Source: Anaerolineae bacterium
GTDB taxonomy: Bacteria; Chloroflexota; Anaerolineae; Aggregatilineales; Ch27
Length of the DNA stretch: 64,000 nt
NCBI GenBank assembly: GCA_013178165.1
Contig: JABLXG010000017.1
Coordinates: 1-64,000, forward strand
Reading direction: 5' to 3'
This document shows positions 1-64,000 of the stretch, one piece after another. The number at the start of each line of letters is the position of its first letter. The first letter of the stretch is position 1. Below the pieces are notes generated by a model. It was given only the letters and a program-made list of their open reading frames with translations, did not search any database and was not told where the DNA came from. The translations under genes and the position numbers were made by a program.

Positions 1-170
1 GGTTGAAGGTTGCCCATCTACGCACCAAATCGCATGTGTATTTTCTCTCAAAATGACACGCGACTTCATTCTGTTGCAGGAACATGAAAACCATTCCACG
101 AATTTCAACCGAAAAGGATACAGTACCGTTTTCCTTGCGGAAACAGGCAATCAGATGTACGCTCCCCACC

Positions 171-917
171 ATGAGCGCACGAGTGACCCAGGCTACGATT
201 GAGCGCGTCCGCCGTATTTCGCCGACTCTGCAACGCCTTGAAATCGGGGTAGAAGCCAGCCTGGCCCGGCTCAAGCCCGGCCACGCTCTGCTGGCCCGCC
301 TGTCAGAAGAAGGCTGGGACCCCTATCTGGCCGAGCAGTGGATCCCGGTAGCGACGGACGGCCTGACCATCACCATCGAGCGCCCGGCACGCGATCACTA
401 TATGCCGGGCCAGATCGTCACCCTGCTGGGGCCGGTCGGCGCGCCCTTCCCGATGCGCCATAACCTGCATAACCTGTTGCTCCTGGCCCAGGATACCCCG
501 CCGACTCCGCTGGTCTTGCTGGCCAGCCTGGCCATCCGCAGCCAGATCGAAGTAACCCTGGTGCTGGGGGGCACGGCGACAGAATACCCGCTGGAGGCTT
601 TGCCGCCGGAGGTGGAGATTCTGACCGGGACGATCGAGGAGGGCTGGCCGAACCAGGTCACGACGGTCGGCTGGGCTGACCAGGTGATCGCCGTCGTCGA
701 TCCGCGCTACCGCGAGCAGCAGTATGCCGCCCTGCTGGCCAGAATCCACGAGTTGCGGGCGGAAGTGCCCCGGCAGTATGTGCTGGGTATCTTCGATCTG
801 CCCATGCCGTGCGGAACCGGCGCCTGCCAGGGGTGCGCTGTCTCCTGCCGCGAGAAGGATCGGCTGGTTTGCGTGGATGGCCCGGCCATAGACCTGCAGG
901 ATGTCAACTTCGGATAG
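171..917 (+). CDS. PyrK-like iron-sulfur electron-transfer protein
   Basis: The C-terminus carries the [2Fe-2S] cysteine pattern of dihydroorotate dehydrogenase electron-transfer subunits: CGTGACQGCAV, then a further Cys in LVCVDGP. The family passes electrons from NAD(P)H through FAD and the cluster to a partner enzyme. The N-terminal part is weakly conserved and I see no clear FAD-binding RxYS motif, so the partner and cofactors are uncertain. An in-frame ATG at 84 would add 29 residues; it has a possible AGGA site 4 nt upstream, but the extension looks unlike the family, so the ATG at 171 is preferred. The 3' end overlaps the next gene by 17 bp, suggesting translational coupling. No pyrD lies in view. 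Confidence 0.7.
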   Translation: MSARVTQATIERVRRISPTLQRLEIGVEASLARLKPGHALLARLSEEGWDPYLAEQWIPVATDGLTITIERPARDHYMPGQIVTLLGPVGAPFPMRHNLHNLLLLAQDTPPTPLVLLASLAIRSQIEVTLVLGGTATEYPLEALPPEVEILTGTIEEGWPNQVTTVGWADQVIAVVDPRYREQQYAALLARIHELRAEVPRQYVLGIFDLPMPCGTGACQGCAVSCREKDRLVCVDGPAIDLQDVNFG

Positions 918-1722
918 CCGCCTGATGGCAGTGACACAGCCCCTGACTGGCGTCCTGGGCGTCTTTGCCCATCCGGACGACGAGACGATCATGGCTGGCG
1001 GCACGCTGGCCATGCTTCACGCCTGCGGTGTGCCCACGCATATCGCCTGCGCCACCCGCGGCGAAGGCGGCGAGCGCGGCGAGCCGCCGGTCGTGCCCGA
1101 TCAGGCTGCGCTCGGCCCGGTTCGCGAGGCCGAGTTGCGCTGCGCCGCGGAAGCGCTGGGTGTGACTTCGCTCATATTGCTCGGCTACGTCGATCCGGTC
1201 GTCGGGCCGAACGCCGAGCTTGGCCCCTTTGCCGCTGATTTCGACGAATTGACCGCCCGGGTTGCCGATCTGATTGCTGGCTGCCGGGCGCGTGTTGTCC
1301 TGGCGCATGGCCCTGATGGGGAATACGGCCATCCGGCCCACCGTCTGATCTATCAGGCGGTCCTGGCCGCTGTCCGCGAGCACGCCCCGGCGACGCTATT
1401 CTATTCGGTGGCGGCCAGTGTGCCGGGAGTCGAGGATCACCTGTGGAATGCCAGCCGCACCGCGCATCTGGTGCTGGATATCAGTCCCTGGGCGGAGGCC
1501 AAGATTGCCGCAATGCTGTGTCATCGCTCCCAGCACGCCCTGTTCAAGCGGCGGCGCGGCCTGGCGCGGGTGGAAGAGGCTCTGCGCCGCCTGGAATCGT
1601 TTCACCGGGAATGGCCGCCCGCCGGAGATAACCTGCCGGACGATGACTTTGCCGCTCTGTTGCGCGCCACCGGCGCTGTAGCGCCGCCGCTTTTTGCCCA
1701 CCAGAAGGACGAACCACGATGA
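901..1722 (+). CDS. PIG-L/LmbE-family deacetylase
   Basis: Residues 23-28 read AHPDDE, the signature of the LmbE/PIG-L family, zinc hydrolases that remove acetyl groups from N-acetylglucosaminyl substrates such as glycolipid, mycothiol or bacillithiol precursors. A second metal-site region reads HGPDGEYGHPAH. At 273 residues it has the usual family length, with no signal peptide, so it is cytoplasmic. The ATG at 925 is an alternative start. It overlaps its upstream neighbour by 17 bp and its downstream neighbour by 4 bp (ATGA), so the three genes probably form one operon. The substrate cannot be told from sequence. Confidence 0.85.
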   Translation: MSTSDSRLMAVTQPLTGVLGVFAHPDDETIMAGGTLAMLHACGVPTHIACATRGEGGERGEPPVVPDQAALGPVREAELRCAAEALGVTSLILLGYVDPVVGPNAELGPFAADFDELTARVADLIAGCRARVVLAHGPDGEYGHPAHRLIYQAVLAAVREHAPATLFYSVAASVPGVEDHLWNASRTAHLVLDISPWAEAKIAAMLCHRSQHALFKRRRGLARVEEALRRLESFHREWPPAGDNLPDDDFAALLRATGAVAPPLFAHQKDEPR

Positions 1723-2951
1723 CCGATAAACTCACCCGGATCCGCGCCCAGCTTCCCGCCGTCCAGGATAAAGCCTTCCTCAACGCGGGCTGGTATGGCC
1801 CCCTGCCAGATGTGGCTGCTGAGGCCATCCGGGCCAGCATCGAGGCTGAGCATGCCCATGGCCGCCCGATCATGAGCCACATCCAGGCGATCCGGGAGGA
1901 TAAAGAGGCGCTGCGCCGGGAGTTTGCTGCCCTGCTCAACGCCCCGCTGGAAGGTGTCGCCCTCACTCATCACACCACCGATGGCATGAACATCGTCACG
2001 CTGGGCTTCAACTGGCAACCGGGCGATGAGGTAGCCACGACCAACCTTGAACACGAAGCCGGTCTCTTCCCGCTGTACATTATTCAGCAACGTTATGGCG
2101 TCAGGATCAACATCGCCGATGTGGGCGTTGGAGAGGAGCCGTTGGAGGCCATCGCCGCCATCCTGACGCCACGCACGCGCCTGCTCTCGATCAGCCACGT
2201 CTCCTATAGCTCCGGGGCGCGCTTCCCGCTGGAGGAGGTGATCGCCCTGGCTCACGCCCGTGGCGTCCCGGTGCTGGTGGATGGGGCGCAGTCGGTGGGC
2301 GTGTTCCCCGTCGATGTGACCGCGCTGAATGTAGATTACTATGCCGCGCCGGGGCAAAAGTGGCTGTGCGGGCCGGAAGGCGTCGGAGCGCTGTATATCC
2401 GCCCGGACCGCATGGCCGAACTGCAACCGACTTACCCGAACTTCAACACCATCCAGACGCACGACTGGCGGGGCGACTTCACTCTGACCCCGACTGCCGT
2501 CCGCTACGAGACGGGCACGATCTACCCGGCGGTGCTGGCCGGGATGCGCGCCAGCCTGCGCTGGTTCCAGGAGGAAGTCGGGCCGGCATGGGCTTATGCC
2601 CGCATTGCCCATATCGCTGCCTATGCGCGCCGCCGGCTGGCCAGCCTGCCCGGCGTGCGGCTGATCACCCCGGAAAAACGCCAGGCGTCGCTGGTCAACT
2701 TCCTGCCGGTGGGCTGGTCGGCAGCGCAGATGGCCGGGCTGGTGGCCGAACTGGATCGGCGCGGCTTCATCATCCGCAGCATCAGCCATGCGCCTTACTG
2801 CGTGCGTGTTTCCTGCGGCTTCTACAATACCGAAGCCGAGATCGATGGCCTGTGCGACGCGCTGGCCGAAGTGTTGGCCGCCGGGCCGGAAGCGGTGACT
2901 ATCCCGGACTGGGCGGTGCAGTACAACCTGTCGATGGAGCCGGTCTACTGA
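1719..2951 (+). CDS. Class V aminotransferase (cysteine desulfurase-like fold)
   Basis: A fold-type I PLP enzyme of 410 residues. The Schiff-base lysine is K214 in APGQKW, the PLP-ring aspartate is D188 in VDGAQS, and H160 lies in the usual SISHVSYSSG stretch. The family includes cysteine desulfurases, isopenicillin-N epimerase-like and kynureninase-like enzymes. I see no desulfurase-type active-site cysteine loop, so another amino-acid substrate is likely. Translation starts in an ATGA overlap with the LmbE gene. The gene ends just before a hairpin, closing the operon. Confidence 0.85.
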   Translation: MTDKLTRIRAQLPAVQDKAFLNAGWYGPLPDVAAEAIRASIEAEHAHGRPIMSHIQAIREDKEALRREFAALLNAPLEGVALTHHTTDGMNIVTLGFNWQPGDEVATTNLEHEAGLFPLYIIQQRYGVRINIADVGVGEEPLEAIAAILTPRTRLLSISHVSYSSGARFPLEEVIALAHARGVPVLVDGAQSVGVFPVDVTALNVDYYAAPGQKWLCGPEGVGALYIRPDRMAELQPTYPNFNTIQTHDWRGDFTLTPTAVRYETGTIYPAVLAGMRASLRWFQEEVGPAWAYARIAHIAAYARRRLASLPGVRLITPEKRQASLVNFLPVGWSAAQMAGLVAELDRRGFIIRSISHAPYCVRVSCGFYNTEAEIDGLCDALAEVLAAGPEAVTIPDWAVQYNLSMEPVY

Positions 2952-2985
2952 GCCGCTGGACAGGCAGACCTGAACTACGGAGCAG

Positions 2986-3014
2986 GGGCGGGGGCGGATG
3001 GCTCCCGCCCTTTT
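2986..3014 (+). terminator. Probable intrinsic terminator after the aminotransferase operon
   Basis: GGGCGGG (2986-2992) pairs with CCCGCCC (3004-3010) across an 11-nt loop and is followed by TTTT. It lies 35 bp after the stop codon. Confidence 0.5.
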
Positions 3015-3073
3015 CGCAGTTCGCCGCTCGCCGTGTTGCCCCGATTTCATGGCTAGCTGGTTTTCCTTCTCCC

Positions 3074-3102
3074 TTGTCCGTTGACGGTTGTCGTGATATA
3101 CT
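3074..3102 (+). promoter_or_regulatory. Predicted promoter of the MarR-ABC operon
   Basis: An extended -10, TGATATACT (hexamer TATACT at 3097-3102), lies 17 nt after a weak -35 (TTGTCC, 3074-3079). The ATG at 3109 follows the -10 by only 6 nt, so the transcript would be leaderless or nearly so. No Shine-Dalgarno is visible. Confidence 0.45.
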
Positions 3103-3108
3103 TAGATT

Positions 3109-3591
3109 ATGAAACCATTAGAGAATGAAAGCGATCTACCGCTGGTGGAAGCCTGCGCCGCGCAGGTGATGGATACCGTCCCGCTGATCATGCGCGTGAT
3201 CCGCGCGGAGATGCGCCGTCACCGCGCGCCTGATCTCTCCGTCCCGCAGTTTCGCGCCCTGCTGCATATCAGCCGGCGGCCCGGCGCGTCGCTCTCGGAC
3301 GTGGCCGAGCATCTGGGCCTGAGCCTGCCCTCGGTCTCCAAGCTGGTTGACCGGCTGGTGGCGCGCGGTCTGGTGATCCGCCAGAGCGCCGCTGATGACC
3401 GGCGGCGCGTCACCCTGGCCCTGACGGAAGCCGGGCGGGCGACCCTGCAGGAGGCTGTGCGGTTCACGCGGGCGCGTCTGCTGGAGGACCTGGCGATGCT
3501 GCCAGCGGAGGAATGCGCCGTTGTCGTGCAGGCCATGACGATCCTGCGCCGGATATTCATCACGGAGACAGAAGCCCAGGAAACACAATGA
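3109..3591 (+). CDS. MarR-family transcriptional regulator
   Basis: A 160-residue winged-helix protein. The recognition helix region (LSDVAEHLGLSLPSVSKLVDRL) and the wing (ADDRRRVTLALTEAG) are typical of MarR. Such proteins usually repress a neighbouring transporter and release DNA on binding a small molecule. The stop codon overlaps the start of the ABC ATPase (ATGA), so regulator and exporter are made from one transcript, implying autoregulation. The ligand is unknown. Confidence 0.9.
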   Translation: MKPLENESDLPLVEACAAQVMDTVPLIMRVIRAEMRRHRAPDLSVPQFRALLHISRRPGASLSDVAEHLGLSLPSVSKLVDRLVARGLVIRQSAADDRRRVTLALTEAGRATLQEAVRFTRARLLEDLAMLPAEECAVVVQAMTILRRIFITETEAQETQ

Positions 3592-4388
3592 CCCCCATTC
3601 TGGAAACGCATGCCCTGACCCGCCGCTTTGACCGGTTGGTTGCTGTGAACGCGCTGACGCTGGCGGTGGAGGAGGGCCAGATCTTTGGCCTGCTGGGGCC
3701 GAATGGTGCGGGCAAGAGCACGGCGATCAAGATGATGACCACCTTGCTCCCGCCCACCTCCGGCGACGCCTGGATCGCCGGTTACAGCGTCACGCGGGAC
3801 GCCGGGCAGGTTCGCCGCCTGATCGGTTACGTGCCGCAGATGCTTTCTGCCGATGGCACCCTGACCGGCTATGAGAACCTGCTGATCATGGCCAAGCTGT
3901 ACGACATCCCCCGCCAGGAGCGTGAGCAGCGTGTCCGCGATGCGCTGGCCTTCATGGGCCTGGAGGAAGCCGCCGACAAGCTGGTGCGCACCTACTCCGG
4001 CGGTATGATCCGGCGGCTGGAGTTCGCCCAGTCGATGCTGCATCGTCCGCGTGTGTTGTTCCTGGACGAGCCAACCGTCGGTCTGGACCCCGGCGCGCGC
4101 CGCGCTGTGTGGGAGCTGGTACGCCGCTACAGTGCGGAGCACCGCACGACTATCCTCCTGACCACCCATCTGATGGAGGAGGCCGACGCCCTGTGCGACC
4201 GGATCGCGATTATGCACCTGGGCAATGTGGTGGCTTCCGGCACGCCGGCGGAACTCAAGGCGTCGATCGGCGGCAATGGGGCCACCCTGGACGATGTGTT
4301 TATCTACTATTCCGGCAGTAGCCTGGATTCGGGAGGCACTTACCGTGACACTTCACGAACACGACGCACCGCGCGCCGGCTGGGATAG
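3588..4388 (+). CDS. ABC exporter ATP-binding protein (DrrA-like)
   Basis: A 266-residue ABC ATPase with Walker A GPNGAGKST (37-45), signature YSGGM (136-140) and Walker B VLFLDEP (156-162), followed by the H-loop region LLTTHL. The single domain with a downstream ABC-2 permease resembles the daunorubicin-resistance DrrAB and related multidrug or lipid exporters. The start ATG at 3588 overlaps the MarR stop. An upstream in-frame start at 3513 would lie inside marR and is rejected. The 3' end overlaps the permease by 44 bp. The last 20 or so residues are Arg-rich and may be a by-product of that overlap. Confidence 0.9.
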   Translation: MTPILETHALTRRFDRLVAVNALTLAVEEGQIFGLLGPNGAGKSTAIKMMTTLLPPTSGDAWIAGYSVTRDAGQVRRLIGYVPQMLSADGTLTGYENLLIMAKLYDIPRQEREQRVRDALAFMGLEEAADKLVRTYSGGMIRRLEFAQSMLHRPRVLFLDEPTVGLDPGARRAVWELVRRYSAEHRTTILLTTHLMEEADALCDRIAIMHLGNVVASGTPAELKASIGGNGATLDDVFIYYSGSSLDSGGTYRDTSRTRRTARRLG

Positions 4389-5193
4389 TCCGGTTGCCCT
4401 GCAGCCCGGCAACGCGCTGGGCGCTGTCAGCGGCTTTGTGCGGAAGACGCTGGTCATCGCCGAACTGGAAGCGCGCAAGCTACGCCACGACCCGACCGAA
4501 CTGTTCACACGGGCGGTGCAACCGGCGCTGTGGCTGTTGGTGTTCGGGCAGGTGTTCGAGCGGACACGGGCCATCCCGACCGGAGATGTGCGCTACATCG
4601 ACTTCATGGCGCCGGGCATCCTGGCCCAGAGTGTGCTGTTTATCGCCATCTTCAGCGGGATCACGGTCATCTGGGAGCGCGACCTGGGGATCGTGCACAA
4701 GTTCTTGGTCAGCCCGACCCCACGCACGGCGCTGGTGCTGGGCAAGGCGCTCTCGGCGGGTGTGCGCGCACTGACCCAGGCGGTCATCATCTACCTGCTG
4801 GCCCTGCTGATCGGCGTGCGGCTGCACTGGCATCCGCTGGCTCTGCTGGGCGTGCTGGTGGCGATCGTGCTGGGGGCGGCGGCTTTTTCCACCTTCTCGC
4901 TGATCATTGCCTGTCTGGTCAAGACACGCGAGCGCTTCATGGGCATCGGCCAGTTGTTGACGATGCCGCTGTTCTTTGCCAGCAACGCCATTTACCCGAT
5001 CAGCATCATGCCCGACTGGCTCAAGGTGCTGGCCACAATCAACCCGCTCTCCTATGAGGTGGATGTGCTGCGCACGCTGATGCTTGGCCAGCCGGTCACG
5101 GCCAGCCTGGCGCTGGATTTTGTTGTGCTGCTGGCCGTAGCGATTCTGTTGGTGCTGATCGGGGCACGGCTGTACCCCCGTGTGGTGGTCTAG
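4345..5193 (+). CDS. ABC-2 type transporter permease (DrrB-like)
   Basis: A 282-residue integral membrane protein with about six hydrophobic segments and the ABC-2 family region (NAIYPISIMPDWLKVLATINP) before the last segment. It pairs with the upstream ATPase as an exporter under MarR control. The GTG at 4345 is chosen because GGGAGG lies 8 nt upstream; the longer frame from 4225 lies inside the ATPase gene. The stop codon overlaps the convergent response regulator stop by 3 bp. Confidence 0.88.
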   Translation: MTLHEHDAPRAGWDSPVALQPGNALGAVSGFVRKTLVIAELEARKLRHDPTELFTRAVQPALWLLVFGQVFERTRAIPTGDVRYIDFMAPGILAQSVLFIAIFSGITVIWERDLGIVHKFLVSPTPRTALVLGKALSAGVRALTQAVIIYLLALLIGVRLHWHPLALLGVLVAIVLGAAAFSTFSLIIACLVKTRERFMGIGQLLTMPLFFASNAIYPISIMPDWLKVLATINPLSYEVDVLRTLMLGQPVTASLALDFVVLLAVAILLVLIGARLYPRVVV

Positions 5194-6053
5194 CGGCTCT
5201 GCGGCGGGCGGCTCAGCGGTCGCCGCGCCAGCAGGATAGCTTTCTTGAGGGCGGCAACATCCGCGAAGGGGCCTGCGCCGGGCGGCAGGACGCCACTCTG
5301 GAGGGTCAGGCTGGTCTGCTGGCGCTCGGCCAGCGGGTAAAAGTAGGGCAGAGTCTCCAGGAGCCGGGCCTCGATCCGGGTGCGCAGGCCGGCCAGCCGC
5401 CCCGCATCGACCACGATCACCAGATCGGATGGCCCCAGATGCCCGACGAAGTCGGTCTCCGCGCCGCCTTCCTGCACCGCATTACGCACCATCAGGCTGA
5501 CAGCACGCAGCGCATCATCGGCGGTCACAAAGCCGTAGCGTTCGCGGAAGTCTTCCAGCCCGCCCAGGGTGATGCATAGAACGCCCCAGCCGCGTTGTGG
5601 CAGCAGCGCGGCCAGCTGTTCATCCACCACTGCGCCTTCCGGCAGGCCGGTGACGCGGTTGAGCGATGGCCGCTGGGCGGCGCGGCGTAACGTGTTGCGG
5701 ATGCGCAGACGCAGTTCCTGGATATCAAAGGGCTTGGTAATGTAATCGACTACTCCCAATTCCAGGCCCTGCAGCCTGTCCACACGGTCACGCTTCTCTG
5801 TCAGGAAGATGATCGGGGTGTCCTGTGTGGGGTGGTGAGAGCGCAGGCGGCGGCAAACCTCGTAGCCGTCGATATCGGGCAGGTGGATGTCCAGGATGAC
5901 CAGATCGGGATCGTGGCGGGCGGCTAGCGTCAGGGCCTGCTCCCCCTGGGAAGCGGTCAGGACGGTGTAGCCCTGCACATCCAGGTAGGCCGTTAGCATG
6001 TCGGCCAGGTCGTGATCATCCTCGACGATCAGGATCTGCAATTTGTCGGCCAC
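5190..6053 (-). CDS. Response regulator: REC domain plus degenerate GGDEF domain
   Basis: Residues 1-120 form a receiver domain with acidic pocket EDD (11-13), phospho-acceptor D55 and lysine K107 in TKPF. Residues 130-285 have the fold pattern of a GGDEF domain (RVTGLPEG opening, FRERYGFVTADDALR helix), but the active-site signature is replaced by a GPSDL-like sequence, so diguanylate cyclase activity is unlikely. The start is GTG at 6053, with AGGAGA 8 nt upstream; a longer frame to 6305 is rejected. Downstream of V4R and Roadblock genes on the same strand, it probably belongs to that signalling set. No cognate histidine kinase is in view. Confidence 0.82.
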   Translation of the reverse strand: MADKLQILIVEDDHDLADMLTAYLDVQGYTVLTASQGEQALTLAARHDPDLVILDIHLPDIDGYEVCRRLRSHHPTQDTPIIFLTEKRDRVDRLQGLELGVVDYITKPFDIQELRLRIRNTLRRAAQRPSLNRVTGLPEGAVVDEQLAALLPQRGWGVLCITLGGLEDFRERYGFVTADDALRAVSLMVRNAVQEGGAETDFVGHLGPSDLVIVVDAGRLAGLRTRIEARLLETLPYFYPLAERQQTSLTLQSGVLPPGAGPFADVAALKKAILLARRPLSRPPQSR

Positions 6054-6163
6054 CGGTGCCGCTCTCCTGCTGGGCCGGGGATGGCGGGCCAGCGATGAGT
6101 CGGGGCAGGGGGGAGCAGCAGCCCCCGGCAGAGTCATGGCCGGGGGCGCGTGCGGGCGAAGAG

Positions 6164-6799
6164 CTAGGTAATTGGCTCTTTGTAGATGACGAAGACGCAG
6201 TGTTGATCGCCTTTGGCGATGCAGTCGCTTTCGTAAACGCGGAACTCGTGGCCACCGCTCACCCAGCGCAGCCCTTCCTGCAGCAGGCCGACCGCGGCAT
6301 GGCACAGCGGTTTGTCGGTGGTGCGGTTGAAGCAGACAGGGCAGACATCGCGGATGTAGTACTTAAAGTGATCGTCGTACTCTTCCACGTCGCTTTTCTG
6401 GTCGCTGAACTGGCTGAAGATGGCGGCCATGGCTGGCAGGCCCATCTTGAGCTTGGCCTGCAGAGGGAGCACCTTGAAAGCCATGTCGCCGACACCGGCC
6501 AGCGCGCCGAAGTTCTTGAGGCCCTGGCTGAAGCAGGCGCGCCCTGCCCGCAGGGCCAGACCGCGCCCGCCGCGGGGGCCGTACATCTCTTCCAGTCCGG
6601 CATTGAGCGCGGTAAATTCGGCGAAATCGAACTCTCTGTTGAGGTTGTCCGGGGGATAATTGCCAATGTATTGACCCAGGCCGGCCAGGTTCAGCACCGC
6701 ATTCAACCCGTTGACCCCCATGACATCTTCCATCGCTTCGATGTAGATGCGGGCGATCTTGTTCGGGTAATACAGGCCGCTCTTCTTATCAATCGGCAC
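6164..6799 (-). CDS. V4R-domain protein
   Basis: The C-terminal half (about residues 130-211) matches the V4R (4-vinyl reductase) domain: CPVCFNR, a central helix, then C(I)AKGD..C with a final beta strand. V4R domains bind small hydrophobic molecules or tetrapyrrole intermediates and are often sensors, so this is not evidence for bacteriochlorophyll reductase activity. The N-terminal half is a helical region of unknown role. The start is GTG at 6799, five nt after an AGGAGG; an upstream GTG at 6814 overlaps that ribosome site. It lies between Roadblock and response-regulator genes. Confidence 0.8.
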   Translation of the reverse strand: MPIDKKSGLYYPNKIARIYIEAMEDVMGVNGLNAVLNLAGLGQYIGNYPPDNLNREFDFAEFTALNAGLEEMYGPRGGRGLALRAGRACFSQGLKNFGALAGVGDMAFKVLPLQAKLKMGLPAMAAIFSQFSDQKSDVEEYDDHFKYYIRDVCPVCFNRTTDKPLCHAAVGLLQEGLRWVSGGHEFRVYESDCIAKGDQHCVFVIYKEPIT

Positions 6800-6945
6800 G
6801 CCAGCCTCCTTCACTCAAAAGTCGCCAAGATGGTCACGCTCAGGATGGCAGCGGCGGTGGGCGGATCCGCACCTGAAAGCGCCGGAGCCGCCGGCCAGAC
6901 CCGCTCAGGCCGTATAGCTACCTGGGTGCGTTGACCGGGGTGCTC

Positions 6946-7317
6946 CTAGACCAGCTTTTCCAGTTCGCTGACAGCGCGGTTCATATCCAGGAAGATCAGG
7001 CCCAGCTTGGCCTGCTGGCGGGCCAGGACGGTCAGCACGGCTTCCTCGCCTATGGCCTGCAGCAGCACGTAGCCGCGCTCGCCTTTGACGTAGACCTGAT
7101 CCAGCTTGCCGCGCCGTAGCTCGCTGGCGATCCGCTCTCCCAGGGAGATCATCGCCGCCGACATCGCCGAAACGCGGTCTTCCTCGATGTTGGCAGGCAG
7201 GGAAGAGGCCATGCTCAGGCCATCGACGCTGACAATTGCCGCTGCTTCGACATCGGCGGAGCTGGCCTGCAGCTCACGCAGACGTTCTGCCAGTTGTTCG
7301 GTGCGTGTCTTGCCCAA
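6946..7317 (-). CDS. Roadblock/LC7-domain protein
   Basis: A 123-residue single-domain protein with the Roadblock pattern: an N-terminal helix, then AAIVSVDGLSMASSLP, and a central GERGYVLLQAIG strand pair. Bacterial Roadblock proteins such as MglB act on small Ras-like GTPases or in switch complexes. The start is TTG at 7317 with GAGGAGA upstream. No GTPase gene is next to it; the neighbours are V4R and REC-GGDEF genes on the same strand, so a sensor or polarity module is plausible but inferred. Confidence 0.85.
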   Translation of the reverse strand: MGKTRTEQLAERLRELQASSADVEAAAIVSVDGLSMASSLPANIEEDRVSAMSAAMISLGERIASELRRGKLDQVYVKGERGYVLLQAIGEEAVLTVLARQQAKLGLIFLDMNRAVSELEKLV

Positions 7318-7652
7318 AGGTGCGCTCTCCTCAGCTCCGGCGGTTACCCGCCGGGATCACCCTGCCACCGCCAGCCGGCGGTTCGATCCGGGCCGGGGGC
7401 TGAATGTATAATAGGCCCACAGATCGCCTGTATGCCTTTCCCGGCCTGTGCGCCTAGAGCAATGCCGCATGGATTGCAGGCCGGGTACTGGGGACCATGC
7501 AGGATCCTTCAAACCATGCGTTGATCTTGCAGAAAGCTTAGCTTGCGGTACTGTAGCACAGCGCCAAACCCTTGTCAAGCAGGGTCAAAAGCAGGGATGC
7601 AGGCGTCTGTGGCGGCGATTTCCGGTGCGATTGCGGGGCTGGGTGACCATCC
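7318..7652. other. Divergent intergenic region
   Basis: This 335-bp gap separates divergent genes. A TATAAT hexamer on the plus strand at 7407-7412 could be a -10 element, but it lies about 240 nt before the lipoprotein start and no good -35 is visible. I see no small gene or RNA. Confidence 0.3.
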
Positions 7653-8645
7653 ATGAAGCGACTGAATCTGGCAGTGCTATCCCTGATCGTCCTGTCTCTG
7701 GCGGCCTGTGGTGGGGTTGTCGATCCGGTGTTGCCGACTGCCGTGTTGACGCCGACGGTCACGCCTACACGCCAGCCATCGCCGACTCTCCCCCCTTCCG
7801 ATACTCCGGTCCCAACGCATGCCCTGACAGCTACCGGCGGCCCCAGCCCGACCTCGATCATCGGCCCGACGCGCACGCCGGAACCTATCCGGCAGACGCC
7901 CACGCCACGCCCGAACCCCAATGCGCCGCGCATCGAATACTTCACGGCTGATCCGGCCTATGTCTACCCCGGCGATCAGGTCACCCTGTTCTGGTCGATC
8001 CGGGGGGCGGACCGCGCCGCCATCTACCGGCTGGACGCGCTCGGCCAGCGCAACCAGCTCTGGAATGTCGAACCGAGCGGCTCGCTGACCGTGCAGACCA
8101 ACCGTCGCGACCGGGGTACGGCGGATTTCCTGCTCACCGTGGATAATGGCCAGTTCTATGTCGAACAACTGTTGAGCGTGCCATTGCTATGTGCCTACAG
8201 CTGGTTCTTTGCGCCGGAGCCGGTGGAGTGTCCTGACGCCGCCGTTGTGGAAAGCACACACATCGAGCAGATGTTTGAAGGCGGACGGATGATTTACGTG
8301 GAAGCGGAAGACCAGGTTTACGTCCTGTTTTCCGATGGCCGCACCCCGGCCTGGACGGCCTTCCAGAATCGCTATGTGGGCGGGCAGACGCCCGACGAAG
8401 ACACCAACTTCGTGCCCCCGCCAGGGCGTTACCAGCCGGTGCGTATCCTGGGTGTGATCTGGCGTGGCAGTGACCCGGTCCGTAACCGGCTGGCCCTGGG
8501 TTTGCAGCCGGAAGTGACCTACGAAGGGGCGCTGCAGACGGCCACTGAAGGCCAGGCGAAGACGATCTACCTGCGCAGCGCCGATGGCAGTGTGCTGCGA
8601 CTGGAAGCGCAGGGCCGGGGCTGGGGCGTCATCGGCGCGCCATAG
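7653..8645 (+). CDS. Secreted lipoprotein of unknown function
   Basis: A type II signal peptide is clear: basic start, hydrophobic core, lipobox LAAC with the lipidated Cys at 19. Residues 28-90 are a Thr/Pro-rich spacer. From about residue 92 the protein resembles an Ig-like beta domain (YPGDQVTLFWSIRGAD), followed by a region of unknown fold. It is therefore a surface-anchored protein with a flexible stalk. I recognise no catalytic motif. It is a single gene, ending at a strong hairpin shared with the convergent gene. Confidence 0.75.
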   Translation: MKRLNLAVLSLIVLSLAACGGVVDPVLPTAVLTPTVTPTRQPSPTLPPSDTPVPTHALTATGGPSPTSIIGPTRTPEPIRQTPTPRPNPNAPRIEYFTADPAYVYPGDQVTLFWSIRGADRAAIYRLDALGQRNQLWNVEPSGSLTVQTNRRDRGTADFLLTVDNGQFYVEQLLSVPLLCAYSWFFAPEPVECPDAAVVESTHIEQMFEGGRMIYVEAEDQVYVLFSDGRTPAWTAFQNRYVGGQTPDEDTNFVPPPGRYQPVRILGVIWRGSDPVRNRLALGLQPEVTYEGALQTATEGQAKTIYLRSADGSVLRLEAQGRGWGVIGAP

Positions 8646-8682
8646 GCCCGGCGCGCGGACGGACAGAAGATGCAGAAACAGA

Positions 8683-8709
8683 TGGGGCGGGCTGCACAGG
8701 CCCGCCCCA
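8683..8709. terminator. Hairpin between convergent genes
   Basis: TGGGGCGGGC (8683-8692) and GCCCGCCCCA (8700-8709) form a perfect 10-bp stem with a 7-nt loop. It lies between stops at 8645 and 8739 and could end transcription from both sides, although no long T tract follows. Confidence 0.55.
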
Positions 8710-8738
8710 CGCTGTTCGTAAGGATGAAGCCGTTCGGT

Positions 8739-9758
8739 TTAGCCGCCACCCTTCTTGATCTGGCCAGGGGCGTTGGCGCTATTGCCGGGGCGCTCATCGC
8801 TATGGCCGGGGGCGTTGCAGCTATTGCCGGGGCAATCGTCATTGCTGTGGCCGGGGGCGTTGCCGCTGTTGCCGGGGCGATTTTGTGTCTGTTCCTGTAC
8901 CTGAATCTGCTCCTGGTACTGCGCCATGGTCATCGGGCCTTCATAGCGGCCACTGACGATGCGCCCCAGCGAGAACTGGCTCGGGCTGATATCGAAGTCC
9001 TTCATGATCTGGCCCCAGCCCTCGCCTGCCGCGAAGCGATCCAGCAGGTCCTGCGGCAGGGTATCGCCGTAGCCGCTTTCCGCTGCGATCAGCAGAGCGC
9101 GAGCGATCTCGCCATAGCCGTAGCCTTCGCAGGCCCAGGCGCCAACAGTATGGTAATTCAGGCCAAAAGCTTCGGCGATGGCCGTCGCCACTGGATGACC
9201 TTCCGCCAGGCAACTGGTGACTTCGCCTTCGCCCTCGCAGGCGTCGCCGACACCGTCGCCGTCAGTATCTTCCTGGCCGGGGTTGGCAACCAGCGGACAG
9301 TTATCCGCCGAGTCCACCACGCCGTCCAGGTCGCCATCCAGGAAGTCTGGATCGCAGGCGTCATCGACGCCGTCCGCGTCTTCGTCAACACCCAGATCGG
9401 GGACGAGCGGGCAGGAGTCCAGGGCATCTTCGATGCCATCCTGATCCACGTCACCGGTCACATCCACAACGGTGGTGACCACGGTGGTATCCACATCGAG
9501 GGTCATCAGGATGACCGCGCCAACGGCAGGCGGGGTCACCGCCGGATCAAGCGCAAACGTGCCGACGACGGTCGGGTCGCTGTAGAGATGCACGTCGATG
9601 GTGGTGGTCGTTGGATCAACAACGGTTACCGCGTCTACCACGGCCAGCACTTCGACACCAACGGGGAAATCCCCCTGAGCGACCGCCGGCAGGGCGAACA
9701 GGCCCGCCAGCAACAGGGCGGCGGCGCCTACCAGTAGCCAGTGGATATTCTTGCGCAT
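8739..9758 (-). CDS. Secreted thrombospondin type 3 repeat protein with PGN/APGH tail
   Basis: A signal peptide (residues 1-28, ending PAVAQ) precedes a beta-rich region. At about 100-175 there are Asp-rich calcium-binding type 3 repeats (DVDQDG, DEDADG, DGDLDG, DTDGDG, each with CPLV or DAC cysteines). Residues 180-265 form a small domain with GYGYGEIARAL and GWGQIMK motifs; I believe similar domains occur in other Chloroflexota exported proteins, but I know no family name. The tail has three imperfect PGNSxNAPGH units. It is divergent from the sigma-factor operon, whose second gene ends in the same tail motif, which suggests a functional link. Confidence 0.75.
   Translation of the reverse strand: MRKNIHWLLVGAAALLLAGLFALPAVAQGDFPVGVEVLAVVDAVTVVDPTTTTIDVHLYSDPTVVGTFALDPAVTPPAVGAVILMTLDVDTTVVTTVVDVTGDVDQDGIEDALDSCPLVPDLGVDEDADGVDDACDPDFLDGDLDGVVDSADNCPLVANPGQEDTDGDGVGDACEGEGEVTSCLAEGHPVATAIAEAFGLNYHTVGAWACEGYGYGEIARALLIAAESGYGDTLPQDLLDRFAAGEGWGQIMKDFDISPSQFSLGRIVSGRYEGPMTMAQYQEQIQVQEQTQNRPGNSGNAPGHSNDDCPGNSCNAPGHSDERPGNSANAPGQIKKGGG
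8760..8876 (-). repeat. Three imperfect PGNSxNAPGH repeats (in-gene)
   Basis: Residues 295-333 of the thrombospondin-repeat protein are three units of 15, 14 and 10 residues: PGNSGNAPGHS, PGNSCNAPGHS and PGNSANAPGQ. The DNA repeats with a period of 42-45 bp. Confidence 0.8.
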
Positions 9759-9985
9759 GGGTTTTGTCTCTCCCTGATTTCACTGGATGCGAATCGAACG
9801 CTTGCACCCACTAAACCGCACCGGGCCGGGCAATGTCACATAGGAAATCAGGACTATTCTCGCTGTGACATTGCCCCTGTTTCACCGGTATAAGGAGTGA
9901 TGATGACCGGCAGCGATGATTGCGGCAGCGGCAGTGCACGTGCATTGTATACCGGAACCTTAACCTGTGCTTGGCAAGCCCGCCT

Positions 9986-10014
9986 TTGGCAATGCAGGCT
10001 TTATGACACATAAT
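9986..10014 (+). promoter_or_regulatory. Predicted promoter of the ECF sigma-factor operon
   Basis: TTGGCA (9986-9991) and CATAAT (10009-10014) are separated by exactly 17 nt. The ATG at 10022 follows only 7 nt after the -10, which predicts a leaderless mRNA. No Shine-Dalgarno is seen. Confidence 0.5.
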
Positions 10015-10021
10015 ACCGGGT

Positions 10022-10609
10022 ATGAAGCCTGCTGACCTGGAGATGCTTGTCGAGCGCGCCCGCAGGGGCGATACAGAAGCCGTGGCGGCCCTTTACAGCC
10101 TCCATGCGCCGGCGATCTTCCGTTACATCGCCTACCGTGTCCCGACGGAGGCGGACGCGGAAGACCTGACGGCGGAGGTCTTCCTGCGCATGGTGGAAGG
10201 GTTGCCAGCTTACCGGTCAGAAGGGGTCCCCTTTGAGGCCTGGTTGTACCGTATTGCAGCAGCGCGGGTGGCCGATTTCTACCGCCGGGCTGGCCGTCAT
10301 GGCCAGACCGAGTTGTTCGAGAGCCTGCCGGATGAGGCGCCCCTGCCGGAAGATCGGCTGGAGGAGCGCCACGAGATCGCCGCGCTGAAGCGGGCGCTGG
10401 GGCGCTTGTCGGAGGAGCAGCAGACAATCCTGCTGCTACGCTTTGTGGAGCGTAAGAGCCACCGGGAGGTTGCGGCCATCCTGGGCAAAAGTGAGAACGC
10501 GATCAAGACGCTGCAGTACCGGGCGCTGAACCGCCTGGCCGGGTTGCTGGGCCTGGCCCACAAAGAGCGCCACTATTTGCGAGGCGACGATGACGATCCC
10601 TCGTCATGA
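10022..10609 (+). CDS. ECF-type RNA polymerase sigma factor
   Basis: A 195-residue sigma-70 family protein with region 2 (IFRYIAYRV, ADAEDLTAEVFLR) and region 4 (LSEEQQTILLLRFVERKSHREVAAILGKSENAIKT). Region 3 is absent, as in ECF sigma factors. The next gene overlaps it by 20 bp and encodes a membrane protein, the usual arrangement for a sigma/anti-sigma pair. It may control the divergent thrombospondin-repeat gene, whose product shares a tail motif with the partner. That link is inference. Confidence 0.88.
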   Translation: MKPADLEMLVERARRGDTEAVAALYSLHAPAIFRYIAYRVPTEADAEDLTAEVFLRMVEGLPAYRSEGVPFEAWLYRIAAARVADFYRRAGRHGQTELFESLPDEAPLPEDRLEERHEIAALKRALGRLSEEQQTILLLRFVERKSHREVAAILGKSENAIKTLQYRALNRLAGLLGLAHKERHYLRGDDDDPSS

Positions 10610-11282
10610 TCCTGACAGTCTGGCCGATCAGCTGGATCGGATGCTGGCCGGGGGGCACCAGGCTCCACCGGCTGAAGACGATCCGCTGGTGGCGGCTGCC
10701 CGGCGGCTGGCCAGCGCACCGCATCCCCGCCTGTCCGCGGAGGCCGAGGCGCGTATGCTGGCGCGGATTATGGCGGCGGCGCGGCAGATGCCTCCCGCCC
10801 CGCAACGGGTGGCCCGCCCGGCGCGGATCAGCTGGCCGCTGGCTGCGGCAGCGGCGCTGATGCTGGCGCTGGCTGTGTTCCTGCTGCCGCAAATCAGCAA
10901 CCAGGCAGCCGCTCCAACCGCTACAGTTACGCCATCACCATCGCCGACGATGACAGTAACATTGACGCCAACGGCGACGCCAACAGCGACGCCTTCGGCG
11001 ATTCCCTCGCCGACGACAGTAGTGCCCGCCTCGACGCCTGACGCTGGCCAGGTTGCGCCGGAAGCTGCATCGCCAACCCCAACACCGACTTCTCGCCCGG
11101 CGACCGGGCCGCGCCCTGGCCTGACCCCGACTTACGATTGCAGCAATCCGCCTCCGGATAACGCACCGGCGGCTGGCTGGCGGGCGCAGTGCGAGGGCGC
11201 TCCGCCGCCCAGCACGGCCAACCCTGGGCACAGTGGTGACGCTCCTGGTAATCGCGAGAATGCGCCGGGCCAGCGCAAGTAG
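10590..11282 (+). CDS. Membrane protein, putative anti-sigma partner with PGH tail
   Basis: Residues 1-80 are a cytoplasmic helical region (DSLADQLDRML; AEARMLARIMAAARQ), residues 82-101 a transmembrane segment, and residues 105-190 a Thr/Pro-rich external stalk. The C-terminus contains NPGHSGDAPGNRENAPGQ, the motif seen in the divergent thrombospondin-repeat protein. Start codon overlap with the sigma gene and the topology suggest an anti-sigma factor that reads an external signal. There is no zinc anti-sigma HxxxCxxC motif, so the mechanism is not the ZAS type. Confidence 0.65.
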   Translation: MTIPRHDPDSLADQLDRMLAGGHQAPPAEDDPLVAAARRLASAPHPRLSAEAEARMLARIMAAARQMPPAPQRVARPARISWPLAAAAALMLALAVFLLPQISNQAAAPTATVTPSPSPTMTVTLTPTATPTATPSAIPSPTTVVPASTPDAGQVAPEAASPTPTPTSRPATGPRPGLTPTYDCSNPPPDNAPAAGWRAQCEGAPPPSTANPGHSGDAPGNRENAPGQRK

Positions 11283-11351
11283 CGCCCGTAAGGTAGTTTC
11301 TTCCGAATTCGAGCTGCGTTGTGGTGTCTGGCTGCACACAAGGATAAACGT

Positions 11352-11380
11352 CGAGGGGAGCTATGCGGCTCCCCTCGTTT
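11352..11380. terminator. Strong hairpin between convergent genes
   Basis: CGAGGGGAGC (11352-11361) pairs perfectly with GCTCCCCTCG (11368-11377) around a 6-nt loop and is followed by TTT. It lies between convergent stops at 11282 and 11409. Confidence 0.65.
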
Positions 11381-11408
11381 GATGGATTCAGGTTTGTGAG
11401 GCCTGGTA

Positions 11409-13226
11409 CTACTGGCCGGTTGTGATGCCCCGCAGCGTCGGATCGCTGACCCAGATCTCGTTGGCATAGTACGAGGCGCTGGTCAGGATGAAGCTGTTGC
11501 TGTAGCCGTAGGGCAGCTCAAAGACCGGGTACGGCCCGATCACGGTGATGATCGGCAGCGGGACACCGGCGGTGGTGAAGACGTTCTGCACTGGCTCGCA
11601 GCCCTGGCCGACGATAGCGCACAGCTCCAGCCGGACGAGCACCGTGTTGGTTTCCGGACGGTCCTGGTCGTAGTAGACGTTAACCTGGTTCCACTGCACC
11701 AGCTGCAGCCCTTCGATGCCGGGCGGTGGCTGGCCGGGTGCTGCGCCGGGCGTTGGCGTGACGGCAATGCCGGTCGGCGTGGGCGTCGGGCCGGGGCCGG
11801 AGCACCACTCGGCGAAGCAATACGTCTCCGGGATCACGCCGTGCAGCGTCGGCAGCCGGTAAAAGACTTCTTCCGGCAGGGTTGTCCACTCCTGGGAGAC
11901 GTACAGGGCGAAGTTTTCCCCGACGACATACATCATCTTGCTCTCGCCATAGTTGCGGTACCACGCCTCAAAGGGCACGCCGCGCGGCATGATGCCCATG
12001 TACTGCAGGGCGGCTACATCCAGATAGGCGAAAGCGTAATCTGATTCAGCCAGCGGCCTCCCGGAAGCGCCAACCAGCCCGGCCAGTTGCTCAAACGTGG
12101 CCCGTTCGGGGTCAGTCTCCGCATAGGCGTTGACACTGGCGGCCAGGGTGCGGCAATACTGCTCTGTGGTTTCCGCCGTGATCTGGGGGATGGTGTAGCC
12201 GTAGTACTGCTGCATGAGCAGGGTCAGCCCCTGCACGGCAGCCGGGCAAAAGGTCAGTTCATCGCCGAAACCCTGCGTCCCGGACCAGCCTTCCGGGCGG
12301 CCGTTGATCAGGTGATCTTCGCGGCCTACCAGGGTCAGGTCGGCCAGCAGTTCCAGGTCGTGGCGCAGATTGCGCACGTACAGGCCGGGGCTGCGCCCCA
12401 GGCTGCCGATCCAGTTGGGTGGGCGGTTGTTCAGGCCAAAGCGGTCAGTGGCCAGCAATTCCAGATCGTTGAGCAGATCGGTGGCCATCTGGTTGGTTTC
12501 GGTGGTCAGGGTACGCCGCCAGCCCTGCGGGCGAGCGTCCAGGCCCAGCAGTTCATCAGCCAGCCGTTCCAGATCGCCGCGGAGGTTGGAGAGCAGAAGG
12601 GGGATGTCACCTTCGACCAGGGTGATGCCCTGCCCGGCCAGACGATCCTGGGCCTCCCCGGCGATAGCCTGGCAGTAATCCAGCACAGAGGGCAGGGTGA
12701 CCGGGGTGAACTCAAAGGTGCGGGTGACGAACTCGACCAGGTTCTGCGTGGCAATATCGCAGGAATAGATCGGCAGCGCGCCGTTCCAGTCTTCCGGTCG
12801 CTGGCGGGCGCCAAAGGCGGTATCGGCCAGCAGTTCCAGGTCGTGGCGCAGGTTGCGGGCGATGCGCACCGGGGTGGTGGTCGCCACGCCAGCCCAGTCC
12901 GGCGGACGGACGCCGGGCTTCTCAAACACCTCATCGGCCTGCGCTTCCAGATCCACCCAGATATCGCTAAGGATGGAGGCGCTGGCCGGGTCGGCATTGC
13001 CATTCCAGCCAGCCGGGCGTACGCGCGGGCCGTTGACTTCGTCAGCCAGTAGCTCCAGGTCCAGCCGGATGTTCAGCACAAACGCGCCGAAGTCGGTTTC
13101 CGGCGTGATCGGCTGTTCCCCCTCGCCCTGCCGGGGCGGGCCGGCATGGACATCAGCCAGCGTCGCCGTGATGAACGGCGCGCTGACCAGCAGCGCTATG
13201 ATCAGGTATGGCGACAAGCGGCGCAC
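11409..13226 (-). CDS. Secreted 605-residue protein with six DLELLAD/RPxxW repeats
   Basis: A signal peptide (about 1-25) is followed by six copies of a 26-33 residue unit at about 50-75, 86-113, 123-149, 212-236, 249-274 and 284-316. Each has the pattern LRxDLELLAD, a short turn, then RPxxWxG. Two Cys-bearing insertions separate copies 3/4 and follow copy 6. Residues 400-470 form another domain (FEAWYRNYGESKMMYVV), then a Pro/Thr linker and a C-terminal beta-rich region. I recognise no known family. The repeats look like helical hairpins with a conserved Trp and might form a solenoid or binding surface. It is probably exported and monocistronic. Confidence 0.7.
   Translation of the reverse strand: MRRLSPYLIIALLVSAPFITATLADVHAGPPRQGEGEQPITPETDFGAFVLNIRLDLELLADEVNGPRVRPAGWNGNADPASASILSDIWVDLEAQADEVFEKPGVRPPDWAGVATTTPVRIARNLRHDLELLADTAFGARQRPEDWNGALPIYSCDIATQNLVEFVTRTFEFTPVTLPSVLDYCQAIAGEAQDRLAGQGITLVEGDIPLLLSNLRGDLERLADELLGLDARPQGWRRTLTTETNQMATDLLNDLELLATDRFGLNNRPPNWIGSLGRSPGLYVRNLRHDLELLADLTLVGREDHLINGRPEGWSGTQGFGDELTFCPAAVQGLTLLMQQYYGYTIPQITAETTEQYCRTLAASVNAYAETDPERATFEQLAGLVGASGRPLAESDYAFAYLDVAALQYMGIMPRGVPFEAWYRNYGESKMMYVVGENFALYVSQEWTTLPEEVFYRLPTLHGVIPETYCFAEWCSGPGPTPTPTGIAVTPTPGAAPGQPPPGIEGLQLVQWNQVNVYYDQDRPETNTVLVRLELCAIVGQGCEPVQNVFTTAGVPLPIITVIGPYPVFELPYGYSNSFILTSASYYANEIWVSDPTLRGITTGQ
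12279..13079 (-). repeat. Array of six protein repeats (DLELLAD...RPxxWxG)
   Basis: These bases encode residues 50-316 of the 605-residue secreted protein. The copies are diverged at the DNA level, so this is an old protein-level repeat rather than a recent tandem duplication. Best conserved positions are D-L-E-L-L-A-D and R-P-x-x-W. Confidence 0.75.
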
Positions 13227-13547
13227 GGCGTCGGCTCCTTATACTCCACAGAAAGCCTGAGGGCACGCGGACTATGCTCATTATACTCGGATGGCTTCAA
13301 AGAGCCATTTGACCAGAATACGGGCAAGGTTGGTTAGCGGAAAAAGGGGCAGGAAGCCAGGAAGGCAGGAGATCGTCGCGGAAAGGATCGCGGTATCGTT
13401 CATCTTGCCCTGGCTTTCTGGCTATCCGGCCTCGCGGTTTCCTGTCGCCTGGCCCCTGCAGGACGGTTTCTCCGCCTGCCTGACTCGCTATATAATCGAA
13501 AGCAGTATTGCGAGGGGGTGTCCTGTACCAGATGGGTGAATGTAGTT
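13227..13547. promoter_or_regulatory. Divergent intergenic region with a -10 element
   Basis: A consensus TATAAT on the plus strand at 13491-13496 lies 51 nt before the TPR gene start. Hexamers 17-18 nt upstream are poor -35 matches. The rest of this 321-bp gap shows no gene. Confidence 0.4.
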
Positions 13548-13928
13548 ATGGTCAGACGAGCGATAGATGATGAGGAATCGCGCGGGCTAAACCGCGAAGA
13601 GTTGTTGCAGCTGGCCATCCAGACCAGCAAGCAGAATCCTCAGGGTGCGCGGGTGATGTTCCAGCAGGTTCTGGCTCAGGACCCGCGTAATGAGCGTGCC
13701 CTGCTGTGGATGGCAGCCCTGTCTAAAAAGAAAGGGGAACGCCGCCAGTACCTGCAGCGTGTCCTGAAGATCAACCCTCGCAACAGGGCCGCCCGCGACG
13801 AGCTTGAGCGCATCGCCCGCATGGAAAAAGCCCGGGCCAGGCGGACGCTGTTTTTCGGCGTGCTGGCCATTCTGGTTGTTGTGCTGGTGGTGGTTGCTGC
13901 GGTGCTGCTGCTCATCGCTGTGGCGTAG
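13548..13928 (+). CDS. Short TPR-like protein with C-terminal membrane anchor
   Basis: A 126-residue protein. Residues 15-90 form TPR-like helix pairs (FQQVLAQDPRNERALLWMAAL; YLQRVLKINPRNRAARDEL), and residues 100-126 a strong transmembrane segment at the very C-terminus. It matches the N-terminal part of the next two genes but stops after the membrane segment, with no external domain. The ATG at 13548 is chosen; a GTG at 13518 lacks a properly spaced ribosome site. The cluster looks like a gene duplication series. Confidence 0.7.
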   Translation: MVRRAIDDEESRGLNREELLQLAIQTSKQNPQGARVMFQQVLAQDPRNERALLWMAALSKKKGERRQYLQRVLKINPRNRAARDELERIARMEKARARRTLFFGVLAILVVVLVVVAAVLLLIAVA

Positions 13929-14019
13929 GTCCAGCATCCATGCCCGATTCCAGTCTCAGGCGCGATCCTGCCGGGCGGTCCGGCCCGCGCGGTCGCCCAT
14001 TACCCTGTGAGGACAGGCC

Positions 14020-15783
14020 GTGAGCAGCAACCCGGAACTGGACAGGCGTCTTCAGGAAGGTATTGCGCTGGCCCGCACCGGCCAGCGCGCTGCGGCGCGG
14101 GCTATCCTGGAGGAGATCGTCACCGCCGATCCGTACAATGAGACCGCCTGGCTGTGGATGGCGGCTGTGGTCGCTACCAATGCCGAGCGGCGCGAGGCGC
14201 TGGAGATCGCCCTGGAGATCAACCCCGCCAACCGCGAAGCCCGCGAGGCGCTCAACCGGCTGGGCGGGCCGCGCGCCCGGCGCAAAGCGGAGGAAGCGCA
14301 GGATATTGCCCGGCGCATTGGCTCTGACGAAGCGATCACCGAGGCCGATTTTCAGCCTGTTCTGGAGCGTCCGGCGGCGCCGGAGCCTGAGCCGGAACTC
14401 ACGCAGGAGGAGCAGAACGCCGCCCTGATCCGCGACCTGATCGTCGCCGCACGGGCTGAACGGGCCGCAGCTGAGATCACTCCAGCAGCGCCTTTTCTGG
14501 AAGAGGTTGTCCCGATCGAGGAAGTAGCGCCGGAAGAAGAGGCCAGAGAGCCGGAACTGGTCCGCTATTATGTCCCGGCTGTAGCGCGGCGCGCCCCGCG
14601 CTGGCCGTGGTTCGTCGGCGCGGTGATTCTGCTGGTGGCGGCCATGGGGATTGTGCTGGCGACGGCGCTGCCCGGCGATCTGGCGGCCTGGCTGAGCGCC
14701 GCCACGCCGACGCCCGCTTTTGCCACCCGTCTGGCTCTGCTGGCTACGGCGACGCCGACTTACGCCCCGATTGTCATCGTCACCGGCCCGCCCCGGCCTA
14801 CATTCCTGCCGATCACCTGGACGCCTTCCCACACGCCCAGCCCGCTCCCCAGCGCCACGCCCTCCCCTCTGCCGCCTGCACCGGGCAGCTACAGCCTGGT
14901 CTTTAGCCAGCGCGTCTCCGGCGCGGCAACTTACCGGCTGGCCACCGTGCGGGGCGACGGCGCCGACCTGGCTGCCCTGACCGATGGAACAGGCGATGAC
15001 CGCGCCCCTGCGCCGGGGCCGGGTGGCCGCCATCTGGTGTATGTCACCACCATTGAGGGGGAGCGCCAGATCGCCGCCCTGCTGCTGCCGGGGCCGCCGG
15101 AGGGTCGCCGGACGGCTACGCCGACCCCTGAGCCGGGGCAGGGTGTGGGAAGCGCGGCTACGCCAGTGGCGCTCACCGACCTGCGCAACGCCGAACGGGT
15201 TAGCTCGCCCTCATGGTCGCCGGATGGCTACCGCATTGTCTTCAGCGCCAGGGTGAATGGTGAGGAAGATGTTTACCTGACCAATGTGGAGGGCACCAGC
15301 CTGGCTCGCCTGACCGATAACAGCGGGATTATCGATCGTGACCCGGTCTGGTCGCCCGATGGACAGACGATCGTCTTTGTCTCCGACCGCGATGGCCGCG
15401 GCCAGACCGAGCTGTACCGGATGCGTCCTGATGGGACGGATGTCGTCCGGCTGACCGATTCACAGGGCAGCAGTTACGCGCCGGCCTGGTCGCCAGATGG
15501 GCAGCAGATCGTATTTGTCTCTGACCGCGATCGTGACGCCGATCTGTACCTGATGAACGCCGATGGCTCCAACGAGCGGTTGCTGACCCGCAATGACAGC
15601 GCTGAGGATCGCGACCCGGCCTGGAGTCCTGATGGGCGCTGGATTGTCTTCAGTTCCAACCGCGCCAGCGCCAACTTCCGCCTGTACCTGATTGATCCTT
15701 ACAGTGGTGCTGTCCTGCCGGTGACATCCGGCGCGGAAGACGCGATTGAGGCGGCCTGGCTGCCGGGGGCCTTCCGGCGCTGA
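14020..15783 (+). CDS. TPR-membrane-beta-propeller protein
   Basis: Residues 8-80 are TPR-like (ILEEIVTADPYNETAWLWMAAV; ALEIALEINPANREAREAL). An acidic linker follows, then a transmembrane segment at 195-216, a Thr/Pro stalk, and an external TolB-like propeller (about 290-585) with several WSPDGxxIVFxSxRDG units. TolB-type repeats bind proteins or ligands; no enzyme motif is seen. The start GTG at 14020 follows GAGGA. It is the second of three related genes; cytoplasmic TPR plus external propeller suggests a transmembrane scaffold. Confidence 0.8.
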   Translation: MSSNPELDRRLQEGIALARTGQRAAARAILEEIVTADPYNETAWLWMAAVVATNAERREALEIALEINPANREAREALNRLGGPRARRKAEEAQDIARRIGSDEAITEADFQPVLERPAAPEPEPELTQEEQNAALIRDLIVAARAERAAAEITPAAPFLEEVVPIEEVAPEEEAREPELVRYYVPAVARRAPRWPWFVGAVILLVAAMGIVLATALPGDLAAWLSAATPTPAFATRLALLATATPTYAPIVIVTGPPRPTFLPITWTPSHTPSPLPSATPSPLPPAPGSYSLVFSQRVSGAATYRLATVRGDGADLAALTDGTGDDRAPAPGPGGRHLVYVTTIEGERQIAALLLPGPPEGRRTATPTPEPGQGVGSAATPVALTDLRNAERVSSPSWSPDGYRIVFSARVNGEEDVYLTNVEGTSLARLTDNSGIIDRDPVWSPDGQTIVFVSDRDGRGQTELYRMRPDGTDVVRLTDSQGSSYAPAWSPDGQQIVFVSDRDRDADLYLMNADGSNERLLTRNDSAEDRDPAWSPDGRWIVFSSNRASANFRLYLIDPYSGAVLPVTSGAEDAIEAAWLPGAFRR

Positions 15784-15800
15784 GGCCGGGCTGAGCCGGC

Positions 15801-15829
15801 TTGCCCGCCCCGGAGGCAGGATTACAATA
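15801..15829 (+). promoter_or_regulatory. Predicted promoter of the third TPR gene
   Basis: TTGCCC (15801-15806) and TACAAT (15824-15829) are 17 nt apart, about 50 nt before the start codon at 15880. The third gene therefore probably has its own promoter. Confidence 0.4.
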
Positions 15830-15879
15830 CAGGCGATTATCGGCGGCAGGTCGAGGTCGACCGGAGAAGGGGGCAACCC

Positions 15880-17403
15880 ATGAGCGAACAGCCCAGCCTT
15901 GAGCAGCTCCTGCGCGATGGGATGAGCGCCGCCCGCGAAGGCGATCGGGCGCGCGCCCGTGCGCTGTTTGAACAGGTTATCGCCCGCGATCCCAATCACG
16001 AGAAAGCCTGGTACTGGCTGGCCGCGGTCATGGAGACCGATCAGGAACGCATCCGGGCGCTCAAAAAGGTGCTGGCGATCAACCCCCACAATGAGCGCGC
16101 CCGCCAGATTCTGAAACGACTGCAAACCCATGTTGACGATCTGTTTGGCGACGATGAAGGGGAAGACGACCGCCGGGACCTGATACCGGGCGTCAGCCGC
16201 CGCACCCTGATCCTGATCGCCGGCGGTCTGGGCGTGCTGGTCCTGGCTATCATCGTACTGGCGGCGATCATCATCAGCAACAATGCCCTGGCCGCCCAGC
16301 AATCCCAGGCCACACTGGCCGCCATGCAGGCGACGCGCGACCAGATCGCCCGCGATAACGAGGCGACTTTCGCCGCCGCCACCGCCAACCCGCCGACGCC
16401 TACCCCTATCCCCGGTCGCCCAACGCTACCGCCTACCTGGACTCCGGCGGCTTCCCCGACTCTGGCTTCTGGGCCGGGAGCCACGCCGCTGCCGACGGTG
16501 ATCGGTTCCGGCCTGGTTGGCGGGCGGTTGCTGGCCGTTTCCGGCCCGGATTTCGTCGGGGAAGGCTTCGTCCCGGTGGTGGAGATTCCGCTCGATGGCA
16601 ACCCGCCGCGCACGCTGTATGACGATCGCGGCGGCTCCCCGGATATGTCTCCGCTGGGCGATCGGCTGATCTACACCCGCTTCTCCGTCGGGACGCGTGA
16701 GCAGGGCCTGGAGATCGCCTATCTGGATGGCTCGCGCCCGCCGCAGCTCCTTTCCCAGTTGATCGGTAGCGCCATCCTGCAGAAGCAGGATTACGGCAGC
16801 TTTTCCCCGGATGGTACGCGGATCGCTTTCACGGCTCGCGAACCGGGCCGCACCAACAACGATATCTACATCCTATCGCTCAATTTGCTGGATGCCCCGC
16901 CGCCGCCTGATGGCCAGCCGGCGCAACCCGCCCTTGTCCGCCTGACCAATGGGACGGTCAACAGTGTTGCGCCAACCTGGGGCGATTCAACGCGCCTCGT
17001 TTACGTCCATGATGCGCGGCCTGCCGGCGGCACGGTTGATCTCAAGCTGATCGATCTCAGTGGCCAGAGCGACTTCCTGACGGCCGACGGTAACCTGTTG
17101 ATTGAGGGCAACCCGGATATTTCGCCCAATGGCCAGCAGGTCGCCTACGACGCCTATTCGCCTGCTAACCCGGATGATATCGACATCTACATCCAGTCGT
17201 TGATCGGCGGGCAGCCGCTGTTGATCGTGGATACGCTGGGCCGGGCGGTGCGCCCGCGCTGGTCGCCTGATGGCCGCTTCCTGGCCTATTCCTCCGACCA
17301 GGATGGCGATTTTGAGATTTTCATTGTGGAGGTCGCCAGCTACGCCGTGTACCAGGTGACCGTCAATAACGTGTACGACATGGTCAACGAGTGGCTGCCG
17401 TAA
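15880..17403 (+). CDS. TPR-membrane-beta-propeller protein (paralogue)
   Basis: The same design as the preceding gene with a shorter linker: TPR-like region at 6-82 (LFEQVIARDPNHEKAWYWLAAV), transmembrane segment at about 109-133, Thr/Pro stalk, then TolB/PD40-type propeller repeats (FSPDGTRIAF, WSPDGRFLAY). The two propeller halves are diverged, suggesting different external partners. The ATG at 15880 follows a GGAGAAGGGGG stretch. Its stop is 4 nt from the convergent LysE gene stop. Confidence 0.8.
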   Translation: MSEQPSLEQLLRDGMSAAREGDRARARALFEQVIARDPNHEKAWYWLAAVMETDQERIRALKKVLAINPHNERARQILKRLQTHVDDLFGDDEGEDDRRDLIPGVSRRTLILIAGGLGVLVLAIIVLAAIIISNNALAAQQSQATLAAMQATRDQIARDNEATFAAATANPPTPTPIPGRPTLPPTWTPAASPTLASGPGATPLPTVIGSGLVGGRLLAVSGPDFVGEGFVPVVEIPLDGNPPRTLYDDRGGSPDMSPLGDRLIYTRFSVGTREQGLEIAYLDGSRPPQLLSQLIGSAILQKQDYGSFSPDGTRIAFTAREPGRTNNDIYILSLNLLDAPPPPDGQPAQPALVRLTNGTVNSVAPTWGDSTRLVYVHDARPAGGTVDLKLIDLSGQSDFLTADGNLLIEGNPDISPNGQQVAYDAYSPANPDDIDIYIQSLIGGQPLLIVDTLGRAVRPRWSPDGRFLAYSSDQDGDFEIFIVEVASYAVYQVTVNNVYDMVNEWLP

Positions 17404-17407
17404 CGCT

Positions 17408-18037
17408 TTAGGGTACCAGGGCACTCCACCACAACCGCCCGGCGAAGAGGATCATCGCCCCCAGCCCGATCCAGAGTGCGGTGCGTACCACGCCCGTGCC
17501 CAGCCGCCGCGCCTGTTGCACAAGCAACACCTGAGCAGCCATCACCAGCAGGAACGTGCCATAGAACCCGGCCACAAACAGGATCGCCGAGGGCCGTGAC
17601 TCCCGCCAGGCGGCGATGACCACCGGCCCCATTGCCGTCCCCCAGAACAGCCAGGGGCCGGGGCCGAGCATGTTGATGGTCACCGCCTTGCGCAGCGCCG
17701 CCCAGGGGCTGGCCGGGGTGGCGGCGGACGCTGCACCGACGGGGACGGGGTTGAAGTCGCCGCGGCGCAACTGTTTCCACAGGCCCCAGGCCAGGTAGAG
17801 CACGAACGCTCCGCCAGCCAATCCGACTGCCCGCAGCAGGCCGTCACTGGCCTGCTGCAACACCAGCAGGATCAGGGCAACGATCGGACCGTCACTCAAC
17901 AGGGGGGAGAGGATCAACCAGATGGCGTGCCGCCAGCCGTACTGTAAAGTCTGCATCACCAGGAAGATTTGCAGCGGGCCGGGCGTCACCCCGGCGGCAT
18001 AGCCAAAACTGATACCCTGCAGGAGCAGCGGGAGCAT
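17408..18037 (-). CDS. LysE-family amino acid exporter
   Basis: A 209-residue polytopic membrane protein with about six hydrophobic segments and the LysE/RhtB opening GYAAGVTPGPLQIFLV. This family exports amino acids or related small metabolites by proton exchange. A Pro/Ala-rich loop sits near residues 95-110. It lies 3 bp downstream of the acyltransferase gene on the same strand and is probably co-transcribed. Confidence 0.85.
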   Translation of the reverse strand: MLPLLLQGISFGYAAGVTPGPLQIFLVMQTLQYGWRHAIWLILSPLLSDGPIVALILLVLQQASDGLLRAVGLAGGAFVLYLAWGLWKQLRRGDFNPVPVGAASAATPASPWAALRKAVTINMLGPGPWLFWGTAMGPVVIAAWRESRPSAILFVAGFYGTFLLVMAAQVLLVQQARRLGTGVVRTALWIGLGAMILFAGRLWWSALVP

Positions 18038-18040
18038 AGC

Positions 18041-18733
18041 CTACACCTCACGCACAACGGCTTCGCCATCAGTCAGGCGGCGCAGGACACGAGCCGGATT
18101 GCCAGCCGCGATCACGCCCGGTGGGATGACACCGGTGACCACGCTGCGCGCGCCGATCACGCTGCCCGCGCCGATGTGCGCCCCTTTGAGGATCAGGCAC
18201 TCCATCCCGATGAACACATCATCCTCGATGACGATCGGCGCGGTAGCCCCGGCGCTGGGATCAGTCTGGCGGCGGCGGGCGTCCAGCGGGTGGAAGTCGG
18301 TGTCAACGATGGCGCTGTTGGCCCCGACGATCACCCGCGCGCCGATCGTGATCCGTTCCTCGGCCACGATCACGCCACCGGTCATGCCGAAGTCATCGCC
18401 GATGGTGATCTGCGCCCCGGCGCGGCGGGCGCTGAGGATCACCGGATGGGAGGGGCCGAGCGGATTGCTACGTACCGTGGAACGCAGGTTGAGCCGGTCG
18501 CCGATGGTCAGACGCGCCCGGCGATGAATCTGCAGGATCGGCGCGCCGTACAGCCGCCAGCCGCGTCCCCAGCGGACTCCGGTCAGGGCAAACTGCAGCC
18601 GCACCCAGGGCAGGATGACCAGGCGGGCGATCTCATTGCGGGCCTTCCAGGGCATCTCCCAGGCGGCACGCAGGGCTAGCGGGGAAAGCACCCCCGGCAC
18701 GTCTGTCAGGTGTTCAGGCAACTGGTCGGGCAT
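18041..18733 (-). CDS. Hexapeptide-repeat acyltransferase (left-handed beta-helix)
   Basis: A 230-residue protein; residues 75-215 show hexapeptide repeats (ITIGDDF, ITIGARVIVGANSAI, IVIEDDVFIGMECLI, GAGSVIGARSVVT) and the usual ending PPGVIAAGNPARVLRRL. Such trimeric enzymes move acetyl groups from acetyl-CoA to sugars or other small molecules. The HPLD segment follows the DTDFH catalytic-type His of maltose/nodulation acetyltransferases. The ATG at 18733 is chosen because the 28-residue upstream extension is unlike the family. Confidence 0.85.
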   Translation of the reverse strand: MPDQLPEHLTDVPGVLSPLALRAAWEMPWKARNEIARLVILPWVRLQFALTGVRWGRGWRLYGAPILQIHRRARLTIGDRLNLRSTVRSNPLGPSHPVILSARRAGAQITIGDDFGMTGGVIVAEERITIGARVIVGANSAIVDTDFHPLDARRRQTDPSAGATAPIVIEDDVFIGMECLILKGAHIGAGSVIGARSVVTGVIPPGVIAAGNPARVLRRLTDGEAVVREV

Positions 18734-18907
18734 TGCTTCGCCTCGGATCGGTAGCTGCTCCCTGCTTGTTGTTGGCGGGGGAGCGTCTCTGACAGCCAGA
18801 TGTGCTCCAGTGTACACCGCTCACCGGGAAGGGGGGTAAGCCGGGTACAGGCCGGGACGACCGGCGATCGCTTGCGGTGTGTGGCGGTGTCCCGTACTTG
18901 CGCTGGC

Positions 18908-20800
18908 TCACCCTACGTGCACCTGCCTGATCGCCACCCGTTCCCCCTGCGGGCTGGTCAGGCGCGCCGCCGGGTCATCCGCGGCGTAGACCCCCACCGC
19001 CAGCGTGTACTCTCCCGGCGGCAGATCAGCGGGGATCAAGATGCCGTGGCGATCGATCACGGTCGCGCCGGGCGTCCAGGTGGTGGTCGGCGCCAGCCCG
19101 CCGCCTGGCTCGCTATCATGCTGGGCGGGCGGGGGCGCGTCCGGGTTGGCGTAGAGATGGACGAAGACCTTGTAGCGGGTTTGCAGCAGCGAATCGGCCC
19201 GCCAGAACAGGGTCAGGGTGAGCGCGTTGCCCGGCGCGTAGGACTCCACCCGGTCGAGTGCGTAGCCTTCCAGCACCAGCGCGTCGCCGTTGGCGGCGGC
19301 GAAGCGCAGGTCGAGCAGCGTTGTGGGTGCATGCGCGGCTTCGTGCGGGACGGCGTAGACTACAAAGCGCACTCGTCCCACCCAGACTGATCTGACCTCG
19401 AAGGCCTGGCTGGCCAGCGTTCCGGTCACGATGCCGTTCGGGTCACGCTCTTGTTCCCCCCAGAACAGGGCGAAGATACGCCGGTGGTTGCGCAGGATAG
19501 TCTCCAGTTCGGCCCGCGTAGCCGCATCGTCGCCACCCAGGCCGCGCGGCAGCGGGTAGACTGGCAGCGGGCCATCGTAATAATAGGCCCAGACTTCTCC
19601 CTGTCCGGGGCCGGTCAGGATCACAGCGTCATCCGAACCGGCCTCAGCCCGGACGGCAGCAGCCATCGCCCGGTAGTCATCGCGCTGGAAGGCGGGATCG
19701 CTATAGAGCGCGGGCAGGGCACCCAGCAGGGTCGCGCCCAAAGCCACGGTGACGGCTACAGCGGCGATACGCGGTGCGGCACAGCGCTCGCGCCAGAGGG
19801 CGGCCAATCCTGCGCCCAGCCACAGAGCGATCGCACTGGCGGCGGGCGTGAGCTGTTTGATGTCGTCCGGCTGGAGTCGCAACAGGGCGAAAGCGCCCAG
19901 CGTCACAGCGGCCCAGATTGCGGGCAGGGCCAGCAGCGGGCGGTCGCGGCGGAACCACAGGCCGGTTGCGGCGCAGGTCAGCGCGGCGAAGATGGCCCAC
20001 CACGGCGGTGATCCCGCCGCCAGCCCGAACGCGACGGTACTCAGCAGCGTCTCCGGCGGCGTGCCCGCGCCGCTATTCGGCCAGGTAGTTACCTGGCGGA
20101 GCGCTTCCCCGATCCAGGGGGTGAAGAATGCCAGCGTCAGGAGGTTGGCGGCGACATAGCGCAGCAGCGGTTGCCATCGGGGAGAGCGCCACACCCACCA
20201 CAGGACGAACAGCGCGCCCTGAGCCAGCATGGTCAGCGGGTAGGCGTACTGGGTGTACAGCCCGGCGGTGTTGATCAGCGCCAGGGCGATCAACGGGACG
20301 TGGGACGTCCCATCGCGCTCCAGCCAGGCAACCAGCGCCGCCATGCCCGCCGACGCCCACAGACCCAGCAGGGCGTACATCCGCGCTTCTTGGGCGTAGT
20401 AGATGGCGAACGTGTTGGCTGCCAGCAGCAGGGCGGCGGCAATGCCCGCCCCCCGCCCGGATAACCGCCGTCCCAGCGTGTAGATCAGGGCCACGGTGAG
20501 CAGGCTGGTCAGCGCGGAGGGAAAGCGCAAGGCGAATTCGCTTGTTCCGGCCAGGCGCGTCCAGCCTGCCAGCAGCAGATAGTAGCCAGGCGGGTGGATA
20601 TCGGCGGCGGCGTTGGCGATGATGGCCTCCGGCGTCCGCTGGGTCATGGCGTAGCTGGCGCCTTCGTCATTCCAGAGCGATTGCGCGTCCAGTTGGTGCA
20701 GCCGCAACCCGGCAGCCAGCAGCAGGACGATCACGGCCAGGGCCAGCCACAGGCTGCGCTGTACAGGTGGGCGAGGCGTTGTCGGGCACTGCTGGATCAT
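18908..20800 (-). CDS. GT39-type (ArnT/PMT-like) membrane glycosyltransferase
   Basis: A 630-residue polytopic protein with about 11 hydrophobic segments. The first external loop has WNDEGASY (43-50), matching the acidic pair of lipid-linked-sugar transferases, followed by HPPGYYLLLAGW. A soluble C-terminal region (about 450-630) is beta-rich. It probably moves a sugar from a polyprenyl-phosphate carrier to protein or glycan on the outer face. The ATG at 20800 is preferred; the GTG at 20935 would add 45 unusual residues. Substrates are unknown. Confidence 0.78.
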   Translation of the reverse strand: MIQQCPTTPRPPVQRSLWLALAVIVLLLAAGLRLHQLDAQSLWNDEGASYAMTQRTPEAIIANAAADIHPPGYYLLLAGWTRLAGTSEFALRFPSALTSLLTVALIYTLGRRLSGRGAGIAAALLLAANTFAIYYAQEARMYALLGLWASAGMAALVAWLERDGTSHVPLIALALINTAGLYTQYAYPLTMLAQGALFVLWWVWRSPRWQPLLRYVAANLLTLAFFTPWIGEALRQVTTWPNSGAGTPPETLLSTVAFGLAAGSPPWWAIFAALTCAATGLWFRRDRPLLALPAIWAAVTLGAFALLRLQPDDIKQLTPAASAIALWLGAGLAALWRERCAAPRIAAVAVTVALGATLLGALPALYSDPAFQRDDYRAMAAAVRAEAGSDDAVILTGPGQGEVWAYYYDGPLPVYPLPRGLGGDDAATRAELETILRNHRRIFALFWGEQERDPNGIVTGTLASQAFEVRSVWVGRVRFVVYAVPHEAAHAPTTLLDLRFAAANGDALVLEGYALDRVESYAPGNALTLTLFWRADSLLQTRYKVFVHLYANPDAPPPAQHDSEPGGGLAPTTTWTPGATVIDRHGILIPADLPPGEYTLAVGVYAADDPAARLTSPQGERVAIRQVHVG

Positions 20801-20920
20801 CAGCGCATCTCTCCGCCTGGCCCCGCGCAGCGCTGGTGGTATCGCCGGGCGGGACCTTCCAGTACAATGAGGGTTGACAGCTACTGCCGGTTGTTGTACC
20901 CGGTCTTGAGGAAACCGCCA

Positions 20921-21466
20921 ATGATTGCCGAGCACTTTCAGATTCTATGCGACTATAACTACTGGGCGCATCACCAGCTCTGGGATTGCGTATTGCAGCT
21001 CGGCGAGGAGCAATTTGCCAGCAAGGAGAACGTGCTGGGGCTTTCGGTGCATGAGCAAATGGTCAATATGGTGGGCGCGGAATGGCTATGGACGGCCCGG
21101 CTGCGCGGTATATCGCCGACGCATAACCTGACGCCCGACATGCTGCCTGACCGCGACGTGATCCGCAAACGCTGGGATGCCGTAGAAGCCGATCTGCGCG
21201 ACTATGTCAGGAACGTCCGCGATTCGCAGCTGGGCGAAATCATCGACTACACCACGACCTGGGGGGAGCCGCAGCGCAACGCTCGCTGGGAGATTCTGGC
21301 TTACCTTTTCCATCGGGGGACGGATTACCGGGCACGGGTGGCGGTCACGCTGTTGCAGATGGGCGTTCAGCCGCCGGAGATCGAGTTGCTCCATTACTTT
21401 CGCGATAATGAGCAGCATCGCCTGCGCATTTCCCTGGAGCGCTTCCACCGCCAGGCCCCGATCTGA
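20921..21466 (+). CDS. DinB-family four-helix protein
   Basis: A 181-residue DinB/YfiT-type protein: N-terminal HFQILCDYNYWAHHQLW, central SVHEQMVNMVGAEWLWTARLRG, and a late HRGTDYRARV motif. The DinB fold often carries three metal-binding His: H49-type near VHEQM and the later FHRG His are visible. Members include thiol-dependent transferases, but most are uncharacterised. The ATG at 20921 starts the homologous part; the longer frame from 20594 lies antisense in the glycosyltransferase. Confidence 0.82.
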   Translation: MIAEHFQILCDYNYWAHHQLWDCVLQLGEEQFASKENVLGLSVHEQMVNMVGAEWLWTARLRGISPTHNLTPDMLPDRDVIRKRWDAVEADLRDYVRNVRDSQLGEIIDYTTTWGEPQRNARWEILAYLFHRGTDYRARVAVTLLQMGVQPPEIELLHYFRDNEQHRLRISLERFHRQAPI

Positions 21467-21507
21467 CCGGGTTGGCGCCAGTGTGCTGGCTCCGCCAGGA
21501 ACTGCCA

Positions 21508-22824
21508 TCACGGGTAGGGGTGGGCGGCGATGTACGCCTGCATGGCGTCGTAGACCGGCAGCGGGGTGAAGTCCGGCTCCACCATGCGGAAGTAGTAGAA
21601 GCTCTGGTTGCGTTCGTAGTCGCTGGCCGGTTTGAAGTACCAGTAGTTGATCACGCCTACCCAGGGCCATTCCAGGCGGGCGCGTTCGTAGGCCAGCGGC
21701 ACCCAGCGGGCCTGCTGCTTTTCGGTCACCTGCCCATAGTTGTAACGTCCAGCGATATCGGGGACTTCCTCCGGCCCCGGCACCGGGTTCCAGTTCATCT
21801 CGCTGATCCAGATCGGTTTTTCGGCGTCGCCGTTGGCGACCATGACGTCGCGGATCCACTGGTTGCGCCCGAAGTTCATGATCATCGGGCGCATGCGCCG
21901 GTCGGTGGGGCCGCTGCGCAATCCGTAGCCGTTGACCGCCAGTACGTCAAAGCACGTGCCCGCCCCGGCGTCGTACATCTGCTGCAGGAAGGCTACATCA
22001 GTCAGGTTACGCCCGTCGAGCGCGGCGGTAGGTGCCAGCGCCCCGCTGATGACGATGATCGTCGGGTCGACAGCTTTCAGGGCTTCGTAGGTACGGCAGA
22101 GCAGGTCAGTGTAGGCCGCCGCATCGACGTTTTGCTCGCCCCATTCGGGGTAGATGTTTGGCTCATTCCAGACCTGGTAGACGCGGATGCGCCCTCGATA
22201 ACGTTCAGCCACCGTGACCGCGTAGTTCACAAAGTCCTGCAGGTCATCCGGCGGGGCAAAGGTGCCGCGCGCGTTGCCGTCAGCGCGGCTCCAGGCCGGC
22301 GGGTTGCTCAGCCGGGCCTGGATCTCCAGCCCGTATTGCCCGGCCAGGGCCACGATGTGATCGTATTTTTCCCAGGCGCTGCGCGGCGGATCATTGCGCC
22401 GATCCTCAAAGTCGCCGCGCCCGTGAATCTCGATATCTTCCCAGGGGAATTCCTGGCGGATCCAGTGGAAGCCAGCCTCGGCGATCATCTGCACCTGGCG
22501 CTCGCGCTTGGCCGGTTCGACCTCCTGCTGCAGGAAGGTGTTGATGCCGTAAGGGTTGACCTGCGCCAGCGCCGGGACGATCTCCGGGCGGGTATCTGGC
22601 TGGCGGCGGGTGAAGTTGCCCAGGTATTCGAAGAAGCCGCGAATTTGCCCGGCGGGTTGCTCCTCGCCGGTGATGCTCCACAGGGCCTGCCAGACCAGGC
22701 CATGGGCGGCGAGATCGGCTCCCAGGCCGGCCACGAGGACAGCCGCCAGCGCTGCCAGAACAGCCAGCCGCCGCCAGCGCCGCCGCAGGACGGCCAGACG
22801 ATCAGAGGACGGGTGTGCGCTCAT
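21508..22824 (-). CDS. Membrane-anchored clan GH-A glycoside hydrolase
   Basis: Residues 18-40 are a signal anchor. Residues 90-435 form a TIM barrel with WNEP (219-222; acid/base E221) and WISEMNW (339-345; nucleophile E342), the two Glu of clan GH-A retaining glycosidases. It resembles GH39/GH5-like enzymes but I cannot fix the family or substrate. It is predicted to act outside the membrane on polysaccharide. It faces the DinB gene convergently and has no close operon partner. Confidence 0.78.
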   Translation of the reverse strand: MSAHPSSDRLAVLRRRWRRLAVLAALAAVLVAGLGADLAAHGLVWQALWSITGEEQPAGQIRGFFEYLGNFTRRQPDTRPEIVPALAQVNPYGINTFLQQEVEPAKRERQVQMIAEAGFHWIRQEFPWEDIEIHGRGDFEDRRNDPPRSAWEKYDHIVALAGQYGLEIQARLSNPPAWSRADGNARGTFAPPDDLQDFVNYAVTVAERYRGRIRVYQVWNEPNIYPEWGEQNVDAAAYTDLLCRTYEALKAVDPTIIVISGALAPTAALDGRNLTDVAFLQQMYDAGAGTCFDVLAVNGYGLRSGPTDRRMRPMIMNFGRNQWIRDVMVANGDAEKPIWISEMNWNPVPGPEEVPDIAGRYNYGQVTEKQQARWVPLAYERARLEWPWVGVINYWYFKPASDYERNQSFYYFRMVEPDFTPLPVYDAMQAYIAAHPYP

Positions 22825-22916
22825 GGCGGGGGATTATACCACGCTCGCGCCTGGCGCAGCCGTGGCCGCGCGGGGACGCCGATCGTCGCGGGCAAAACAC
22901 CGCTGGGGTTTTCGGG

Positions 22917-22922
22917 TATAAT
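22917..22922 (+). promoter_or_regulatory. -10 element before the coiled-coil membrane gene
   Basis: A consensus TATAAT lies 44 nt before the start at 22966. No convincing -35 is visible. Confidence 0.35.
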
Positions 22923-22965
22923 CAAATCAGTATAAGCGCGGTGAAAGTCGTACAGGGAGGAGCCT

Positions 22966-23400
22966 ATGGCCGACAACGGAACGCCGATCGAGGAGCGCGT
23001 CGAGGAGATCGCCGAAGACGTGCGCGCACGGGTGGATCAGGCGGCGGAGCAGGCCCGCGCCGACCTGGCCGACGTACAGGCCCAGATGCGCGAACTGCGC
23101 CGCGACCTGGTTAACCGGGCGCTGCTGGCGAAGGATAAGGTGGTTGAGGAGTTGCAGCGGGCGGCAGATCGCATCCGCCGCGAAGTGGAGGGTGTGGAGG
23201 ATCCGCGCGCCAAGCAGCGGGCTGACGAGCTGGCGGCAGAACTGGAACGAACAGCCGCTTACCTGGAAGATCACACCTTTGAGGATATCGGGAAGGAAGT
23301 GACGCAGGTTGCCCAGGCCAATGTCTGGCAGTCGCTGGGCATTGCTTTCCTGCTGGGGCTGGTGCTGGGCCTGCTGATCGGCGGGATGCGCCGCCGTTAG
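22966..23400 (+). CDS. Small coiled-coil protein with C-terminal membrane anchor
   Basis: Of 144 residues, 5-115 are almost all charged and helical (EERVEEIAEDVRARVDQAAE) and 120-140 form a hydrophobic segment with Gly pattern LLGLVLGLLIGG, ending in MRRR. The layout resembles DUF883/ElaB-type tail-anchored proteins, which in enterobacteria bind ribosomes at the membrane, but the sequence match is only general. GGGAGGAG lies just upstream of the ATG. It is a single gene, followed by a strong terminator. Confidence 0.65.
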   Translation: MADNGTPIEERVEEIAEDVRARVDQAAEQARADLADVQAQMRELRRDLVNRALLAKDKVVEELQRAADRIRREVEGVEDPRAKQRADELAAELERTAAYLEDHTFEDIGKEVTQVAQANVWQSLGIAFLLGLVLGLLIGGMRRR

Positions 23401-23424
23401 GATGTCCGCTCGATCAGGTTGTCT

Positions 23425-23458
23425 GGCGGCGTGCGTGGCAGGCACGCCGCCTTTGCTT
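23425..23458 (+). terminator. Intrinsic terminator
   Basis: GGCGGCGTGC (23425-23434) and GCACGCCGCC (23442-23451) make a perfect 10-bp stem with loop GTGGCAG, followed by TTTGCTTT. It lies 24 bp after the stop at 23400. Confidence 0.75.
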
Positions 23459-23547
23459 TGGCCGCCGGGGCGGGACGTGGTATGGTTGACCGGTCAGGGG
23501 GTAGCACCATCTCCCCGGTGTGACGCGCGGCAATGAAAGGCTGACCC

Positions 23548-23895
23548 ATGATCAAGCTCACCATCCTCTACCGCGAACCGGCGGACCCGGAGGCGTTTGA
23601 AGCATTCTACACGGCGAACCTGGCCCTGATGGAGCGCATCCCCGGCGTCATCCGCCGGCAGGTGAACCATATTTATGGCGCGCCGGAGGGTCAGCCGGTC
23701 TTCTACCGGGCGCTGGAGCTGTACTTCCCTGACCGGGACGCGCTGGACAAAGGCATGCGCTCGGAAGCGGGCGTGCAGGCCGGGCGGCACCTGATGGCCC
23801 ACGCCGCGCAACTGGCCGAGGTTTTCTTCTCCGAGGTCTACGAGGAAGCTGGCGGTTCGACGCCAGAAGCCCTGCCGTCATCATCCGCCGGTTAA
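23548..23895 (+). CDS. EthD-domain protein
   Basis: A 115-residue dimeric alpha+beta barrel protein of the EthD family: IKLTILYREPADPEAFEAFY, then ALMERIPGV and a C-terminal helix. The family is named for a protein needed for ether-degrading P450 function, but most members have no known role. No monooxygenase gene is near. The Ser-rich end (PSSSAG) is probably disordered. Confidence 0.75.
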   Translation: MIKLTILYREPADPEAFEAFYTANLALMERIPGVIRRQVNHIYGAPEGQPVFYRALELYFPDRDALDKGMRSEAGVQAGRHLMAHAAQLAEVFFSEVYEEAGGSTPEALPSSSAG

Positions 23896-23916
23896 GGCGC
23901 GCACACCTGGCAAAGC

Positions 23917-23954
23917 AACACGGGGAGGGCGATGTGGTCAGCTCTCCCCGTGTT
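23917..23954. terminator. Hairpin between convergent genes
   Basis: AACACGGGGAG (23917-23927) pairs with CTCCCCGTGTT (23944-23954), an 11-bp stem with a 16-nt loop. The minus-strand side runs into GCTTTG, so it best fits termination of the small membrane gene at 23970. Confidence 0.6.
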
Positions 23955-23969
23955 GTGAAGGTTGTTGTG

Positions 23970-24197
23970 TTACTTCTTGGCGCGGATTTCAGCCCCCTTG
24001 AAGGACAGTCCGGCCAGCGGGGCGAACACGCAGAAGTCGAAGATTCCCGCCAGCAACGGCACCAGGCCGATGATGGCGAGGATCCACGAAGCGGCCCCGG
24101 TGACCGCCAGCCAGCCGATCGCAATCAGGATCAGCCCAACGATGACGCGCACAATACGGCCATTGGTGCTGGCCATGAACTTGAAGAACCCTTCCAT
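23970..24197 (-). CDS. YgaP-type (DUF2892) small inner-membrane protein
   Basis: A 75-residue protein with two hydrophobic segments (RVIVGLILIAIGWLAV; ILAIIGLVPLLAGIFDFC) and the N-terminal NGRIVRVIVG pattern of DUF2892. Function is unknown for most members; some are fused to rhodanese domains, absent here. The ATG at 24197 is chosen because GGAGGAGG lies at the right distance; a GTG two codons earlier sits against that site. Confidence 0.75.
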   Translation of the reverse strand: MEGFFKFMASTNGRIVRVIVGLILIAIGWLAVTGAASWILAIIGLVPLLAGIFDFCVFAPLAGLSFKGAEIRAKK

Positions 24198-24394
24198 CTG
24201 CACTCCTCCTCCTTTGCGCCTGGCAAAACAGGCACCGGCTTCATCTTCACATAGTCATCTGTTTAGGCGTTTCTGTCAAGCAGCCGTCGCAGGTCAGCGG
24301 CGACGGCAAGAGTACCAGCTTGCGGCGGCGCCCCGGCGACCGCCGCTTTCTGCTGATCTATACGTGGAGATTCGCCAGTTGGATTGCTGCCCGT

Positions 24395-24847
24395 TCAGGA
24401 GGTCTGCTCCAGTTGCGAAGTGCAGTTGGGACAGCGCGTGGCCTTGATCGCGATCTGGGTGTAGCAATACGGGCATTCCTTGGTGGTCGGGGTGGCGGGC
24501 GCTTCCGGCTTCTTGGAGAGGCTGTTGAACCAGCGCACGACCAGGAAGATCACAAAAGCGACGATCAGGAAGTCGATCACGTTGTTGATGAACAGACCGT
24601 AGTTGATCGTCGGCGCTCCGGCCTCCTGGGCGGCGGCCAGCGATGCGTAGGGCGTGCTGGAGAGATTGATGAACAGGTTGGAGAAGTCGATCCCGCCGAG
24701 CAGCAGGCCGATGGGTGGCATGATGATGTCGTTGACCAGCGAGCTGACGATCTTGCCGAAGGCCGCGCCAATGATCACGCCGACGGCCAGGTCGATCACG
24801 TTGCCGCGCATGGCAAATTCTTTGAATTCCTCAAACATCTTTCGCAT
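24395..24847 (-). CDS. mscL: Large-conductance mechanosensitive channel with zinc-ribbon tail
   Basis: Residues 1-110 are a standard Msc[41 protein letters not shown] for the N-helix and first membrane segment, then a short periplasmic loop and a second segment ([15 protein letters not shown]). It opens under membrane tension to release solutes in hypo-osmotic shock. The usual C-terminal helix bundle is followed or replaced by a Cys4 motif, CPYC (125-128) and CPNC (139-142), typical of a zinc ribbon. The ATG at 24847 follows GGAGG by five nt. Confidence 0.92.
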
Positions 24848-24941
24848 CCTGTCCTCCTTCTTGTGAGTGAGGGACACAAAACAGGGGGCTAAACGTCATC
24901 TTCATTTTATGCCTTAAAACTGTAACGGTACAAGAATATGT

Positions 24942-25113
24942 AACAGGTAGTTATAGTCCGGAATAATCCTCGCCGGTGAAGCAAACGGCCCCGCTACTGC
25001 GCGGGGCCGCTGCCCGGCGTCACCCGCCCCGGCGCCGGGTTTAATGCGCGTGAGCAAGATCAGATGTTACCAGTTGCCAAGCCCGGCATGGTCAGGGCTG
25101 AGGTATTGCAGGC
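24942..25113. repeat. Left copy of a 172-bp direct repeat
   Basis: This segment aligns without gaps to 26137-26308 (offset exactly 1195 bp) with about a dozen mismatches. It contains a hairpin terminator and the last 15 codons and stop of the secreted-protein gene at 25067-25696. Confidence 0.9.
24987..25008 (-). terminator. Terminator hairpin of the secreted-protein gene
   Basis: GGCCCCGC (24987-24994) and GCGGGGCC (25001-25008) form an 8-bp stem with loop TACTGC, about 60 bp beyond the stop codon of the minus-strand gene. Confidence 0.6.
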
Positions 25114-25696
25114 CATGAAATCCCTCACATGGATCGTTGTAGACCTCCTGAATGACTGCGAACTCCCCCCAGATGGCCGGGCCGATCTCGACACCACGAG
25201 CGTTATACCAGATGCCCCCAGCAAGCGTGGCATCCGCCGGCGCGGCCACTATCTTGACGAAGTACGTCCAGTTGCAGGTGACCCCGTTCGTGTCGTAACT
25301 TCCGGACTGGTGATTGGTCAGCCACGCACCGGAGCCGATATAGCTTGGGTAGCCGTAGTGGCGATCAAGCTTTCCATCACCATTGCAGTCCTGGTTGGAG
25401 AGCCAGGCATCGTTCCACTTCATGATCAGCGAGACATCTTTGTAAGGCTGGCACCAGTCGGCATTCCGATAAGCATCGCAGTAGAAACCGTTGAACATGT
25501 GCCCCTGGTAATTGTAGCCCCATTGATCGTAGCCGGTGGTGATCACCGACCCGCCGCTGGTCAGCAGCGTGCCATCCTGGATACTGGTGCAGGTGATCTT
25601 ATCGCCCTGTTCGCATTCCGGGCAGCCCTGCGCCAGAATCACCGCCGGAATCGCCAGCATGATCAGCGCTGCGCAAAGAACAAGTAGCTTTTTCAT
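25067..25696 (-). CDS. Secreted Cys/Trp-rich protein of unknown function
   Basis: A 209-residue protein with signal peptide (residues 1-22, ending ILAQG). The mature part has about ten Cys and many aromatic residues: CPEC near the start, GYDQWGYNYQGHMFNGFYC, WCQPYKDVSLIMKWNDAWL, and a calcium-loop-like DCNGDGKLDRH. Disulfides and a metal site are likely. I do not recognise a family. The ATG at 25696 begins the signal peptide; an earlier start at 25729 adds charged residues. Its 3' end lies within the left 172-bp repeat, and a broken tail of a second copy sits 1.2 kb away. Confidence 0.72.
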   Translation of the reverse strand: MKKLLVLCAALIMLAIPAVILAQGCPECEQGDKITCTSIQDGTLLTSGGSVITTGYDQWGYNYQGHMFNGFYCDAYRNADWCQPYKDVSLIMKWNDAWLSNQDCNGDGKLDRHYGYPSYIGSGAWLTNHQSGSYDTNGVTCNWTYFVKIVAAPADATLAGGIWYNARGVEIGPAIWGEFAVIQEVYNDPCEGFHGLQYLSPDHAGLGNW

Positions 25697-26136
25697 GGTC
25701 CACTCCATGTCTCTGATTCTGTCGAACATAACCTCTCGCGTTGGAGAATCGAAGTGTTAGGGAATGAGAGGAACCATGACGCAAACGGGAGAATACCAAT
25801 CAATATCAGTGGGCGGGACTGCGCGGAACAATATATTATGTCAACTCATTTAGCAGTATATATTCATTTTTATCATTAGTCAAATTAGTTTATATTTAAA
25901 CGGATATGCAACTTCGCATGGTCAAGACGGTTTAGATAGCAGTGCTTATACAACAGGCGGTGGTTCCAGACAAAGAGCTTCAAGACAGTTCGGGAGGGCA
26001 CGGAGTTATTCCCGCTGACATATCTGATATCGCGCGCTGGCTTCCTGAGCCATTGCGCCCTACTTTCCGTGGTATGGCAGTACAGACATTGATTCGTGCC
26101 CTGAGTATCGGTGTCCCTAGACTTATCCACTCCCAT
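25697..26136. other. AT-rich non-coding stretch between the direct repeats
   Basis: Base composition drops sharply, most of all around 25840-25920 (runs such as TATATTCATTTTTATC). A minus-strand frame of 83 codons (25885-26136) and a plus-strand frame of 67 codons (25942-26145) exist, but neither shows a family motif or good ribosome site. It may hold decayed mobile DNA. Confidence 0.4.
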
Positions 26137-26308
26137 AACAGGTGATTATAGACTGGAATAATCCTCGCCGGTGAAGCAAACGGCCCCGCTACTGCGCGGG
26201 GCCGCTGCCCGGCGTTACCCGCCCCGGCGCCGGGGTTAATGTGCGTGAGCAAGATCAGATGTTACCAGTTGCCCAACCCGGCATGATCAGGGCTGAGGTA
26301 TTGCGGGG
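26137..26308. repeat. Right copy of the 172-bp direct repeat
   Basis: Gap-free match to 24942-25113. The hairpin (26182-26189 with 26196-26203) is conserved exactly. Homology stops abruptly at about 26308. Confidence 0.9.
26262..26308 (-). pseudogene. 3' remnant of a second secreted-protein gene
   Basis: The minus strand encodes QYLSPDHAGLGNW and a stop, identical to the C-terminus of the intact gene at 25067. Nothing upstream in this frame matches the rest of that protein. It is a truncated tail left by duplication-deletion or by integration. Confidence 0.75.
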
Positions 26309-26403
26309 CCTACCCTTGTTTGCTGCCATCCAGCAATCAGATCGGGTATAGTTAGGCCGGGCGCGGCAATGTTGACGGCGCACAGGCGCCGGGGAGAGCG
26401 GCG

Positions 26404-27678
26404 ATGAAAGTTACGGTCATCGGCGGGGGCAGCACCTACACGCCGGAGCTGGTCTCCGGTTTCATCCGCTATCACGACTCATTTCCGATCACCGAGCTGG
26501 CGCTGATGGACATCGATGCTGAACGGCTGGAGGTGGTCGGCGGCTTTGCCCGGCGGATGGTCGCCGCCAGAGGGGAACCGTTCGCCGTCACCCTGCACAC
26601 TGACCGCCGGGCGGCGGTAGCCGGCGCGGCCTACGTGACCACCCAGTTGCGTGTCGGGCATATGGCTGCCCGCCGCGAGGACGAGTATCTGGGTCGCCGC
26701 TGGGGGCTGGTCGGGCAGGAAACGACCGGCATCGGCGGCTTTGCCAAGGCCCTGCGCACGATCCCGGTTCTGCTGGCCCTGGCAGAGGAAATGCGCACTG
26801 CCGCGCCGGGTGCACCGCTGATCAACTTCACCAACCCCTCCGGCCTGGTGACCCAGGCCCTGCGCACCTACGCCCCGGATATCGTCAGCATCGGCCTGTG
26901 CAACATCCCGATCGGCTACCGGATGCGCGTCGCCCGCCAGTTTGATGTCGCGCCGGAGCGCGTCGAGATCGACATGCTCGGCCTTAACCATCTGACCTGG
27001 TTCCGGGGGGCGAAAGTTGACGGCGAGGATGTCTGGCCGGCTGTCTTCCAGCAGTACCTGAGCGAGCAGGAGACCAGCAGCGATCCCAGCATCCCACCGT
27101 ACCTCATGCGCGCTCAGGGGATGGTGCCCAGCTACTACCTCAGGTACTTCTATCGCGCACCGCATGTCATCCGCCAGCAGCAGGAGCAATGGCCGCCCAG
27201 CCGCGCCGAACAGGTCATGGCCATCGAGGAGGCCCTGCTGGCGAAATATGCCGACCCAACGTTGACCGAGCCGCCGCCTGAACTGGAAAAGCGCGGTGGG
27301 GCTTACTACTCGACGGCGGCGGTGTTGCTGCTACGTTCCCTGCGCGGTGGCGACGGCATGACCCATGTCGTCAATGTGCCCCACGCAGGGGCCGTCCCCG
27401 GCTGGCCGGAGGACTGGGTGCTGGAACTGCCGTGCCGTGTCGACAGGGAGGGGCCGCATCCGCTCCCGGCGGAACCGCTGCCGGAGCCGATGGCGGGGAT
27501 GATCCACCAGATCAAGAGCTACGAGCTGCTGACGGCGAAGGCTGCCGTGACCGGCGACCGTGACGCGGCCCTGCTGGCCCTGGTGACGCATCCGCTTGGC
27601 CCGGACGCCGACCGCGCTCCCGCCGTGCTGGACGACCTGTTACGGACTCACGCCGCTTACCTGCCGCAATTCGCATGA
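26404..27678 (+). CDS. GH4-family glycosidase (6-phospho-beta-glucosidase-like)
   Basis: A 424-residue NAD- and metal-dependent glycosidase. The N-terminal Rossmann motif is VIGGGSTYTPELV (5-17), followed by LMDID binding the cofactor ribose. Metal ligands are C166 in GLCNIP and H196 in LGLNHLTW, with N144 in NFTNPSG. GH4 enzymes act by oxidation, elimination and reduction at C3. The sequence is closest in style to 6-phospho-beta-glucosidases, but no PTS transporter is near, so the substrate may be non-phosphorylated. GGGGAGAG precedes the start. Confidence 0.88.
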   Translation: MKVTVIGGGSTYTPELVSGFIRYHDSFPITELALMDIDAERLEVVGGFARRMVAARGEPFAVTLHTDRRAAVAGAAYVTTQLRVGHMAARREDEYLGRRWGLVGQETTGIGGFAKALRTIPVLLALAEEMRTAAPGAPLINFTNPSGLVTQALRTYAPDIVSIGLCNIPIGYRMRVARQFDVAPERVEIDMLGLNHLTWFRGAKVDGEDVWPAVFQQYLSEQETSSDPSIPPYLMRAQGMVPSYYLRYFYRAPHVIRQQQEQWPPSRAEQVMAIEEALLAKYADPTLTEPPPELEKRGGAYYSTAAVLLLRSLRGGDGMTHVVNVPHAGAVPGWPEDWVLELPCRVDREGPHPLPAEPLPEPMAGMIHQIKSYELLTAKAAVTGDRDAALLALVTHPLGPDADRAPAVLDDLLRTHAAYLPQFA

Positions 27679-27703
27679 GGGGGCTGGCGGTCTGCCAGCC
27701 GGG

Positions 27704-28612
27704 CTACGCCCAGGGATCGCCCTGGGGGATGAATTCGGCATCCACGCCCTGGGCGCGGAACCAGCCGAGCATCTGCTCCCGCATGACTACCATCTCGGTG
27801 GCGTAACGGGAAACGCCCAGCAGGTTCAGCCGCAACCCGCCCAGCAGCAATTCGCGCATGCGCGTCCGCTGGGTTTCGGCGTAGTCCGTCTCGCCGTAAA
27901 ACCACCACTGGCCGGTCACGTAGGTGTCACAGCCCAGGGCGATCGCCTGTTCCAGCAGCTCTGGATCGGCCCCATTACCGGGCACGGCGGCGACATGTTG
28001 CACCGGCAGCCCATTGTGGCGAATCTGGTCGTAACGCAGGCGGTCAACATCGGTCAGTTTGGCCAGCCGCTGGGCGAACGCCTGGAAGCTGGTCGGTTTG
28101 CCGACCATGCCGTGAATGGCGAACGGTCCGCCTTCCCGCTGGGCAAAGCGCGCCTGTTCCCGTAGGCCGAGCGTATTGGCCAGCGCTGAGGCGGTTGAAA
28201 TCTCCGGGTGGTGATCCAGCGGCGCGTGGCACAGGTAAAAACTGATGTGGTGCTCCTTCAGCTCTTCCAGTTGATCCTCGGAGATCAGCAGGAAGCGTCG
28301 CCGTTCCTGATCCAGGGTCAGCAGATGATGGGCGAAGATCAGCGCCCCTGGCGCGCCGCGGGCCACTTCGCGGGCGATGATCGTGTCGATCACGTCCTGG
28401 GTGGGGAAGACGATGGTGTACACCCGGTCGATGCGTTCGGTGTTGTCCAGCAACAGACCATTCCAGGAGCCGTTGCGGAACTCCGGCAGGGCGAATCGCT
28501 CCAGGATGTGGAAATCCCGATCGGAAAGGCGGGGCCGCCAGTGAGGTTCCTCGTTGAAGGCCGCGCTGTTGAAAAACGAGTCCAGGTTCTGAACCAGCTC
28601 TGATTGATTCAT
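27704..28612 (-). CDS. NIF3-like dinuclear-metal protein
   Basis: A 302-residue divergent member of the NIF3/DUF34 family: FAHHLLTLD corresponds to the HH metal pair, SFYLCHAPLDHH to the HxxxD site, and the late TGQWWFYGETDYAE resembles the C-terminal metal strand. The family forms hexameric rings with a two-metal centre; proposed roles include GTP cyclohydrolase-like or metal-chaperone activity. The start overlaps the stop of the upstream unknown gene by 4 bp, so the two are coupled. Confidence 0.7.
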   Translation of the reverse strand: MNQSELVQNLDSFFNSAAFNEEPHWRPRLSDRDFHILERFALPEFRNGSWNGLLLDNTERIDRVYTIVFPTQDVIDTIIAREVARGAPGALIFAHHLLTLDQERRRFLLISEDQLEELKEHHISFYLCHAPLDHHPEISTASALANTLGLREQARFAQREGGPFAIHGMVGKPTSFQAFAQRLAKLTDVDRLRYDQIRHNGLPVQHVAAVPGNGADPELLEQAIALGCDTYVTGQWWFYGETDYAETQRTRMRELLLGGLRLNLLGVSRYATEMVVMREQMLGWFRAQGVDAEFIPQGDPWA

Positions 28613-29316
28613 GAGCGCCCCCCTTGCCCTGTTTCCTGTGGTTGCTCAAGCCGCCGCCGGTACAGCCGCGCTTCCTCCCGCACAAAGGCGACGGTGGCGG
28701 CGATGACCGGATCGGCCCGTTCCGGTACCGCGACGACGGGCAATTGCGCGATGGCTACCGGCTTCCAGCGGCCCGCATCATCCTGTGCCAGGCTCACTGC
28801 AACGGCTCCCAGCGCCCCATCCGGCAGGGGCAGCCAGAGCGTTCGCGCCGCTGATTCCAGACGTGGCGCCTGGCCAGCTTCATCTGGCCGGATCAGCAGG
28901 CTGATCCCCGGCGGGACGGCGGCCTGCGGCGCTGCCGGAGACTGGCAGGCGATGCGCTGGCCGCCTGCCTCTACGGTGACAACCGGTGGCAGACCCAGTT
29001 CTACCGCCCCGCAGATCGGCAGGTGAGTGGCTTCTTGCAGGCGCTGCGCCGCGCCAGGACTCATCCGCTGGCAGTCGTCCACGGACAGACAGGCCAGATC
29101 ATAGCCCATTGCTTCCAGAACGAACAGGGCGGCCCGCCCCTCCGTCGCGGCGCATTCCCAGGCCGCGGGGTGGCACGATCCGCCCAGATCCAGCAGGATG
29201 ACCGGCCCGGCGGAAGCGGCCCGCGCTGCCTGGATAGACCCGAACAGGCGCGGCAGCAGATCCAGCCTCCCGGCCAGACGCGCGGTATAGAGCAGGGTGA
29301 TCTCAGTGGCAGCCAT
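28609..29316 (-). CDS. Unknown protein, weakly metallophosphoesterase-like
   Basis: A 235-residue protein. The opening ITLLYTARLAGRLDLLP and the strand VILLDLGGSCHP recall the first two blocks of 5'-nucleotidase-type metallophosphoesterases (TNDLHGHL; DAGD), but the Asp/His ligands are mostly replaced, so it would not bind metal in the usual way. The ATG at 29316 is used; the frame extends to 29421 without a better start. Overlapping translation with the NIF3-like gene suggests shared function. Confidence 0.45.
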   Translation of the reverse strand: MAATEITLLYTARLAGRLDLLPRLFGSIQAARAASAGPVILLDLGGSCHPAAWECAATEGRAALFVLEAMGYDLACLSVDDCQRMSPGAAQRLQEATHLPICGAVELGLPPVVTVEAGGQRIACQSPAAPQAAVPPGISLLIRPDEAGQAPRLESAARTLWLPLPDGALGAVAVSLAQDDAGRWKPVAIAQLPVVAVPERADPVIAATVAFVREEARLYRRRLEQPQETGQGGRS

Positions 29317-29437
29317 CAGTATCCGTGATGCCAGGCTGGACGGTGCGACGGAGGCCGTGTCCCCGTCACGGCTTCCTGCGAATTTCCCGGCGCAATCATA
29401 CCACAAGACCGTGTGCGGCAAGGTCCCGTCTATTCCC

Positions 29438-30178
29438 CTACAGGAACAGGCGCAGGGCCTTGAACAGGGCGAACAGGCCGAACATTGCGGCGGCGATGAC
29501 GGTTGGGCGCGTCGACCGCTGGTACGCCCGCAGGATGATCAGGAACGCGCCGGTCAACAGCGCCTCGATCCAGGCGACGGGGTTGGCCGGGTTGTCAAAG
29601 TTCTGCACAGCGGCGTAAATCAGCGCCGTCAGACCAATGGCCAGCAGGCGGCTGCTTCCGGCAGCCAGGGCCGGGAAGAGCATCCCGGCCAGCAAAGTCA
29701 TTTCCGCCAGCGGCGCAGCCACCACCACGTACAGGGCCGCCGCCAGCCAGTCCGCCAGGCCGCCAGCGCCAAGACCCTGCAACGTGACCGGCAGGCCGAT
29801 CGTCTGGAACAGCAGCGGGACAAAATCGATCAGGATGGCCATGCCCAGGGCGAAGATCATCAGCAGCAGGGTTGAGCCGGGCCAGCGCTGCAGGCCCAGA
29901 GCCGCCGCCAGCGGCCCGCGTACCCGCGGCCGTACAGTCAGCGCGGCCAGCCCCAGCGCCATCAGCGCGGCGGCGACCCCGGCCAGGTTGGCCGCCAGCG
30001 GGCTGAATACCCCCCGCGCTGCTGCCTCAGCATCCAGCAGGACGGACAGAATGGCCAGGGCAATCACACGCGCTGCCAGGTATGCCAGCACCAGCATCGC
30101 CGCCAGCGTGGCCGACCAGCCCGGTGCAGCCTCCGGCTGGCGCAGCCGGGCGACAAATGTCCGCAGATCAAAGCTCAT
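29438..30178 (-). CDS. CPBP-like membrane protein lacking catalytic residues
   Basis: A 246-residue protein with seven or eight hydrophobic segments. The stretch APLAEMTLLAGMLFPALAAG (residues about 159-178) aligns with the first catalytic motif of CPBP/Abi intramembrane proteases (EExxxR), but the second Glu and the Arg are absent. No later HxxxN-type motif is clear. It is probably a non-peptidase relative. It precedes the unknown/NIF3-like pair, about 120 bp upstream on the same strand. Confidence 0.55.
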   Translation of the reverse strand: MSFDLRTFVARLRQPEAAPGWSATLAAMLVLAYLAARVIALAILSVLLDAEAAARGVFSPLAANLAGVAAALMALGLAALTVRPRVRGPLAAALGLQRWPGSTLLLMIFALGMAILIDFVPLLFQTIGLPVTLQGLGAGGLADWLAAALYVVVAAPLAEMTLLAGMLFPALAAGSSRLLAIGLTALIYAAVQNFDNPANPVAWIEALLTGAFLIILRAYQRSTRPTVIAAAMFGLFALFKALRLFL

Positions 30179-30351
30179 GGCTGTCTCCTGGTCCTCACCG
30201 GCGTGATGGGCCGGGTCACACCCTGTCTCTGGCGCATACGGGCGTTATGATACCCGATTCCGGTGGGTGGGGTGTAGGGGGGCAGGCAGCAAATGCCGGT
30301 GGCAGGAGCGCCATATGTTGCGCCCGCAGCACTGCTGCGCCCGCGGCACCG

Positions 30352-31341
30352 CTACAACGCCATAATGGTGCGGGCAACGCGCAGATGCTTGCCAAAGTGC
30401 GGCAGAAAGTCGGCGAATTCGCGGTAAGTGCCGTCTTGCCGCCCACGCAGGTAACGGCGCATCACGCTGACCGCGCCGGGCAACTCGGTCAGGCCGTGCA
30501 CTTTGCGCTCCATCAGCACGTAAGCCTGGGCCTCCTGCTCGCTGACGCAATCCTGCAGGTAGATCACCACCAGACTCAGCCCGACCAACGCCAAGAGCTG
30601 GGCTTCCCAGGTGGGGTATAGGGCGGTGAACGTGGGCGTGACCGGCAAAGGCTGGGCGCTGGCTTCGGCCAGCGCGTCGGCGTGTGCCCGCAGGTAACGG
30701 CGCAGCAGCAACCGCCCGTACTGCATCAGGGCGGCGCGGTAGAGATGGGCCGGGTCATCGTCAAAGGGCCAGGGTGGGTTGTTGCCGACGGCGACGCGCG
30801 GCGGCGTGATGCAATACAGACGGCCATCAACCGCTGCGCCAAGGGATATGTCGGTCGGGTAGCACAGGTTGGGCAGGAAGATCAGCGTGTCAGGGATCGG
30901 GCCGACGAATGGCTCCAGAAAGGTGTGTAGCTGCGCCGAAGCGAACAACTTTTCCACCTGCTGGCGGGCTTCTTCCCAGTGGCGTGCTTCCTCCTGCCAC
31001 CACTGGGCCAGGCCGGTATCCTGGTAGAAGGCAACCAGGTGGCGCGGCCAGGCGGGTGGCGCCCAGGTTGGCTGCTCGCCGCCGGTCAACGCCGGCCATT
31101 CCAGCTGCAGGACGTACCCGAATAGCTCCTCCAGCGGCACGCCGCGATCCAGTAACCCCTGCAGGATAACCACGGCGGGATGCTTGTCATAGGTCTGGAG
31201 CCGTCGCCGCGTATTGCGGGCGTGGATGTGGGTGCCGTGCGCTTTGCGCCGCTGCTCATCTTCCGGCCAGGTTGTGACCGCTAGTAGCGCGGCCAGCAAC
31301 CTCATCCGATCGTCGATTGCCACCTGCACCGTGTCCGTCAT
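30352..31341 (-). CDS. Conserved-looking hypothetical protein (329 residues)
   Basis: A soluble, mostly helical protein with many Trp and His and no signal peptide. Its opening (DRMRLLAALLAV, then DKHPAVVILQGLLDRGV) loosely resembles DUF4932 proteins, but no HExxH-type site is present, so that is weak. A central region FLPNLCYPTDISLGA may be beta. Coding is supported by GC-rich third positions and a GGGGCAGGC stretch upstream. I cannot assign a function. Confidence 0.55.
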   Translation of the reverse strand: MTDTVQVAIDDRMRLLAALLAVTTWPEDEQRRKAHGTHIHARNTRRRLQTYDKHPAVVILQGLLDRGVPLEELFGYVLQLEWPALTGGEQPTWAPPAWPRHLVAFYQDTGLAQWWQEEARHWEEARQQVEKLFASAQLHTFLEPFVGPIPDTLIFLPNLCYPTDISLGAAVDGRLYCITPPRVAVGNNPPWPFDDDPAHLYRAALMQYGRLLLRRYLRAHADALAEASAQPLPVTPTFTALYPTWEAQLLALVGLSLVVIYLQDCVSEQEAQAYVLMERKVHGLTELPGAVSVMRRYLRGRQDGTYREFADFLPHFGKHLRVARTIMAL

Positions 31342-31433
31342 AGCCTGCCCCTGGTTGCCGTTGATTTCATCACCTTCCTGCTGTTTGTTACCATAGCGCA
31401 GTTCAGGGGAGGATGCAACGCGCCGGAGAGCCG

Positions 31434-32048
31434 TTATTCCAGCGCCTGTTGGAGCGCGTTGAGGACGGCTGCGACGGTTGCGTCGACGCTATCCAGCGTG
31501 GGGATGGCCAGAACGCGCACGCCCAGCGGCTCCAGTTCGGCGGCCATTGCCGCGCACAGGGCTGCCAGGCCCGCCGCACTGGCGGCGTAAGGCGCCTGCT
31601 GCACTGCACCGGGAGCGACCGGCGGCAGGAGCTGGACAATCGCCCCGCCGCCTTCGTCAACCATCACCCGACCGGCCAGCTGCCCGACCAGAAACGCGCC
31701 GGTCAGATTGACCTCGATCACCCGCCGCCAGTCGTATTCGTCCAGCGTCAGGAACGGCTGGCGTTTGTTGACCCACCAGGCGTTGACCACAAGATGAAGC
31801 CCGCCAAACGCATCCCGCAATTGCTCGATCATGGCCGCTACCTGAAAGCGGTTGCCAATATCCACGGTGTAGCTCAGCGCCTGCCCTCCCGCCGCCTGGA
31901 TCGCGTCCGCCGTCGCGTCGGCCAGGGTCGGGTTGATGTGGGCGGCCATGACGGCTGCGCCGCGCCTGGCCAGGCCCAGGGCGATGGCCTGCCCTGGGCC
32001 ATCTCCGGCACCGATTACCAGCGCCACACGCCTATCCCAATATCCCAT
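31434..32048 (-). CDS. Degenerate short-chain dehydrogenase/reductase
   Basis: A 204-residue Rossmann protein: nucleotide-binding VIGAGDGPGQAIA (11-23), the VDIG strand, and VNLTGAFL (113-120). The catalytic YxxxK reads Y154-AAS-A158, so the essential Lys is Ala, and the usual Ser about 13 residues earlier is missing (LLPPVAPG). NNAG is VNAW. It probably binds a nucleotide but should not act as a normal oxidoreductase. It is shorter than typical SDRs (about 250), lacking the substrate loop. Confidence 0.75.
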   Translation of the reverse strand: MGYWDRRVALVIGAGDGPGQAIALGLARRGAAVMAAHINPTLADATADAIQAAGGQALSYTVDIGNRFQVAAMIEQLRDAFGGLHLVVNAWWVNKRQPFLTLDEYDWRRVIEVNLTGAFLVGQLAGRVMVDEGGGAIVQLLPPVAPGAVQQAPYAASAAGLAALCAAMAAELEPLGVRVLAIPTLDSVDATVAAVLNALQQALE

Positions 32049-32221
32049 GCCTACGGTCCTTTGCCTGCATTCACTGCGTATCCTGGTGACCTGATCTTTG
32101 GGCGCTGGTACTGCGCCCCTACCGGCCCTTCCGCTTTCGCTTACCCCTTGCCTCTTTTCTACCCGCCGATGGATAATCAGACTGTCTGACTCAAGTAGTG
32201 ACGGGATGGGCAGGGAGTCTT

Positions 32222-34555
32222 ATGGAATTCAACGATCAATACATGCCTAAAGTCTTCAAGCTGTACCTGGAGATCTCCCAGTATCCCATCCTCAGCCGTA
32301 CCATCCGCGCTGAGATGCGCAAAGAGTTGTTCTCGCGCGGGATCATCAGCGACGAGGACTTTGAGAAAGAAGTCTACCAGAAAGCCATCCAATCGCAGCA
32401 TCGCGAAGGGTTGCATGATCCCTTTGCGGAAGAAAGCCCGCGCGAATGGAACGCCCGCGTTAGCACTGTCCGCGACTACCTGACCGATTTTTATTTCGCC
32501 TATAACCTGCCACATTCGCTCTTTGAGCAGATCGTGGCCCGGATCATCACCCAGCGCGTCCCGGATAGCGAGTTCCGCCTGACCTTTAACCCGGAGATCG
32601 CTCCCTGGGATGTGCTTTTTGCCGAGGGTGAACGCTACGAGCGGCTTCCGCACGAGGAGTTTCTCAAGGTCCAGCATCATCTGCGCGAGATCAAGGTGGT
32701 GCTGATCAAAGCCATGATCAGCGATCACCTGCAGTTTGCCCGGCTGGCGCGGGAAGTCTTCACCATGGCCGACCTGCGCTACATCCGTGATCATCGCATC
32801 GGGCGCGGCAAGATCGGTGGCAAGGCTGCCGGGATGCTGCTGGCCTGGAAGCTGCTCCAGCAGGACGCGCAATCCTGCGGCTTTCCACCGGAAAAAATCC
32901 GTATCCCGGAGTCGTGGTATATCGGCTCGGACGTGTTCTACGAGGTCAAGGAACTGAATGATCTCTTCCGCTATATGAACCAGAAGTACCTTTCTACGGA
33001 GGAGATCATCGCCGATTATCCGAAGGTCTACGCCGCCTATACCAGCGCCCGCGTGCCGCAGTATGTCCTGGATAAGCTACGCGAGTTGTTGGAGGAGGTG
33101 GGCAAGACGCCGCTGATCTTCCGCTCCTCCAGCCTGCTGGAAGACAGCTTCGATACGTCTTTCGCCGGCAAATACGAAAGCTACTTCCTGCCCAATCAGG
33201 GTACGCTGGAGGAGAACCTGCGCGACGCGGCGCAGGCCATGCTACGCATCTACGCAAGCACACTCAATCCGGATGCGCTGATCTATCGTGCCCAGATGGG
33301 CCTGATCGATTTCGATGAGCGCATGGCCATTCTGATCCAGAAGGTGGAAGGCCAGCGCCATGGCCGCTACTACTTCCCGACGGTGGCCGGGGTCGGCTTC
33401 AGCCGCAATCCATTCCGCTGGAGTCCGCGCATCCGCCGCGAGGACGGGCTGCTGCGCCTGGTGGCCGGGCTGGGTACGCGGGCGGTGGACCGCGTCGCCA
33501 ATGATTACCCGCGCATGGTCGCGCTTTCCCACCCGCAACTGCGCCCGGAAACACGCAGCAAGCAGATTCAGCAGTATTCGCAGCACCTGATCGATGTCAT
33601 CGATCTGGAGGCCAACGCCTTCCGCACATTGCCGATCACCGAGGTGATCGACTCCAGCCATCCGGCATTGCGCCTGCTGGCGGCGGAGATGGCCGGCGAC
33701 TACATCCAGCCATTCATGACCAGGCCGACCAGGGTTGACCCGGATAAGCTGGTGTTCACCTTCGATGCGCTGTTGACGGGCACTCGCTTCGCGGAGATGA
33801 TGCGGCAGATTCTGGCCTGCCTGCAGAGTTACTACAACCGTCCGGTAGATATCGAATATGCGGTGGAGATCACGCAGACCTATCCAACGGTCAACTTTGA
33901 GATTGCCCTGCTGCAGTGTCGACCGCTCAGTCAGCATGATCCGGAGGCCGCGCCGCCCATCCCCCGTGATATCCCCCCTGAGTTGAAGCTGTTCACCGCC
34001 TGCCGGCAGGTGCCAGAAGGGGTGGTGCAGCGCGTGCGCTATCTGGTCTGGGTCAAGCCGACCTACAACCAGATCGAAGAGCCGCATCTGCGGCTGGAGG
34101 TTGGGCGCGTGATAGGCCGCCTGAACGAACGGCTGAAGCATGAACAGTTCGTGTTGCTCGGCCCCGGTCGCTGGGGATCGTCCAATATCCACCTGGGCGT
34201 CAAGGTCTCTTATGCGGATATCTACAACAGCCGCGCCCTGATCGAAGTGGCGATTTCCACCAGCAGCAACGGCGCGCCGGAAATGGCTTATGGCACGCAC
34301 TTCTTCCAGGACCTGGTGGAGGCGCGAATCTACCCGCTGGCGCTCTTCCCCGGCGAGCCGGGCAACTACTTCAACCACGCTTTCTTTGAGCGTGCGCCCA
34401 ATGTGTTGCCGGAACTGTTGCCACAGGATGCGGCGCTGGCACCCTACATTACCGTCATCGATGTACCAGCGGTCAGCCAGGGCCGTCTGTTTGAGCTGAT
34501 TATGAACACCGACCAGGATGAGGCCCTGGGCTACCTGCGCTATTACAACGAGTGA
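32222..34555 (+). CDS. PEP/pyruvate-binding (PPDK N-terminal) domain protein
   Basis: A 777-residue protein. An N-terminal helical region (1-195) is followed by the ATP-grasp module of pyruvate phosphate dikinase/PEP synthase: IGRGKIGGKAAGMLLA, then IFRSSSLLEDS and FAGKYES, and later LLQCRPLSQ. The phospho-His swivel domain and the PEP TIM barrel are missing, so it cannot run the full PEP synthase reaction. A C-terminal region (about 610-777) has LLGPGRWGSSN and SYADIYNSRAL and is unfamiliar. It may phosphorylate or sense a carboxylate. The ATG at 32222 follows AGGGAG. Confidence 0.7.
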   Translation: MEFNDQYMPKVFKLYLEISQYPILSRTIRAEMRKELFSRGIISDEDFEKEVYQKAIQSQHREGLHDPFAEESPREWNARVSTVRDYLTDFYFAYNLPHSLFEQIVARIITQRVPDSEFRLTFNPEIAPWDVLFAEGERYERLPHEEFLKVQHHLREIKVVLIKAMISDHLQFARLAREVFTMADLRYIRDHRIGRGKIGGKAAGMLLAWKLLQQDAQSCGFPPEKIRIPESWYIGSDVFYEVKELNDLFRYMNQKYLSTEEIIADYPKVYAAYTSARVPQYVLDKLRELLEEVGKTPLIFRSSSLLEDSFDTSFAGKYESYFLPNQGTLEENLRDAAQAMLRIYASTLNPDALIYRAQMGLIDFDERMAILIQKVEGQRHGRYYFPTVAGVGFSRNPFRWSPRIRREDGLLRLVAGLGTRAVDRVANDYPRMVALSHPQLRPETRSKQIQQYSQHLIDVIDLEANAFRTLPITEVIDSSHPALRLLAAEMAGDYIQPFMTRPTRVDPDKLVFTFDALLTGTRFAEMMRQILACLQSYYNRPVDIEYAVEITQTYPTVNFEIALLQCRPLSQHDPEAAPPIPRDIPPELKLFTACRQVPEGVVQRVRYLVWVKPTYNQIEEPHLRLEVGRVIGRLNERLKHEQFVLLGPGRWGSSNIHLGVKVSYADIYNSRALIEVAISTSSNGAPEMAYGTHFFQDLVEARIYPLALFPGEPGNYFNHAFFERAPNVLPELLPQDAALAPYITVIDVPAVSQGRLFELIMNTDQDEALGYLRYYNE

Positions 34556-34652
34556 ATGTGCTGAGGGGGTAGTGGGGCCGGGCCAACAGGAAACGCGGCC
34601 CCGCCCCGGAAGCCGCGCTTCACCCAATAACATTATTTTGTTCAGGTATGCC

Positions 34653-34695
34653 GAAACGCCATTGGTTGTTGTAGCCCAGTGCGGAACGGCGTTTC
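34653..34695 (+). terminator. Possible terminator of the PEP-binding gene
   Basis: GAAACGCC (34653-34660) pairs with GGCGTTTC (34688-34695) over a 27-nt loop, followed by TGTTTTCTG. It is about 100 bp after the stop. The rest of the 304-bp gap shows no gene. Confidence 0.35.
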
Positions 34696-34783
34696 TGTTT
34701 TCTGACACCTTCATTCTAAGGCGAGAGCCAGGCGCAACACAACAGCGAACCGTTCAAATCGGCTGGGGCACTTTACCCAAAGG

Positions 34784-34812
34784 ACGGGGGCGTGCGGCAG
34801 GCACGCCCCCGT
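34784..34812. terminator. 12-bp hairpin downstream of glutamate dehydrogenase
   Basis: ACGGGGGCGTGC (34784-34795) and GCACGCCCCCGT (34801-34812) form a perfect stem with loop GGCAG. It lies 47 bp beyond the minus-strand stop at 34860. The loop-side sequence resembles the hairpin at 23425-23451. Confidence 0.6.
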
Positions 34813-34859
34813 GATGATGGTCTGCCTGATCCTGTGGCTTAGGCCGGGGATCGTTGCTT

Positions 34860-36131
34860 TTACGGATAGAAGCCGCGCAACTGGGTGACTTCTACCACGC
34901 GTCGCACGGCCAGGATGTAAGCCGCCGTGCGCATGTCGACATGCATATCTTCGGCGATGCCCAGCACGGCGTAGAAGCTCTCGTCCATCATGTGTTCCAG
35001 ACGGTCGTTGATTTCCTTCTCCGTCCAGAAGAAGCTCTGCCGGTTCTGGACCCACTCCAGGTAAGAGACGGTCACGCCGCCAGCGTTGCACAGGATGTCG
35101 GGGATGATCATCACACCTTTGGCGCGCAGGATGTCGTCGGCTTCCGGAGTAGTGGGGCCGTTGGCGCCTTCGGCGATCACTCTGGCTTTGATGTCGGCGG
35201 CGTTGGCCCCGGTGATCTGGTTCTCCAGCGCGGCGGGGATCAGCACGTCGCAGTCGATGGTCAGGAGTTGCTCGTTGGTGATCGGCTGGCCGCCGGGGTA
35301 GCCTTCGATCAGGTTGGAGTTCTTGCGGGCATAGGCCAGCACGTCACGGGCGTCGAATCCAGCGGGGTTGTACAGGCCGCCGCTCACATCGCTGATGGCG
35401 ATGATCTTGGCCCCCTGATCCTGCAGCAGGTAGGCTGCGACCGAGCCGACATTGCCAAAGCCCTGCACAGCCACCCGCGCACCCTTGACCGGGATATCCA
35501 GGTGCTTGAGCGCCCGGACGACAGTGTGCATCACGCCACGACCGGTGGCTTCGTGACGGCCCAGCGACCCGCCCAGGGGGATGGGCTTGCCGGTGACCAC
35601 GCCGGGCGAAGGGGTCCCCTTGATCATGGAATAAGTGTCCATGATCCAGGCCATCGTCTGCGCGCCGGTGTTTACGTCAGGGGCAGGGATGTCATCGTCC
35701 GGCCCGATGATCGGGGTCAGTTCGTAGGCGAAGCGCCGGGTCATGCGCTCCAGTTCGGCCTGCGACAGCTCGCGCGGGTCGACGATGATGCCGCCTTTGG
35801 CCCCGCCATAAGGCAGGTTCATGACGGCGCATTTCCAGGTCATCCACATGGCCAGCGCGCGAACTTCATCCATCGAAACCATCGGGTGAAAGCGGATGCC
35901 ACCCTTGGCCGGGCCGCGCGCGATGCTGTGCTGCACCCGGTAGCCGGTGAACATCCGGATCTCGCCGTTGTCCATCCGCACGGGGAAGTTGACGGTGAAT
36001 TCGCGCTTGGGCCGGCGCAGGTACTCAGCCATGCCGGGGGAGACTTCCAGGTAGCGCAGCGCCCGATCCAGCTGCTGGATCGCGTTCTCATACGGGTTCG
36101 CGGCTTCTACGCGTGGACTCGCTGTGGTCAT
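34860..36131 (-). CDS. gdhA: Glu/Leu/Phe/Val-type glutamate dehydrogenase
   Basis: A 423-residue enzyme that interconverts glutamate and 2-oxoglutarate plus ammonia. The catalytic region reads GGAKGGI with the active-site Lys, preceded by RGPAKGGIRFHP; the NAD-binding site is VAVQGFGNVGS. Length and order match hexameric glutamate dehydrogenases of archaea and bacteria. The ATG at 36131, with GGAA upstream, is used instead of 36170. It is monocistronic and ends at a strong hairpin. Confidence 0.92.
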   Translation of the reverse strand: MTTASPRVEAANPYENAIQQLDRALRYLEVSPGMAEYLRRPKREFTVNFPVRMDNGEIRMFTGYRVQHSIARGPAKGGIRFHPMVSMDEVRALAMWMTWKCAVMNLPYGGAKGGIIVDPRELSQAELERMTRRFAYELTPIIGPDDDIPAPDVNTGAQTMAWIMDTYSMIKGTPSPGVVTGKPIPLGGSLGRHEATGRGVMHTVVRALKHLDIPVKGARVAVQGFGNVGSVAAYLLQDQGAKIIAISDVSGGLYNPAGFDARDVLAYARKNSNLIEGYPGGQPITNEQLLTIDCDVLIPAALENQITGANAADIKARVIAEGANGPTTPEADDILRAKGVMIIPDILCNAGGVTVSYLEWVQNRQSFFWTEKEINDRLEHMMDESFYAVLGIAEDMHVDMRTAAYILAVRRVVEVTQLRGFYP

Positions 36132-36356
36132 GGAACTTCCTTTCGACCCTGGCTTGGTCAAAATGCACAATCCAAGGAGATAACCTGTACAAAAAAGGAT
36201 AACACCAAACCGGGGCCTCAGCCAGTGGTGATTGCTCCCTGGCTGGCGTGATTTCCATCACCTGCCCGGCAATCCTGCCGCCGGTAGGGTGGGGGTTTTC
36301 AGCGTAGAATAGAGGGGAGTGTTGCGCTTGGCAGGGTGGAAAAGGAGGGAGAGACG

Positions 36357-37100
36357 ATGCTCGGTCTGGATCGCCTGACTGCACCATGGGGGACGATTGC
36401 CTTGCTGCTCTTGCTGGCCGCGGCGGCGCTGGTGGTTTACGCCCTGGCACGGGGACACTATGACAGCGATCGGCTGGGACGGATGGCCAAGCGGCACCAG
36501 CTGCCGCAGACGGTGCTGCTGATCGGCCTTGCCGCTGCGATCTGGCTGGGCGGCGCGCGCGATACCGCCCTCAGTACAGCGGCGGTGCTGGCGACCCTCG
36601 GCGTGGCGCTGGGCTTCGCGGGGGATATTTTCATGGCCGGTGTGTTTGGCGAGCCGGATGTAATCAAGGGGATGCTCGCCTTCGGTCTTGGCCATATTGC
36701 CTATCTGCTGGCGCTGCGGGAATACGCCACGATCCTTGGCCTGACGAACGCCGCGCCGCTGCTGGTGGGCGTCGTGCTGTTGTGGCTGGTCGGGTTACTC
36801 CTGTGGTGGGGGGCGACGCGGGGTAGCACGGCTCCCCGGATCATGATCGTCCTGAGTCTGGTCTATGGACTGCTACTGGCGACGATGGCCGGGGTGGCGG
36901 TTGGGTTGGCCCTGCAGGCGTTGCCGCTGTGGTCGCTGGCCATCGGTGGGCTGTTGTTCGTCCTCTCCGACGGCCTGATCGCTATGCGGCTGTTCGCCGG
37001 GTTGCGCCGGGCCTACCTGGGAGATGTTATCTGGGGGACGTACATCACCGCCCAGGCGTTGATCGTCACCGGGGCAGCGGTGGCACTGACCCTGCTCTAA
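36357..37100 (+). CDS. YhhN/TMEM86-family membrane protein (lysoplasmalogenase-like)
   Basis: A 247-residue polytopic protein with eight hydrophobic segments. GFAGDIFMAG and the late FVLSDGLIAMR match the two conserved Asp-bearing motifs of the YhhN family; TMEM86B relatives cleave lysoplasmalogens. The ATG at 36357 follows AAGGAGG by 8 nt, which fixes the start. It faces the methyltransferase gene convergently. Confidence 0.8.
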   Translation: MLGLDRLTAPWGTIALLLLLAAAALVVYALARGHYDSDRLGRMAKRHQLPQTVLLIGLAAAIWLGGARDTALSTAAVLATLGVALGFAGDIFMAGVFGEPDVIKGMLAFGLGHIAYLLALREYATILGLTNAAPLLVGVVLLWLVGLLLWWGATRGSTAPRIMIVLSLVYGLLLATMAGVAVGLALQALPLWSLAIGGLLFVLSDGLIAMRLFAGLRRAYLGDVIWGTYITAQALIVTGAAVALTLL

Positions 37101-37122
37101 ACCGGCAGGTTCCGCCGGGGAT

Positions 37123-38265
37123 CTAGCGCGTCGCTTCCAGGACGCGGTAGCGCGATCCTTCATAGAGAGCGCGTACCTGTTCCGCGCCGAAGACCTCGGC
37201 CATCAGCCGGTCGTAGGGCAGGAACAGGTTGGCGACCAGCCTTAAGCGCCCGCCGGGAGCCAGCCGCTGCCGTGCACCGCCGATCAACTCGGCGGCAGCT
37301 TCGGTATCGACCGCATGGCCGACGTGGAACGGCGGGTTGGAGAGGATCAGATCGTAGGGTTCCGGGCCGACATCGGAATACAGATCGCTGGCCCAGGCGC
37401 GGCATACCGCGCTCAGGCCATTGGCGCGGATGCCGTGGCTGGCGCACTCCAGGGCCAGCCAGGAGGAATCCACCATGTCCACTGCTGCCGCGCCATGGCG
37501 AGCCGCCGCCAGCCCGATCGCCCCGTAGCCACAGCCCATATCCAGCACGCGCCGCCCGGCGCACAGGGCGTGATCCAGCGTATCCAGCAGGTGGGCGGTG
37601 CCGTCATCGAGTTCTTCCCAGCTAAAGACGCCCGGCATCCCGAACAGCCGCAACCCGGCGGCCTCGAACTCGCGGTAGGATTCGGTGGGTGTGGCCACGC
37701 CGCTTGCCCCGGCCAGCCGCACGGCCACGCCGATACGGTTACGCGCCCGTGTGCGGATGGTGGCCGAGCGCCCCAGGATCAGCCCGGCGTCTTTGACAAC
37801 TGACTTGGCCCCGGCAGGGTTCGGCCCGGCCAGGTACAGCCGCCCGCCCGGCTTGAGGGCATGGAAGGCAGCTCCCAGCAGCGAACGGGTGTAGGCGCGG
37901 CCTTTGGGGATGGTCAATAGGGCCACGTCGAAGAGGCTCCCCGCGCCGCCGGACGGGCAGGGCGCTTCGTAGACGGTCGCGGTGACGCCGTTGGCGGCCA
38001 GCGTCTCCCGCGTCAGCCGGGCAGCGATCAGGCTGTCATCGTAGCAATGCACTTCTCCGCCGCGCCGGGCCGCCCAGACTGCCAGCACGCCGGTTCCGGC
38101 TTCCAGCAATAGCACGCGATCGCCCGGCTGGACGTCGGCGTTTTCCGCCAGCAGACTCACCGCCGTCTCCACTTCCGCCCAGGTTTCCAGACCGGCCTTG
38201 GTGTGGAAGACAATTCGCTGACCGTCCAGCGTCACCCGCTGGCGTGTCACGTCGTAATATCCCAT
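37123..38265 (-). CDS. RsmC/RlmG-like rRNA guanine methyltransferase
   Basis: A 380-residue protein with two tandem Rossmann methyltransferase folds, like RsmC and RlmG. The N-terminal half (LLLEAGTGVLAVWAA) is probably inactive. The C-terminal half has SAM motif I VLDMGCGYGAIGLAA and the catalytic NPPFH, the mark of N2-guanine methylation in rRNA by this family. The ATG at 38265 is chosen since the 11 upstream codons are unlike the family. No neighbour helps to define the target. Confidence 0.8.
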   Translation of the reverse strand: MGYYDVTRQRVTLDGQRIVFHTKAGLETWAEVETAVSLLAENADVQPGDRVLLLEAGTGVLAVWAARRGGEVHCYDDSLIAARLTRETLAANGVTATVYEAPCPSGGAGSLFDVALLTIPKGRAYTRSLLGAAFHALKPGGRLYLAGPNPAGAKSVVKDAGLILGRSATIRTRARNRIGVAVRLAGASGVATPTESYREFEAAGLRLFGMPGVFSWEELDDGTAHLLDTLDHALCAGRRVLDMGCGYGAIGLAAARHGAAAVDMVDSSWLALECASHGIRANGLSAVCRAWASDLYSDVGPEPYDLILSNPPFHVGHAVDTEAAAELIGGARQRLAPGGRLRLVANLFLPYDRLMAEVFGAEQVRALYEGSRYRVLEATR

Positions 38266-38395
38266 AACGCGCCTGCCTGTCTGGCAATGTTGCGGCACGG
38301 TCCCCCACCTGTATTGTGCCCTGATTTTGCACTTTCAGCCATTGGCTGGTGGCGGTAAGCCCCTGTAGCCGGGGTGGAGGGTTAGCCCCCCACCC

Positions 38396-40318
38396 CTACT
38401 TGCTGAAGTCCGCCAGCGTGCGCAGGTAGTATTCCGGCAGGCCGATGTCGAAGCGCTGGCCATCGATGACCAGCCCGCGGAAGCCGTCCTCCTGGCGCAG
38501 GCGATCCAGCGCCGAAGTCAGCTGAAACTCCCCGCGCTCGCGGACATTGGCCCGGATGTGCTCCTCCAGATAGTCGAAGATCTGCGGCTTGATGATGTAC
38601 TGGCCGAACAGCGTCAGGTATTCATCCTGCGGCAGGCCATCCACCCGCAGGTTGGTACGGGCATAGTCAACGGTGGGCTTTTCGGCGAATTCGGTGATGT
38701 TGAGCGTCCGGCGCTCGTCATCCAGCCAGCGCCCGCCGACTGTCCCGAAGCTGCCGATCATCTCCTCCGGCGTGCGACGCAGCCCGACCACGCTCATGCC
38801 GTGCTGGTTGAAGGCATCCACTAGCTGTTGCGCGCAGGAGCGCTCGCCGTCCGAGCGATAGATATGATCGCCCAGCATCAGCAGGAACGGCTCGTCGCCG
38901 ATCGCTTCACGGGCGCAGTAGACGGCGTGGCCGAAGCCTTCCTGGGTCATCTGGATCACAAAGCGGACACGCCGTCCGATCTCCAGCAGCCGCTTTGAAT
39001 ATTCCTGAAAGTGCGGTGGCAACTTGTTGTAGTTCTCGATCGGCACCTGGATGTTGAAGAATGCCTGGAAGGCGGCCAGGTCGTGCTCCTGGACGATGAT
39101 GATCACTTCGTCCATCCCGGCGTTGAGCGCCTCCTCCACGATCAGAAGGATGGCCGGTTTGGCGATGCCATCGCGGTCGACGATCGGGAATAGTTCTTTC
39201 TTGGTGGCTTTGGAAGCCGGGAACAGCCGCGTGCCGAAGCCCGCCGCCGGGATAAGCGCCTTGCGCACCTTTGGCCCTGAGGAGAGGGTGAGCTTGAGGC
39301 ATTCCATGCCCAGGTCACGCTCGATGATCTCAATCACAGCCTGCTGGTCGGCCTCGCTGCGGCAGATGAACTGGGCGGTGCCATCCCCCTGGGAGCCGAC
39401 GCCCTTGCCGCCCCAGATGTGCGGCTGGAGCGGTTCGTAATTCAACACGCGATGCAATACCGGCGCGGTCAGTTCCTCCGGGCAGGCTGGCGCAGCGTAA
39501 CGATCGAAGAAAGTCTGCGCTTCGATCATCAGTGTGCCCAGCCGCTGCGCGTCACCGGCGACCAGGGCATCCATCGCCTGGTGAACAATCCGGCGATTGA
39601 TCGGGCCGAGCAACTCCTGCACACCGGCCTCGATCTCGTTCTGGGCGAAGGGGTAGCAGCGGTTGAGCCGCCGCAGGATTTCCATCGTGTCCTTGCGGGC
39701 CTTGAGATCGACGATGACGAAGTACAGGTCCTGCTTGACCTGCAACTCGCGGGTATCCAGCCGCTCGCCATCGAAGGTCATCAGCACCGGGCGCACGCCA
39801 AAGGCGCAGCCCTGATCCAGCCGTCCGCAGCGCGACGGCGTGGTGATCTCGCCCTGGTAGGCCATCTCCATCTCGCCGCGCACGGTCATCTTGAGGTCGT
39901 AGACGCGGTTGAAGGCCCGCGCCGTCAGGACGCTGATCGCGGCGCTGGAAGATAGCCCCTTCTTCATGGGCATGTCTGTCCGGTAGTTGTCGATCACCAG
40001 CCCGCGCACATGGTAGTTGGTCTGGATCTGGTAGGCTACGCCGGCGATATAGCTCCAGTAGCCGCCCTCTTCGGCCACCTGCAGCAACGCGCGCGGCTCC
40101 ATCGGGATTTCCACCGGCCCGATAGTCTGGCCATCGGGCGTGGTTGAGGTCAGGATCAGGGCGGAGGGGTGCGGCTCGACTTCGGCATAGATGCCCTGGT
40201 TGGTGCCGGAGATCAGGGCGTAGCCCTTTTCGATCGCGGCGTTAATCCGGCGGTAGCCCCCGGCCCAGTCGGAATGCTCCCCAAACAGGCAAATACGGCC
40301 CGGCACGAAGATTTTCAC
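38396..40318 (-). CDS. Fused GHMP sugar kinase and GalU-like nucleotidyltransferase
   Basis: One 640-residue chain. Residues 1-345 are a GHMP kinase with motif 1 GRICLFGEHSD (7-17), motif 2 PMKKGLSSSAAIS (117-129) and motif 3 GGKGVGSQGDG (303-313). Residues 352-640 are a UTP-glucose-1-phosphate uridylyltransferase-like enzyme with ALIPAAGFGTRLFPASK (354-370), GDHIY (483-487) and EKP (546-548). The fusion would phosphorylate a free sugar at C1 and activate it to an NDP-sugar. The start is GTG at 40318 with AAGGAG 8 nt upstream. The sugar is unknown. Confidence 0.88.
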   Translation of the reverse strand: MKIFVPGRICLFGEHSDWAGGYRRINAAIEKGYALISGTNQGIYAEVEPHPSALILTSTTPDGQTIGPVEIPMEPRALLQVAEEGGYWSYIAGVAYQIQTNYHVRGLVIDNYRTDMPMKKGLSSSAAISVLTARAFNRVYDLKMTVRGEMEMAYQGEITTPSRCGRLDQGCAFGVRPVLMTFDGERLDTRELQVKQDLYFVIVDLKARKDTMEILRRLNRCYPFAQNEIEAGVQELLGPINRRIVHQAMDALVAGDAQRLGTLMIEAQTFFDRYAAPACPEELTAPVLHRVLNYEPLQPHIWGGKGVGSQGDGTAQFICRSEADQQAVIEIIERDLGMECLKLTLSSGPKVRKALIPAAGFGTRLFPASKATKKELFPIVDRDGIAKPAILLIVEEALNAGMDEVIIIVQEHDLAAFQAFFNIQVPIENYNKLPPHFQEYSKRLLEIGRRVRFVIQMTQEGFGHAVYCAREAIGDEPFLLMLGDHIYRSDGERSCAQQLVDAFNQHGMSVVGLRRTPEEMIGSFGTVGGRWLDDERRTLNITEFAEKPTVDYARTNLRVDGLPQDEYLTLFGQYIIKPQIFDYLEEHIRANVRERGEFQLTSALDRLRQEDGFRGLVIDGQRFDIGLPEYYLRTLADFSK

Positions 40319-40446
40319 CGATGTTGCTCCTTCAATTACAACAGGCAACCGACAGGCTGCCTCCAGGGTTCACCATCGAATAGCCCGGCAGGCGACCGGC
40401 CAACCAGCACCTGCCGCCGCCCGCCGGGTGATGCTCTCACCGCTTT

Positions 40447-41382
40447 CTACCACCCCGCTGCGTTCAGGCGGGCAAGCTGCTGCTCGGTCAGGGTGATGTT
40501 CAGCGCGTCCAGGTTCTCCTGCAGTTGCTCGTGGGTGCTGGCGGCGATCAGTGGCAGCACGCCACCGGCCAGCATCCAGGCCAGTACGATCTGGTTGCGG
40601 GTGGCGTTCTGCTCGCGGGCCACGTCCCGCAGGGCAACCAGCCGGTTATCCATGTCCGGTCCCTGTACCTGCGGCGGGAATTCGCGGTCGCTGCGGGTGT
40701 AGGCCCCGCCCAGCAGTGCGGAGTAAGCGAGCAGCGTCACCCCTTCAGCCTGGCAGTAGGCCAGCAGGTCTTCGTTGGCCTCAACCTGCGGGGTGAAAAC
40801 CTGACCGCGCCGCGCCCGCACATACGTGTAGCGCTGCTGGATACAGCCAAACTGCGCCCAGCCGTTAACCCGGCTGATCCAGCGGGCTTTTTCCAGCCGC
40901 CAGGCGGAGTAATTGCTGGCGCCGATGGCCCGCACCTTGCCAGCCCTGACCAGCCGGTCGAAGGCTTCCAGCGTTTCTTCCAGCGGCGTGTGGGGATCAT
41001 CGACGTGGGCATAGTACAGGTCGATGGTCTCAATGCCCATCCGCCGCAGACTCTTTTCGCACTCGGTTTCGATCTGCCGGGCGCTGAGGCCGCGTGTCTG
41101 CTCGGAATAGTTGAAGCCGACCTTGGAGGCGATCACCAGCCGGTCGCGGTGGCCGCGAGCCTTCAGCCAGCGACCCAGCAGCGCCTCGCTTTCGCCGCCC
41201 TTGAAGCCGGGCACCCAGTGAGCGTAGATGTTGGCTGTATCAATGAAAGCGCCACCTGCGTCAACGTAGTGGTCGAGCAACTCGAAGGATAACGCCTCGT
41301 CCTGACGGGTGCCGAAGTACATCGCCCCCAGGCATAACGCACTGACTTCCAGGCCCGTCGTACCAAGCTTCATCGTTCGCAT
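40447..41382 (-). CDS. Aldo/keto reductase
   Basis: A 311-residue TIM-barrel NADPH oxidoreductase. The catalytic tetrad is visible as D and Y in FIDTANIY, K in ASKVG and H in YYAHVDDP. The C-terminal region has the cofactor site LIAASTHEQLQENL. Members reduce aldehydes or sugars; the substrate is not predictable. The ATG at 41382 is chosen because GGGAGGG lies 6 nt upstream. It is 24 bp downstream of a GNAT gene on the same strand. Confidence 0.9.
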   Translation of the reverse strand: MRTMKLGTTGLEVSALCLGAMYFGTRQDEALSFELLDHYVDAGGAFIDTANIYAHWVPGFKGGESEALLGRWLKARGHRDRLVIASKVGFNYSEQTRGLSARQIETECEKSLRRMGIETIDLYYAHVDDPHTPLEETLEAFDRLVRAGKVRAIGASNYSAWRLEKARWISRVNGWAQFGCIQQRYTYVRARRGQVFTPQVEANEDLLAYCQAEGVTLLAYSALLGGAYTRSDREFPPQVQGPDMDNRLVALRDVAREQNATRNQIVLAWMLAGGVLPLIAASTHEQLQENLDALNITLTEQQLARLNAAGW

Positions 41383-41406
41383 CGTTTGCCCTCCCGTGTG
41401 GATTCC

Positions 41407-42363
41407 CTATCCGTTTTGCCAGGCACGCTGGCGACCATCACGCCACCAGATCGCCATCTCTCCCGTGTTAAGAACCTCAAAGCCAAGCTGCTCATACAGG
41501 TGTAACGCTGCAGTATTCCGGGCTGTGACGATCAGCACCAGCATTGGGCACTCCATCCTGGTCAGGTTCTGGAGGGCCGCGCTCACCAGCGCCTGACCCA
41601 GTCCGCGCCGCCGGTGCGCGGGGTGCACGCCCATATCGAGCAACACCGCGAACAGCGGCTCGGCGATGGTCAGTACATATCCGACCACTGCTCCTGTCGC
41701 GTCCAGGGCCACCAGCGTGGCCTCCTCAACACACTCGCTGTATTCCGGATGGTTGTTGTGGCGGATGCTGAGCAGCGCCTCGCCGACCCGATCCGCCTGT
41801 GCGTCCACGACGACCACCTCATCGATGCTGCCGCGCATCACCTGCGGAGCCAGCGCCTGCACCTGATCGTCGTGTTGTCGTCTCCAGTTGACAATGCTGT
41901 ACCCCTGCGGGCGAGGAACCCGCCGCAGCTTGCCGGTCAGCAGGTTGAACGCCATCAGGTTGCGCCGGAATATGACCGCGCCGCGCCCCAGCAGGACTGC
42001 ACGGATGGCGTCCTGGCCTTCCCGCACGCGGACGGAGATCATTTCGACATCAGGGTTGGTCAGCGCCGCTTTCCACACAGCGTCGGTCAGTGCTTCCGCT
42101 GCACCTGGCGGAGCCTCCGGATCGACATACAGGGGATTCACTTCGGCGGATGCTTTAGTCAGGCCAGCGTAATGCCACACAGCGACACCACAGGCATCCC
42201 TGCTATCTTTGGCCCGGAGCAACAGCCCCTGGCGCAAGCCATCCTGCAGGTCATTGAGGATCGGATCAACGTCCGCCTCTGGATTCTCTGCAAATACTTC
42301 TAGCGCCCGGATCAGCATGCGCCGACCTGCCTGTGCATTTAACGGTTTGGTGATGAATGGCAT
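41407..42363 (-). CDS. GNAT-family N-acetyltransferase
   Basis: A 318-residue protein. The C-terminal half (about 150-300) holds a GNAT domain with acetyl-CoA motif A LDMGVHPAHRRRGLGQALV and motif B TARNTAALHLYEQLGFE. The N-terminal half appears to be a second, decayed GNAT-like fold (NPLYVDPEAPPGAAEALTD). Two-lobed GNATs include mycothiol synthase-like enzymes. It lies 33 bp from another GNAT gene, so the two probably form an operon. Confidence 0.82.
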   Translation of the reverse strand: MPFITKPLNAQAGRRMLIRALEVFAENPEADVDPILNDLQDGLRQGLLLRAKDSRDACGVAVWHYAGLTKASAEVNPLYVDPEAPPGAAEALTDAVWKAALTNPDVEMISVRVREGQDAIRAVLLGRGAVIFRRNLMAFNLLTGKLRRVPRPQGYSIVNWRRQHDDQVQALAPQVMRGSIDEVVVVDAQADRVGEALLSIRHNNHPEYSECVEEATLVALDATGAVVGYVLTIAEPLFAVLLDMGVHPAHRRRGLGQALVSAALQNLTRMECPMLVLIVTARNTAALHLYEQLGFEVLNTGEMAIWWRDGRQRAWQNG

Positions 42364-42396
42364 GAGTAACCCTTCTCCCAGAGCAGCGCTTTCCCC

Positions 42397-43383
42397 TCAG
42401 GGCCGCCACCAGTTGATCCAGGCGTCCACGAAGCCCAGGCCGGGCCAGAAACGGCTGCTGAGCGGGTTGGTCGGCGCATAGTTGACGAACATAGCGCCCA
42501 CACCCCGGTCAGTGAACCAGCGCCAGGCAGCGTGATAGAGGGTCGTACCGATACCCCTGCCGCGCCAGTCCCCGCGCACGCCGACCTCGTAGATGTCGCC
42601 GTACTGCCCGCGCAAGAAGAGGGCCGGACGGGTAAGCGGATCCTGACTACTGAGGCCGATGGCGAAGAAACCGATGATCTCGTCGCCATGCTCGGCCACC
42701 AGCAGGAGTTGATTATAGCCATCTCCCAGCAACTGCGACGCCTGACAGCGACAGCCCTCCCGGATCAGGGGCGATAGCTCGATGGCTGGCTGATGTAGCG
42801 CGTGGAATTGCCACGACTCCACCATCAGATCAGCCACGGCGTTGGTGTCGCTCCATTCCGCCGGGCGCACGCGGGCCGGGACCGGTGGCGGAGTGGGGAG
42901 TGCCTCCGGCAGCGGTTGGTGGGCGATTGTATGGTACGGCGTGAAGCCTTCGGCGGTCAGCACGGCAGAGAGCGCGGCGTCGCAGGCTGGAGTCATCACC
43001 ATCAGACCGGGCCGGCTGGAGGGGGCGCCGGTTGCCCTCATCAGCTGGTCGGGCGCTGCCCGCGCCAGCAGCAGGGGCAGGATCGCCGCCGGATCGGCCT
43101 GATCTGCTAGGGCCAGCTGCAGCCGCAGGTAGCGACGCGGGAAGACGCTGGCGTACGGGCTGTCCGCCGTCCAGTGCTCCGCCTCGGCGATCACCACGCC
43201 CAGCAGGGCGCCATCCGCCCTGGCCAGCCAGCACGCGCCATCCTGTGGCAGGATCCACCAGGAGGACAGGATCACCTGATCAGGCAGGCGCGGATCGGCG
43301 CGGTGAAACCGCACGGTTTGCATTTGGCACAGCGCCTGCACCGCCGGAACATCGGCGATGCTGGCCAGGCGGGTCGTGAGCAC
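42397..43383 (-). CDS. GNAT-family N-acetyltransferase (second)
   Basis: A 328-residue protein. The C-terminal domain has YEVGVRGDWRGRGIGTTLYHAAWRW, the acetyl-CoA loop, and later NYAPTNPLSSRFWPGLGF. The N-terminal half (LTTRLASIADVPAVQALCQ) starts like a GNAT as well. The start is GTG at 43383 with AGGAG 6 nt upstream; the frame open to 43473 is rejected. Substrate unknown. Confidence 0.8.
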   Translation of the reverse strand: MLTTRLASIADVPAVQALCQMQTVRFHRADPRLPDQVILSSWWILPQDGACWLARADGALLGVVIAEAEHWTADSPYASVFPRRYLRLQLALADQADPAAILPLLLARAAPDQLMRATGAPSSRPGLMVMTPACDAALSAVLTAEGFTPYHTIAHQPLPEALPTPPPVPARVRPAEWSDTNAVADLMVESWQFHALHQPAIELSPLIREGCRCQASQLLGDGYNQLLLVAEHGDEIIGFFAIGLSSQDPLTRPALFLRGQYGDIYEVGVRGDWRGRGIGTTLYHAAWRWFTDRGVGAMFVNYAPTNPLSSRFWPGLGFVDAWINWWRP

Positions 43384-43533
43384 GGGGCGCTCCTGAAAAG
43401 GCGAGGGTAGCTTACTTCCGCCGCTGATTATAGCGAAGGCGCCGGTTGCTACCCACCACAGGATCGGGTACATTTTCCGGACTTAGGCAGTCAATGGGAG
43501 CAGCCTGCGCTGGTAGAAGGGGCTGGTTGACGC

Positions 43534-45114
43534 ATGATCCGGTTGCTCAGTCGCGGCAGTCTTGTTGTGGCGCTCCTCCTGCTTGCCCTGGGCGCGCCAA
43601 CGCCCGCGCTGGCACAGGGGCCATGTGGCGTGGTTGACGCCATCGACTACCCCCTGGACCCGGAGCGTTTTGGGATCGCCTATCCGTTCGGCCAGCCTTC
43701 TTCTCGCTACGATGGCCGGCTGCATACCGGCGAGGACTGGTTCGGTGGGCGGGCGACGACTTACGGTTCGCCGGTACGAGCCATCGCCGCCGGGCGGGTG
43801 ACCTATGCCGCGCCATTTGGCTGGGGACGCGATAAAGGCGTGGTCATCCTGGAGCATCTGCTGCCCGACGGGACCTGGTGGTATAGCCTGTACGGACATA
43901 TGGAGGAGCTGAACGGCTACACCTTTCCGACGGTGTTCACCTGTGTCGAGCGCGGCGCGATCATCGGCGCGATTGGCCGCCCGCGTCCGGCTCCCCACCT
44001 CCACTTCGAGATTCGCAATTTCGGCCCCGATTCGCCCGGCCCCGGTTACTGGGGCACCGACCCGGTCTACTCCGGCTGGCGCAACCCGTCGCAATTCATC
44101 CAGAACTGGCAGGCCTGGCTGCACCCGGCTCACGCCTGGCATGCCGAACTGACCGACGATTCTGGACCGCGCTTTCCCGCCATCATCCGCGCCGACAACG
44201 CCACGATCGTCTATGACGACGGGCGGCTGAAGGCGCTCAATCCTGACGGGGCGGTGCTGTGGCGCTACATCATGGCCGAGACGCTGGAGATCGTGGCGGT
44301 AATGCCGTATGAAGGGAGCATTCTGGTCGCTGATTACAGTGGCATCATGCAGCGCTGGAGCCTGGAAGGCGGCTTTATCGAACAGTGGCGGCTCCCGACC
44401 ACAGCCAATGATACCGTCTTCACCTGGGGCAATCTGCTGGTCACCCACGACGCCGGGAGCAACACCCTGATTGCTTACGGCCCCGACCGGGCTGAATGGT
44501 GGCGCGTCCCGGATATCCTGCGTCCGGTCAGTGTGACGCCGACGGACGCCGTGCTCGGCGTGATGTCGATTCGCGGGGCGCTCACGGTGCTGGGGCCGGA
44601 TGGGCGAATCATCGACCGGGCGACGCTGCGTGGGACTGGCGATCTGGCCCTCGCGCCGGACGGTGGCCTGATCGTGCGCAGCCAGTCGGCGTTGTGGCAG
44701 GTTGACCCGTCCGGGCACTGGCAACGCCTAGCCGACACGCCGCCCGTCCAGCAGGGGACGGTAGCCCTTTACAGCCGGGCCGGTGGGCGCTTCTTCCTGT
44801 ACAGCGGTTTGGCCGATCAGACGCTGTACGCCTATGATGCTACCGGTCGTCTCCTGTGGCAGACGGTTCTCCCTGACCTCAAAGGTCGGCCCTTCCTGCT
44901 GGTGGAAAGCGATGCGCTGCTCCTGGCGGATGGCTACGGCCAGGTGGTGGTCGTGAATGCCGGTTCCGGTGCAGTCTGCGATCAACTCCGCGTGTGGGGT
45001 GGGCGGGCGGCGGACGCCTGGGCCGGGCTAGGGCCGGATGGAATCCTGCGCCTGCATATCGCTGACCAGATGATCGGATTTGACTGGGCCGTGCTGACGG
45101 ACGCCTGCCGCTGA
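43534..45114 (+). CDS. Secreted M23 peptidase with C-terminal beta-propeller
   Basis: A signal peptide (1-28, ending ALAQG) is followed by an M23/LytM zinc peptidase domain (about 45-195). Ligands visible are H64 and D68 in HTGED, H122 in YGHM and the HLH pair (155/157). From 205 to 526 are PQQ-like repeats (DGRLKALNPDGAVLWRY; LYAYDATGRLLWQT) that should form a beta-propeller. M23 enzymes cut glycine-rich or peptidoglycan cross-links. The domain pairing is unusual. It is followed 5 bp later by a paralogue. Confidence 0.85.
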   Translation: MIRLLSRGSLVVALLLLALGAPTPALAQGPCGVVDAIDYPLDPERFGIAYPFGQPSSRYDGRLHTGEDWFGGRATTYGSPVRAIAAGRVTYAAPFGWGRDKGVVILEHLLPDGTWWYSLYGHMEELNGYTFPTVFTCVERGAIIGAIGRPRPAPHLHFEIRNFGPDSPGPGYWGTDPVYSGWRNPSQFIQNWQAWLHPAHAWHAELTDDSGPRFPAIIRADNATIVYDDGRLKALNPDGAVLWRYIMAETLEIVAVMPYEGSILVADYSGIMQRWSLEGGFIEQWRLPTTANDTVFTWGNLLVTHDAGSNTLIAYGPDRAEWWRVPDILRPVSVTPTDAVLGVMSIRGALTVLGPDGRIIDRATLRGTGDLALAPDGGLIVRSQSALWQVDPSGHWQRLADTPPVQQGTVALYSRAGGRFFLYSGLADQTLYAYDATGRLLWQTVLPDLKGRPFLLVESDALLLADGYGQVVVVNAGSGAVCDQLRVWGGRAADAWAGLGPDGILRLHIADQMIGFDWAVLTDACR

Positions 45115-45119
45115 TCGCT

Positions 45120-46805
45120 ATGGGTGATTTTGCTTTGCGCTATCTTTCCCCGCTGTGTCGCCCTGTCATCACGCTGATTCTGGGGGCGATTCTGCTCGCT
45201 GTCCTTCCAGCTGCCTTTGCTACTGCTCAGACGCCTGCTGACTGCGGCGTGGTGACCGAGATCGGCTACCCCGTGGAAAACATCAGCGGTCGCAGCGATG
45301 ACTTCGGCCTGTATCGGGGCCGCTTTGGCGGGCTGCATACGGGCGTCGACCTGGCCTTCTACCGTTATGGCGATCCAGTCTATGCGGTCGCCGATGGCCG
45401 TGTGACCTACGCCGACCCGGAAGGCTGGGATACAGAAAAAGGCGTCGTGATTGTGGCGCATACCTTCCCGGACGGGAGCGTGTTCTATTCGCTCTATGGG
45501 CATATGGAGCCGATTGGCGACTACTTCTTCCCCGGCGTTGGCCAGTGCGTCCGCAAGGGGAGCATTCTCGGCGCGATCGGCGATCCGTTGCTGAGCGCGC
45601 CGCACCTGCATTTTGAGATTCGGGACTTTGGCCCGGATGATGGCGGCCCCGGCTACTGGGCGATCAACCCGCTGGAAGCCGGCTGGGAGCATCCGCTCGA
45701 TTTCATCGCCCGCTGGCAGCTCCGCCTCCAGACGGCCAGCGAGCGCTCGCCCTACGTGGACAGCGTGACCGGCCTCAACGCGCCGGGCGTGCCCCCGCTG
45801 GTCATGGAAGATGGCGGCCTGGTCATGGCCCGCGCACGCCTGCTGGAAGGCATCGGGCCGGAGGGGACATTGCGCTGGCGGATGGAGCTTTCCAGTGCGG
45901 TAGCCGGGATGATCCTGTTGCCTGATGGGCGTGTCCTGACCCGGACTGCTGACGGCACGATCCTGCTGATGCGCGACGGCCGTTATGTTGGCCTGTGGAC
46001 GCCTGATTGGACGCCGGTCAGCGGCCCCTACTGGCTGGATGACGTGGTTGTCTTTGCGACGGCTGAGGGCGCACTGGTCGGCTACACGCCGGAGGGTGTC
46101 TTACGCTGGCTGACGCCGCTGGCGGAAGGCCAGCCCGGTAGCGTGGTTGTCAGCGCCGATGGGCGCCTGGCAGTGAGCATCCGGCTATCCGGGCCGGAAG
46201 CAACGCCGTCCTGGCATGTGGTGGCCGCTGATGGGCGCGTGCTGTATCAGGTCGCGGCGCCGGCCACCCCTTACGCGGCTTTCAGCCCGGCAGGAGATGC
46301 TTACCTGCTGGCCGGGGATCAGCTTTACCACATCAACGCCGGGTATGTCCCTGCGCCGCTGGCGCGCCTGCCACAGGCTGCCGGGCGCAGCACGGCGCTG
46401 GCCGCTGACAGCGCGGGCAATGTCTATGTCTTTATGGCCCTCGATCAGGCCGTGCTGTACGCCTACGCGCCCGATGGGGCGCTGCGCTGGCAGGCGATCT
46501 TGCCGGGCGAACATCGTCAGCCGCCGCTGCTGGCCGCCGGGCGCGACTGCCTGCTTTACGTGTTGGCCGCCGATGGGACGCTCTACGCGATCAGCACCGC
46601 GGACGGCGCTACGCTCGGCCAGGCCCGGCTGTACGCTGGCGGCGCGGCGGGCCATCCCAATGCTCGCCTGCTGGAAATCCTGCCCGGCCCGGCTGCGGAA
46701 GGCGAGCGTGTGCGCTTTGGCGCAGGCTTCCTGACCGTCGCCACGATCGACGGCCACCTCCTGGCCGGCCTGGCACCCGGTGCGTGCCCCGCACCCACGA
46801 CCTGA
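45120..46805 (+). CDS. Secreted M23 peptidase with C-terminal beta-propeller (paralogue)
   Basis: A 561-residue paralogue of the preceding gene: signal peptide (1-37), M23 domain with H73, D77 (HTGVD), H128 (YGHM) and HLH at 162/164, then a PQQ-like propeller (about 220-550; LYAYAPDGALRWQAIL, LYAISTADGATLGQ). Both share the CGVV opening and a Cys in the peptidase loop, suggesting a conserved disulfide. Tandem duplication followed by divergence is likely. The 5-bp gap implies co-transcription. Confidence 0.85.
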   Translation: MGDFALRYLSPLCRPVITLILGAILLAVLPAAFATAQTPADCGVVTEIGYPVENISGRSDDFGLYRGRFGGLHTGVDLAFYRYGDPVYAVADGRVTYADPEGWDTEKGVVIVAHTFPDGSVFYSLYGHMEPIGDYFFPGVGQCVRKGSILGAIGDPLLSAPHLHFEIRDFGPDDGGPGYWAINPLEAGWEHPLDFIARWQLRLQTASERSPYVDSVTGLNAPGVPPLVMEDGGLVMARARLLEGIGPEGTLRWRMELSSAVAGMILLPDGRVLTRTADGTILLMRDGRYVGLWTPDWTPVSGPYWLDDVVVFATAEGALVGYTPEGVLRWLTPLAEGQPGSVVVSADGRLAVSIRLSGPEATPSWHVVAADGRVLYQVAAPATPYAAFSPAGDAYLLAGDQLYHINAGYVPAPLARLPQAAGRSTALAADSAGNVYVFMALDQAVLYAYAPDGALRWQAILPGEHRQPPLLAAGRDCLLYVLAADGTLYAISTADGATLGQARLYAGGAAGHPNARLLEILPGPAAEGERVRFGAGFLTVATIDGHLLAGLAPGACPAPTT

Positions 46806-47027
46806 ACGCGCCGGCGCCGCGATGTTCGCCCGCGCCGATTCTTGTCTCCACCAGCCGCAGCGCCGCTGCGCTCCTGCTGGCCCCTTTCCCACAGACCGTC
46901 CTGTTTATCCGCTGGCTGCCAGTTGTCAGCTTGCTGTCAGCCACGGCTGCAACCCCCTATCCGGGGGCCGCGTATAAAGGGGTAGAACACGGTAGTGCAC
47001 TGGAATGGCTCAAGGGAGAGGGGAACG

Positions 47028-47231
47028 ATGAGCAAGAGGCTGTATCGTCGTCGTGACAATCGTGTGCTGGGCGGCGTGGCTGCCGGCCTGGCCGATTATC
47101 TCAACGTGGATGTCACCCTGGTGCGGGTGATCTTCCTGCTGGCCGCCCTGACCGAGGGCGCTGGCGTGCTGATCTACCTGGTGTTGTGGCTGATCATGCC
47201 GGAGGAAGAAACCGGCGAAGAGTGGCGGTAG
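47028..47231 (+). CDS. PspC-domain membrane protein
   Basis: A 67-residue protein with the whole PspC domain: RLYRRRDNRVLGGVAAGLADYLNVD and one membrane segment (VIFLLAALTEGAGVLIYLVLWLIMP). PspC proteins sense or respond to envelope stress. The ATG at 47028 follows GGGAGAGGGG. It is the first of a PspC pair. Confidence 0.88.
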   Translation: MSKRLYRRRDNRVLGGVAAGLADYLNVDVTLVRVIFLLAALTEGAGVLIYLVLWLIMPEEETGEEWR

Positions 47232-47297
47232 CGACCGGCTATAAAGCAAGCGTTTGTGCGACCTGTGTGTAGCAGAGGGTAGAAGGGGGAAACAACC

Positions 47298-47579
47298 ATG
47301 ACGGTGCAAAAGCGGCTTTACCGCAGCAGGACTGACCGGCAGATCGCTGGCGTGGCCGGTGGGCTGGCCGAATACCTGGACATCGATCCCACGCTGGTAC
47401 GACTGGGTTTCATCTTCCTGTCACTGGTCGGCGGCCCTGGCCTGTTGCTTTACGTGATCATGTGGGCGATCGTGCCGGAAGCGCCGGAGCGCGTGGACGT
47501 GTGGCAGGATGAATATCCGGGCGGGATATCCGATAGCTCGATGGCGGAGGATGCCCGCCACGACGACCTGGAGTTCTAG
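47298..47579 (+). CDS. PspC-domain membrane protein (second)
   Basis: A 93-residue paralogue: KRLYRSRTDRQIAGVAGGLAEYLDID, membrane segment FIFLSLVGGPGLLLYVIMWAIVPE, then an acidic cytoplasmic-type tail (WQDEYPGG..., EDARHDDLEF). AAGGGGGAAAC precedes the ATG. It is followed directly by a clear terminator, so the two PspC genes form a unit. Confidence 0.87.
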   Translation: MTVQKRLYRSRTDRQIAGVAGGLAEYLDIDPTLVRLGFIFLSLVGGPGLLLYVIMWAIVPEAPERVDVWQDEYPGGISDSSMAEDARHDDLEF

Positions 47580-47609
47580 CGCGGCCTGCTGATGCCCACC
47601 AGCAAAAAA

Positions 47610-47639
47610 CCCCGGTTTGCTTCGGCGCCGGGGCTTTTT
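47610..47639 (+). terminator. Intrinsic terminator after the PspC pair
   Basis: CCCCGG (47610-47615) pairs with CCGGGG (47628-47633); a TTTTT tract follows at 47635-47639 and an A tract precedes. It lies 30 bp after the stop. Confidence 0.75.
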
Positions 47640-47740
47640 CTTGCCCGGCAGCGTTTTCTGGCCGGATAGTCTCATCCAGACTATGATCGCCCCATTTGCT
47701 GGATCCGGCACGGCTGGCGCTGGCAAAGGGGTTTGACCGC

Positions 47741-48511
47741 ATGGATCATCGCCCGCCGAATACTCAGTCCTGCCGCCGCAGGCGGTTGCTCCTGCTGCTG
47801 GTGATCCTGCTCAGCGCAACGCTGATCGCTGGCTACCGAGGTCTGCGCAGTGTCGCAGGGGTGATCATCCGTCGCCCGCCCAACGAGGCCCTGCTCCGCT
47901 GGTTCCGCGAGCCATCGGCTCGCGCCATATTGAGCACCGGTTTTGCCGCGCCGTGCCCCGGCTACCCCTTCCTGACGCCGTCGGCAGGGCTGGTGGGCGG
48001 CCTGCCCTGGAATGCGGCTTACGATGCGTATGACATCTTCCACCCGCACCCCGGCATCGACGTTTTCGGCGACGGCCCGGAGGGGACCGTCCCCGTGTAC
48101 GCCGCGTATGATGGCTTGCTCACCCGGGAAGAGGACTGGGTTGCGACAGTGATCATCCGCCATGATGATCCGCTGCAGCCGGGCCGCGTGATCTGGACGT
48201 ACTACACGCACATGGCCAGCGTTGATGGCCGGCGGTCGTACATTGTCGATCGTTTCCCGCCCGGCGTGGCAGGGTTGCCGGTCAGGCAGGGGGAGTTACT
48301 CGGCTATCAGGGCAGCTACAACGGCGGCCCCGGCGCGCGGCCGATCGGCATGCACCTGCATTTCAGTATCGTCCGCAGTGATGCGCTGGGCCATTACCTC
48401 AATGAAGCGGTCTTCGCCAATACCCTGGACCCGACTCCATACCTGGGCCTGAAGCTCAACGATCCCTCCTCCGGTGACTTCCCGCTGCGCTGCCTGCCGC
48501 CGCCGCCCTAG
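47741..48511 (+). CDS. Membrane-anchored M23-type peptidase
   Basis: A 256-residue protein with an N-terminal basic patch (CRRRR) and signal anchor (16-31), then an M23-like domain: HPHPGID (H103, D107), YYTHM (H157) and GMHLHFSIV (H205, H207). The zinc set is complete. The sequence is remote from the two upstream M23 genes and has no propeller. The ATG at 47741 is used. Its stop overlaps the end of a degenerate minus-strand fragment. Confidence 0.75.
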   Translation: MDHRPPNTQSCRRRRLLLLLVILLSATLIAGYRGLRSVAGVIIRRPPNEALLRWFREPSARAILSTGFAAPCPGYPFLTPSAGLVGGLPWNAAYDAYDIFHPHPGIDVFGDGPEGTVPVYAAYDGLLTREEDWVATVIIRHDDPLQPGRVIWTYYTHMASVDGRRSYIVDRFPPGVAGLPVRQGELLGYQGSYNGGPGARPIGMHLHFSIVRSDALGHYLNEAVFANTLDPTPYLGLKLNDPSSGDFPLRCLPPPP

Positions 48512-48645
48512 AGGACACAGCCCCGGCGGGCGCTGAGGGCGTACTGGCGCAACGCCGGGCGCAGGGTTGGGTTGACCGCCAGGAAGTCGTCAATGAGGCA
48601 GGTGATCCGTGCGGGGTAGTATTGCTGCCAGTGGCCTAGTCCGTG
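48508..48645 (-). pseudogene. C-terminal gene fragment of unknown origin
   Basis: The minus strand encodes 45 residues (HWQQYYPARITCLIDDFLAV...) ending in TAG, with no start of its own. It looks like the true C-terminus of a lost gene. It is in a different frame from the adjoining YciI-like fragment. Confidence 0.4.
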
Positions 48646-48646
48646 C

Positions 48647-48778
48647 AACTTTGCCCTGCGCATATAGCGCAGCGATATTAGCCAGGTGAGCCGCCTGCGT
48701 TGCCTCTACCTGTGGCGCCACTTCCGGCGACCAGATCGGCCCCTTCCTGAGCAGGACGAGGAAGTAAGCGACCAGATC
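48647..48778 (-). pseudogene. N-terminal YciI-like fragment
   Basis: About 40 residues resemble the start of a YciI-family protein (AYFLVLLRKGPIWSPEV, then QAAHLANIAALYAQGKV). Homology stops at GKV, where the family would continue with a GPF segment. No in-frame start codon lies close. It follows the kinase stop by about 45 bp. Confidence 0.5.
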
Positions 48779-48821
48779 AGGTTCTGATGGGGATCGAGCC
48801 GGTGTGGTCGCGGCCACCCTC

Positions 48822-50837
48822 CTATGGCGCTGGAGCGAGGAAATAGCTGTCTGCGTCAGCCTCAGCCGTCCAGCCAATGTGACCGGTGGCGGCGCGTACC
48901 TTCCACCAGCCATACCCTTCCAAACAGACCAGGCCGTCCAGCAGGGTGACGCGCACACGATTGGCGATGCTGGCGGTCACCGGCGCGTTGCTGCCGGGAT
49001 CGCTGTGCAGGCGGAGGGGCAGGCCGTCGGGAGTATCCACGAGCGCCGTTGCGCCAACATGCAGGCGTGAAGCCAGCACACCAGGGCAGCGCCCCTCGCC
49101 GGGCGCGGTGATCAGCGGCTCCACAAAGTAGGCGTCCTGGCCCGATTCGGCGATCCAGCCGGTCAGGCCGTCGCTGAGGCGTTGAACCATGAACCAGGGG
49201 TAACCGTCTAGACAGATCGGCCCTTCGACCACGCGGAACTGGGTGTTGACCGGGAACTGGCCCAGTCGTACCGCTTCCAGGCCTGGCTCGGCGCGCACGT
49301 TGACCGGGCGCGGGTCATCATCGCTGACGATGCCGATCTGGCCGGTGGTCAGGCGGGATGGCAGCAACCCGGCGCAGGAAGCCAGCGTCACGGTGGCTAC
49401 TGATGTCAGCGTTGGGGTGGGCGGTGCTGTGACCCTGAGCGGGGCGGTTGGTGAAGCCACTGGCGTCTGTGATGGAGGCGGCGTCTGCGTGGGTGTGGTG
49501 GATGGCATGGCGCTGGCGGTAGCTGTCTGGGCGGCCTGGGACGTCGCCAGATCAACCACGACGGCGCGGGCGGTCGCCGTCAGGTGGCGCACCAGCCGGT
49601 GGAACGTAGCCAGGTCCAGCGCATCGGCGGTGGCGTAAACATCCGGAGACGGCGTCGGCGTTGCGGTTGGCGTGGCCGTCGCGGTTGAGGTCGGCGAAGG
49701 CGTGGCCGTCTGCTCGACAATATCGCTGTCGCCGGCGCTGGTTCCTGCCAGACCCACGATGGCAGCCATGGTTGGCGATCCTTCGGTGCCGAACAGTCCC
49801 ACGCCTCCGCCCAGCAGCAGGGCGGCGATCAGCAACAGGGCGACGGTCACGATGGCGGTCAGCGCGATCAGGCCGCGCCCACCGCCATCTCGCCGGGCTG
49901 CGGGTGCTGTCTGTTCTACCTCCTGGCCGGTGGGGAGGACGTTGCCTGCCGGGGATGGGGTAGGCGTGGTTGAGACCTTTGGCCATGGCACAGCGGCAAG
50001 TTCGCCGGTTGGCGTTGCTGGCACGGCAGCTTCAAGGGCCTCGCTCATGGCCTGTACAGAGGGGAAGCGCTCACCCGGCTCCTTGGCCAGAGCGCGGAGG
50101 ATGACCGTCTCTGCCGCTGGCGGGAGCGCCTCCAGTATAGTCCGGGGCGGGGGCGGCGCTTCGTAGATGTGCTTGTGCATGAAGCCGTAGGTGGTACCGG
50201 CGTCGAACGGCGGTACGCCGGTAACCATCTGGTAGAGCAGCACCCCCAGGGCGTATTGATCGGTGTATGGCCCGATCGGCTCGGCTTTCCATTGTTCGGG
50301 GGCCATGTAAGCGGGCGTCCCGACTGCCGCGCCGGTGCGGGTCAGGTGAGTGGCGCTCTGCAGGATCCTGGCGATGCCGAAATCGGTCAGGTACGGGTTG
50401 TCGGCTTCATCCAGCAGGATGTTGCCCGGTTTGAGGTCGCGGTGGATCACCCCTTTGGCATGGGCGTAAGCCAGCGCGGAGGCGATGCGGCTGAACATGT
50501 TGCGCGCGGCGGGCAGGGGCAACGGCCCCGCCGCCAGCCGTGTCTCCAACGTGCCTGCGCCGACATAGCGCATCACCAGGTATGCGCCAAAGTCTTCCTC
50601 ACCATAGTCGATCACAGGCAGGATGTGCGGGTGTTCCAGGCGGGCGATGATGCGCGCTTCCTGGTCGAAGCGGGCACGGAAGTCCGGTTCCTGTGAATAG
50701 GCGGCGCTGATCACCTTGATCGCTACCAGACGATCCATATTCTGCTGGTGGGCCAGGTAAACGATCGCCATGCCGCCCCGGCCCAGTTCCTGCAGAATCT
50801 CATAGGAGCGAAATACCCGCCCGATCAGCGCGCTCAT
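48822..50837 (-). CDS. Transmembrane Ser/Thr protein kinase with two SH3-like domains
   Basis: Residues 10-270 are a Hanks-type kinase: glycine loop GRGGMAIVY (19-27), K41, E60, HRDLKPGN (132-139) and DFG (152-154), with APEQ in the P+1 region, so it should be active. Residues 322-350 are a membrane segment, then a long Thr/Pro stalk. The external part has two bacterial SH3 domains (about 490-573 and 585-668) with conserved Cys, possibly binding cell-wall peptide. It is the PknB layout with SH3 in place of PASTA. Placed by M23 and PspC genes, it probably senses the wall. Confidence 0.9.
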   Translation of the reverse strand: MSALIGRVFRSYEILQELGRGGMAIVYLAHQQNMDRLVAIKVISAAYSQEPDFRARFDQEARIIARLEHPHILPVIDYGEEDFGAYLVMRYVGAGTLETRLAAGPLPLPAARNMFSRIASALAYAHAKGVIHRDLKPGNILLDEADNPYLTDFGIARILQSATHLTRTGAAVGTPAYMAPEQWKAEPIGPYTDQYALGVLLYQMVTGVPPFDAGTTYGFMHKHIYEAPPPPRTILEALPPAAETVILRALAKEPGERFPSVQAMSEALEAAVPATPTGELAAVPWPKVSTTPTPSPAGNVLPTGQEVEQTAPAARRDGGGRGLIALTAIVTVALLLIAALLLGGGVGLFGTEGSPTMAAIVGLAGTSAGDSDIVEQTATPSPTSTATATPTATPTPSPDVYATADALDLATFHRLVRHLTATARAVVVDLATSQAAQTATASAMPSTTPTQTPPPSQTPVASPTAPLRVTAPPTPTLTSVATVTLASCAGLLPSRLTTGQIGIVSDDDPRPVNVRAEPGLEAVRLGQFPVNTQFRVVEGPICLDGYPWFMVQRLSDGLTGWIAESGQDAYFVEPLITAPGEGRCPGVLASRLHVGATALVDTPDGLPLRLHSDPGSNAPVTASIANRVRVTLLDGLVCLEGYGWWKVRAATGHIGWTAEADADSYFLAPAP

Positions 50838-50964
50838 GGGACGCCCTTCTGTGTGCGATCGCTGCCCGCGAGTCTACGCATCTGCCCGGTGCGAGTCAAA
50901 ACGCTGGCCGCCGGGAGGGGTGCGTTGATGGCGGTAATTGTGGATTACGCTAATCAGATTATGA

Positions 50965-50970
50965 TATACT
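50965..50970 (+). promoter_or_regulatory. Extended -10 before the serine protease
   Basis: TGATATACT (hexamer at 50965-50970) is identical to the extended -10 of the MarR operon. It lies 67 nt before the start at 51038, so a normal leader is expected. The -35 is not clear. Confidence 0.45.
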
Positions 50971-51037
50971 ATCTTTGTGTTATAGACAGGTATCTCTTGT
51001 CAGCAGTATTAGTTTTTGCTTCCAGAGGAGGAAGTCA

Positions 51038-51847
51038 ATGTTCAAGAAGTTTATGCCACTGGTAGTGCTGGCGTTGTTGCTGACGGCGGTGACCGGCGCC
51101 TGGGCCATCACCGGCGGCGAACCGGACGGCGAGCGGCATCCCTATGTGGGGCTGATCGTCTTCGATGTCAATGGCGTGCCCGCCTGGCGCTGCAGCGGGA
51201 CGTTGATCGCGCGCGATCTGGTGCTCACCGCCGGCCATTGCACCGCCGGCGCGACCGGGGCGCGGGTGTGGTTCGGTAGCGACCTGACGGCTAATCCGGA
51301 ATATCCCTACGGCGGCGACACGTCATATGAGGGCGTTCCGATTCAGAATCCGATCTACGGCCTCAGCTTCCCCAACACCGGCGATGTCGGCCTGGTACGC
51401 CTGACCGAGCAGATCAAGCATAAGGACTTCCCCGGCACGGCCACGATTGCGCCGCTGGGCTATCTCGACGGCTTTGCCACCCGGCGCGGCCAGCAGGATA
51501 CCCAGTTCCGGGCGGTGGGTTATGGCCGCCAGGCGGTGGTGCCTGAGCCGCAAAGTGTGCGGGTGCGCTACACTACGCTGTCGCGGCTGGTCAACCTGCG
51601 CAACGCTCTGACCGATGGCTACAACCTGCAACTCGGTGAGGATGCGGGCGGCGGCAACAACTATGGCGGTACCTGTTTTGGCGATTCCGGCGGCCCGATC
51701 TTCCACCCCGAAGACAGTAACCAGATCGTGGCGGTGGTATCGTTCGGGTTAAATTCGAATTGTGTTGGTGTGGGCTTCCATTACCGCGTGGACACCCAGG
51801 CAGCCTACGATTTCGTGATGCCGTATCTCAACAGCCGCGGGCGCTAA
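51038..51847 (+). CDS. Secreted trypsin-fold serine protease
   Basis: A 269-residue S1-family protein with signal peptide (1-23) and the mature start ITGGEPDGERHPYVG. The triad is H67 (LTAGHC), D116 (TGDVGLVRL) and S217 (FGDSGGP). The residue matching Asp189 of trypsin is G211, so cleavage after Lys/Arg is not expected. The mature N-terminus begins right after the signal peptide, so there seems to be no activation peptide. GAGGAGG precedes the ATG. It is followed by a strong hairpin. Confidence 0.9.
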   Translation: MFKKFMPLVVLALLLTAVTGAWAITGGEPDGERHPYVGLIVFDVNGVPAWRCSGTLIARDLVLTAGHCTAGATGARVWFGSDLTANPEYPYGGDTSYEGVPIQNPIYGLSFPNTGDVGLVRLTEQIKHKDFPGTATIAPLGYLDGFATRRGQQDTQFRAVGYGRQAVVPEPQSVRVRYTTLSRLVNLRNALTDGYNLQLGEDAGGGNNYGGTCFGDSGGPIFHPEDSNQIVAVVSFGLNSNCVGVGFHYRVDTQAAYDFVMPYLNSRGR

Positions 51848-51865
51848 CCCGTAGCGGAGACTGAA

Positions 51866-51898
51866 CACCGGCCGGAGGGGGGAACCTTCCGGCCGGTG
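51866..51898 (+). terminator. Terminator between protease and kinase-like gene
   Basis: CACCGGCCGGA (51866-51876) and TCCGGCCGGTG (51888-51898) form an 11-bp stem with an 11-nt loop, followed by CTCTTG. Confidence 0.65.
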
Positions 51899-51938
51899 CT
51901 CTTGTGGTATCAGCAGAGAGTCTGCCGCCTGGCCGGGA

Positions 51939-52919
51939 TCACGCCAGCTGCGCCAGCACTTCCGCGATCAGGCGTTGGCGGATAGTCTCGTCCGGTGACT
52001 GGCCGGCTTCGTCCATCGCCAGCAGGACTGCGCCCACTACCGGCGGCGCGGTCAGGCGCACGATCTCCACGCCGGGCGCGAAGGCGCGTACTTCAGCCGC
52101 CAGGGTATCGCGCAGCAGCGGATATTCCGCCCGGAAGACGCCGCCAGCCAGCACAAGTTCAAAGACCTCGTTTTGCATATCCAGGGCACGGATCACGGCG
52201 TTGATCCCCCGCGCCAGGCCCTGACCGGCATGCAGCAGGATTTCCGTGGCCACCGGATCGCCTGCCGCCGCCACTGCAAAGATCAGAGGGGTATAGTCAT
52301 TGCGATAGACGCGAGCGCGGCTGATCAGCTCCATCAGACCGGTTACATCTGCCGCGCCGTAGTGCGCCAGCAGGGCGGCGGTCAGGGCAGTAGGAGGGCT
52401 GATCCCCTTTTCGGCGCGGGCGACGGCCGCCAGTGCCGCCCGACACAGATCGCCACCTCCGCCCCAATCGCCGAAGTCGGAGGCCAGCCCCCAGGTACGG
52501 AAGATGCGCCCGGCGCGGTTGCGCCCGGCCTTGGTGGATCCGGCGCCGGAGATGCAGACCACGCCATAGGGGCGGGAAGTCCCGGCGCGCAGGGCGATGA
52601 GGGTGTCGTTTTCCAGGAAAAACGGCCCTGGCACGCCCAGCGATTCGATCACCGGGCGCAGTCGGGCGTCGTCGCTGGGAAAGTCGTAGCCGGCCAGCCC
52701 GTATCCGGCGGCGGCGATCTGGTTGATCGTCAGCCCGGCGGTGGCCAGCGCGCGCGCCAGCACATCCGCATAGACCGCCCGCGCCCCTTCCAGGCCGATG
52801 CCCTCCCAGTTGCCGCCCCCGGCGTGGATCAGGGCCAGAACATGCCCTTCCGAGTCGGCGATCAGGCCCTGGGTCTTGCTGTTGCCGGCGTCGATGCCGA
52901 AATAGTAACAGGTGGTCAT
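51939..52919 (-). CDS. BadF/BadG-type ATPase, GlcNAc kinase-like
   Basis: A 326-residue ASKHA-fold protein: phosphate-1 motif GIDAGNSKTQGL (8-19), then AGYGLAGYD, GAGSTKAG (phosphate 2) and GDWGGGGDL typical of eukaryote-like GlcNAc kinases. It most likely phosphorylates an amino sugar; ATPase activators of 2-hydroxyacyl dehydratases are related but carry Fe-S cysteines not seen here. The ATG at 52919 is used. It lies 10 bp downstream of the DUF4380-like gene. Confidence 0.82.
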   Translation of the reverse strand: MTTCYYFGIDAGNSKTQGLIADSEGHVLALIHAGGGNWEGIGLEGARAVYADVLARALATAGLTINQIAAAGYGLAGYDFPSDDARLRPVIESLGVPGPFFLENDTLIALRAGTSRPYGVVCISGAGSTKAGRNRAGRIFRTWGLASDFGDWGGGGDLCRAALAAVARAEKGISPPTALTAALLAHYGAADVTGLMELISRARVYRNDYTPLIFAVAAAGDPVATEILLHAGQGLARGINAVIRALDMQNEVFELVLAGGVFRAEYPLLRDTLAAEVRAFAPGVEIVRLTAPPVVGAVLLAMDEAGQSPDETIRQRLIAEVLAQLA

Positions 52920-52929
52920 GGGTGTGCAA

Positions 52930-53850
52930 TTATGGCTGGCCCAGCGCCTGCTGCGCCAGCGGCAGAATGTGCGTCTCGACATCAACATCGCTGGCGGGCT
53001 GAGGGACATTGCGGAAGAGGTGCCAGCTTTCGACATGCTCAACCGCCGCGCCCGGTTCCAGGGTAGTCAGCGGGCCAAGCGTCTCCAGCTCCAGCATTTG
53101 CTGGTTGGTGAAGACCTCCAGGTTGCTGTTCAGGTCAGGGTAGGTCGCCCCAGGGATATAGCCAAATGTCTTCAGGAATAGAGCGTTGTGGATGGCACAG
53201 GCTGCCCAGCCGGCGGAGATCATGGCGCCAAGCTTCTGGGGTTTACCACCGCGATCCTGGCGCAGCAGGATGTACTTCTCCCCCAGCGTCCAGCGGGAGT
53301 CGGAGAGGTCAGTATAGGCCCACAGGGTGAGCGTGTGGGCGGGCAGCAGGTTCTCCGGGTGAGAGCCACGCGGCGGCAAAGGGACGATAGCTGTACCGCC
53401 GGCGTCCATGACTGAGAGCGCCCAGGGGGCGAGCTGGATCGCCCAGGGGCCATGGTTGCGGACGCGATGCGTGACCGTGACCCGGTCGGCGTCATCCGCC
53501 AGAGCAATATCGATCTCCTTGCTGATGGCGTTGCCTGTCTCAACGGGCGCTTTGGCGCGCACAAAACCCGCCTGTTGCTCGATGGTGACTGGCACGTTAT
53601 CCGGGTAGTAAGTACGCGGCTGGATTTCCGGCGCGACCCACAGGCGGTGCCCGCCGTAGATCCGCCATTCGTCTCCGCCGGTCTGGCCTAACATATCCGG
53701 GTACGTGGCAAAGAGGTTCGGCCCGCCGACAAAGCCGCAGTGGATGATGCGCGGTCCGACATCGCCGGTGATTACCAGTTCCATGCGGCCATTGGACAGG
53801 CGGTAGCAGTTCGGCCAGCCGCCGTAACTGATTCGCTCAAATACAGGCAT
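52930..53850 (-). CDS. DUF4380-like (galactose mutarotase-fold) protein
   Basis: A 306-residue beta-sandwich protein. NCYRLSNGRMELVITGDVGPRIIHCGF and the later GGHRLWVAPE match the DUF4380/aldose-epimerase-like pattern, and the sequence is soluble. It probably binds a sugar. The gene is directly upstream of a sugar-kinase-like gene on the same strand, which supports a role in carbohydrate handling. The product and reaction are unproven. Confidence 0.65.
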   Translation of the reverse strand: MPVFERISYGGWPNCYRLSNGRMELVITGDVGPRIIHCGFVGGPNLFATYPDMLGQTGGDEWRIYGGHRLWVAPEIQPRTYYPDNVPVTIEQQAGFVRAKAPVETGNAISKEIDIALADDADRVTVTHRVRNHGPWAIQLAPWALSVMDAGGTAIVPLPPRGSHPENLLPAHTLTLWAYTDLSDSRWTLGEKYILLRQDRGGKPQKLGAMISAGWAACAIHNALFLKTFGYIPGATYPDLNSNLEVFTNQQMLELETLGPLTTLEPGAAVEHVESWHLFRNVPQPASDVDVETHILPLAQQALGQP

Positions 53851-53973
53851 GAGACGCCCTCCCCTGAAGGAACGGTTACAGGTAAATGCTGGCCCGATGA
53901 TACCGCAAATGGGGAGGCCAGAGGCAGAGGAAAGTGTCGGCCGCCGAAATGGTGGGCGAAAGCGGGCTTTTCT

Positions 53974-54381
53974 TCAGCGCAGGCGGGTGGGCGGCAGCAG
54001 CCCGCGCTCCTGCAGCCATGTCTCCGGCGGGCCTTCCCAGCCGAAGCGCTTGAAATCGACGCGCCCTTCCAGGTCGAACTGCACGCCTTCCGCTTCCAGG
54101 CGGCGGCGCTGTTCCTCCCGCGCACCGGGGAAGGGCAGGTTGCTGATCGTGCCCTGGCTGTTGATCACGCGATGCCAGGGGATGCCGCTGCCGACGGAGA
54201 GGCGCATGGCTGTGCCCACCCAGCGGGCGCGAACGTGGTTGTAGCGCAGCGGGTCGTAGCCAGGCGGCGCGGGGATCATGCTGGCGATCTGGCCGTAGCT
54301 GCTGACCCTGCCATACGGGATCAGGCGCACGATCTGCCAGACGAGGGGGTTGAAGGCATCAGGATCGGGTGGAGTGAACAT
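53974..54381 (-). CDS. Alkyltransferase-like (ATL) DNA-binding protein
   Basis: A 135-residue relative of O6-methylguanine-DNA methyltransferase. The fold markers VWQIVRLIPYGRVSSYGQIA are present, but the active-site PCHR is PWHR (W69 in place of Cys), which defines ATL proteins. These bind O6-alkylguanine in DNA and pass it to nucleotide-excision repair without removing the alkyl group. The C-terminus (from about 100) is extended and charged. Confidence 0.88.
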   Translation of the reverse strand: MFTPPDPDAFNPLVWQIVRLIPYGRVSSYGQIASMIPAPPGYDPLRYNHVRARWVGTAMRLSVGSGIPWHRVINSQGTISNLPFPGAREEQRRRLEAEGVQFDLEGRVDFKRFGWEGPPETWLQERGLLPPTRLR

Positions 54382-54406
54382 CAGAGTCTCGATTCGTCCT
54401 GTAACT

Positions 54407-54817
54407 CTACGGTGTCGCAGCCCAGTTCATGTGCATCAGGCGCAGTGGCGCGACGATGTCCTCGATCTGATCATATTCGATGATCGCGGCAGCGATCCCG
54501 CGCGTGGTGTCCTTGATCGGTATGCCGCGCTGCACCATCACGATCACGCGCTTGCCAAGGGCGTAAGCCATCCCGGCCTCGTAAGCGCGACCGGTGGGTT
54601 TCTCCGTCAGGTCGATCAGCAGCGCGTCGCAGGCGGCGATCTCGGCCAGCGTGCGGGCCATCAATGCGCGCGGGTCGTCAAAGATGTGCGCCCAGCCCTC
54701 TATATCGCGGACAAAGCAGAAAGCTTCCCAGCCAGCCTGGGCGGCCAGTTCACACAGGCGCTCAATCTCGGCGCGGTTGTCCGTCCCCTTGTAGGTGGCG
54801 GTGATGTACAGGTGCAT
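54407..54817 (-). CDS. Nucleoside 2-deoxyribosyltransferase-like protein
   Basis: A 136-residue protein: MHLYITATYKG opening, DALLIDLTEKPTGRAYEAGMAYALGKRVIVMVQ centre. This matches the nucleoside deoxyribosyltransferase/DNPH1 fold, with the catalytic-type Glu in YEAGMA. Members break or swap N-glycosidic bonds of deoxynucleotides. The ATG at 54817 is used. It sits next to the restriction-modification pair but has host-like GC content, so it is probably not part of it. Confidence 0.7.
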   Translation of the reverse strand: MHLYITATYKGTDNRAEIERLCELAAQAGWEAFCFVRDIEGWAHIFDDPRALMARTLAEIAACDALLIDLTEKPTGRAYEAGMAYALGKRVIVMVQRGIPIKDTTRGIAAAIIEYDQIEDIVAPLRLMHMNWAATP

Positions 54818-54852
54818 GGGAAGGCTCGAAACTGGACATTGCCAGCCGACTG

Positions 54853-55755
54853 TCAATATCTTCTGATCCAGTCTAGGTTTCTACCAACAAGCAGTTCAGT
54901 GAGCCTGGCATGATGGGTGGTCTTCATTGCAATAGCTTCAATGTCGAAATTGTGTTGCTTGGCCATCTCTCTTACTTCTTCAACATTGTCATAAGTCATC
55001 AGAAAATCACCGCGAGTTTGTGATACGAGTCGGAACAGCTCTGCGTGGTCTAACTCAGAAAAGGTGTACAGGCGACTTCCAGGTTTCTTGCCTGCTGCAG
55101 TGTAGGGCGGATCAATAAAGTAGACGACATCGCTGCGTTCTGCGGTGTCCTGTATGACTTTGAGACCATCACCATGGATAAAGTGAATGCGATCCCTGAT
55201 TCCCGCAATATCCAGTATGCGCTTGCTCAGTGTGTTCGGATACCATCGAGACTTGATTCCTTTTCCATTTTCCCCGTGCTTGACCCGCCCGGCTCCTTCT
55301 GCAAGAATGCCTCCTCTATTGACGCGGTTCTTCACAATAGTCTGAAAAGCGAGTTCGCGCTCAGAAGCCGGTTCTTTAGAAAGAAGGCTGTCAACGGTTT
55401 CGGAGGTAAGTCTGAAACTCAGGATTCTGTTTGCCAACCACTCTCCTTGGTTATGAGTCAGAATAGTATTCCACACACTCGCGACCTGGTCATCTAGCTC
55501 AACCAGCGTCACATGCCAGGCGAGTTTCTCGAACGCAACGCTGAGTCCGACAATTGCCCCTCCTGCGAAGGGTTCAATGAATTCGACCCTTCTGTTTTCC
55601 GGTAGACTGCCCAGCCAACGGAACACGCGAGGTACCAGCCACGTTTTCCCACCAGGATATCTGAAGGGACTACGCTGTTTTACCGAAGCGACATTGACTA
55701 TCCTATGGGTGTCTTCCTGCCCGGCGGGCATTAGTGGTAGTTCCAGCTGTATCAT
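54853..55755 (-). CDS. D12-class (Dam-like) DNA adenine N6-methyltransferase
   Basis: A 300-residue methyltransferase. FRYPGGK (31-37) and EPFAGGAIVG (61-70) form the SAM site, and DPPY (215-218) is the catalytic motif of N6-adenine methylases in the alpha/Dam arrangement. Base composition is clearly lower in GC than the neighbours, so the gene was probably acquired. It lies 13 bp downstream of a NotI-family endonuclease gene and should protect host DNA at its site. Confidence 0.88.
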   Translation of the reverse strand: MIQLELPLMPAGQEDTHRIVNVASVKQRSPFRYPGGKTWLVPRVFRWLGSLPENRRVEFIEPFAGGAIVGLSVAFEKLAWHVTLVELDDQVASVWNTILTHNQGEWLANRILSFRLTSETVDSLLSKEPASERELAFQTIVKNRVNRGGILAEGAGRVKHGENGKGIKSRWYPNTLSKRILDIAGIRDRIHFIHGDGLKVIQDTAERSDVVYFIDPPYTAAGKKPGSRLYTFSELDHAELFRLVSQTRGDFLMTYDNVEEVREMAKQHNFDIEAIAMKTTHHARLTELLVGRNLDWIRRY

Positions 55756-55768
55756 TGGATTGCCTGTT

Positions 55769-56644
55769 TCACAGTAAGTCAGATAAGGTCAGGTCGCTCA
55801 GTTCAGCGTCCCTGTTTTCAAGCTTTTGCTCAAGCTTCTCCTGCAATGCATCTACAAACTCATCAAGTGAGCCTGGCTCAGCGGTTATGATCTGGTCAAT
55901 GGCCGGCTTAAACATGGTGTAGACTGTGCGCTTCAGCCGCAGTTGGTAAACGTTGGTCTGCTCATCCAACTCCAGATCATAGATCAGCCAGGCGATATCG
56001 GCCTGTTCACATTCAACTTCCTGCAGACTCGGCAAAGTATCGAAGAATCCCGAATGGATTGCGACTGCCTGCTTTTTCCTCCAGCTCTTCAGAATTCCAC
56101 CTTTGTAGAGTAGCTGGGGGACCAGTCTCTTTCGAGATGAAGAGAGATAGTCGGGACGTGGATAGTTTCTCTGGGTAGACCAGTCCATATTCTGATGTTT
56201 TTCGGGATTTTCCATATACTTCTGGAAGGGGCGTCGAATGTTGCCTGATATATACACAGCTTGGACTTCCAGTGAACCGAAGTCGACAACACGCCCGTTC
56301 TCATAGGCTACAAGGACGATATCGATATTACCTGCTGATTTTCCATACTTGTCGTTGAGGCGTACTTCTGTTAGGGATGTCCAACTGACTGACGGTTGGA
56401 AGAAAAACTTCGCTGCATCTATCGTTATGAGCCAATCCTGCCGAAATCTGATTGGGCAGGTGATAGCAATTCCAGAGTCTTCAAAAATGCTGCAGACGCC
56501 TAGTGGATCATCTGCTTTGTCTTTTGTGCAGTTAGGTACATGATTGTTGTAAGGGCACAAACGGTGCTCCCGATGTTGCTTTGCCCTTTGCGACTGGTTG
56601 CTGGTGGGGAATCCGAATACCTCAGCTAATGGATGATTGGACAT
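55769..56644 (-). CDS. NotI-family restriction endonuclease
   Basis: A 291-residue protein with the layout of NotI: N-terminal AEVFGFP, then four Cys (C30, C39, C51, C63) matching the iron-binding Cys4 site, in CPYNNHVPNC and GVCSIF. The nuclease core shows NIDIVLV (D108) and LEVQAVY (E126, Q128), in line with a PD-(D/E)xK variant using E-x-Q. The GC content is low compared with flanking genes. Its gene precedes an adenine methylase, giving a type II restriction-modification unit. The assignment rests on motif order, not full alignment. Confidence 0.75.
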   Translation of the reverse strand: MSNHPLAEVFGFPTSNQSQRAKQHREHRLCPYNNHVPNCTKDKADDPLGVCSIFEDSGIAITCPIRFRQDWLITIDAAKFFFQPSVSWTSLTEVRLNDKYGKSAGNIDIVLVAYENGRVVDFGSLEVQAVYISGNIRRPFQKYMENPEKHQNMDWSTQRNYPRPDYLSSSRKRLVPQLLYKGGILKSWRKKQAVAIHSGFFDTLPSLQEVECEQADIAWLIYDLELDEQTNVYQLRLKRTVYTMFKPAIDQIITAEPGSLDEFVDALQEKLEQKLENRDAELSDLTLSDLL

Positions 56645-56744
56645 TGGTATTTCAGCCTAGCACGGATCTCCTGTTCAGGTTCTATGATGTTATTATATCA
56701 GTATGTTTGTATTTGCCCATTTGTTCTACACAGGGGTTTGACCC

Positions 56745-57992
56745 ATGACCGAAGTCGTGATCATCGACGCGCTGCGCACGCCGATCGGGCGCGTGGGCGG
56801 CGCGCTCAGCGAGGTGCGCCCCGATGACCTGGCCGCCCATGTGCTCAGGGCCCTTGTAACGCGGACAGGGCTGGACCCCGCCGAAGTCGAGGAGGTCTAC
56901 CTGGGCTGCGCCAACCAGGCTGGGGAGGATAACCGCAATGTGGCCCGCATGGCGGCATTGCTGGCCGGTTTCCCAGTGTCGGTGGCAGCGGTCACGCTCA
57001 ACCGGCTGTGCGCCAGCGGCTTGAGCGCGGTCAATATGGCGGCGCGGGCGATCCTGGCCGGGGAGGGGGATGTGTTCATCGCCGGTGGGGTGGAGAGCAT
57101 GAGCCGTGGCCCCTATGCCATCCCCAAGAGCGGCCAGGGCTGGCCGATCGGCAACGTCACAGCGTGGGATACGTCGTTTGGCTGGCGCTTCCCTAACCCG
57201 AAGATGGAGGCGATGTTCCCCCTGGAGGTGATGGGTGAGACTGCCGAGAATATCTACGAGCAGTTTGAGCCGAAGATCACCCGCGAGGAGCAGGACGCCT
57301 TCGCCTACGAAAGCCAGCGGCGGGCAGTGGAGGCGATCAACAGCGGCCGCTTCCGCGATGAGATCACCCCCGTGCCGATCCCACAGCGCAAAGGCGATCC
57401 CGTGCTGGTGGAGCATGACGAGCACCCACGCTACACCTGGCAGGATGGGCGGGCTGTGTTGGATACCTCGCCGGAGAAACTGGCGAAGCTCCGCCCGGTC
57501 TTCCGCGCCGGGGGGACGGTCACAGCGGGCAATGCCAGCGGTCTCAATGATGGGGCCGCAGCGGTGTTGCTGATGAGCGCGGCGAAGGCGGCGGCGCTGG
57601 GGCTGAAGCCGCTGGCCCGCTACGTGACCAGCGCGGCGGCGGGAGTCGACCCGCGCACGATGGGCCTCGGCCCGATCCCGGCGACGCGCAAGGCGCTGGA
57701 ACGCGCCGGGCTGACGATCGACGACATCGACCTGATCGAGCTGAACGAGGCATTTGCCGTGCAGGCGCTGGCAGTGATGAAGACGCTGGGCCTGCGCCCG
57801 GAGATCACCAACGTCAACGGCGGGGCGATCGCGCTTGGCCACCCGCTGGGTTGCTCCGGGGCGCGCATCCTGACCACCCTGCTGCACGAGATGAAGAAGC
57901 GCCGGGCGGAAGGGACGCGGATGCGCTACGGGCTGGCGACGCTATGCGTTGGCGTGGGGCAGGGTGAGGCCACGATCATCGAGATGGTGTGA
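56745..57992 (+). CDS. Thiolase (acetyl-CoA acetyltransferase or beta-ketoadipyl-CoA thiolase)
   Basis: A 415-residue thiolase: nucleophile C89 in NRLCASG, the NEAF motif, the His of [10 protein letters not shown] and the second Cys of LCVGVGQG are all present. The long insert (about 125-180) and [10 protein letters not shown] resemble PcaF/PaaJ-type beta-ketoadipyl-CoA thiolases, but no aromatic catabolism genes are near, so acetoacetyl-CoA synthesis or fatty-acid breakdown is equally possible. GGGGTTTG precedes the ATG. It is monocistronic with a clear terminator. Confidence 0.92.
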
Positions 57993-58013
57993 CGCGGCAG
58001 CGCGGAAACAGGA

Positions 58014-58050
58014 CGCCCGCCACTGGCGCCGAAGCCGGGGCGGGCGTTTT
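58014..58050 (+). terminator. Intrinsic terminator of the thiolase gene
   Basis: CGCCCGCC (58014-58021) pairs with GGCGGGCG (58039-58046), with a small inner stem in the loop, followed by TTTT. Confidence 0.75.
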
Positions 58051-58086
58051 GCTGGCGTCAGGCCGGGAAGCGGGCCGTGATACATC

Positions 58087-59193
58087 TCAGTCCCGCCTGT
58101 CGGCCTCCTGCTCTACCGGGAAGTCCGGCACCCCAGCTGCCTGCTCGATATAGATCGACCGCGACGGGAAAGCGAATGACAGCCCCATTTCCGCCACGAT
58201 GTCCATCACCTGCAGCATGATCTCCTGCTGTTCTTTCATGAAAGCCATCCAGTCCGGGAGCTGAACGTAGGCGATCAGCCGCACATTCAGTGCACTATCC
58301 CCGAACCCCGTGAACAGCACGTTCACAGTGTCTCCGGCGATTGATTCCCGTGAGCGCAGTAGCGCTTCCAGCCGCTGCAGCAACTGGCGCATCTGGGCGC
58401 TGGTGGTGCTGTAGGTCAGGCCGATAGTCATGTCCAGCCGCCGCTGGGTCAGGCGCGACCAGTTGGTGACTACCGATCCGGCCAGCTTGCTGTTGGGGAT
58501 GGTGACCAGGGCGCGATCAAGCTGGCGGATGCGCGTAGTGCGGAAACCGACGTGCTCCACAGTGCCGGTGACGTCGGGCGTGCTGATGTATTCGCCGACA
58601 GCCAGCGGCCGGTCGCCGACGATGGTGGCGAAGCCGAACACGTTGGCAACCGTGTTTTCAGCGGCCAGGGCGACGGCCAGCCCGCTGACGCCCAGCCCGG
58701 CGATCAGGCCGCCGATATCGTATTGCCACTCGCCCAGCACGGTCAGAATGGCCAGGATGACCACCAGCGCCTTGAGCATTGTGCGCAGGAAGGGCAGGAG
58801 CTGCTCGTCGAGGTGGATGCCGGTGATGGCTGCCAGGCCACGCGCTGAGCGCATGATCAGCCCGATCCCTTTGTACAGCGCGGCGAAGGCAGCCACAATG
58901 ACCAGCGTGCGAGTCAGGTTGGTGGCGAAGGCGGGTGGCTCTACCCATAGGATGGTTGAGGCGGCGGCAACCGCCAGCGCCCAGACCAGCAGCTGTACCG
59001 GCACCCGCACGGTATCCAGCAGCACGTCATCGGCTTCAGTGGTGGTGCTGCGGGCCAGTCGGCGCAGACGTGGCAAGATCAGCCGGAACAGGGCGCGCTG
59101 GGCCAGCCACAGCCCGACGACCACCAGAATGACCATGCCGCCGCGGACGACCAGCGCTTGAAGGCCGGTCAAAGGGAGAGTGTCAGGGAACAT
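58087..59193 (-). CDS. MscS-family mechanosensitive channel
   Basis: A 368-residue protein with four or five membrane segments, the last being the Gly/Ala-rich pore helix IGGLIAGLGVSGLAVALAAENTVANVFG, then the MscS beta domain (RPLAVGEYI, VTGTVEHVGFRTTRIRQLDRALVTIPNS). It is longer at the N-terminus than E. coli MscS, with two added segments. It should open under membrane tension. The same genome segment has MscL at 24.4 kb. Confidence 0.92.
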   Translation of the reverse strand: MFPDTLPLTGLQALVVRGGMVILVVVGLWLAQRALFRLILPRLRRLARSTTTEADDVLLDTVRVPVQLLVWALAVAAASTILWVEPPAFATNLTRTLVIVAAFAALYKGIGLIMRSARGLAAITGIHLDEQLLPFLRTMLKALVVILAILTVLGEWQYDIGGLIAGLGVSGLAVALAAENTVANVFGFATIVGDRPLAVGEYISTPDVTGTVEHVGFRTTRIRQLDRALVTIPNSKLAGSVVTNWSRLTQRRLDMTIGLTYSTTSAQMRQLLQRLEALLRSRESIAGDTVNVLFTGFGDSALNVRLIAYVQLPDWMAFMKEQQEIMLQVMDIVAEMGLSFAFPSRSIYIEQAAGVPDFPVEQEADRRD

Positions 59194-59360
59194 CGTCAGT
59201 CCGTTTCACTGTGCAACGCTAATCGGGTGCTGGCGTAATCTTGACAGAGGGTCGCCCGGAGCGCAACCATGTTGGCCGCTCGGCAGGGCGGGGTAGAATA
59301 GCGAGCGTGGGAACTCTGCCGCGCTGGGCGGCACACTGACAGCGGAAGGGTGGTGAACCA

Positions 59361-60344
59361 ATGGTCAGGGCGCTCGTGACAGGTAGCACCGGTTTCATCG
59401 GCGCGCATGTGGTGCGGGCTTTGCTGGCGGCCGGGCATCAGGTGCGCGCCCTGCGGCGCGCAACCAGCGCCACCACCGCTCTGGAGGATGTGTACGGCTA
59501 CGAGCTGGTGATCGGTGATGTGCTTGACCCGGCCTCGCTGGAAGGGGCGCTGGATGGTTGCGAATGGGTTTTCCATGTCGCAGCGGTGTCCGACTACTGG
59601 CGGCAGCCGGTGGAACGGCTCTACCGGGTCAACGTCGATGGCACGCGGAACGTGCTGGCCGCGGCCCGGCGGGCGGGTGTCAAACGGCTGATCTTCACCA
59701 GCAGCGCCTCGGCGGTTGGAATGCGCGAGGACGGCTTCCCCGCGGATGAGACGGTCACGTTCAACCTGCCACCGGCGGCCTTCCCCTACGCCCATAGCAA
59801 GTTCCTGGCGGAGATCGAGGTACTCAAAGCGGTGATCGCCGGGCTGGACTGCGTGATCCTCAACCCGGCTGTGGTGACCGGCCCCGGTGATGTGTATCAG
59901 GGGGCTGGCAGTCTGATGATTGAGCTGAGCAAGGGTCATCTCCCGGCTGTCCCGCCGGGAGGGGTGACGCTGATCGATGTGCGCGATGTGGCGGCAGCGC
60001 ATGTGGCTGCTGCGGAACGTGGGCGGGTGGCCGAACGTTACCTGCTTGGCGCCGTCGACCTGAGCCATCGCGCCTGGATTCGGCTGATCGCGGATGTGGT
60101 CGGTGTTCGACCGCCGTGCCTGTACCTGCCGCCGGAAGCTATGCCGTTGCTGGGAGCCGTGATCGACCTGGGCCGGGCGCTGGGCATCCCCATCCCCGCC
60201 GATGGCAATCAGGTGCGGCTCAGCGGGCGGCATCTTTACTTCAACTGCCAGAAGGCCTGGGAAGAACTGGGCGAGCCGGAGATCACGATCCAGCAGAGTC
60301 TGCGGGATACCTATGACTGGTATCGCGCCCATGGCATGATCTGA
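59361..60344 (+). CDS. Extended SDR: NAD-dependent epimerase/reductase
   Basis: A 327-residue extended short-chain dehydrogenase. The cofactor site is VTGSTGFIGAHVV (6-18), with FTSSASAVG and catalytic YAHSK (Y and K present), and VNVDGTRNVL. The sequence resembles HpnA-type and dihydroflavonol-reductase-like enzymes, often tied to hopanoid or lipid sugars, but no other hopanoid genes are near. The start at 59361 follows GGAAGGGTGG. A TAGAAT at 59294-59299 may be its -10. Confidence 0.85.
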   Translation: MVRALVTGSTGFIGAHVVRALLAAGHQVRALRRATSATTALEDVYGYELVIGDVLDPASLEGALDGCEWVFHVAAVSDYWRQPVERLYRVNVDGTRNVLAAARRAGVKRLIFTSSASAVGMREDGFPADETVTFNLPPAAFPYAHSKFLAEIEVLKAVIAGLDCVILNPAVVTGPGDVYQGAGSLMIELSKGHLPAVPPGGVTLIDVRDVAAAHVAAAERGRVAERYLLGAVDLSHRAWIRLIADVVGVRPPCLYLPPEAMPLLGAVIDLGRALGIPIPADGNQVRLSGRHLYFNCQKAWEELGEPEITIQQSLRDTYDWYRAHGMI

Positions 60345-60444
60345 GCGCCGCAAGGGTGGCGCTTCTGCTATCTGACACAGTTATGCGGGACGCCGGCGGG
60401 CTTCCCTGACTGTTCTCCTGTTCGCCTGTGCGCTGGAAGCTGGC

Positions 60445-61188
60445 ATGCCTGACTTCGTGTTCAACGGGATGCGCTTACACTATGTCGAACGCGGTACAGG
60501 CCCGCTGGTCGTGCTGCTGCCGGGCAATACCGCATCCTCGGCCCACATGACGGGTGATGTCGAGCACCTGGCCCGGGGCTATCGTGTGGTTGCGCTGGAC
60601 CTGCCCGGCACCGGCCGGTCGGACCGGATGGCCGTCTGGCCTGATGATTGGTGGGGGCTGGGAGCGGAGGCCGCCGCTGCGCTCATCGTTCACCTGGGCG
60701 AGCCTTCTGCAATCGCTATCGGAATCAGCGGGGGTGGGGTGATCGCGTTGCTGATGGCGATCCGCTTCCCGGCGCTGGTGCGGGCAGTGGTGGCGGATAG
60801 CTGCCTGGATCGTCGCGATCCCGACCGCTGGCGGTGGGTAGTGGCCGGGCGCGTGTCGCGCACGCCCGGTATGATCGCTTTCTGGCAACAGGGGCACGGC
60901 GTAGACTGGGAACAGGTGGTTGACGCCGATACGGACGCGATTCTCCGTTTCGCAGACGCCGGGGGCGACTGGTTCCACGGGCAGTACGCCCGGATCACCT
61001 GCCCGACCCTGCTCACTGCCAGCATGACGGATACGCTCGTGCCGGAAGTGATCGACCGACAGTTAGCGATGGCCCGCACGATTCCCGGTTGCTGCCTGTT
61101 CCATGTCAACGGCGGCGACCATCCCCTGATGTGGTCCCGGCCTGAACTCTTCTACGGGGCAGTCTTCGCTTTCCTTGCAACGCTGTAA
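60445..61188 (+). CDS. Alpha/beta hydrolase
   Basis: A 247-residue serine hydrolase. The oxyanion segment is LLPGNTASS, the nucleophile is Ser in GISGGG, an Asp follows LLTASMTDTLVP and the His lies in GGDHPLMW. The cap domain is short. Substrate unknown. It lies 100 bp after the epimerase on the same strand and could share its transcript. No convincing ribosome site is seen just before the ATG at 60445. Confidence 0.85.
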   Translation: MPDFVFNGMRLHYVERGTGPLVVLLPGNTASSAHMTGDVEHLARGYRVVALDLPGTGRSDRMAVWPDDWWGLGAEAAAALIVHLGEPSAIAIGISGGGVIALLMAIRFPALVRAVVADSCLDRRDPDRWRWVVAGRVSRTPGMIAFWQQGHGVDWEQVVDADTDAILRFADAGGDWFHGQYARITCPTLLTASMTDTLVPEVIDRQLAMARTIPGCCLFHVNGGDHPLMWSRPELFYGAVFAFLATL

Positions 61189-61343
61189 GCATGAACCGTC
61201 GGTTACTGGCGGTCTTTTTGTGTCTCTCTGCGGGATATGAGAATCTCATGTGTCTTCCTGCATTGCGTTGAAAATCTGTCAATTTCTGGTAAAAAAGAGA
61301 CAATTTTCCTGAGATTTTTATGAGTTTACAAGGAAGCTGTCTC
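61189..61343 (+). promoter_or_regulatory. AT-rich leader before the PucC-family gene
   Basis: This gap is richer in A/T than its surroundings. It holds an inverted repeat ATGAGA-A-TCTCAT (61237-61249), a possible operator. I find no TGT-N12-ACA (PpsR/CrtJ-type) site. Confidence 0.3.
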
Positions 61344-62675
61344 ATGACCTTCGGACGGATCGCCAATCTTGCGCGGATGGGTTTCTTCCCCTTGGCGCTG
61401 GGGTTGACCGGCGTATTTGTGACGGGCACACTGAACCGGGTGATGATCGTGGAGCTGGAGATCCCGGCTACGCTGGTGGGAGCGTTCCTGGCCGTGCCGC
61501 TGCTGCTCTCTCCGCTGCGGATGTGGCTGGGCTACCGGTCTGATGCGGCCCCGCTATGGGGGCTGCGCCGGGAGCCGTATATTGTGTTTGGCGCGCTGTT
61601 CAGCGCGGCGGGCGTCCTGGCAGCGACGACGCTGGCCGCTGGCGTGGGGACGCGCACGGTGCTGGCCGGGCTGGGGTTGCTGGTTGCTTTCATGGCCTAC
61701 GGGGTGGGCAAGCATCTGTCCAGCAACACCTTTGAGGCGCTGATTGCTGACCGGTTCGAAGGCGACGCTCGCTCGCGGGCGATCACGCTCTACAAGCTGC
61801 CGATGTTCGTGGGCATCATCGGCGGCGCGATCGGGCTGGGGCGGCTGCTGGAGCCGTTCAGTATTGAGCGATTGCTGGCGGTGGCCTTTGGCCTGGCGCT
61901 GCTGGCCTTTGCTTTGGCGGCCCTGGCCGTGATCCGGCAGGAGCCACGTCGTCCGCTGGTACGCGTGGCGGCGGAACAGGCGCGTCGTGTGCCCTTCTGG
62001 CAGACTTTCCGGAAGCTGGTGTGGGCGGATCGCCAGGCGCGCCTGTTCTTTGTGTTTGTGATGCTGGCGATCGTCGGCACCCAGACGCAGGAAATCCTGC
62101 TGGAGCCATACGGGGCACTGGTGCTGGGGATGAGCGTGGCCGAGACAACTCGCCTGACCTCACTGTGGGGGACGGGGGCGATCCTGGCGATGGCCCTGGG
62201 CGGCGGCTGGCTGCTCAAGCGCTTTGGCTACCGGACGGTGTTGCAGGTTGGCCTGCAGGCCAATGTGCTTATCTTTCTGGGCTTGATCGTCGCGGGCGTG
62301 CTGGAGAGTACCGGGCTGTTCCGGGGCCTGGTGCTGATCCTGGGCGTCGGGACAGGGCTGGCCTTCGCCGGTTCGATGGCCGCCGTAATTGACTTCACCA
62401 CAATGGTGCGGGCCGGGTTCCTGATGGGCGTGTGGGGCACGGCGGCGGAACTGGGCGAGGCGGTCGGGAATCTGTTTGGCGGGGCGATCGTGGATACGAT
62501 CCGGGCACTGACGGGCAGCCCACTGATCGCTTATGGGACGGTCTTTGCTCTGGAAGGGGCGTTGCTGGTGGGTGCGCTGATCCTGCTGGGCCGGATCAAT
62601 GTACGCGAATCGGTGGCGCTACAGGAAGCCAGCCACGAAGGCGATGGCCTGCTGGCCCGCGCCGCTGGCGATTGA
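61344..62675 (+). CDS. PucC/LhaA (BCH) family major facilitator
   Basis: A 443-residue, 12-segment carrier. LGLTGVFVTGTLNRVMIVELEIPATLV, RMWLGYRSD and GLRREPYIVFGALF match the PucC family, known for delivering or holding bacteriochlorophyll during light-harvesting complex assembly. The ATG at 61344 with AGGAAG upstream is preferred over 61320. It converges with a chelatase operon whose subunits are used for Mg or Co insertion into tetrapyrroles. No reaction-centre, bch or puf genes are in view, so a phototrophic role is not established. Confidence 0.8.
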   Translation: MTFGRIANLARMGFFPLALGLTGVFVTGTLNRVMIVELEIPATLVGAFLAVPLLLSPLRMWLGYRSDAAPLWGLRREPYIVFGALFSAAGVLAATTLAAGVGTRTVLAGLGLLVAFMAYGVGKHLSSNTFEALIADRFEGDARSRAITLYKLPMFVGIIGGAIGLGRLLEPFSIERLLAVAFGLALLAFALAALAVIRQEPRRPLVRVAAEQARRVPFWQTFRKLVWADRQARLFFVFVMLAIVGTQTQEILLEPYGALVLGMSVAETTRLTSLWGTGAILAMALGGGWLLKRFGYRTVLQVGLQANVLIFLGLIVAGVLESTGLFRGLVLILGVGTGLAFAGSMAAVIDFTTMVRAGFLMGVWGTAAELGEAVGNLFGGAIVDTIRALTGSPLIAYGTVFALEGALLVGALILLGRINVRESVALQEASHEGDGLLARAAGD

Positions 62676-62706
62676 AGCGCTGCTCCCTCTGGGAGTGCAT
62701 CTCAGT

Positions 62707-62743
62707 GCACACAGGGCGACCCGCAACGGATCGCCCTGTGTGC
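62707..62743. terminator. 13-bp hairpin between convergent genes
   Basis: GCACACAGGGCGA (62707-62719) and TCGCCCTGTGTGC (62731-62743) form a perfect stem with an 11-nt loop, between stops at 62675 and 62757. Confidence 0.65.
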
Positions 62744-62756
62744 TGTAGCGCTGCCT

Positions 62757-63719
62757 TCAGGGAGCCTGCTCCAGTTCCTGGCGGACGGTGTGGTACAGGG
62801 CATCGGCCTTGAGTTCGGCCAGGGTATAGCACGGCCCGCCCATGGCATCAGCGATCTGCTGGGCCAGACCCTGGTCAAAGGCGGCGTGCTCCATGTTGAT
62901 CGTCACCGTGCGGATCGCATCATGCTTGAAGCGCGATGCGGCCAGTTGAGCTTCTTCCTGTGGGGGAAGGTCAGTCAGGCTGACATTGCCCGCGCCATCC
63001 GTCAGCAGGATCATCAGCGGCATCACATCGGGATGCAGGATGCGCTCCTGGCGGATGATCTCGTAGGCCAGGATCAGACCGGCAGAGAGCGGGGTCTTGC
63101 CGCCGACAGGAATATCGCTCAGGGCCTTCTTGGCCAGGGTGACCGAATTGGTGGGCTTGAGGACCAGGGTGGCCCGGTTCTTCTGGAAGACCACCAGGCC
63201 CACCCGGTCGCGGCGCTGATAGGCGTCGGTCAGCAGGGACATAATCGCGCCCTTGGTAGCCTGCATCCGTTCGGAGACGGCCATGCTCCAGGAGGCATCG
63301 ACCACGAACAGCACCAGGTTGGAGGCTTTCCGCACGCGAATCTTGCGCTGTAGATCCTCGCTGTGAATGGTGTAGGCCAGGGCTGGCCTGGTGGCGGCGC
63401 GGCGGCGCTTCTGGTAAGGTGCGGCAGCGCGCAGCGTAGCGTCAAAGGCCAGGTCGGTCTTGCGCTCGCCAGGGCGGAAGGGGCGGGCCTGGATGTAACG
63501 GCCACGCTTGCGGTCGGTGCGGGTGCTGCTGCGCCGACCGGCATTGCGGCGCGTCAGGCGGTCAAGCGGCGTATCTAGGCTACGTGGATCAAACTCGCCT
63601 TTGGCGTCTACCTTCTTGCCGCCTTCCCACCAGTAGGCATCCTGATGGTCAAAAATGCGCTGTGGTGACGCATCAGCCTCTCCGTGGTCGGGGATATCCT
63701 CGCGTGGCTCCTGCGTCAC
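62757..63719 (-). CDS. VWA-domain chelatase subunit (C-terminal ChlD/BchD type)
   Basis: A 320-residue protein. Residues 1-100 are a charged Arg-rich linker (KRGRYIQARPFRPG), and about 130-320 are a VWA domain with intact MIDAS DASWS, later GGKTPLS and LLTDGAGN. This is the C-terminal half of the medium subunit of Mg- or Co-chelatase. A GTG start at 63719 overlaps the upstream AAA+ stop (GTGA). The same frame stays open upstream across an A9 run, so it may also be made as the tail of a -1 frameshift fusion with the AAA+ part. Confidence 0.85.
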   Translation of the reverse strand: MTQEPREDIPDHGEADASPQRIFDHQDAYWWEGGKKVDAKGEFDPRSLDTPLDRLTRRNAGRRSSTRTDRKRGRYIQARPFRPGERKTDLAFDATLRAAAPYQKRRRAATRPALAYTIHSEDLQRKIRVRKASNLVLFVVDASWSMAVSERMQATKGAIMSLLTDAYQRRDRVGLVVFQKNRATLVLKPTNSVTLAKKALSDIPVGGKTPLSAGLILAYEIIRQERILHPDVMPLMILLTDGAGNVSLTDLPPQEEAQLAASRFKHDAIRTVTINMEHAAFDQGLAQQIADAMGGPCYTLAELKADALYHTVRQELEQAP

Positions 63720-63736
63720 CTCATTGCTTTTTTTTT
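63664..63736 (-). promoter_or_regulatory. Predicted -1 ribosomal frameshift signal
   Basis: Read on the minus strand: nine A (63736-63728), a 7-nt spacer GCAATGA, then GGTGACGCA (63720-63712) which pairs perfectly with TGCGTCACC (63672-63664) across a 39-nt loop. GGAGG lies 14 nt before the A run. The zero-frame TGA stop (63718-63716) is inside the 5' stem arm. A -1 slip on A-AAA-AAA joins the AAA+ frame to the VWA frame. Confidence 0.75.
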
Positions 63737-64000
63737 GACAGGCGTGGTTTCCTCCATCGGGTCGATGGGGGCTTCGTCGCCCTGCCATTCGGAGCTGATC
63801 TGCTCGACGCGCTCCTCCAGTTCCGCCATGTTGACCTGGGCGTCCTGGAAGGGGCCGCGCTTGAGGCGGTGCGGGATGGCCAGTTCGGCGGCCAGCAGGA
63901 TATCGCGCTCGGTAATGGCCGCGCGGCCCTCAAACGCGGCATGGGCGCGGGCGGTCTTGAGGATGACCAGGTCAGCGCGGTGACCATCGATCTTGAGCGC
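63716..64000 (-). CDS. AAA+ chelatase subunit (ChlI/N-terminal ChlD type), 3' part only
   Basis: The last 94 codons of a gene that runs off the window's right end. ALKIDGHRADLVILKTARAHAAFEGR and ITERDILLAAELAIPHRLKRGPF are the C-terminal helical domain of Mg-chelatase ATPases (ChlI/BchI and the N-terminal half of ChlD). An acidic tail (EERVEQISSEWQGDEAP) ends in KKKAMR and TGA. The tail resembles the start of the ChlD linker, which fits a gene that is sometimes read through into the VWA part. Confidence 0.85.
   Translation of the reverse strand, partial: ALKIDGHRADLVILKTARAHAAFEGRAAITERDILLAAELAIPHRLKRGPFQDAQVNMAELEERVEQISSEWQGDEAPIDPMEETTPVKKKAMR

Follow-up and report, generated by a model that had tools for sequence, protein, structure and literature searches.

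Our analysis of the window (a stretch of 64,000 nucleotides from an Anaerolineae bacterium, contig JABLXG010000017.1) points, on balance, to a horizontally gained Type II restriction–modification (R-M) operon whose methyltransferase (M) carries a β-clamp-type motif on its N-terminal tail, most likely binds the sliding clamp DnaN, and would re-methylate the daughter strands. The partner of M is a NotI-family restriction endonuclease (R). An earlier note on this DNA had already paired the two genes, at the places where we find them; the new point is the clamp-type motif on M, which was absent from that note. The features of the operon are collected in Table 1.

Table 1. Features of the R-M operon (positions are those of the window; residue numbers are those of the encoded proteins).
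Feature	Position	Strand	Basis
AT-richer insert holding R and M	54820..56744		GC about 0.49; between nucleoside-deoxyribosyltransferase-like gene and thiolase
M gene, alpha-class (D12/Dam-fold) DNA methyltransferase, 300 aa	54853..55755	-	Pfam D12; M.CbeI relationship
M motif IV DPPY, residues 215-218	55102..55113	-	invariant in 87 sequences
M motif I region EPFAGG (AdoMet binding)	55558..55575	-	conservation in 87 sequences
Predicted β-clamp-binding motif QLELPL, M residues 3-8, disordered N-terminal tail	55732..55749	-	published motif form; family enrichment
R gene, NotI-family (PF12183) restriction endonuclease, 291 aa	55769..56644	-	Pfam, AF2 model, Foldseek
Catalytic core of R, D108...E126-x-Q128	56261..56323	-	conservation; NotI alignment
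Cys4 metal-site region of R (C30, C39, C51, C63)	56456..56557	-	conservation; weak NotI alignment (E = 0.13)
Possible sigma-70-type promoter of the R-M operon, TGGGCA-16-TATAAT, TG before -10	56692..56719	-	10/12 matches

The R ORF is intact, and the view that it encodes a NotI relative, put forward in the earlier note, was borne out. The Pfam NotI profile matched R with E = 1.8e-59 and 201 bits (curated cut-off 22). An AlphaFold2 (AF2) model of the protein (mean pLDDT 93.9), compared with the PDB by Foldseek, returned NotI chains (3c25/3bvq) as matches 1–4 (best E = 6.5e-11, TMq 0.73) and, beyond these chains, no match under E = 0.1. Searched alone against PDB sequences, the R protein gave no match, and the R family profile reached the NotI chain only weakly (E = 0.13). 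Therefore, the link from R to NotI rests on Pfam and the fold.

The four cysteines and the residues D108, E126 and Q128 were located as the note had claimed. Across 97 R relatives, C30, C51 and C63 are invariant and C39 is at least 90% conserved; D108 and Q128 are likewise invariant, with E126 at least 90% conserved. In the weak profile alignment (E = 0.13), the Cys4 region falls on the CPF..SC.K..GVC..CP segment of NotI and the LEVQ of R on the LEIQ of the NotI chain (residues 182/184). NotI itself has a Cys4 iron site, and its catalytic lysine is replaced by Q (PMC4081073). By its profile, its modelled fold, its Cys4 site with predicted metal binding and its PD...E-x-Q core, R is a NotI-family nuclease. 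The fold, the Cys4 site and the D...E-x-Q core are common to R and NotI (PDB 3bvq, 3c25; PF12183), yet the two proteins are only about 13% identical, and R has 291 residues whereas NotI has 383. A literature search on PF12183 found no paper. To our knowledge, no R or M enzyme of this clade has been assayed.

The adjoining ORF, M, is also intact and belongs to the D12 class, as had been proposed (Pfam D12, E = 4.7e-10; 40 bits, cut-off 22). Motif I and DPPY are conserved in 87 M sequences, with E61, F63 and G65 of motif I invariant and P62 and G66 at least 90% conserved. The AlphaFold2 model of M (pLDDT 92.4) had M.CbeI (7m6b) as its top PDB match by Foldseek (E = 4.6e-17), and the M family profile gave 6.5e-26 for M.CbeI, 1.1e-10 for DpnM and near 1e-6 for Dam. 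The GATC-specific m6A enzymes DpnM, E. coli Dam and T4 Dam share the D12 fold with M, but the profile scores of DpnM and Dam are 1e-10 and weaker, compared with 6.5e-26 for M.CbeI. M.CbeI is thus the closest solved relative of M, yet the identity is about 21%; CbeI has been described as an isoschizomer of HaeIII (GG/CC), whereas the clamp-type N-terminal tail is a feature of M. The PADLOC profile PD-Lambda-5_B, for the B protein of PD-lambda-5, also matched M (5.5e-44). An identity with that system was rejected: only M matches, as the B component, whereas its partner here is a NotI-family nuclease that has no PD-Lambda-5 profile match and matches REase_II instead.

Which base would M methylate, and at which site? 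The earlier note reasoned that, for a cognate pair, A must be part of the site, which hence cannot be GCGGCCGC. Neither step is supported. M.CbeI, annotated as a D12 N6-adenine enzyme, makes N4-methylcytosine in GGCC; it and DmtB are alpha-class m4C methylases of GGCC that share the D12 family and the DPPY motif with M (PMC3425538). Furthermore, C5-cytosine methylases adjoin more distantly related NotI-family nucleases, namely on plasmids of Sedimenticola and Pantoea and in a phage of Pseudomonas. The chain from D12 through adenine to the exclusion of GCGGCCGC fails for these two reasons, since D12 membership leaves the methylated base unfixed, and "D12 adenine methylase" names must not serve to exclude cytosine-only sites.

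By family and closest relative, M would produce either m6A or m4C. Adenine is the base methylated by most characterised D12 enzymes, and this, together with the Pfam D12 match, the RefSeq "DNA adenine methylase" names and the Dam-like fold of M, would make M an N6-adenine methylase with a site that contains A and is not GCGGCCGC. On the other hand, the closest solved relative makes m4C with the same family and the same DPPY motif, and cytosine methylases partner the distant nucleases, so that we consider the chances of this reading to be evenly balanced. More tentatively, M could make N4-methylcytosine in a GGCC-centred site while R keeps a NotI/EagI-like specificity (GCGGCCGC or CGGCCG). The relationship with M.CbeI suggests this, but at an identity of only about 21%. 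CGGCCG was also the most depleted palindrome in sampled carriers compared with non-carriers, but the depletion is a lineage effect: same-genus pairs gave much the same ratios (788/3031 in G000 vs. 663/2878 in G305; 203/6096 in G146 vs. 232/7652 in G270). Because the depletion is common to same-genus non-carriers, CGGCCG avoidance is uninformative on the site of R, and site avoidance was rejected as a route to the recognition site; an earlier pass on mixed loci was confounded by taxonomy. The scarcity of CGGCCG relative to GCCGGC is lineage-wide and independent of the R-M pair in the whole genomes compared (G000, G305, G146, G270 and G222), with counts of 102 and 4280, respectively, in G222. 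Methylation of either base would be compatible with clamp binding by M.

R lies upstream of M on the minus strand, with a gap of 13 bp. The GC content is 0.46–0.52 across the pair vs. 0.60–0.70 around it, in agreement with the low base composition reported earlier, and the recent gain that had been proposed on that ground is now joined by an empty site. In G305, the one same-genus genome used for this comparison, the distance between the flanking genes (89% and 92% identical) is 136 bp, compared with 1,927 bp here. Since the pair is missing between these neighbours in G305, it is a lineage-specific insert, most simply explained by recent gain. Neither a convincing target duplication nor a mobile-element end was found around the pair; a flanking 9-bp direct repeat, TGGACATTG, was rejected as a target duplication, as it is within chance for 2 kb. 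The promoter candidate in Table 1 is weak, the region having about as many such sites as its shuffles.

Several neighbouring genes were also read. The nucleoside 2-deoxyribosyltransferase-family gene downstream of M (54407–54817, minus strand) is a host gene outside the insert, because it has high GC and is conserved beside the thiolase in the same-genus genome. At 53974–54381 (minus strand) lies a gene for an MGMT DNA-binding-domain protein with PWHRV in place of the PCHRV of alkyltransferases; from this sequence, the protein is probably an alkyltransferase-like (ATL) repair protein and not an active MGMT. Translation alone was used to read a serine/threonine protein kinase-like gene with a C-terminal repeat region (48822–50837, minus strand) and the adjoining ORF for a trypsin-like protease (50975–51847, plus strand).

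Within the class, a PF12183 gene was present in 63 of 396 genomes. A scan of 84,980 species genomes gave at least 573 confirmed R relatives; among the matches listed, the hosts include Chloroflexota, Cyanobacteriota, Acidobacteriota, Planctomycetota, Chlorobiota, Bacteroidota and Pseudomonadota. In the best 80 of these at least 573 loci, M lies directly downstream of R in 77, the exceptions being two contig ends (L071 and L095) and one locus with a different methylase (L103). Furthermore, the pairwise distances of R and M are correlated (r = 0.60, n = 86), a value that none of 2000 permutations reached. R and M are thus cognate by association, through constant adjacency and co-varying distances, where the note had left this as a condition. 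The R-M pair is of an already known and widespread kind, since RefSeq names a cultured example: the Thermus brockianus plasmid pTbrSNM4-1c has a "NotI family restriction endonuclease" next to a "DNA adenine methylase". Its R is 61.5% identical to ours and the gene order is the same, but in its M, position 1 of the clamp-type motif is degenerate (EVPLF). Oscillatoria sp. PCC 10802 is another cultured carrier of the pair.

Could the tail of M serve as a tether to the replication clamp? Ahead of the conserved NVASVPQRSPFRYPGGKTW block, M has an N-terminal stretch of ~20 residues that is poorly ordered in the AF2 model (mean pLDDT about 54 for residues 1–10 and 74 for residues 11–20). The β-clamp-binding motif takes the forms Q-phi-x-[L/M][F/L] and Q-phi-x-[L/M]-x-[F/L] (PMC11139829), and QLELPL fits the second of them. 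Because this disordered N-terminus carries a motif of the β-clamp type, M most likely binds DnaN behind the fork, a prediction made from the short motif.

To place the motif in its family, we counted it in 77 non-redundant M homologues, taken from loci with a high-scoring R, and in shuffled controls. The published canonical form was found in 20 of the 77 homologues (shuffle mean 0.9, maximum 4). A first relaxed pattern was found in 50 (shuffle mean 2.2, maximum 7) and a wider one in 60 (shuffle mean 4.8, maximum 14), but the canonical count is the safer figure because we broadened the patterns with the sequences already in view. Among 40 other DNA methylases of the class, none had the canonical form and one had a relaxed form, and the motif occurred at 1 of 18 other D12 loci; unlike M, the enzymes at the other 17 lack a clamp-type tail. 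The consensus among motif carriers is QLSLF followed by E/D, with the Q at position 1 fixed by the search pattern itself; position 2 is mostly L (Q, S or M in some clades), position 3 is often S, position 4 is L or F, position 5 is mostly F, and the residues that follow are often E/D. Clamp motifs already known have acidic flanks too, and in Hda the motif likewise lies in a disordered N-terminus (PMC11139829).

In having a short motif in a disordered tail, M resembles the bacterial clamp clients Hda, where the tail is N-terminal, and Pol V (PMC11139829, PMC9690074). It also resembles DNMT1 on PCNA, where methylation is coupled to the clamp (PMC9690074). The bacterial part of the partner table examined in PMC9690074 contains no DNA methyltransferases, PMC11139829 uses neither the word methyltransferase nor the word methylase, and a literature search, with subscription journals mostly outside its coverage, brought up no bacterial DNA methyltransferase reported to bind the clamp. 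At one further locus (L223), a different D12-type methylase with a YQGSK core has a clamp-like QLAMF near its N-terminus, and from this sequence, clamp tethering may extend beyond NotI systems.

The motif might instead have nothing to do with replication. The operon would then be an ordinary cognate NotI-family pair in which the N-terminal motif serves R docking, dimerisation, folding, solubility or some other role. Such a pair works on paper without the motif, and the relaxed motif is absent from 17 of the 77 homologues. The Planctomycetota M proteins of L049, L053, L069 and L101 reach the core after only about 6 residues and have no clamp-type motif, and an M copy from an archaeal MAG (L084) also lacks it, as do distant relatives. 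Since it is absent from these 17, several Planctomycetota among them, and from the archaeal-MAG copy, the motif is not essential in every host. However, the published clamp pattern, the acidic flank and the disordered tail are all matched, and the distance of the motif from the start codon varies among the homologues, which argues against the ordinary pair. A coding constraint from R is excluded here because the motif codons in the window do not overlap R.

A further argument against an ordinary pair is that an unrelated type of methylase, encoded beside nucleases of this clade, also has the motif. The case is a sub-clade of R (L014, L016, L027 and L103; a single nested group in a quick R tree, support 84) in which the D12 enzyme is replaced by a methylase of ~670 aa that has CxxC pairs and matches of the PF01555 and DUF1156-like kinds; the R proteins of L014 and L103 are identical. 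At these four loci and at L030, a large Zn-ribbon-like N6_N4/DUF1156-type methylase stands beside nearly the same NotI-family nuclease, and this, judged by domain matches, is a methylase swap in one sub-clade. In the five N-termini of swapped methylases that were read, QLSLPF was present in three (L014, L016 and L030) and QLRIPY in L334, and no motif was visible in L027. The large type also adjoins members of a distant NotI subfamily, where some of these methylases have similar motifs, such as QLYLF at L336 and QLALY at L338, and others have none. Because two unrelated scaffolds serve the same nuclease, the motif would have a shared function and not a folding role in one enzyme. Taken as a whole, we consider an ordinary pair unlikely. 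A decaying or chance pair, with R inactive and M retained as an orphan, is very improbable: in-frame stops do break R beside a whole M at L010 and L025, where the nuclease seems to be the first to decay, but here the ORFs are intact, all catalytic residues are present, and R and M co-evolve.

The reading that we prefer, a clamp-tethered M, would work as follows. R would cut a G+C-rich palindrome wherever the host mark is missing; M, encoded downstream, would mark the same site. The tail of M would hold the DnaN clamp left behind the fork, and M would re-methylate the rare sites on the daughter strands as they are made, just behind the fork. Such rare sites would be hard to reach by diffusion, and tethering to the clamp would raise the local concentration of M where protection is needed. 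M on DnaN would then be a prokaryotic counterpart of DNMT1 on PCNA.

Beyond this operon, the widespread NotI-family nucleases are of practical interest, as the cutting site could give a useful rare cutter. We lean slightly towards the existence of a class of R-M systems with clamp-tethered modification enzymes, in which the N-terminal motif was arrived at, or kept, on two unrelated scaffolds, self-marking is coupled to the replisome, and the marking may be poorer on DNA copied by phages that bring their own replication machinery. Should the motif indeed bind the clamp, the operon would couple the self-protection of a bacterial restriction system to the replication fork, and it would provide a mechanism by which R-M hosts spare their own new DNA and by which DNA copied by the replisome is favoured as self.
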